A stretch of DNA of 24,864 nt, taken from the IMG/VR virus record IMGVR_UViG_3300048925_000444, positions 1 to 24,864 of that record; one strand, written 5' to 3'. Positions within the stretch are counted from its first letter, which is position 1; every line of letters begins with the position of its first letter. The notes beneath the pieces were generated by a model that saw only the letters and a list, made by a program, of their open reading frames with translations, did not search any database and had not been told where the DNA came from. Below are positions 1 to 24,864 of the stretch, in pieces. This DNA comes from a virus. The position numbers and the translations under genes are program-made.

Positions 1-1924
1 GCTTCTGCCGGCGGAAATAGGCGATGGCCGCCGCCCAGGTCGCGAGATGGATCGCATGCTCGGCCGTGGTCGCGCCGAAAGCCTGCATGCGGCGCGGGTT
101 CGGCGTCTGCGAGCCGAAGGTGACGCGATGCGTGCGCAGGCGCTTCGGATCGCCGTCCGTGTACCATTCCACGATGATGTCGGCGGAGCCATCCGACAGG
201 TCGAGGTTGAACTCGATCCCGGTCGTGTCCTTCAGGATGCGCCGGCGGCTGATGACATGTTTGCGCACCGCCTGCGGCTCGTCGCGCACCATGGTCCAGG
301 CACGGCCCAGCCGCAGCGGTGAGGCCCGCATGGCGCCGAGGATGGTGGAGAGCGCCTCATAGAGCGAGACCGGCCCGCGCAAGATGCCGGAGAAGGTGTT
401 GAAGGGCGCTCCGGCCGTCGCATAGTGCCGGAAGGTCGAAAGCTCGATCGCGCTCTCGGCGATGCCACCGCCATGCAGCCCGTCGCGCATGGCATCGACC
501 GCCGCCCAGGCCGCGCTTTGCGTTTCCTGCTCGGTCCAGCCCGTTCCGTCCCAGACCGGCAGGATGCGCGAGACCTCGACCTCGACATCGCCGAAGGAGG
601 TCACGGCAAGCTCCGGGCCGGCATGGATCTTCATCGCCAGCTCGGTGATGCCGGGGCGCACCGCCGCCTGCGCGATATGGGCGCGCAAGCCATCCCAGAT
701 CACCGTGTTGGTCACCTCCGCGATGAAGCCGGCCTCGTGGTGGCTTTCCTTCGGCGCGCCGATATTGCGCGCGCGATAGGTGTACTGCCCCTCCGCCGGG
801 ATGTTGGTGAAGCGCGTGAAGCGCATCGGTCGCGTCGAGAGCACGTTGCTGCCGCCCTCGGTCCAGAGCGTCTGGAAGGGGCCGGTCGGGTTGCCGTCGA
901 GATCGCAGGGCGCGTATTCGAACAGCACGCCCCAGGTCGTGCCATATTGCTTGCCGTCGTACTTGCCGCCCTTGACGATGGCGAAGCAGCCCTGCGGCAG
1001 GGAGAAGTCGATCTGGATGACGCGCTGCGCCGGCGCGCCCGGCCCGAAGCTGAAGGGGCCGGCGAAGCTCGGCGTATCGTCGACATAGGGAAGCTGGTTG
1101 CTGCCGATGGCGGCAATGCTGGCGACCTGCCCGGGAACGAGGCCGGAGACGGTGCCCGGATTGATGACCTCGATCTGCGAGCCGGTGAAGGGCGGGGTGA
1201 TGCCACCCTCCGGCGTCCACATCACCGCCCCGGCGACGCGGATGGTCTTCACCAGATATTTGCCGCAGCCGATGGTCAGGCGTTTGTAGAGTTCCTGGCT
1301 GTCGTCGCCGACATAGACCGTATAGTCGGGCTGCGAGAGGTCCGGCGAGGTCCAGCAGCGGCCATAGATCACCGGGATGCGATCGCCCAAGCGCGGCAGG
1401 TTGCCGCCGCCGCTGACGCCGTAGACCGGCCGGTCATCGGTCTTGTTGGCCTTCGACTTCGTCGCACGCGACATCAGATAGGCGCCACCGGCCAGCGCGG
1501 TTGCCGCGACGCCGGCCCAGATCGTGCCGGCGACCGCCATGCTGCCGCCGACCAGCGGCGCGATGGCACCGATCGCCCAGAACTGACCGACGGCCGCGAG
1601 CGCGATCGTCGCAACCAGCAGGCCGATCGAGGCGCCCTTGCCGCCGCGCGACGAGCCTGAGGCGCCGCCACCGCCGCGCGGCAGATAGGTGATCAGGACG
1701 ATGTCGCGCGGCCCGATCAACGTGCGCGACCAGTGCCGGCGCAGCCTTACGGACATGTCGGTGACAACCGGCAATTCGCCGCGGCGATGGACGCTGACGA
1801 TATGGGGGCGGCTGTGGTCGGCATGGCGCCGCACGAGCGCCGAGAGCCGGCGGCGCGCGCGCGGAAGCTCGATCGGAGAGCCGGCCGGCTTTCCGTCGCA
1901 ACGCTGGAAGAGGATGTTCGTCAT
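1..1924 (-). CDS. Central tail-tip / host-specificity protein J (partial, C-terminus cut by window edge)
   Basis: About 641 residues are visible and the frame is still open at base 1, so the C-terminal part is missing. The family forms the distal tail tip of siphophages, links to fibres and contributes to host recognition. Residues 98-151 form a Gly/Ala-rich hydrophobic segment like that found near the N-terminus of lambda J-type proteins. It is followed by RLGDRIPVIYGR (178-189), which resembles the G-x-PIPVVYG motif of this family. The rest reads as beta-rich tail protein. The ATG at 1924-1922 overlaps the TGA of the NlpC/P60 gene as ATGA, implying translational coupling. The order NlpC/P60 then J matches lambda K-I-J. 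Longer plus-strand and other minus-strand frames here are Arg/His-rich shadows. The family call is confident; the receptor-binding part is not in the window. Confidence 0.88.
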   Translation of the reverse strand, partial: MTNILFQRCDGKPAGSPIELPRARRRLSALVRRHADHSRPHIVSVHRRGELPVVTDMSVRLRRHWSRTLIGPRDIVLITYLPRGGGGASGSSRGGKGASIGLLVATIALAAVGQFWAIGAIAPLVGGSMAVAGTIWAGVAATALAGGAYLMSRATKSKANKTDDRPVYGVSGGGNLPRLGDRIPVIYGRCWTSPDLSQPDYTVYVGDDSQELYKRLTIGCGKYLVKTIRVAGAVMWTPEGGITPPFTGSQIEVINPGTVSGLVPGQVASIAAIGSNQLPYVDDTPSFAGPFSFGPGAPAQRVIQIDFSLPQGCFAIVKGGKYDGKQYGTTWGVLFEYAPCDLDGNPTGPFQTLWTEGGSNVLSTRPMRFTRFTNIPAEGQYTYRARNIGAPKESHHEAGFIAEVTNTVIWDGLRAHIAQAAVRPGITELAMKIHAGPELAVTSFGDVEVEVSRILPVWDGTGWTEQETQSAAWAAVDAMRDGLHGGGIAESAIELSTFRHYATAGAPFNTFSGILRGPVSLYEALSTILGAMRASPLRLGRAWTMVRDEPQAVRKHVISRRRILKDTTGIEFNLDLSDGSADIIVEWYTDGDPKRLRTHRVTFGSQTPNPRRMQAFGATTAEHAIHLATWAAAIAYFRRQK

Positions 1925-2331
1925 CGGATCGGGATATGGAAGCTCGGTTCGGACCAGTTGCGCAGCTTCAGCTCGGCGAGGCTTTCGAAGGCGACGCCCT
2001 GCGGGTGGTCGACATGGAGAAGGGCGCCCGGGCCATCGAGCGCGAGCCAGGTGCCGGAATGGCAGGCGGCATCCGCATCGCCATGCCCTTTTCGGGTGAG
2101 GAAGCAGACCGCGCCATGGCAGGGCCGATCGCTCACGGTCCAGCCCTCGAAATCATGGCGCCGGCGCATCAGCCGCACCTTGGCGAGGAGGCTTTCCGGC
2201 GCCACGAGCACAGCCGGCAGCTCGCGCCCGAAGACCTCGCGCTGGCACAGCCGCGTCAGCTCCCAGCAATGCAGGCCATCGGCCTGCCAGGGCCGGCTGA
2301 TGACGCTGTTCACGAAGGCCGCCGCGTCCAT
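1921..2331 (-). CDS. NlpC/P60-family tail-tip peptidase (lambda gpK-like)
   Basis: 136 residues from ATG 2331. Papain-like NlpC/P60 enzymes cleave peptidoglycan stem peptides and, in siphophage tails, are thought to open the wall at DNA entry. The candidate catalytic Cys is C22 in GLHCWELTRL. The candidate catalytic His is H91 in CHSGTWLAL, followed by H106 in LLHVD as the third polar residue. This matches the C...HxG.(Y/W)L...(L)H pattern of phage members. A GTG at 2334 is also possible, but GGAGG lies only 1 base from it and 4 bases from the ATG, so the ATG is preferred. The start overlaps the previous stop (TGATG) and the stop overlaps the J start (ATGA). The position between the DUF1833 region and J supports the call. 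Confidence 0.78.
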   Translation of the reverse strand: MDAAAFVNSVISRPWQADGLHCWELTRLCQREVFGRELPAVLVAPESLLAKVRLMRRRHDFEGWTVSDRPCHGAVCFLTRKGHGDADAACHSGTWLALDGPGALLHVDHPQGVAFESLAELKLRNWSEPSFHIPIR

Positions 2332-2630
2332 CACGCCTCCGGCGCCGGCAGCGCGGCGGGTCCGTCATGCTCCACTTCAGCCCAGCTGGCATCCTCGGGA
2401 GGCGCCGGCGGCGTCCATTCGATCGCTTGGTGGCCGGTGATCAGCCACCCCGCATAATCCCGTACCGGGCGCTGCTCGGGGTGGCCGGGCGAGGGCCAGC
2501 CGAGCGCTGCGAAGGCCGAGCGTGTCGGCTCCCAGCGCAGCAGCCACAGGCCGCCGGCGGAATCGCAGGCAAGGAAAAGCCCCTCCGCACCATCGGGCGG
2601 TAGGCCATCGCTGAAACGCGGTTCGATCAT
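2331..2630 (-). CDS. Hypothetical phage protein, 99 aa
   Basis: A short, acidic, Trp- and Pro-rich protein that I do not recognise. It starts at ATG 2630 with no strong ribosome binding site, 2 bases after the TAG of the DUF1833-like gene. It ends in a TGA that overlaps the next start, so expression is probably coupled to its neighbours. It has no signal peptide, membrane segment or Cys cluster. Sitting between a tail-tip protein and the NlpC/P60 peptidase, it is probably a tail-tip or assembly factor; that role is inferred from position only. Confidence 0.7.
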   Translation of the reverse strand: MIEPRFSDGLPPDGAEGLFLACDSAGGLWLLRWEPTRSAFAALGWPSPGHPEQRPVRDYAGWLITGHQAIEWTPPAPPEDASWAEVEHDGPAALPAPEA

Positions 2631-2632
2631 CG

Positions 2633-3145
2633 CTATTGCCCGTAAAGCGCCGAATAGAGGTCGCTGCTGTAAGTCCGTGCCGGGAAGCCCTTGAGCTCGA
2701 TCTCCTCGTAGCCGAGCTCGCCCGAGGCGGAGGTGGCGGTGAGATTGGCCGAGCGCATGCGCAGCCCGTCGAAGACCTCCGGATGGTTCGGGTCCTTCGA
2801 CGAATATTCCCTGTAGATCACGCTGAAGGGCGTGTCGGCCGACACCGCCGCCTTCAACGCCTCCTGGATCTGGCGGCTGACATTGTCGATGCGGATGCGG
2901 GCCTTGGTCACGCCGCCCTCCTCCTGTCCCGGCCGCTGCCAGGAGAAGTCGACGACGGTGAAGACGGCGGCGGGATTGCCCGCGACCGGCAAAGAGACCG
3001 TCTCGTATTCCTCAGGCACCCGCGTGCCCTGCACGAAGCGCAGCGGCGTCTCGAAGGAGATGTGGTCGATCTCGAGGGTGTAGAGCAGATCGCCCGAGAC
3101 GTCGTTCGACGCCCAGGCCTCCGCAAGCGCGGCCGAAACACTCAT
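2633..3145 (-). CDS. DUF1833-like minor tail protein
   Basis: 170 residues, ATG 3145 to TAG 2633. The N-terminal half (LLYTLEIDHISFETPLRFVQGT, residues about 21-42) and the beta-rich remainder fit the DUF1833 family of phage tail proteins, recognised here by pattern and not by a search. Members are found between the tape measure and the NlpC/P60 gene, the position of lambda gpL at the tail tip, as here. Four bases separate it from the upstream stop codon, consistent with one transcript. A structural role in tail-tip assembly is inferred. Confidence 0.72.
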   Translation of the reverse strand: MSVSAALAEAWASNDVSGDLLYTLEIDHISFETPLRFVQGTRVPEEYETVSLPVAGNPAAVFTVVDFSWQRPGQEEGGVTKARIRIDNVSRQIQEALKAAVSADTPFSVIYREYSSKDPNHPEVFDGLRMRSANLTATSASGELGYEEIELKGFPARTYSSDLYSALYGQ

Positions 3146-3149
3146 CGCT

Positions 3150-3527
3150 TCACCAGTTGAAGACGATCAGGGTGAAGGAGACGCGGTAATTCGGTGAATC
3201 TCCAAAGTCGTGGACGATCGAACCGCCCTTGATCTTGCATTTTCGCGACACGTAGCCGGCTCCGGGACGAAAGACCGGCATCTGAAAAACCAGCGAGCCT
3301 TGCACAAGCGAAACGCGCAGGAATTGGTCGAGGGCCTCCCACTCCTCTCCGGTCAGAGGTTGGGAGCGCCACGCGAAATTCGTCGCGCGAGGCCCCGGCC
3401 TTGGCCGCGACAGCGACGGCCCTCCTTCCGTCTCGCTCTCGATCGGCGGGAGGAAGGAGGCATCCGCACCGGAACCGGAAACCTCGTTCTCATAGGGAAC
3501 CTGGCTCGGCCAAACAGGCACGCTCAT
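3150..3527 (-). CDS. Minor tail protein in lambda gpM position, 125 aa
   Basis: The start chosen is ATG 3527, two codons into the text VPVWPSQVP; an in-frame ATG further upstream (3575) would overlap the tape measure gene by 47 bases and encode an unlikely leader. The C-terminal half alternates hydrophobic and polar residues and ends YRVSFTLIVFNW, like the beta-sandwich tail-tip proteins that close the tail tube under the tape measure protein. It lies directly downstream of the tape measure gene with a 1-base gap (TGA G ATG). The position equals lambda gpM (Phage_min_tail). I infer the role from position and fold pattern. No family motif is definite. Confidence 0.68.
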   Translation of the reverse strand: MSVPVWPSQVPYENEVSGSGADASFLPPIESETEGGPSLSRPRPGPRATNFAWRSQPLTGEEWEALDQFLRVSLVQGSLVFQMPVFRPGAGYVSRKCKIKGGSIVHDFGDSPNYRVSFTLIVFNW

Positions 3528-3528
3528 C

Positions 3529-6267
3529 TCAACCCCAAAGCTGACGGTTGTCGCCAACGGCCTTGACGGCCGCATTCATCGAGCCCTGACCGCGAACCAT
3601 TCTTCCCGCCATGCGCGCCTCGACCAGGTCGACGAGAACGTCGATGGAGCCATCCGGATTTTGGCGGGTCGAGGCGCTTCCTTCGACCTCTCCCGTGGTG
3701 CGATTGACCACCTGAACATTGACCTTGGAGGCCGCGTTGCCATTCGCCGGCGGTGGGACATAGGTCGGCATCGCCACGGTCCCGCCACTGGCGTAGCCGG
3801 GGAGACCACGCCGCATCCCTTCAAGGACGCCGACGCCGATGCGGTTGGTCGCCATCGCGTCAAAGACGAACTCGCCACGGTGCACGATGCCCGCGGGGTC
3901 GTATTTCCCGCCGGAGCCGGTCCAGCCGCCGCCCGCGAAACCCGGCCCGAACAACTCGGCACCATTCGCCGCGAAATGTGGCGTGAAGGAGCTGCCGCCT
4001 CCGCCGATGCCGAAAGCCTTGCCGATCCAGCCTAGAGAGCCGCCCGAACCGCCGCCGAAGAGACCGGTGATCGCCTGGTTCATCGCGGCATCGAGCAGCT
4101 TGTCGACCATCTTGTTGACCTGGTTCGTCAAGGCCTCGGCCGCCGTCTTTCCAGACCGCATATCGGCAAGGAAGCCGCTGGCGGCGCCGGACAAGAGGTC
4201 CCGCGTCTCCCTCAACGTGTCGTTGAGGCGCATGGCATCGGCCCTGTCCGAGTCGAGGCCGAGGCCGCTGGAGCGCAAGCGACTGGCGATCCGTTGTTCG
4301 TTGGAGCTGCGGCCGAGCTGATCGCGTTCGAAGGCGATATCGGCATCGAGCTTTGCCCCAGCGACTGCCTGCGAAGCCTGCCGCCGCGCCTCGACCTCGC
4401 GCATGATGCTGGCGCTCATCTCCGCGCTGACTTCGAGTCCGCGCTTCTTCGCCTGCGTTTCGAGATCGATCTGCAGGCGCATCGCTTCCAACTCGGAGCC
4501 GGCGAGACCGGAAAGCCTGGCCTCCTCCTGCAACTGGCGGGTGCGGCCCTGCGCGGTCACGATCGCGCGCTGGAAGGCATCCTCCGCCTTCGAGGAGCCG
4601 CCACCGCCCTTCTCGGCGGCGTCGTTCGCGTTCTTGATCTCCTGGGCCAGCAGCTTCTGAGACTGCGCCTCATAAGCTGCGATCTTTGCGCTCTCGACGC
4701 CATCGGTGCGCATCTTCGCCGCGACCTTGGCGCGGTCGTTAAAGCGGTCATTGGCCTCGGCCGTCGCGCGCTCCAGCGTATCCATGCCATCGCGCGCGAC
4801 CTTCTTCGCCGCGTCGTTCATGTCCGACATGGCCTTGGTGTAAGTCGTCGCAGCGCGCGGCGTGGTCAGGGCGCCTTCCGCGTTGAGATCGATCTTTGCC
4901 GGCGGCGCGATATAACCGTTGATCCGATCCTTCGTAAGCGCGTTGTACTGCTCTCGGAAACGAGCGAGATCGGCTGTCTTTTCCTTGAGTTCCTTCGTCG
5001 CTCCGATGCTCGTCAACCACGGAATGTCCGTCTTCTCGAGATTGTCGATCACCGCGCTAAGGTTCTGAATCTCGCCGAGCTTACGCTGATCCTGAAAATC
5101 ACGGATCGAACCGACCATCGCATTGATGGCACTAGCAGCGACACCGAGCCCCCGAGCCATGCTCTGCGAGATTCCCAGCGTGGCATCCATCTGCGCGCCG
5201 AGCTGCGAGAGGGCCGTCACGGCATTGGTGCTGGCCTGCGACAACGTCATCGTCGTGCTGTCAAAGGTCGTATCGATCTCGCGCGACCCCTTCAGAAAGG
5301 CGTCGAAAACCCGATCGGCGGTTAGTTTGCCGTCCTCGGCGAATTTGCGCAGATCGCCCATGGCTATGCCGAATTCTTGCGCGATCAAACGCGCGAGCGG
5401 CGGCGCGCCCTCCAGCACGCTGTTGAATTCGTCGCCGCGCAGGACGCCGGACGCGAAGGCCTGATTAAGCTGCAGGATCGCGCCAGCGGCCGTGCTGGCG
5501 CTCTGGCCACCAACGCTGAAAGCCTTGCTGATCGTCTCGGTGACGCGCGCGACATCGGACTGGGACTTGCCGAGATCCTGCGTGCTCTTGCTGATGCCGG
5601 AGTACAGGTCGATCGTCGGGGCGAGCTGCGTGCGCGAGCGCATCGCGATCTGAGCCAAATCATCGAGACGTCGGTTGATCACGCTCTGGTCTTCACCGGC
5701 GGCCTTGAGCCGATTGCTATAGGTGGTCCACTCGTCACCCATCTTGGCGATTGCGCCTGCCGTGGCGGCAAGCCCCGCGACGCCGCCGGCAATTGCCATG
5801 GCGCCGCCCGACATGCCGGTCAGCGACGAGGCGAAGCCGGCGCCGGGAATCTGTTGCAGGCTCGGCTCCAGACCGCGCACAACGGCAGATCCGGCACCCT
5901 CGAATGGCCGCCGGCGCCGCGAAGCCTCGAAATTGTCGTTGGCCCGCGCCGCGCCGATGGTGCGCTGCTCCAAGAGCTGCATCAGCTCGGTGCGACGCTG
6001 CAGCGAAATCAGACCCTGCTCGAAAGCCCGGTTCAACGTGGTGGTGCCGCTGGTGAATTGCTGCTGCACGCGATAGGCGAGATCGGTCTGACGCTGCAGG
6101 CGCTCGACCGCCTGCTGCATGCTGAGCGTAGCGCGCGACGATTTCTCAGATGCAACCGCAACTTGACCCTGCGCGGTGCCGAGTTGCTCCAACTTCGCCT
6201 TTGCCTCTCCGATGCCCTCGGTCTGGCCGACGATGCGGATGTTGCGGACGACCGTCGTCTCAGCCAT
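3529..6267 (-). CDS. Tail tape measure protein
   Basis: 912 residues, by far the longest protein in the tail block. It sets tail length and is ejected during infection. The N-terminal part (about 20-115) is Gln/Arg/Glu-rich and predicted helical. A Gly/Ala-rich hydrophobic stretch lies at about 153-175, and residues 175-370 match the conserved tape-measure N-terminal domain of lambda-like phages (for example the segment around GVLRGDEFNSVLEGAPPLAR). A long helical region with Glu/Lys/Arg repeats follows and then a Gly-rich C-terminus. At about 0.15 nm per residue the tail would be near 135-140 nm (rule of thumb). The gene is separated from the tail chaperone by an oppositely oriented gene. 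Only 29 bases lie between the two divergent start codons. Confidence 0.95.
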   Translation of the reverse strand: MAETTVVRNIRIVGQTEGIGEAKAKLEQLGTAQGQVAVASEKSSRATLSMQQAVERLQRQTDLAYRVQQQFTSGTTTLNRAFEQGLISLQRRTELMQLLEQRTIGAARANDNFEASRRRRPFEGAGSAVVRGLEPSLQQIPGAGFASSLTGMSGGAMAIAGGVAGLAATAGAIAKMGDEWTTYSNRLKAAGEDQSVINRRLDDLAQIAMRSRTQLAPTIDLYSGISKSTQDLGKSQSDVARVTETISKAFSVGGQSASTAAGAILQLNQAFASGVLRGDEFNSVLEGAPPLARLIAQEFGIAMGDLRKFAEDGKLTADRVFDAFLKGSREIDTTFDSTTMTLSQASTNAVTALSQLGAQMDATLGISQSMARGLGVAASAINAMVGSIRDFQDQRKLGEIQNLSAVIDNLEKTDIPWLTSIGATKELKEKTADLARFREQYNALTKDRINGYIAPPAKIDLNAEGALTTPRAATTYTKAMSDMNDAAKKVARDGMDTLERATAEANDRFNDRAKVAAKMRTDGVESAKIAAYEAQSQKLLAQEIKNANDAAEKGGGGSSKAEDAFQRAIVTAQGRTRQLQEEARLSGLAGSELEAMRLQIDLETQAKKRGLEVSAEMSASIMREVEARRQASQAVAGAKLDADIAFERDQLGRSSNEQRIASRLRSSGLGLDSDRADAMRLNDTLRETRDLLSGAASGFLADMRSGKTAAEALTNQVNKMVDKLLDAAMNQAITGLFGGGSGGSLGWIGKAFGIGGGGSSFTPHFAANGAELFGPGFAGGGWTGSGGKYDPAGIVHRGEFVFDAMATNRIGVGVLEGMRRGLPGYASGGTVAMPTYVPPPANGNAASKVNVQVVNRTTGEVEGSASTRQNPDGSIDVLVDLVEARMAGRMVRGQGSMNAAVKAVGDNRQLWG

Positions 6268-6296
6268 CGTGAAATGCTCCAGGGAGAGAAACTGGC

Positions 6297-6884
6297 ATGA
6301 ATCTTAAGTGGACTGCGGTCGGGGCGCTCTGCCTGCTGGCGGCACAATCGCAAGCTCAAGAAGGAGCCTTTGGATTCCAGATGGGCGCGAAGCCGGAGGC
6401 CTTCCCAGGCTGTAAGAAGGCCGCCGGGTCACTCTATGTCTGCTCGACCGTGCCGAAGCCGCACCCCGATTTTACAGAATACGCCATCCTCGCGCCCGCT
6501 CAGATTGGGATTTGTGTTGTGACAGCCCGCGTTGCGGCAATCGACAACAGCAGCTTCGGGGACAAGGCGCGCTCCAAAGCGGGCGAAATCGCTGACCAGA
6601 TCAGCAGAAACTACGGGGCCGCCCGCGCGATTGACACACTAAAGCCGGGAAGCATTTGGTCCAAACCGAACGACTGGTTGATGGGAATATCCGTCGGCGA
6701 GCGCAGATATGCCTTTTACTGGCACCAGAATACAGGCGCGACTATGAAGAATGACGTCGAATTTGTATCCCTCGAAGTCGAAGCCGCCAATCGCAACGTG
6801 GCTGATCTTCAACTGCGCTTTCAATTCAGGAACATTGTCGAGTGCCGTGAAGCCATCGCGAAGGAGAACGCGAGCTCATTCTGA
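6297..6884 (+). CDS. Secreted four-cysteine protein, putative moron
   Basis: This is the only convincing plus-strand gene in the window. The 195-residue product begins with a Sec signal peptide: K4, a hydrophobic core to about residue 17, then SQA before a likely cleavage after A20. The mature part has four cysteines (C39, C49, C73, C183), enough for two disulfides, and no further membrane span, so a periplasmic location is likely. AGGGAGAG lies 8-10 bases before ATG 6297. Hand-counted G+C of 6661-6780 is about 51%, well below neighbours near 65%, suggesting separate acquisition. It sits between the tail chaperone and tape measure genes, opposite to the late operon, and its last 9 bases overlap the chaperone 3' end. 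I do not recognise a family. Lysogenic conversion or superinfection exclusion is inference from context. Confidence 0.82.
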   Translation: MNLKWTAVGALCLLAAQSQAQEGAFGFQMGAKPEAFPGCKKAAGSLYVCSTVPKPHPDFTEYAILAPAQIGICVVTARVAAIDNSSFGDKARSKAGEIADQISRNYGAARAIDTLKPGSIWSKPNDWLMGISVGERRYAFYWHQNTGATMKNDVEFVSLEVEAANRNVADLQLRFQFRNIVECREAIAKENASSF

Positions 6885-7690
6885 TTTCGCCTTCCGCCGC
6901 AGCAACCCCTTGATCCCCTCCGCATCCTGAACCGACTCGCTGGTATCCGGACCGTTGCCCTGATGGGCCAGGAATACGCCGTCCATGGTGCCGATCACGC
7001 TGCGGAAGCGATCCCAGGCATCGCCATGAATGCCGTCGCGATCGCAACGCGCACGCATCGCGCTGACCGGAATGGGGCCGACCCCCATTCCAACGGGGCG
7101 CTCGGTGCCGAGATCCCAGAAGGCCATCCAATAGAACTCCGCATCGGGCAGAAGATCAGGCTGATCGAGGAAGTCCTTCGGGACAGCCTGGCCCCGCGCA
7201 TGGAAGGCCTCAAAGGTCCGCCGGATCCGGCCCCATTTCAGCTCCCAGCGCAGGGCAGAGGTCAGTTTTTTGCGAGCGCGTCCGTATCTTCGGCCCGCAA
7301 TTCGCCGACCTGAGACGAAGCCCAGATCACGGCCTCGCGGAACCGAACGAAGGCAGGGTCCGCAAGCAGCTTTCCGGCCTCGCCCTTCGAGAATTTGAGC
7401 GGCTTGTCATCGTCTCCGAGAATGCCCGCCCAGTCCTGCAGCACTGTCTCGATCAGGCAGCGATTCATGACGCCATCAGCCGCCTTCGCCGAGAGCTTGC
7501 CGCCGGGGCGCTCGGAGCGAGGCACCTCGTCGAAAAGCCGTGCCTGCAGGGCGCGAAAGTCAGAATTGCCGAGACCACGCACCTTCAGCGCGAGATCGCC
7601 CATCTGCGGAATCGGCAGGCCATGCGCCTTGCCGATCCATTCGCCCTGCTCGATGGCAGTGGCATTCACCTTCATGTCGGAGAGCTTCAC
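6876..7690 (-). CDS. Tail assembly chaperone GT (programmed -1 frameshift fusion)
   Basis: The G frame (7690-7265) ends in GCA AAA AAC TGA. A -1 slip on A AAA AAC (7271-7265) avoids the TGA and continues through an open frame from 7265 to TGA 6876. Base 7265 is read twice, giving 142 + 129 = 271 residues. The T part begins KKLTSALRWELKWGRIRRTF and ends in LLRRKAKSE. This is the lambda gpG/gpGT arrangement, in which a minority fusion product joins the tape measure to tail tube subunits. The internal ATG at 7127 would give only an 83-residue piece and lacks a good reason to start there. The GCCGGATCCGGC palindrome about 30-40 bases downstream might help stall ribosomes, but this is weak. The 3' end overlaps the plus-strand gene by 9 bases. 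Confidence 0.85.
7262..7690 (-). CDS. Tail assembly chaperone G
   Basis: 142 residues from GTG 7690 (TGAGG lies 6 bases upstream; an ATG at 7675 is the alternative). This is the main, unshifted product of the chaperone pair. It begins MKLSDMKVNATAIEQGEWIG and is rich in charged helices after residue 40. Such proteins bind the tape measure protein and hold it until tail tube polymerisation, and they are absent from the virion. It follows the major tail tube gene, the usual place for this gene in siphophages. Its last sense codons form the slippery heptamer and the TGA follows immediately, which itself marks it as a G-type gene. There is little sequence conservation in this family, so the call rests on position and the frameshift. 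Confidence 0.85.
   Translation of the reverse strand: MKLSDMKVNATAIEQGEWIGKAHGLPIPQMGDLALKVRGLGNSDFRALQARLFDEVPRSERPGGKLSAKAADGVMNRCLIETVLQDWAGILGDDDKPLKFSKGEAGKLLADPAFVRFREAVIWASSQVGELRAEDTDALAKN
7265..7271 (-). other. Programmed -1 ribosomal slippery heptamer A AAA AAC
   Basis: On the coding strand the zero-frame codons are GCA AAA AAC TGA, so the X XXY YYZ rule is met exactly. The -1 frame is open for 129 codons beyond it while the zero frame stops at the very next codon. This is the expected architecture of a G/GT tail chaperone gene. Confidence 0.85.
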
Positions 7691-7725
7691 GAAAAACCTC
7701 AGCTGATAGAGGAGGAGAAGGAGGA

Positions 7726-8211
7726 TCAGGGCGCCTCGGCCGGCGCGACTTCCAGCACGGCGGAGTTGATCGCGACGGCGAAGGTGCGGCGCATGATGTT
7801 GTCGTTGGTGCCGACATTCTTGCGCTTGGACATGACGAGTCCGCGGAAATAGTCGACGCCATCCGTGCCGAGAGGCTCCGGCCGGTTCGCGTACTGGACC
7901 TTGAAGGCATAGTTGTTCTTGGTCGCTTCGGCCGCCACCGCAGCCTGCTGGCCGAGATCTGCCGCGTTGTCGAAGCAGGTGATCGTCATGTCGCCGGCAT
8001 CGCGCGCGCCCTTGGCCTTGCGCGTGCGGCTGTCGCCGAGCACCGCTCCGGTCACGGCGTTGGCCTGGTCGCCGAACTCGCCGAGATTCTCGACAAGGCC
8101 GATTTCGACCCAGGTCAGGGCCTCATATTCCGCCTTCGTATCCGTCGTGGAATCGATCGCCGGGCCGATGAAAACTTTCGTGCCCGACGCGGTGAACAGA
8201 TCATCCGCCAT
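7726..8211 (-). CDS. Major tail tube protein
   Basis: 161 residues, ATG 8211 with AGGAGG five bases upstream, one of the strongest ribosome binding sites here and fitting for a high-copy structural protein. The text (FTASGTKVFIGPA at the N-terminus, EIGLVENLGEFGDQANAV, then a beta-rich centre ending in FAVAINSAVLEV) fits the siphophage tail tube family that stacks as hexameric rings around the tape measure. The gene lies between the tail terminator candidate and the G/GT chaperone, the standard place. The exact family (lambda gpV-like or TP901-1-like) cannot be fixed by eye. Confidence 0.85.
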   Translation of the reverse strand: MADDLFTASGTKVFIGPAIDSTTDTKAEYEALTWVEIGLVENLGEFGDQANAVTGAVLGDSRTRKAKGARDAGDMTITCFDNAADLGQQAAVAAEATKNNYAFKVQYANRPEPLGTDGVDYFRGLVMSKRKNVGTNDNIMRRTFAVAINSAVLEVAPAEAP

Positions 8212-8237
8212 GGAAACCTCCTGCTTGGCGCGTTGAA

Positions 8238-8256
8238 AGAGCCGCGATCAGGCTCT
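8238..8256 (-). terminator. Small stem-loop at the end of the DUF4128-like gene
   Basis: Read on the minus strand, AGAGCC and GGCTCT form a 6-base-pair stem with a 7-base loop containing the TGA stop, followed by TTTC. It could be a weak terminator or an RNA-processing/stability element ahead of the tail tube gene. The T-tract is short, so function is uncertain. Confidence 0.3.
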
Positions 8257-8649
8257 GGTGAAGTTGAAGGTGTAGGGAACGGACGTGGACGCCCAGAAAT
8301 AGGCCCCTACCGGCCGCTCCGAGCTGTAGGGCGGCGTAGGCACCAGACTGGTCACGCCCGCGAATTTCTGGTCACAGAAGAGCGCCGACAGATCCTCGAT
8401 CCAGTCCCGTAACTCCTCTCCGCCCGAGCCGGCCCGGACATGGAGCACCAGGCGAATGGCGCCTTCCTCGCGATACAGGCGCTGGTTCACCGTGACGCGA
8501 CGAGCCTGCGCGACGGGAAACTGGACCATCACATAGTTGCTTCCATCGGATGGCGGCTTGGCTTTGCCGTTCTCCGTGAAGACCGGGCACAGCGACCAAT
8601 CCGCCGCGAGCTTCGCGATGACGGCCTGCTCGACCAGCTTGTGAGCCAT
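8248..8649 (-). CDS. DUF4128-like tail terminator / completion protein
   Basis: 133 residues, ATG 8649 overlapping the previous TGA as TGATG. The N-terminal helix (MAHKLVEQAVIAKLAADW) followed by beta-strands and a C-terminal YTFNFTRA resembles the DUF4128 phage family, which occupies the position of lambda gpU or HK97 gp10/gp11 at the tail end facing the head. Members cap the tail tube once its length is set. It is followed by the tail tube gene after 36 bases. The assignment is from pattern and position. Confidence 0.68.
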   Translation of the reverse strand: MAHKLVEQAVIAKLAADWSLCPVFTENGKAKPPSDGSNYVMVQFPVAQARRVTVNQRLYREEGAIRLVLHVRAGSGGEELRDWIEDLSALFCDQKFAGVTSLVPTPPYSSERPVGAYFWASTSVPYTFNFTRA

Positions 8650-9284
8650 CAGCGCAGCCCCACGACGATCGCCGGCTGTCGGCTGTCCCGCTCGGCCTGG
8701 GCGATCTCACTCCGTGTCGCGCCGGGCTTGTGCGGGGCAGACAACAGCGAGCGGAAGGTGAAACGGATGCGCGCGGTATTGCCGAAGCGCCGGGCCGCGA
8801 GAGCAGCAACAGCCTCATAGACACCGTCCGGCGCCTGCGGGCTCAGCCCCCCCTCGATCTTGCGAGCGTAAGGCTGCGTGTTGACGAAGACATATTCGGA
8901 CGCCTGCGGAACGGGCTGGCCAGGCGTGACCGCAACGTCATCCGCGAGCAGGACATGGCTGTCCTGATACCGACCTGTCAGCCGCGGCGAATGCAGAACC
9001 AGCATTTCGCCGATCGCCGCGAGCGCCTGCTCGACGAGCTCGAACTCGAAGACGATCGTGCCATCCGGCCGCACGCTTTCCAGCGCGGCGCCGGGACGAG
9101 CGTCGACGAAGGTTTCGTGCTGCGGCAGGCGTCCGAGCGCGGCTTCGTTCTGACGCTGCGCCTTGCCCAATTCCTCGCGGGCGAACTGCGCCAGGAACTC
9201 GCTGCGCGCCTTCGGCGACAGGTCGCGCGAGATCAGCAGCTCGATGTCCCGGCCGATCGGGTCGATGCGCGTCGAGACCGCCAT
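8649..9284 (-). CDS. HK97 gp10-like neck / tail completion protein
   Basis: 211 residues, starting at ATG 9284, which overlaps the preceding stop as TGATG; a start further upstream would add an out-of-character Arg-rich leader from the overlapping gene. The stretch EYVFVNTQPYARKIEGG (around residues 140-156) fits the NxxPYAxxIExG signature of the HK97-gp10 family. These proteins join or stabilise the head-tail interface. The N-terminal third is longer than in typical gp10 proteins (about 110-150 residues), so extra domain content is possible. Its position between head closure and tail terminator genes agrees. Confidence 0.68.
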   Translation of the reverse strand: MAVSTRIDPIGRDIELLISRDLSPKARSEFLAQFAREELGKAQRQNEAALGRLPQHETFVDARPGAALESVRPDGTIVFEFELVEQALAAIGEMLVLHSPRLTGRYQDSHVLLADDVAVTPGQPVPQASEYVFVNTQPYARKIEGGLSPQAPDGVYEAVAALAARRFGNTARIRFTFRSLLSAPHKPGATRSEIAQAERDSRQPAIVVGLR

Positions 9285-9646
9285 CAGCCTTTGACCTGTC
9301 CTTCGATCCGAACGACGACATCCGCCAACCGGATCGCCGCGACGGCCTCGATCCGCCGGCGTCGACCGGCGATCACCAGCCAGTCGCCGATCTCCGGCCA
9401 GGGTTCGCCGCCGGCCGAACCCGGCCACGCGGAAGCCGCGGCGATCGGCGTCGGCGACAGGATGAACTTGCTGTCCGTCTGCTCGATGCCGCCGACGATC
9501 TCGTCAGCTCGATAGCCGCGCACGAAGCCACGGCAGGGCAGACTGACCGGATCATCCGACCCATCCGGAAAACGCTGCAGGGCGACGGATTCGCCGTGTG
9601 CCGAGAGCTGGCGGTCGAGAGCGGCGATGGCCTGCGAAGGGGTCAT
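9284..9646 (-). CDS. Head closure / head-tail joining protein
   Basis: 120 residues, ATG 9646 to TGA 9284, coupled at both ends by TGATG overlaps. It is predicted beta-rich; the segment PWPEIGDWLVIAGRRRRIEAV resembles the small beta-barrel stopper (SPP1 gp16, HK97 gp7, Phage_H_T_join) proteins, where a GD.v...g..~.V pattern is typical. These seal the portal channel after packaging. It follows the connector gene directly, which is the normal order. Sequence similarity in this group is low, so position carries much of the weight. Confidence 0.65.
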   Translation of the reverse strand: MTPSQAIAALDRQLSAHGESVALQRFPDGSDDPVSLPCRGFVRGYRADEIVGGIEQTDSKFILSPTPIAAASAWPGSAGGEPWPEIGDWLVIAGRRRRIEAVAAIRLADVVVRIEGQVKG

Positions 9647-10239
9647 CAGATGGTCAACACACGAAGGCCGCCAAGCAGCGCCTCGACGGCGCGGCTGGTC
9701 ACCGACCGTTTGGCATCGGCGCCGACATCGTATTCAAATGAGCCGACGCCCTCGACGACTTCCTTTTTCAACGTCGCGTCGCGGCCGAACTGCATGGCGA
9801 GTTCGCCGACTCGAAGCTTGACCGCCGTCCGGATGATCGCAGGGACCGGGTTGTAACCAGCCTTATATTGAATCCGCACATTGCAGCCGGACGGCCAGCC
9901 GCTTTTGGGCACGACGCGATCGGTCCGCAGCTCGTAATCCGCTTCCGGCATCACGACATCGCCGCCGGCATCGGTGTAAGTGATCGAGACCATCTCGACG
10001 ATCGGCACCAGCGGCAGCGCAATCCCGCCACAAGGGAACGCCGGCAACCGGAGTTCCAAGGTCTGTTCGCCGAGGGAACGCCCAAGCCAGCCGGTCGGGC
10101 CGCCGATTTCCTCCGAGGCGGCAGCGACCAGGTCGACGAGCACACCCTCATCGACGCCGGCAAGCGCGGGCATTCCTGCCTGCGCCTGCGCGGCGGTCAT
10201 GATTGGAGCGGGCACCGTGATGACGACAACGCGAGCCAT
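9646..10239 (-). CDS. Head-tail connector (phiE125 gp8 / HK97 gp6-like adaptor)
   Basis: 197 residues from ATG 10239. The N-terminal helices (residues about 16-45, up to the GPTGWLGRSL motif) are followed by a beta domain and YKAGYNPVPAIIRTAVKLRVGEL, a pattern shared by the phiE125 gp8 connector family: a Y.AGY....vP..ir.A.~~~ block followed by helices. Twelve or thirteen copies form the ring beneath the portal. The stop overlaps the head closure start. The family call is good because the YxAGY block is characteristic. Confidence 0.85.
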   Translation of the reverse strand: MARVVVITVPAPIMTAAQAQAGMPALAGVDEGVLVDLVAAASEEIGGPTGWLGRSLGEQTLELRLPAFPCGGIALPLVPIVEMVSITYTDAGGDVVMPEADYELRTDRVVPKSGWPSGCNVRIQYKAGYNPVPAIIRTAVKLRVGELAMQFGRDATLKKEVVEGVGSFEYDVGADAKRSVTSRAVEALLGGLRVLTI

Positions 10240-10240
10240 G

Positions 10241-10516
10241 TCAGGCCTGCGGCGCCTCGATGCCAGCGGCCTTGAGCGCGGCCTCGATCTCCTCGAGCGT
10301 TTTTGCCTTGGAGAGGTCGACGCCCTTCTCCACCGCGAGCTTCTTCACCGCCGCAAGGTGGGCATCATCGCCGACGCTGTCGTCATCCTTGACGAATTCC
10401 GCCGCGCGGAGATCGACCAGGCGCTGCGCCTCGTCTTTTGGCAGGTCGATGACATCGCCGGGCTCGCCAGGCTTTTTCGGGTTACCGGAATAGGTGCACT
10501 TGAGCTTGATCTTCAT
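10241..10516 (-). CDS. Small HeH/LEM-like phage protein, 91 aa
   Basis: ATG 10516 has AAAGGAG six bases upstream. The N-terminal half (G-E-P-G-D-V-I-D-L-P then EAQRLVDLRAAEFV) matches a short motif common in small proteins encoded just after the major capsid gene. The C-terminal half (AHLAAVKKLAVEKGVD then TLEEIEAALKAAGI) resembles the helix-extended-loop-helix fold. It is possibly a capsid accessory or decoration factor. It ends 1 base before the connector start. The function is not known and the fold suggestion is by pattern. Confidence 0.72.
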   Translation of the reverse strand: MKIKLKCTYSGNPKKPGEPGDVIDLPKDEAQRLVDLRAAEFVKDDDSVGDDAHLAAVKKLAVEKGVDLSKAKTLEEIEAALKAAGIEAPQA

Positions 10517-10541
10517 GGGGTTCTCCTTTCGTCAGCTCAGA

Positions 10542-10574
10542 GAGCGGGCGGCCCGAAAGCCGTCCGCCTTGCTC
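10542..10574 (-). terminator. Stem-loop between capsid and downstream genes
   Basis: GAGC (10542-10545) pairs with GCTC (10571-10574), and inside it GGCGG (10547-10551) pairs with CCGCC (10564-10568). There is no T-run after it on the minus strand, so it is more likely a partial block or a 3'-end stabiliser for capsid mRNA than a full intrinsic terminator. It lies in the 71-base gap after the major capsid stop. Confidence 0.4.
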
Positions 10575-10587
10575 AACTGACGCCCGG

Positions 10588-11808
10588 TCAGCTGGCAGCG
10601 TTGACGAAGGTTTTGACGGCGCCGCCGACGTCGACGAGGTTCCCGCCGGAGCGCATCCAAGCAAGGAAGCCGACCTGCCCCTTTTTGGTGTAGGCAGAGT
10701 CCGTGAAGCGGAACATCTCGACCGCCATGACGTCGCGGATGGTGTAGAATTTGAAGTCGCCGAATGCGATCGACTTCGCGCTCGCCGCCATGGCAGCCAT
10801 GTTCTGGTTGACGGAGATCGGACGGCCGAGGAGCGTATCGGGCGCTCCGCCGGGCACGGCGACCTCGTAGCCGGGAACGAAGATCGGACGCCCCTGGGCA
10901 TCCTTGATCTTGCGCACGACCTTCACCGTGGAGTCGTTCATCATGAACCGGCAGTTCCCGCCCTCGCGATAAGCGGGATCGACGGAATGTTCCAGGTCGA
11001 CGAGACTGTCGTAAGTGATGCTGGTCACCTGGGAAGAACCGTTCGCCGCCGTTACGCCGATCGGCGCCGCGGTGATCACACCGTTCGGCTGGCTGGCTCC
11101 GGTGCCGATGGTGAAGTGCTTGTTGGTGACGCGGCCCAGGCGCGTTACCAGGCGCTTACGCACAAAGGCCTCGATGTCGACGCTGGAATCCTGCAGCAGC
11201 TCGAAGGGGATGGTCACGACCTTCGACGAGTACTTGTAGACAGGCAGGCCCGCGGTTCCGAACGAGACGTCTGCATCGGTCGCGGAGGCGTTCTCCGCGA
11301 CAATTTCGCCTTCTTCCGACGTGCCGTCCGAGGTCGGGAACGACATCGGATTGCCCTGAGAGGTCGAGATCACCTCGGCGACCTCGCGCATGCCGCCATA
11401 AGCCTTCAACGCATCGAGCACGGTGGTCGCGACCTCGGTCGCGACGGTATAGCCGCCCTCCGAGGGCGTCGTCGTCGACATGGTGTTGCGGACGGTTTCC
11501 CAATCCGCCTCGGTCAGCACCTTGTCGCCGCCGCGGAGCCACTTCGCATAGACGCGGGCGCCTTCCGACTTCTTGTCCTTGCCAGCACGCTCGGCGGCCT
11601 CGATCACGCTGTTGTTCAGCGCCTCGTCAGCCACACGAGCGTTGACGTCCTGAATGCGCTTGATCTTGGCATCGAGATCGTCGATCTCAGCCATCCCCTG
11701 ATCATAGATCGGCTGATCCGTCTCGGCGTTCCAGTCCGCCTTGTTGACCAGTTCGTTCAACGCCCTGGCCTTGGCCGCGCGCTGTTCCCGCAGAGCCTGA
11801 ATGCTCAT
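10588..11808 (-). CDS. Major capsid protein, HK97 fold
   Basis: 406 residues, ATG 11808 with AGGAG six bases upstream. Residues 1-100 are highly charged and helical, the scaffold-like delta domain removed by the prohead protease. The change to MSTTTPSEGGYTVATEVATT near residue 110 marks the probable cleavage zone. The rest carries the Phage_capsid family pattern: SFPTSDGTSEEGEIVAENA, then the E-loop region, IPFELLQDSS, GTGASQPNGV and FVPGYEVAVPGGAPDTLLGRP. It assembles the icosahedral shell. It sits after the protease gene and an intrinsic terminator, and before the connector genes. The family call is very firm. Confidence 0.96.
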   Translation of the reverse strand: MSIQALREQRAAKARALNELVNKADWNAETDQPIYDQGMAEIDDLDAKIKRIQDVNARVADEALNNSVIEAAERAGKDKKSEGARVYAKWLRGGDKVLTEADWETVRNTMSTTTPSEGGYTVATEVATTVLDALKAYGGMREVAEVISTSQGNPMSFPTSDGTSEEGEIVAENASATDADVSFGTAGLPVYKYSSKVVTIPFELLQDSSVDIEAFVRKRLVTRLGRVTNKHFTIGTGASQPNGVITAAPIGVTAANGSSQVTSITYDSLVDLEHSVDPAYREGGNCRFMMNDSTVKVVRKIKDAQGRPIFVPGYEVAVPGGAPDTLLGRPISVNQNMAAMAASAKSIAFGDFKFYTIRDVMAVEMFRFTDSAYTKKGQVGFLAWMRSGGNLVDVGGAVKTFVNAAS

Positions 11809-11823
11809 GCCATTCTCCTCATG

Positions 11824-11844
11824 AAAAAGCCGCCCGAAGGCGGC
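11824..11844 (-). terminator. Intrinsic terminator with UUCG tetraloop upstream of the capsid gene
   Basis: On the minus strand GCCGCC-TTCG-GGCGGC is followed at once by TTTTT and then C. The stem is six perfect G/C pairs with the extra-stable UUCG loop. It stands between the protease stop (11874) and the capsid ribosome binding site, so upstream transcripts would stop just before the capsid gene unless antiterminated. Part of the T-run lies close to the AGGAG site. Confidence 0.75.
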
Positions 11845-11873
11845 GGTGGTCTGCTTCGCGCGGCTGCGCTCAG

Positions 11874-12602
11874 TCAGGCAGTCCGGCGCATGCGCACAGC
11901 GTGAACACGCTGGCGCCGCGCCAACTCGTCGGCGCCCACGACCGCAGGGTCGGGCAGGGGGTTGTCATTGTTGTTCTGGGGTTCCGGCGCCGATCGATAA
12001 GCGCTCAGATCCCAGCGCGCCGCGTTCTTCACGGCCCTCTTCGCTACTTCGTCAACGAGGCCTTCATCGACGGCCTCCTGCGCGGTGAACCAAGTCTCCG
12101 CAGCCATCTGGTCGAGATGATACGTGCGATCCTTGCCGGTGCGGGCCGCGTATGTGTCGGCAATCGTGCCATCCACCTTTTCGAGAACTTCCGCCATGGA
12201 CAGCATCTCGTCCGCATTGCCGATGACGAGCGTGGAGGCCTTGTGAATCATCATGAAACTGCCATCGGCCATGACCACCTTCGCGGCGGCTACGGCGATG
12301 AGCGAGGCCGCTGAAGCAGCCCAGCCATCGATATAGACCGTGATCTCGCCGTCATACGTCGCCATCGCGGCCATGATCGCGCGGGCAGCGAACACGTCCC
12401 CACCGGGAGAGTTGATGCGGATGTTGAGAGGACCAGACATGCCGGCCAGGGTCTTCACAATGCGCTCGGCGCTGACGCCGCCGAGCCATTCGGCCAAGTC
12501 ATCGTTCGCCACGATCACATCATAGATAAAGAGCGTATCGCCCTCGGCGCGGAACTCGCCGCGGCGAGCGTTATTGCGCAGCAGGTTGAGCAGCCGGTTC
12601 AT
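11874..12602 (-). CDS. ClpP-type (S14) prohead maturation protease
   Basis: 242 residues, ATG 12602, overlapping the 3' end of the portal gene by 32 bases. INSPGGDVFAARAI (63-76) is the S14 oxyanion segment. GWAASAASLIA holds the nucleophile S97 and MMIHKAS the catalytic H120. The third residue is probably an Asp near residues 163-169 but is not certain by eye. AETWFTAQEAVDEGLVDEV is typical of the family C-terminal core. The tail beyond about residue 200 is disordered (Asn/Pro/Asp-rich). It removes the capsid delta domain during head maturation; the order portal-protease-capsid is the HK97 order. Confidence 0.93.
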   Translation of the reverse strand: MNRLLNLLRNNARRGEFRAEGDTLFIYDVIVANDDLAEWLGGVSAERIVKTLAGMSGPLNIRINSPGGDVFAARAIMAAMATYDGEITVYIDGWAASAASLIAVAAAKVVMADGSFMMIHKASTLVIGNADEMLSMAEVLEKVDGTIADTYAARTGKDRTYHLDQMAAETWFTAQEAVDEGLVDEVAKRAVKNAARWDLSAYRSAPEPQNNNDNPLPDPAVVGADELARRQRVHAVRMRRTA

Positions 12603-13827
12603 TCTTGGTCCCCGCGTTTAGCGTGCCTTCCGGCTTGCGCTTGAGGTTGAGGCGCTCGCGCACCTCTTCGGTCGTCATGAAGCCGGGCTCGCCGGCTCGG
12701 CCGAGCGCGATCCGGAAGGCCTCGAACAGCGATTTCGTATCGGCGCGCTCAAGCTCGGTCGTGTCGAAAGCGGTGACGCGCGAGGCCGTCCGGAAGAATT
12801 TCCGGTTGAACTCGTTTTCGAACTTGTTGAGGTGCGCCCGGAGCGTGAACTTGACGAAGCCAGCGCCCATACTCTCGACGCCCGAGCCCCAACTCGTCGT
12901 CTTTTCGACATGGCCGATCATGAAAGGCGGCACGCCGAAGAAGCGGGCGATATCCTCGATCTGGAACTGGCGGGCTTCCAGCAGCTGCAGATCGTCGAGA
13001 GGCAACGATATGACCGTGGGCTTCAGGCCGTTGGTCATGATCATCGGCTTATGCGCGTTCTGATAGCCCTTGTTCCGCTCGTCGAGCTGCTCGCGAAGCA
13101 GGTCGACGGCCTCCCGCGAGACATTCCCTTCCGAGGTCAGCGCATAGTCGGGCCGCGCAGAGTTGGCGAAGAAACGCGCCGAGTATTCCTGCGTGGCCAG
13201 GGCGACGCTGCCGGCCATGCGCAGGCCGTTCTTCAGCATCGACATCCCGCGCACGCCGTCGAAGCCGAAGCTCGCGACATGGATCATGTCATCCTGATCG
13301 AGGATCTCGCGCTCGGCTTTCGTGCCGAGCACGTTCGGATCGGCCTCGACGGCATAGACCAGACGCATCCCATCTGGGGTGACGCCGATGGTCGTGCGCT
13401 GCGGATGGATCGGCAGCAGTCCGATCGGGTCGGCGTAGCGGTTGCGGATGATCTTCGCGAAGCCGTCGCCATGAAGCAGGTACGATGCGACGACGAACTC
13501 CCAGGCATGGGCCGCCGACCAGCGCGGAACCCACTGCTCGTTGAGCACCCACCAAAGATCGTCATTCGGCAGACGGTCGCGCTCGCCATTCTGCGCCTGC
13601 TTGTAAATGTGCAGCGGCATCGCGGAGATCGCGCCGGAAATCAGGGCGACACAGGCATAGACCGCGCTGATCTGCATCGCCGTCCGTTCGGTCGGCGTCG
13701 GCAACCCACCGGCAGATCCTCCGGTAAAAGCCTCCCAAAGCTCGGAGCCGCGCACAATCTGGGGCGACGCGATCTGATTGACGATCTCCGCCGCCTTTTT
13801 CCCTGATTTGGAGCGCTTTTTGCTCAT
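12571..13827 (-). CDS. Portal protein (HK97 / Phage_portal family)
   Basis: 418 residues from ATG 13827, which overlaps the terminase TGA as ATGA; a start further upstream would duplicate terminase sequence. It forms the dodecameric ring for DNA packaging and exit. The family pattern is clear: AVYACVALISGAISAMPLHI near the N-terminus, WEFVVASYLLHGDGFAKI, then FQIEDIARFFGVPPFMIG and SMGAGFVKFTLRAHLNKFE, where the VPP-x-x-IG and helical tail are diagnostic. The C-terminal 20 residues are Pro/Ala/Gln-rich. The 3' end overlaps the protease start by 32 bases. Confidence 0.95.
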   Translation of the reverse strand: MSKKRSKSGKKAAEIVNQIASPQIVRGSELWEAFTGGSAGGLPTPTERTAMQISAVYACVALISGAISAMPLHIYKQAQNGERDRLPNDDLWWVLNEQWVPRWSAAHAWEFVVASYLLHGDGFAKIIRNRYADPIGLLPIHPQRTTIGVTPDGMRLVYAVEADPNVLGTKAEREILDQDDMIHVASFGFDGVRGMSMLKNGLRMAGSVALATQEYSARFFANSARPDYALTSEGNVSREAVDLLREQLDERNKGYQNAHKPMIMTNGLKPTVISLPLDDLQLLEARQFQIEDIARFFGVPPFMIGHVEKTTSWGSGVESMGAGFVKFTLRAHLNKFENEFNRKFFRTASRVTAFDTTELERADTKSLFEAFRIALGRAGEPGFMTTEEVRERLNLKRKPEGTLNAGTKNEPAAQPAAQ

Positions 13828-15515
13828 AGAAGGATGATCTCCGGCGTCTTGGACGCCTGCGCTTCCGGATTTCGGGACATCAGATCGAAGGCATTGAAGA
13901 GCCCGATCACGGGATCGATCTTGGCAGTGCCGGAGGCTTGCTTCGTCACCAGCACGGCTGAGCCCTTCAGCTCCGAACGGCAATTGCTGACGCACCAGGC
14001 CATCATCGGGCGAGCCCCGTGCTTCAACGTTCCATCCTTCAGCTTGCGGGCAGCGCCCTTGATGACCCCGGAGAGGCGGTAGCCCTGCGGCACGGCGGCG
14101 ATACAGTCGTCGGGGATTCCGCGAAGCGTCAGTTCATCGACGATCGCGGCAATCCCGACCGCGTCCACCCCGATCCCGGCCTTTTCGGGCAACAACCCCG
14201 CCTTGTGGATGCGCTCGACGATATCGGCGACGCCCGCAACGTCGGCATTGGCGCCGTCCGCCGTTTCGCGAATGTCAACGAGCGTGAGATCGCCTTGCTT
14301 CTCGAAATCGAGCAGGCGGGAGGCGATTTCCTTGCGGAGCAAGAGCACGCCGCGGTCAGCCCAGGCGTGCCCCCAATGATACCAGCGCTTCGTCTTGCGG
14401 TGGCGCCCAAGCACGGCAAGGCCGAGCAAATCGTCGAGCCCGCCGCCGTCGATCCCGACCGTGCAGACCTCGCACTCCGCCAGGATGAATTCGAGGGTTG
14501 CCGCCTCACTGCCAGCGGCCTCCCAATGATCCACGCCCTCCCAGCGGTTGCTATGGAGGGCTAGGCCAATTTGGATATTCAGATGCTGGGAAGCCCAGCG
14601 CCGCTCTTCCTCGTCGCCCTTCTCGCGCGCCGTCGCGTAGTCCCGCTCCAGCACCGGCAGCGATACCGAACGGCCAAGGTTCGGCAGCACGAGGCGCCAG
14701 TTCTCGACATTGCGCCACGGCTTGGCTCCATCGGTCTGCATCGCCTCCGGAAACTCATAGAGCACCGGCAGGATCGAGCCGTCAGCGATACGCCCGTCGC
14801 GAACGCCGCGCGCATAATCCAGCTCGGCCTTGAAGGCGCCGGCCGGCGGCTCGTCCGACTGCGTCGTGATGATGACGCCAAACGATTCCGGCACCGCGAC
14901 CGAAGCGCCGCGCAACTGGCCGATGACGCGCGACGTGTAGGAGACTTTGCCGAGCAGATGCAGCTCGTCGAGCAACCAACCGGCGAACTTGCCGCCGGTC
15001 GCGACCTTCATGTCGAAGGTCATCACCTTGAGCGTGGCCTTCGTCACGCGGTTGACCACCGTCTTCAGGTGATCACGGACATAGAGCAGCTTTGCCAGAT
15101 CCGGGTCGGCATCGATCATGCCGGAGATTGCCGTGAAGGCGAGATCCGCGATCTCCTGCGTGGGACCGAACAGTGCGAAGGATGCGCTCGGCCGCTCGTT
15201 CATTAGCAGCGCCGTCAGCATCAGGGCGGCGCCGTTCGTCGTCTTCGAGTTCTTCTTCGGCACTAGGACGAAGACGCCCGGCACCATCCGCACGCCATCG
15301 ACCAGAGAGCCGAAGATGGCCCGCACGATATCGCGGAACCAATCCCCGGCGGCGTCGCCCATTGTCGGCTGGCCGGGAACGTCGGGCAGTCGCAGCCGGT
15401 CGAAGATCGCGACCGCGCGGCCCGCCTCGCCGATATCGAGCGGCAGGTCTGGCACGAGGCTGCGGCCGGCCAGGAGGGCATCCTCCCAATCCGGCATCGC
15501 GAAATGGTAGCTCAC
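13824..15515 (-). CDS. Terminase large subunit (HK97 gp2 / YmfN-like, Terminase_1)
   Basis: 563 residues from GTG 15515, 3 bases after the small-subunit stop; an ATG at 15497 is possible. The N-terminal ATPase has a Lys-rich Walker A VPKKNSKT (85-92), Walker B GWLLDELHLL (179-188) and coupling motif ITTQSDEP (217-224). The C-terminal RNase H-like nuclease has acidic residues D356 (VGIDGGG), D451 (GVDAVG) and D544 (LFNAFDLM). It cuts the concatemer and drives DNA into the head. Good family agreement in length and order. The stop overlaps the portal start. Confidence 0.95.
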   Translation of the reverse strand: MSYHFAMPDWEDALLAGRSLVPDLPLDIGEAGRAVAIFDRLRLPDVPGQPTMGDAAGDWFRDIVRAIFGSLVDGVRMVPGVFVLVPKKNSKTTNGAALMLTALLMNERPSASFALFGPTQEIADLAFTAISGMIDADPDLAKLLYVRDHLKTVVNRVTKATLKVMTFDMKVATGGKFAGWLLDELHLLGKVSYTSRVIGQLRGASVAVPESFGVIITTQSDEPPAGAFKAELDYARGVRDGRIADGSILPVLYEFPEAMQTDGAKPWRNVENWRLVLPNLGRSVSLPVLERDYATAREKGDEEERRWASQHLNIQIGLALHSNRWEGVDHWEAAGSEAATLEFILAECEVCTVGIDGGGLDDLLGLAVLGRHRKTKRWYHWGHAWADRGVLLLRKEIASRLLDFEKQGDLTLVDIRETADGANADVAGVADIVERIHKAGLLPEKAGIGVDAVGIAAIVDELTLRGIPDDCIAAVPQGYRLSGVIKGAARKLKDGTLKHGARPMMAWCVSNCRSELKGSAVLVTKQASGTAKIDPVIGLFNAFDLMSRNPEAQASKTPEIILL

Positions 15516-15518
15516 GCG

Positions 15519-16337
15519 TCAGACAGCCTTTCGAGGAGCCCGTACGAGCGAGGCCCAAGGGCCTTGCGTTACGACGCCGTGCGCATCGATATCGGCCTGC
15601 ACTTTCTTGCCGACCTCCGAGGCAACCGGCGGCGGCGACGGTGAGGGCGCCGTTGCTTCCGCCTTGCCCTTGCCCCGTACCGCATCCTGCAGCGCCTCGA
15701 GGTTGGCGCGATCCATGATCGCGAGCGACTCGCGAAGTGCCGCAACATTGCCCTTCAGCGCAGCCTTATTGAGGGCCATTAGCAACTCCCCCCGCTTGCG
15801 CAGGGCGCCGGTTTCCAGCTCGGCGCGGAAGTGCTTGCGAAGCGTTGGCTCGCTGAGCGACATGGCGCGGGCGATCTCTTCAATTGTCATGCCCGCAGCG
15901 ACAAGCACCGCGACCTTTTCCCGATCGCGCTCTGTCGGCCGGTAGCTCTTTCGGCCGCCGGCGCCGGAACGCCTGGGCTTCGCTGGCGCCTCCACTCTCG
16001 GAAGACTGAAATCCTCGACCTCCGCGAAGAGATGGCCCTCGCCGAGGCGCTCTTTCAGCTCTTCGGCAAAGACCTTACGAAGCGTCGGCACACTGATGCC
16101 GATCTCCTCGGCGATTACCGGATGGCCTAGGCGATCCGAAGCCATCCGCCGCACCGTCGCACGCTGATCCTCACTCGGTACGAAGGCCTTGCGGCCCGAC
16201 CTCGTTTCTTTCTTTCCGCCGCTGGAATTTGCGTCGTCCAAGAAAAAAAACTCCGAATGAGATCCCAACCGGTGCGAGGCCCTTGACGGCTCTAGACTTT
16301 CGACCACCCCCCCCCCTGGGGTGTGGGTTCCGGCCAC
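15519..16337 (-). CDS. Terminase small subunit with two HTH repeats
   Basis: 272 residues if the ATG at 16337 is used. Two related blocks, residues 48-97 and 128-176, each have GRK(A/S)(F/Y)xP at the start and S-x-PTLRK-x-F-x-x-EL at the end, with a helix-turn-helix between. A helical region (180-222) probably forms the oligomerisation core. It recognises the packaging site and feeds the large subunit next to it. The start is uncertain: the first 40 residues are encoded by a C10 and an A8 homopolymer tract (plus-strand sense). A TTG at 16241 with GGAG 9 bases upstream would skip the C10 tract and give 240 residues. Part of the leader may therefore be non-coding. Confidence 0.8.
   Translation of the reverse strand: MAGTHTPGGGVVESLEPSRASHRLGSHSEFFFLDDANSSGGKKETRSGRKAFVPSEDQRATVRRMASDRLGHPVIAEEIGISVPTLRKVFAEELKERLGEGHLFAEVEDFSLPRVEAPAKPRRSGAGGRKSYRPTERDREKVAVLVAAGMTIEEIARAMSLSEPTLRKHFRAELETGALRKRGELLMALNKAALKGNVAALRESLAIMDRANLEALQDAVRGKGKAEATAPSPSPPPVASEVGKKVQADIDAHGVVTQGPWASLVRAPRKAV
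16307..16316. repeat. Homopolymer tract C10/G10
   Basis: Ten consecutive C on the plus strand (G10 on the coding strand) at the start of the small terminase, with an A8 tract at 16243-16250 nearby. Both are the longest homopolymers I saw. They could be slippage sites, or part of a cos region lying between the HNH and terminase genes. Confidence 0.75.
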
Positions 16338-16367
16338 ATCGCGTCCGACCGGCGCCGCCGACCCGCT

Positions 16368-16697
16368 TCAGACGAGCTGTCGCCCGCGATGCTCGCGTGC
16401 TCGCGCGGTCTTGCGGTTGTGGCACGCAGTGCACATCAACATGACGTTGGATGGATCGAAGTCAGCGCCACCATCCTTGCGCTCGACGATGTGGTCACCG
16501 ATCAGGCCGCGATGGTTGTCGCTGCAGTCCTTCCTGCAGGTCACCACCTCGCAGACGTATCCGCGCTGGAGCTTGATCGCACGGATGAACGAGCGCCACT
16601 CGCCCGCCTCATAGAAGGGATCGGCCACCTTTGCCGGAACAGCGATGCGTGCGCGAACAGACGCCACCCGAGGGGGCAAGGCTTTGAGACGTCCCAT
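16368..16697 (-). CDS. HNH endonuclease (HK97 gp74-like)
   Basis: 109 residues from ATG 16697 (typical MGRLKALPPR start); an in-frame extension to 16877 reads unlike a protein family and covers the leader. The zinc-binding/HNH region has two Cys pairs: C-x6-C around ERGYVCEVVTC-type text and CTAC near the end, with GDHIVERKDGGADFDPSNVMLMCTACHN as the HNH core (DH, N, H). HNH nucleases beside terminase genes are needed with the large terminase for cos cutting in HK97-like phages. It ends 30 bases before the small terminase. Confidence 0.88.
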   Translation of the reverse strand: MGRLKALPPRVASVRARIAVPAKVADPFYEAGEWRSFIRAIKLQRGYVCEVVTCRKDCSDNHRGLIGDHIVERKDGGADFDPSNVMLMCTACHNRKTARAREHRGRQLV

Positions 16698-16711
16698 ATC
16701 CAGATACACGA

Positions 16712-16739
16712 AACCCGCCAGCGCTGCCGCAGGCGGGTT
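16712..16739 (-). terminator. Terminator-like hairpin just upstream of the HNH gene
   Basis: AACCCGCC and GGCGGGTT form a perfect 8-base-pair stem around a 12-base loop, followed on the minus strand by one more T then CG. The T-tract is short, so it may be a weak terminator or an antitermination site. It lies 15 bases before the HNH start codon. Confidence 0.45.
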
Positions 16740-16852
16740 CACATAGCTTCGCACAAGGCCGCCGATCTGAAGACCTAAGCGACGCGGGCTTGCGAGATAC
16801 GAGCCGCCAAAGCGACGATCACACTGACCAAGCTGATCCGTAACGCCATGGA

Positions 16853-16865
16853 GTCCGATTCGGAC
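16853..16865. promoter_or_regulatory. Operator-like palindrome GTCCGA T TCGGAC
   Basis: A perfect 6-base inverted repeat with a 1-base spacer in the leader, inside the 17-base gap following the TTGACT box. Its place between potential -35 and -10 boxes suggests repressor binding, but no partner is known. Confidence 0.35.
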
Positions 16866-16915
16866 AGCAAGAGTCAATGGCGATTTGGCAAGGCGTAAAT
16901 CGCTTCGGTGTACAA

Positions 16916-17569
16916 CTACGCCGCATCGAGATGCTCGACCCGCACGGTCATGGGCACAGGCTTGCCCAACAGCTCGATCAGCACCTCCGCCTCGGCCAAG
17001 CCGAGATGCTCTGTCACCTCGGCAAGGAAGCCCATGAATGGCCCGCTGATGACCTTGACCTTCTGCCCAGGCGAGAGCTTGGGATCAGGCCGGAGGATGT
17101 CGCGGCGCGGCTCAACTGCATCGTTCTGGTAGGCAGCAACCTTGGCGATGGCCGCCCGCGGCACGCGCGCCCAACCCTCTTGCGAGCGCACGATGTACAT
17201 CACGCCCTCGATCTCGCGGATATCGGTCAACGGTCGACCGTTGATCGTGATCACAGTCACACCGTCATCAGCGACCAGGTAGCGATCTCGCCCAACGGTC
17301 GGGACGCCGGAGGCGAAGAGATAGCCGGTGAACGTCGCGATCTGATGATCGGTCTCGCGGCGCTGGAAGCGGATCACACGACGGATCGCGGGCAGAAACA
17401 CCGAGCATCCAGCCTCGACCAGCCCCTTAGCTGCCTTGGCCTCCATGCGTGGCGCACAATGGACGAGATACCAATCGCGTCCGAGATCAAGATCGGCTGG
17501 GGCCGGAACCTTGGTTTCCTGTATGTCGCGGAAATGGACAAACGGCTTCTTTTCGCGGCGGCGTCCCAT
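16916..17569 (-). CDS. NusG/RfaH-like transcription antiterminator
   Basis: 217 residues, ATG 17569 with GAGGG about 7 bases upstream. Residues 31-148 form an NGN domain (DWYLVHCAPRMEAKAAKGL, then a conserved GYLFASG segment). Residues 165-215 form a KOW domain (LSPGQKVKVISGPFMGFLAEV). The linker is charged. NusG-family proteins bind RNA polymerase and change elongation or termination; specialised paralogs such as RfaH and LoaP act on one operon. Here the gene is directly upstream of the packaging and structural operon, which contains an internal terminator, so a Q-like late antitermination role is the natural inference. It lies 9 bases after the replication gene. Confidence 0.9.
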   Translation of the reverse strand: MGRRREKKPFVHFRDIQETKVPAPADLDLGRDWYLVHCAPRMEAKAAKGLVEAGCSVFLPAIRRVIRFQRRETDHQIATFTGYLFASGVPTVGRDRYLVADDGVTVITINGRPLTDIREIEGVMYIVRSQEGWARVPRAAIAKVAAYQNDAVEPRRDILRPDPKLSPGQKVKVISGPFMGFLAEVTEHLGLAEAEVLIELLGKPVPMTVRVEHLDAA

Positions 17570-17578
17570 CGTCAGCCC

Positions 17579-18766
17579 TCAGAGCGGCACGTTGTCGTCG
17601 TCGCGCGGGTCGCGCGGCGGCATCTCACTCGGCAGGAACACGCGGAAGCTGCCGCGCAGCACCGGGATGCGGGTGCCGCGCTGCGCGAGCCATTGCCGCC
17701 ATGCGTCGATCTCTCGGCCATCGCAGAGATAGGGCCGGACCTCGCCGATGCGCTGGCGGGCGGCGTCGAGATCAGCGGAGGGCGCGCCCCAGGGCTTGCC
17801 CTCGTCGGCGCGCTGCACCCATATGCCGGCGCGCTCGCCGCGCATCACCTTGTCGAGCACGATGATCCACCAGTCGCGGGACCATGCGGCGATCTCGACA
17901 TGAGTGGTCGCAGCCGGTGCCGCAGCAGCCGATGCCGCGATGTCCAGCCATTTGCGCTGTGCCAGATATCGGTCGCCGGCCGGGATATGCTTGCGGCCGA
18001 TCTTCTTCAGATGAGCGAGGAAGGGCGCGATCCCGTCGATAGCCAAGCGGCGATCGGCTTGGCTCAGCCCAATCCAGGCGTTCTCGACCCTGACCTTGTC
18101 GTCGGCAACGTTGGTCGGCCAGCTCTTGCGGAAGTCGACCAGCGTCGGGATCGGGCGGTCGGCATCGCTTGCATCGGATGCATGCCCCTCGGCCTCGCCA
18201 TCGATCGCTGGCGATGCCTCGTGCCCATGCACACCCTCTCTCTCAGGTTTGAGGGTTCTATAAGGGGTTGTATGACAAAGCTTGTCACCCTTAGCTGTCG
18301 CCGGTGTCACCCTATCCGCGCGTAAGGGTGACACGGTGTCACCCTTAATGGGGCCGGATTCGACCTCTGAACCCGTCTCATCGCATGCGTCGGATGCATG
18401 ACCATCGGCCTCGTCACCATCGTCCTCGCGCAGCGGATCGGCATGGGCAGCCGCCATCAGCGCGGGGTACAGCTCTGCCCGGCGCAGGCGCACCAACAGG
18501 TCGATATCCATCTCGTAATGAGCCGTCGAGCCGCGCCCCTGGCCGCCGTCCTTGAGGCGGCGCAGGAGGCCGATCCGGCAGAACTCGCCAATCACGCGCT
18601 GCACCGTGCGGCCCGAGCATTTCGCGAACTTCGCCACGGTCGCGACCGAGGGGAAGATGTTGCGGCCGTCATCGTCACAGCAATCGACGAGCTTGAGCAG
18701 CACGAGCAGATGCGACTGTGTCGGCACCTCGGCATCTGAGGCCGTCGAGAACAGGCGCCAGCTCAT
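17579..18766 (-). CDS. HTH replication initiator (lambda O-like in layout)
   Basis: 395 residues from ATG 18766 (AGGAGG 10 bases upstream), overlapping the methyltransferase stop as ATGA; a longer in-frame extension reads as Arg-rich shadow of the methyltransferase. Residues 13-90 form a winged HTH of the HTH_36 type (SHLLVLLKLVDCCDDDGRNI, then SGRTVQRVIGEFCRIGLLRR). Residues 110-205 are an acidic, low-complexity linker with two GHASDA repeats, and the C-terminal 190 residues are helical with many Trp. The linker is encoded by the iteron cluster. The role as initiator is inferred from the HTH, the embedded iterons and the position between early methyltransferases and NusG. A regulator role is the alternative. 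Confidence 0.8.
   Translation of the reverse strand: MSWRLFSTASDAEVPTQSHLLVLLKLVDCCDDDGRNIFPSVATVAKFAKCSGRTVQRVIGEFCRIGLLRRLKDGGQGRGSTAHYEMDIDLLVRLRRAELYPALMAAAHADPLREDDGDEADGHASDACDETGSEVESGPIKGDTVSPLRADRVTPATAKGDKLCHTTPYRTLKPEREGVHGHEASPAIDGEAEGHASDASDADRPIPTLVDFRKSWPTNVADDKVRVENAWIGLSQADRRLAIDGIAPFLAHLKKIGRKHIPAGDRYLAQRKWLDIAASAAAAPAATTHVEIAAWSRDWWIIVLDKVMRGERAGIWVQRADEGKPWGAPSADLDAARQRIGEVRPYLCDGREIDAWRQWLAQRGTRIPVLRGSFRVFLPSEMPPRDPRDDDNVPL
18163..18197. repeat. 35-base direct repeat, left copy
   Basis: Matches 18379-18413 at 31 of 35 bases; the offset of 216 bases keeps the frame, so both encode the GHASDA segment. The two copies flank the iteron cluster and AT-rich stretch. Confidence 0.7.
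18282..18347. other. Candidate replication origin: four iterons inside the initiator gene
   Basis: Copies of TGTCACCCTTA occur at 18282-18293 (TTGTCACCCTTA), 18304-18314 (one T missing), 18323-18334 (inverted) and 18336-18347. A weaker TGTCGCC lies between the first two. The first two are 22 bases apart, about two helical turns. The stretch 18244-18283 next to it is about 57% A+T by hand count against about 35% around it. In lambda, iterons plus an AT-rich stretch lie inside gene O. The encoded residues are in a flexible linker, so repeats cost the protein little. Confidence 0.6.
18323..18347. promoter_or_regulatory. Perfect 25-base palindrome made of two iterons
   Basis: TAAGGGTGACAC, one G, then GTGTCACCCTTA: 12-base arms with a single-base spacer, the strongest dyad I saw in the window. 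It would suit a dimeric DNA-binding protein such as the HTH initiator itself. Confidence 0.7.
18379..18413. repeat. 35-base direct repeat, right copy
   Basis: Partner of 18163-18197 (31/35 identical). It encodes the other GHASDA segment of the replication protein linker and lies 31 bases beyond the last iteron. Confidence 0.7.
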
Positions 18767-19494
18767 AGCCCGAGCGCCTCCTGCTGAGAGGGCGGCGGAA
18801 CGATATCCAGCCCCAGGCGGGGCGCCTTCAGCTCTTCCGAGATGCGCCGGCAGGCGATATCGAAATACTTGCGGTCGATCTCGACCCCGGTGAAGGGGCG
18901 GTCCAGCCGCGCGCAGGCGACACCGGTCGTACCTGACCCCATGTAGGGATCGAGAATGCGGAGGGATGGGTCCACCATGCCGACGCACCAGAGCATGAGA
19001 TGCAGGGGCTTCTGCGTGGGGTGGACGCGCTTTTCTCGCTGGCCACCGCGCTGATCCTGCAACAATCCCTTCCACAGCAGAGAGAAGATGCGATCCTTTC
19101 CGCGCCCCTTCCGCCAAGCGAATTCCACATCCGAGAAATCGTCGAAGGCCGGCAGGCCCGCGAGCTTGTCCCAGGCCAACCAACGGCCATGTGGCAGCCG
19201 CGCCGCGAAGTGATTGCCTCCCCATAGAATAACGTCTTCAGCGCCCAGAAGAGGCGACGGATCGAAAGGGGCATCGTCGCCGACGATGGCCGCATCGTTA
19301 CTATGACTGGCCTCACGCTTGGCGCGCGCGCCGTTCGCCATCCTCCAACCGCCGCCACCGCCGCCACGTCGATAGCCGATGCCGTACGGCGGATCGCTGA
19401 CCACCGCATCCACCTTGCCGAGCGTCGGCAGGATCTCCCGGCAGTCGCCGAGATAGAGCGTCACGGAATCGGAGAGGTGCTCGACGCGGCTCAT
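18763..19494 (-). CDS. DNA methyltransferase, beta class (N6-adenine or N4-cytosine)
   Basis: 243 residues from ATG 19494 (GGAGG 7 bases upstream), overlapping the preceding stop as ATGA. The motif order is IV first and I later: SDPPYGIGY (33-41) then HPTQKP (158-163) and DPYMGSGTTG (182-191), which defines beta-class enzymes. A Gly-rich insert lies at 44-49. It transfers a methyl group from S-adenosylmethionine to an exocyclic amine in DNA. The target sequence cannot be read from the protein. It is short for the class but with all key motifs. No restriction gene is nearby, so it is an orphan. Confidence 0.93.
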   Translation of the reverse strand: MSRVEHLSDSVTLYLGDCREILPTLGKVDAVVSDPPYGIGYRRGGGGGGWRMANGARAKREASHSNDAAIVGDDAPFDPSPLLGAEDVILWGGNHFAARLPHGRWLAWDKLAGLPAFDDFSDVEFAWRKGRGKDRIFSLLWKGLLQDQRGGQREKRVHPTQKPLHLMLWCVGMVDPSLRILDPYMGSGTTGVACARLDRPFTGVEIDRKYFDIACRRISEELKAPRLGLDIVPPPSQQEALGL

Positions 19495-20363
19495 TCCGCA
19501 GCCTCCAAGGCACGGAACAGCCCCAGCCCGGCGCCGGCCCTCTCGCTCTTCAGCGCGGCGGTGCAGGCCGGGTTGATCCACAGAACCTCCATGCGCGGGC
19601 GGGCGCCATCCGCCAGCGCTACGCGCTCGACGCGCGCCCAATCGGTCAGGGCGTCGTCATAGAGCGGCGAGGGATAGCCGGAGAGCACCACCATGCCCTT
19701 CAATGCGCGGACCGCCTCGAGGAGCATGAGGTGATCGGCATCAGTCAGCTCGTGCCGATACTTGTGCTTGGCGCAGTAGGGATTGCCGCCCGATCGCGTC
19801 TCGTGGACATAGGGCGGGTCGACATAGTGCAGCGTCTCGACCCGGTCATGCGCCTGCATGACGGCGACCGCATCCCGGCTTTCGATCACGACGCCGGCGA
19901 GCCGCGCCACGATATCCGGCAGCAGTGCGGGATAGTTCGCCCAATCATGCGCCGGCGTGGTGCCGCTTTTGTTGCTGTCGGCACGGAAGCCGGTCGAGCG
20001 GCCCAGCGCGCCAGTATTGCCGAAGCCCATCAGGCTTCTGACGATCAGCCGACGCGCCTGCTCGACAGGATCGTCTGACGGTTCATAAGCCGCCATGAAC
20101 TCGGTGCGCGCGAAGGGCGTCAGTGCGAGATGCTCGCGCAGCCGTTCAGCATCCGGTCCGCGCAGGACACGGAACAGGTTCACGAGATCGCTATCGAGAT
20201 CGTTGTAGACCTCGGCATAGGCGCGCGGCTTTCGCAGCAGCACCGAGGCGGCGCCGCCAAACGGCTCGACATAGATCCGGTGGCGCGGGAAATGGCCGAT
20301 GATCCAAGGCGCCAGCAGCCACTTGCCACCGTGCCAGCGCAGGAGGGGGCGTTGAGGCTCCAT
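19491..20363 (-). CDS. D12-class adenine-N6 DNA methyltransferase (Dam-like, alpha class)
   Basis: 290 residues from ATG 20363, coupled to the previous stop as TGATG. Motif X PLLRWHGGKWLLAPWI (6-21), motif I YVEPFGGAASVLL (31-43) and motif IV YVDPPY (180-185) appear in the order of the D12 family that includes Dam. The target recognition region lies between I and IV. It would methylate adenine; GATC is common for Dam but not shown here. It sits between the C5 and beta-class methyltransferases in one coupled operon and has no restriction partner. Confidence 0.95.
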   Translation of the reverse strand: MEPQRPLLRWHGGKWLLAPWIIGHFPRHRIYVEPFGGAASVLLRKPRAYAEVYNDLDSDLVNLFRVLRGPDAERLREHLALTPFARTEFMAAYEPSDDPVEQARRLIVRSLMGFGNTGALGRSTGFRADSNKSGTTPAHDWANYPALLPDIVARLAGVVIESRDAVAVMQAHDRVETLHYVDPPYVHETRSGGNPYCAKHKYRHELTDADHLMLLEAVRALKGMVVLSGYPSPLYDDALTDWARVERVALADGARPRMEVLWINPACTAALKSERAGAGLGLFRALEAAE

Positions 20364-22387
20364 CACTCCGCCGCCTCCATGAACAGGGGCGACGTGACGA
20401 CGGGCGCCGGTTGCTCGCTTTCGCGGGGCTGGAAGTTCGCGGCGACAAGGGCTTGCGCCAGCGGCGGGCAGACGCTGTTGCCGCACATGCGGACCTGCGC
20501 CGTCTTCGTGATGGGGATCGGCTCAACCGTGCCGTCATCCTCGCCCCAGCCCTCGCGCACCTCGACCTTCAGGCCCCGGTCGATGATGTAGGAATCGGGG
20601 AAGCCCTGCGCGCGGAACAGCTCACGCGGGGACAGCATCCGCATGCCGATATCGGCGATGACATAGGGCTCACCGCCGATCTCGACCGTGACCAGGCCGA
20701 AGCGAGCCTTCGCCGTGGCCGTGTGCAGCGGATCCTGTGCATCCTGCCCGATCGCCGGCCCGTAATATTTGGACAGGAAGGCCCGCACTTCGGTCGCGTG
20801 CGTCGTGCCGGCGCAGATCGTCGGGATCGGATCGTCGGGGCCGGACGAGGCCCGCTGCGAGCCCTTCATATTGAGCACATGCGAGGCGACCAGCGCCTGC
20901 TGCGGCATGCCGAAGGCGCCGCCCGCGGTGAGCGTCGAGACGGGCTTGTCAAGCGAATGCCCGACCACGCCGGTATTGTGCTGCGCGAGGAAAGCCGCGA
21001 CCGCCGCATGCTTCACGCCGCCGGCGACAACGGTGCCGAGCGGTTGCGCGGGGTCGAGCGCTCGCGGCTCCTGCCCCTCGCGCTCGCCATAGCCGGTCTG
21101 CACCAGCGTGCAGCCGATAAGCGCATTCTGATCCTTGGCCGAGGCGCAGATCGTCGAATGCGGCTCCTCCGGTGACCGGTTCAGGCCACCCTGCTGCGCA
21201 TAGGTCAGCACCGGCGCGACAAGGCAAACATCGGCCTTGGCCGTGCCCGTGGCGGTCGGTTCGTCCGCGCTGCGCGGGCGCGATTGACCCGCCCGGCCCC
21301 CGCAACCGACGAGAATGGGCGAGATGAGCCCGAGCGGCGCGCAGCCGCCGGGGCGCAATCTGTTTTCGCCGTTTGCGGTGACGGTGTGCAGGGGCTCGTC
21401 GAGCGACGAGCCGATGCTGTTCGCCCGGAATTTCGTGACGAAGGGTGAACTTGCCTCTTGAACACGGTTGGAGGCTTCACCAGATACGCCGTCCTCGGGG
21501 GGCATCAGCCTAGGGGCGAAAGCGGTGTTGTCACCCGCTAGGAGCGGTTCGAATCCGCTATGCTCCCCGAGCTTTCTTCCGCTCATCGTCACCACGAACG
21601 GCTTCGCCGCGTCGATCACGTAGCGCTTCACGCCGCGCGCGATGCGCGCCATCGTCGCGTCTGCCAGCGGCCGGTTGACGCCGACGGCCCGGCCTTCCTC
21701 GCGGGTGAGGAAGATCGAATGGCAGGGCAGGGACCAGTCGATGATGCTGGCCGCCGTGCGCCAGGGCAGCTTGCGCCCGGCGATCACATCGGGATCGTCC
21801 GGCTTGCCATGCGTCGGCGTCGGCCAGACGATCTTTTCGCCGTCGCGCCGGGCGATCACGAAGAGCCGCTTGCGGATCGTCGGCGCGCCATAGTCGCAGG
21901 CGCGAAGCTCGCGGTGCTCGACCTTGTAGCCGAGCCGCCTCAGCTCCCCGCACCACCGCTTGAAATCATGCCCCTTGCGATCCTTGCAGGGCACGCCCTC
22001 GGCCGAGATCGGCCCCCAATCGCGGAACTCCTCGACGTTTTCGAGGATGATCACGCGCGGGCGCACCTGCTTGGCCCAGCGCGGCACCACCCAGGCCAGA
22101 TCGCGGATGTTCCGCTTCACCGGCCTGCCGCCCTTGGCCTTGGAGAAGTGCTTGCAGTCGGGCGAGGCCCAGAGCAGCCCGACAGGGCGCCCCGCCGTCA
22201 CCGCGACGGGGTCGACCTTCCAGACATTGTGCGGCAGGTGCAGCGTCTCCGGATGGTTCATCCGGTGCAGCGCCAGCGCCTCGGCGTCATGGTTGATGGC
22301 GATGTCGGGCGAGCGGCCGAGCGCCATCTCGATGCCGGTGGAAGCCCCGCCGCCGCCGGCGAAGGAATCGACGATCAGCTCACGCAT
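20363..22387 (-). CDS. C5-cytosine DNA methyltransferase with long internal repeat region
   Basis: 674 residues from ATG 22387; the in-frame region upstream to 22519 is shadow of the Cys-rich gene. Motif I is DSFAGGGGASTGIE (7-20). The catalytic motif IV is SPDCKHFS (75-82) with C78 in PDC rather than the usual PCQ. Motif VI is LENVEEF (115-121), and motif VIII is around residues 158-176. Motifs IX-X are RMLSPRELFRAQGFPD (583-598) and MCGNSVCPPLAQAL (634-647). Between them, residues 313-570 hold about seven degenerate repeats with the pattern (D/E)xPxxTxxA followed by a hydrophobic L/V stretch and often a G. Such repeats occur in long phage enzymes. The target is unknown. Confidence 0.93.
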   Translation of the reverse strand: MRELIVDSFAGGGGASTGIEMALGRSPDIAINHDAEALALHRMNHPETLHLPHNVWKVDPVAVTAGRPVGLLWASPDCKHFSKAKGGRPVKRNIRDLAWVVPRWAKQVRPRVIILENVEEFRDWGPISAEGVPCKDRKGHDFKRWCGELRRLGYKVEHRELRACDYGAPTIRKRLFVIARRDGEKIVWPTPTHGKPDDPDVIAGRKLPWRTAASIIDWSLPCHSIFLTREEGRAVGVNRPLADATMARIARGVKRYVIDAAKPFVVTMSGRKLGEHSGFEPLLAGDNTAFAPRLMPPEDGVSGEASNRVQEASSPFVTKFRANSIGSSLDEPLHTVTANGENRLRPGGCAPLGLISPILVGCGGRAGQSRPRSADEPTATGTAKADVCLVAPVLTYAQQGGLNRSPEEPHSTICASAKDQNALIGCTLVQTGYGEREGQEPRALDPAQPLGTVVAGGVKHAAVAAFLAQHNTGVVGHSLDKPVSTLTAGGAFGMPQQALVASHVLNMKGSQRASSGPDDPIPTICAGTTHATEVRAFLSKYYGPAIGQDAQDPLHTATAKARFGLVTVEIGGEPYVIADIGMRMLSPRELFRAQGFPDSYIIDRGLKVEVREGWGEDDGTVEPIPITKTAQVRMCGNSVCPPLAQALVAANFQPRESEQPAPVVTSPLFMEAAE

Positions 22388-22781
22388 GGGCGCTCTCGGA
22401 AGGACGTGAAGAAGACGAGCGCCGAGCCGCATTGAAGCGGTCGCGCTGCACGAAGCGGCGGAGCAAGCCGAAGCGCAAGCCAACGGTCTCGGCCGGGGCG
22501 CGCCATTGCGCTTCCTCAACCGAGGAGGTCGCGTCTTCCTGCAAATTTCCGTGAGACCAGCAGGTGCATGGGACGTTGTTCGTCACCCACTGCCGGATGT
22601 CGTAACACCGCTCGCAGGTCAGATAGGTGCCGATCTCGCCATCCCACTTGCCGGATACGCGCTCGTAGCGCTCGCCGGGACGGATCTCGCCGGAGCACTC
22701 GTAACAGCGATGAAGCGTTCGCGCGGTCGGCTTGGAGCTGCAGTAGAACTCGGGCGCCTCGTAATCGCAGGAGCAGCTCAC
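22380..22781 (-). CDS. Cys-rich zinc-ribbon-like protein, 133 aa
   Basis: GTG 22781 has GGGAGG five bases upstream and overlaps the previous TGA as GTGA. The first 75 residues hold C26-x2-C29 and C56-x2-C59, with C3, C5, C14, C72 and C74 as extra candidates, so one or two zinc sites are likely. A YECSGEIRPGERYERVSGKW segment has the look of a treble-clef or zinc-ribbon start. The remainder is Arg/Ser-rich and probably disordered. It overlaps the methyltransferase start by 8 bases. Function unknown; a nucleic-acid-binding role near the methyltransferases is a guess. Confidence 0.7.
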   Translation of the reverse strand: MSCSCDYEAPEFYCSSKPTARTLHRCYECSGEIRPGERYERVSGKWDGEIGTYLTCERCYDIRQWVTNNVPCTCWSHGNLQEDATSSVEEAQWRAPAETVGLRFGLLRRFVQRDRFNAARRSSSSRPSESAHA

Positions 22782-24097
22782 GCGCGCCTCCCGATCGGCA
22801 GAGCGGGCAGTTCGGCAGCCGCAAAATCGTCAAGCTCAGTTGAGACAGGCCGGCCCGTCGCAACCATCTTCCCGGCATCGGGCAAATGGTCCGGCGCCTC
22901 GGCGCCCCAGGCATCCCAGCCTGGCCGGCGCGCACGGGCGTTCAGCTCGACCTTGGGCAGGCCGGGGAAATAGGCTTCGATCAGCTCATAGGCGCGCTCG
23001 GGCTTCGCCGAGTGGCGTCCGACAGGCGCGATGAACAGTGAGGGCCATTGCGCGCCTGGCGCCGGCGCCGGCACGCGGCCCTTCGTCGCGAGGATCAGGA
23101 TCTCGCATTCGTCGGTGAACCAGTAGCCGGTGCCGCGCATCTCGCCGGCCCGGCGCTTCCCCCACACCGCGAGGGATTTGTAGGCGAAGCCCCAGGCGTC
23201 GATGACCCTGAGCGCCTGCGGCAGCATCGGCCGCGTCGCCCACAGAAACAGGGCGCAGTCGGACGCGGCGATCTCCCAGACTGGCCGCGCCGCGATCTCT
23301 TCGACCGAGGAGGTCGGGTAGTGATTGTCTGCCGCGCGATCCATGCCGGTTTCGCGCGAGCGCGGCTCGAAGCGCCATTCCGGATCGGCATAGATCACCC
23401 CGTAGCGCTTGCCGGCCGCACCTGCTGCGGCGAGGGCGGCGTTGCCGTCCGCGATCTTGTCCGCGAGTTTCTGCTCGCTGGCGTCGCGCGCGGCCTTCTT
23501 CTGTTCCTGCTTCGCCCGATGCTGTTCGCTGACGAGCTGATGCAGCGCCGAAACGGGCACCGAGCGCAACGTCGCCATATGCGCGGCGTTCCGGCCGATT
23601 GCCGCCGTGTCCATCTTGGCGACGGTGCCGTGCTTCGTCGTGAAGCTGCGTTCGCTCAAAACGTTATGAGTGAGGCCGCGCATCTTGCCGACGAAGGGCT
23701 GCGAGACATGGGCGCGCCGAGCGATTTCACCGTCGCTCCAGCCCGACCATTCAGGATCGGACAGCAGCAGGATGACGGCCCGGCGCTTGTCCTCGGTCGT
23801 GCGCCGCAAGCCATGGGTGGCATTGGCGCCGCAGGCGAACAGCACGGCGTCGCGCTGCGTGCCCGTCCTGATATCGGCGTCGATCTCCGCGCGCCCGGCG
23901 ACGGCATGCGCCTCGGTGCGGTGGAAGCCGTCGGCCAGCCAGTGGCTCGTGCCGTCGTGGAAGACGATGACGGGCGGGAAACTCGCCCCCTCGCGCACGC
24001 CGTCGGCATAAGCATCGACAGTTGCCGGATCGAGCATGGCGCGCGGCTGCGTTCCGCCGTCGCGCCTCAGCTTCGCGATGGCGATCATCTCAGCCAT
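22778..24097 (-). CDS. ParB-like / HTH / MT-A70 adenine methyltransferase fusion
   Basis: 439 residues from ATG 24097. Residues 1-115 form a ParB/Srx-like domain (FHDGTSHWLADGFHRTEAH at 46-64, a DGFHR box). Residues 120-142 are an HTH (SDGEIARRAHVSQPFVGKMR), and a charged coiled-coil-like stretch covers 188-225. The C-terminal part is an MT-A70 methyltransferase: YADPEW (236-241) at motif IV where DPPW is usual, then NHYPTSSVEEI, LFLWATRPMLPQAL and KPERAYELIEAYFPG. It would methylate adenine N6 with S-adenosylmethionine. A ParB-HTH part fused to it may give sequence recognition. Coupled to a zinc protein upstream (8-base overlap) and to the Cys-rich gene (GTGA). Confidence 0.9.
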   Translation of the reverse strand: MAEMIAIAKLRRDGGTQPRAMLDPATVDAYADGVREGASFPPVIVFHDGTSHWLADGFHRTEAHAVAGRAEIDADIRTGTQRDAVLFACGANATHGLRRTTEDKRRAVILLLSDPEWSGWSDGEIARRAHVSQPFVGKMRGLTHNVLSERSFTTKHGTVAKMDTAAIGRNAAHMATLRSVPVSALHQLVSEQHRAKQEQKKAARDASEQKLADKIADGNAALAAAGAAGKRYGVIYADPEWRFEPRSRETGMDRAADNHYPTSSVEEIAARPVWEIAASDCALFLWATRPMLPQALRVIDAWGFAYKSLAVWGKRRAGEMRGTGYWFTDECEILILATKGRVPAPAPGAQWPSLFIAPVGRHSAKPERAYELIEAYFPGLPKVELNARARRPGWDAWGAEAPDHLPDAGKMVATGRPVSTELDDFAAAELPALPIGRRA

Positions 24098-24398
24098 GGC
24101 GCGGCGCTCCGGTGCGGACCAGCCAGCCGAGCCCGTCGCAGGTGATGCAGGCCGGGCGCGTGCCGTCATCGGTGACGATGCGCCAGCCTTGCCCATGGCA
24201 GTCCGGGCAGACCGGCGGGCAGAGCGGGCAGCGCCGCTTGCGCCCGTCGCGCTGAACCATGTGGAAGGCAGCACTCTCGCAATGGGGCGATGCAGCGGAA
24301 GAAAGAGCCGCCGGCGCGGAATGGGGCCGTGCCGGCGGCAGGTGGCCGGCCGCGTCCGCGACAGCCGGCAGGGGGATTGGGAGGGGGTGGGCGCTCAC
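24090..24398 (-). CDS. DnaJ-type zinc-finger protein, 102 aa
   Basis: GTG 24398, with GGGAG six bases upstream and a GTGA overlap with the previous stop. The first 46 residues are Pro/Ala-rich. Then CPLCPPVCPDCHGQGW (57-72) and CITCDGLGW (84-92) give two CxxCxGxG-like half-sites of the kind found in DnaJ central domains, probably holding one zinc ion. It is short and lacks a J domain, so it is not a co-chaperone. It may bind nucleic acid or protein. Its stop overlaps the ParB/MT-A70 start by 8 bases. Confidence 0.72.
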   Translation of the reverse strand: MSAHPLPIPLPAVADAAGHLPPARPHSAPAALSSAASPHCESAAFHMVQRDGRKRRCPLCPPVCPDCHGQGWRIVTDDGTRPACITCDGLGWLVRTGAPRHG

Positions 24399-24862
24399 AT
24401 CGCGCTCCCGGCCTGAATCTTGGCGTTGATCCGCTCGAAAGCCTCGATCGACTGCTTGAGATCGGACAGGGCTTTGCCGCAGTTCACGGAGTCGGTGGCC
24501 GAATAGACCCCGTCATCGACGGCATGTGCGAAGACGCGGGCGACGTCCGCCGCCTCGATCATCACCTGCGCATGGGCCGAGAAGGGCGTGCCCAGCGCGG
24601 CTTCCGGGGCGCGCGGCGCCGTCCGCTCCAGCCGGAAGCCGAGCAGATCGGCCTCGACGCCGGACAGGATGGGCGCGCCGCATTCCTTTTCGAGGTCGAG
24701 CTTGGCGCGGATGCTGAACATCGCGCCGTCGTCGCGCTGGCAGATGCGGCTGATCTGCTGCTGCGACACGCCGATGATCTCGCCGGCCCGCGCCTGCCCG
24801 CCGCAGCGGGAGACGAGATCGGCGGCGCCGGCCTTGAGACGATAGAACGGGGCATCCCGCAT
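24395..24862 (-). CDS. HTH transcriptional regulator, CII-position (start near window edge)
   Basis: 155 residues if ATG 24862 is the start; only 2 bases precede it, so an earlier start or promoter cannot be seen. Residues 22-41 (GQARAGEIIGVSQQQISR core) form a helix-turn-helix; the C-terminal 70 residues are helical. It heads the early operon before methyltransferase and replication genes, the place of CII/Cro-like regulators in lambdoid phages. Family membership is not certain. The stop overlaps the zinc-finger gene start as GTGA. Confidence 0.72.
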   Translation of the reverse strand: MRDAPFYRLKAGAADLVSRCGGQARAGEIIGVSQQQISRICQRDDGAMFSIRAKLDLEKECGAPILSGVEADLLGFRLERTAPRAPEAALGTPFSAHAQVMIEAADVARVFAHAVDDGVYSATDSVNCGKALSDLKQSIEAFERINAKIQAGSAM

Positions 24863-24864
24863 CG

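Follow-up and report, generated by a model that had tools for sequence, protein, structure and literature searches.

Origins of replication that lie inside a gene are already known from phage lambda, P22 gene 18, the Stx phages and Pseudomonas phage MD8, and beyond a few model systems phage origins are mostly unmapped. Using lambda-phi80 hybrids, Furth and Yates reportedly addressed in 1978 the setting of origin specificity by the N-terminal part of the lambda O protein (cited in PMC6022878). In lambda, O dimers bind each iteron, the resulting O-some destabilises an AT-rich tract, and the C-terminal part of O binds P, which brings in DnaB (PMC6022878, PMC7466680). The dependence on the repeats is illustrated by Stx phage P27, in which changes in iteron 1 or 1′ abolish plasmid transformation with the O protein unaltered (PMC7466680).

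We have analysed a linear virus contig of 24,864 bases (hereafter, the window), in which a replication initiator gene (17579..18766, minus strand) contains a candidate origin array of GGTGACA half-sites (18270..18347). The likeness to ori-lambda, and to the origins of the Stx phages P27 and 933W, consists of a winged helix-turn-helix (wHTH) initiator, an origin located mid-gene, and palindromic iterons that give way to an AT-rich tract towards the C-terminal end of the code. The predicted domain order is also that of lambda O, with N-terminal DNA binding, a linker and a C-terminal recruiting domain (model in PMC6022878). The two systems differ in the repeat, which in lambda is CCCTCnnnnnGAGGG (CCCTC...GAGGG) and in the window GGTGACA, and in its arrangement, with four regularly spaced iterons and an adjoining gene P in lambda, whereas in the window a single site stands between two palindromes, the C-terminal domain is another one and the neighbouring gene is NusG-like. 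Because neither a loader nor a helicase was recognised beside the initiator, the next genes being NusG-like, HNH and terminase genes, we did not file the module as lambda O-P.

Other described systems share some of these features. P22 gene 18 has an annotated origin inside an O-like gene, with palindromic repeats, TTTACCnnATCGGTAAA (TTTACC...GGTAAA), after the wHTH, but the repeat is a different one, and the next gene, gene 12, codes for a phage DnaB-like helicase. The O protein (Phage_rep_O) of lambdoid phage mEp043 has the GGTGACA half-site at the same gene position and the same phrog_270 profile; it differs in being enterobacterial and 286 aa long and in having a toprim primase/helicase gene next to it, and the array there is a putative origin. 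According to PMC8508860, gp56 of the non-enterobacterial Pseudomonas phage MD8 likewise has repeats within an O-like initiator gene, but with a P-like partner encoded. Finally, in the Vibrio satellite PLE the binding domain of RepA and the origin co-vary (PMC8263062); here the likeness lies in the modular swapping, without a sequence link shown to the window protein, and the PLE origin differs in occupying a neighbouring intergenic region instead of the gene and in having repeats of about 30 bp. We found no description of a GGTGACA origin class in the literature.

The initiator gene, its repeat array and the AT-rich block

The initiator gene encodes a protein of 395 aa (P0001, starting MSWRLF) that consists of a wHTH, a disordered linker and a C-terminal domain. 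Profile searches matched P0001 to HTH_36 in Pfam (E = 1.1e-7) and, in PHROG, to phrog_270 'replication initiation protein' (1.7e-12, residues 1-375) and phrog_391 'replication initiation O-like' (9.9e-12, residues 1-139). Since HTH_36 was its only Pfam match, with no match to Phage_rep_O (PF04492), we did not file it as a member of the latter family. An AlphaFold2 model built on a 22-row alignment divided the protein into a wHTH (residues 1-110) and a folded C-terminal part (205-391), with disorder in between (115-200), the pLDDT being about 90, 42 and 88 for wHTH, linker and C-terminal part, respectively. The wHTH is encoded at 18437..18766 (minus strand), with the predicted recognition helix (residues 52-64) at 18575-18613 (minus strand). 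Fold comparison against the PDB related it to generic CRP/MarR-type wHTH proteins (VIA-align, generic wHTH only), and a search of viral predicted folds returned many phage HTH proteins together with the Min27 replication protein O (E = 2.1e-5). The C-terminal domain, encoded at 17582..18154 (minus strand, residues 205-395), is the putative helicase- or replisome-recruiting part. Its model had no PDB match at E <= 0.001 and no search named its fold, no relatives of the domain were found in a plasmid collection, and PDB sequence searches with P0001 and with lambda O as queries gave no match for either.

The first-pass annotation had suggested that the lambda-like layout was convergent. The PHROG 'replication initiation' and 'O-like' matches argue against this and, because mEp043 O matches phrog_270 just as P0001 does and its gene has the GGTGACA half-site at the corresponding position, divergence inside one initiator superfamily appears more likely than convergence. 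Lambda O aligns with mEp043 O at 34%, and hhalign superposed the helices of the window wHTH and the Phage_rep_O wHTH, although this direct match of the two profiles was not significant (E = 0.41). Homology of P0001 with lambda O would be indirect, running via phrog_270.

The array lies in the code for the linker, at residues about 140-165, a part disordered in the AlphaFold2 model, just as the annotation had placed it. Read in gene direction (18766..17579, minus strand), it runs AAGGGTGACAC-C-GTGTCACCCTT / AGGGTGACA / AAGGGTGACAAGCTTTGTCA and then enters the AT-rich block, so that a palindrome, a single site and a second palindrome follow one another, with four exact GGTGACA and a decayed fifth. 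The earlier count of four repeat copies stood for three of them, TGTCACCCTTA being exact at 18283-18293 (+), 18323-18333 (-) and 18337-18347 (+); the fourth, the single half-site TGTCACCCTAT (18305..18315, +), matches TGTCACCCTTA at 9 of 11 positions, and the 7-base core is exact in all four. Two of the copies do form a perfect 25-base palindrome, TAAGGGTGACAC-N-GTGTCACCCTTA (18323..18347), with 12-base arms (18323-18334 and 18336-18347) around one base and 3 bases between the GGTGACA cores, and this palindrome is kept in relatives. A decayed fifth half-site, overlooked before, is located at 18270..18277 (minus strand), where GTATGACA stands for GGGTGACA and the core (about 18271-18277) reads TATGACA; together with the exact half-site at 18283..18293 (+), it makes up the arms of the second palindrome. 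It is intact in an 80% identical relative (L004), where the second palindrome is GGGTGACAAGCTTTGTCACCC. With 2 mismatches allowed, TGTCACCCTTA matched 6 times in the window against 1.39 times expected from shuffling, and four of the matches fell within 65 bases. The spacing between paired cores was 3-6 bases as a rule in 68 genes. A 38-base direct repeat, 87% identical between its copies (18163-18200 and 18379-18416, 216 bases apart), lies on either side of the array, and the two copies code for similar HASDA peptides.

Directly 3′ of the exact half-sites in gene direction, and overlapping the decayed one, lies an AT-rich block (18241..18282), which is a candidate unwinding element. Its AT content of 57% (0.571), compared with 34.5% (0.345) for the window, bears out the adjoining AT-rich stretch described previously, and 18253-18282 ranks within the top 0.7% of 30-base stretches for AT. 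Analysis of the 68 genes showed that the first 30 bases past the last half-site were richer in AT than the contig by 0.168 and the next 30 bases by 0.096. In 67 of these genes the 60 bases taken together showed a rise, which was gone by +60, with no comparable enrichment upstream of the array or beyond 60 bases after it. Half-sites followed by AT-rich DNA is the order of ori-lambda. As for the GC-skew change at the site, which had been suggested as a check, the window showed a weak minimum at 19643, 1.3 kb off, and since there was no minimum at the array in two complete relatives, Mesorhizobium phage MseS-P1 and phage yong2, the test was dropped as uninformative.

Four DNA methyltransferase genes are clustered upstream of the initiator on the minus strand (18766-24109), namely an N6_N4 methyltransferase (18766-19491), a D12/Dam-like methyltransferase (19494-20366), a C5 cytosine methyltransferase (20366-22387) and a ParB-like (phrog_1033)/MT-A70 fusion (22781-24109). 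Directly after the initiator, and likewise in yong2 and MseS-P1, stands the gene of a NusG-like protein (16916-17569, minus strand) with NusG and KOW domains and a match to the antiterminator phrog_6386; in this phage group it may serve as the antiterminator for late genes. Phage yong2 (L009 / L403, OM681334.1) is labelled a Microcystis phage, and the only relatives of its initiator found among named phages come from rhizobial hosts; its host label may deserve a check.

Co-inheritance of the wHTH and the array

We compared loci gathered by the C-terminal domain alone, plus the window and yong2. Ten genes carried 3-5 exact GGTGACA and no GGTATCA, and seven genes carried 3-5 GGTATCA and no GGTGACA. 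The predicted recognition helix reads C-[SA]-x-[RQ]-x-x-[QRK]-R in the GGTGACA class versus C-S-[VI]-[PAV]-T-A-R-R in the GGTATCA class, and one of its positions was R/Q in 10/10 GGTGACA genes and P/A/V in 7/7 GGTATCA genes. A third wHTH type (L420 and Bradyrhizobium phage L011) was accompanied by GGTGCC-type repeats in the same place. In the tree of the C-terminal domain the GGTGACA and GGTATCA classes were interleaved, with 5 changes, at least 4 of them forced by well supported branches. In the wHTH tree, built on 80 columns and 18 rows only, the GGTATCA class formed one clade (support 98/98). In their DNA, loci L406 and L410 were identical at 322 of 530 positions (61%) as far as the last half-site, counted from the beginning of the gene, and at 351 of 367 (96%) directly after it, and the same jump in identity past the last half-site was found in L408. 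The class trees, together with this jump, indicate that the wHTH and the array are inherited together and are separated from the rest of the gene just after the array. As judged from these genes, the wHTH and the candidate origin move as one cassette, and related viruses have repeatedly exchanged the DNA-reading half together with it. Short of experiment, such natural swaps are the best evidence available that the gene product, which most likely recognises the array, is its reader. Just past the array (L406, 1911-1960, and relatives), a AACCCCTTAnnnnAACCCTnAn(n)TGAGAGAGAGGG stretch is nearly identical across the GGTGACA and GGTATCA classes; the recombination breakpoint falls in this stretch, and the origin may have in it a further functional element.

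We consider it highly probable that the array at 18270-18347 is a lambda-type in-gene origin, to which the product of the same gene would bind, where the AT-rich block would open and a helicase would be recruited, and whose cassettes would be exchanged between viruses. The proposal of an in-gene origin recognised by its own product, already made in the first-pass annotation, gains support from the conservation of the array, the selection at the DNA level described below, the fixed side of the AT-rich block, the confinement of the repeat and the co-inheritance of wHTH and array.

The array might instead be an operator. Bound there, the HTH protein or another regulator would repress or time the initiator gene itself or the operon that follows, and replication would start elsewhere. 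By binding palindromes within the gene that encodes it, a wHTH protein could block transcription. An operator, too, would be expected to be inherited together with the wHTH, and autorepression could coexist with origin function. An operator would, however, leave unexplained both the constant side of the AT-rich block and the PHROG replication-initiation matches, and the layout is also that of lambda O and of P22 gene 18, where origin features are annotated; we regard replication starting elsewhere as improbable. Less probable again is a function in partition, as a centromere bound by the ParB-like protein (22781-24109), or in packaging, as a terminase site. The gene for the fusion of MT-A70 with a ParB-like domain (phrog_1033) does lie 4 kb away, and that for the terminase about 2 kb away. 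The letters of the array, however, follow the wHTH encoded in its own gene, a partner predicted by neither partition nor packaging, and phages whose neighbouring genes are quite different, such as mEp043, have arrays too.

DNA-level selection and distribution of the half-site

The array was kept in all of five viral relatives found by protein (about 50-80% identity), which answers the question of iteron conservation in favour of the in-gene origin. The repeat was also confined, since every GGGTGACA in the complete phages MseS-P1 and yong2 fell within the array of the initiator gene (4/4 each). Comparison of the window with L004 showed that 34 of 35 same-residue codons were identical over residues 139-177, against 174 of 263 (66%) elsewhere. 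Two further pairs gave 31/32 and 24/25 identical codons, again against 66%, and the trend was common to five other pairs; codon counts by aligned column are partly circular, 9 of the 16 rows having been found with the GGTGACA pattern. A count restricted to codons inside exact half-sites (GGT 19/19) was dropped as circular. When the synonymous codons of the window gene were reshuffled, at most 3 half-sites arose (mean 0.4) against the 4 observed (0/2000), and in eight relatives only 0-3 of 2000 shuffles reached the observed number.

Across 70 initiators, 353 clustered GGTGACA half-sites occurred on both strands, and each of the five stop-free phases was represented (by 122, 75, 25, 70 and 61 half-sites), at least three phase classes being used in 60 of the genes, and the peptides they coded included GDT, VTP/VTK, CH and SP, among others. 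Because the half-sites are read in five phases into differing peptides, a single conserved peptide is ruled out, and these comparisons indicate that selection on the array acts at the level of the DNA and not of the peptide. That selection on a Gly-Asp-Thr / Val-Ser-Pro linker repeat should have produced the DNA similarity as a by-product is the least credible explanation of all: the KGDTVSP peptide is conserved within the close family, but the word changes phase across initiators, synonymous codons are frozen over the array, the linker is predicted by AlphaFold2 to be disordered, and the GGTATCA relatives have GIT/GYH peptides in the same place because their DNA word changed.

A DNA pattern of three half-sites matched at least 120 stretches of viral contigs, compared with 3 when the half-site was reversed, one single control. 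After removal of near copies, 63 pattern-found clusters among the matches listed and 8 seeds made up a set of 71 ORFs, and among the matches listed 64 of these matched phrog_270, 48 HTH_36 and 17 Phage_rep_O. Initiator matches among those listed included ORFs from Kitasatospora, Nocardia, Microbacterium, an Omnitrophota MAG, an acidobacterium and a deltaproteobacterium. As the assembly from which the window comes comprises just the virus contig of 24.9 kb, the host-wide check of the repeat was made on the 17 host genomes with pattern matches, among the matches listed, and these had 1-4 GGTGACA palindromes each. Some of the listed matches in genome contigs fall in unrelated genes, such as those for BRO-N antirepressors, EF-G and HlyD, and three ORFs (L176, L195 and L150) had no match to any initiator; therefore, we claim no phylum count. 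In L205 (1109-1966), L245 (5525-6172) and L152 (6847-7479), VTxCHQL-type peptides have a code that fits the GGTGACA...TGTCACC pattern, and with three BRO-N antirepressor matches among the members of that scan, these ORFs look like a protein-level coincidence. Unbiased sampling of phrog_270 in five groups yielded GGTGACA arrays in 5 of 134 usable loci, which suggests that GGTGACA is one specificity word among many. In 46 of the 134 loci some 7-base word occurred at least 4 times within 130 bases, a count uncalibrated against chance.

Proposed initiation and the exchange of origin specificity

By analogy with ori-lambda, we infer that wHTH binding, unwinding, helicase recruitment and replication occur at the array. 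The N-terminal wHTH, probably as one dimer per palindrome, would bind the GGTGACA half-sites, and the resulting complex would strain and open the AT-rich block (18241-18282), after which the C-terminal domain would bring in the host replicative helicase. Domain and PHROG profiles recognised no helicase or loader in the early operon and none is annotated in MseS-P1. Host DnaB may therefore be recruited by the C-terminal domain without an intermediary; this helicase-recruiting step is a guess.

With the array flanked by the DNA-binding domain's code on one side and that of the recruiting domain on the other, a single crossover past the array would swap reader and target together, so that new specificities could arise as matched cassettes. 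We suggest only tentatively that GGTGACA belongs to a limited set of origin words common to initiators of phages and prophages in several bacterial phyla and read in any frame that the linker permits, that the cassettes are traded, and that the placement of the origin between the two halves is favoured by selection for such joint exchange in one crossover; on that suggestion, cassette trading would perhaps serve the avoidance of origin-targeting competitors or of incompatibility.

A candidate origin, its half-site and its likely reader could be found here by sequence alone, and the GGTGACA DNA pattern finds candidate origins in many prophages. The layout of lambda is thus seen, from the DNA letters and nothing else, in a different virus group, along with an unusually clear natural exchange of cassettes. 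Because these natural swaps of wHTH and iterons have their breakpoint past the array, the evolution of origin specificity in a reader and target contained in one gene becomes directly testable.
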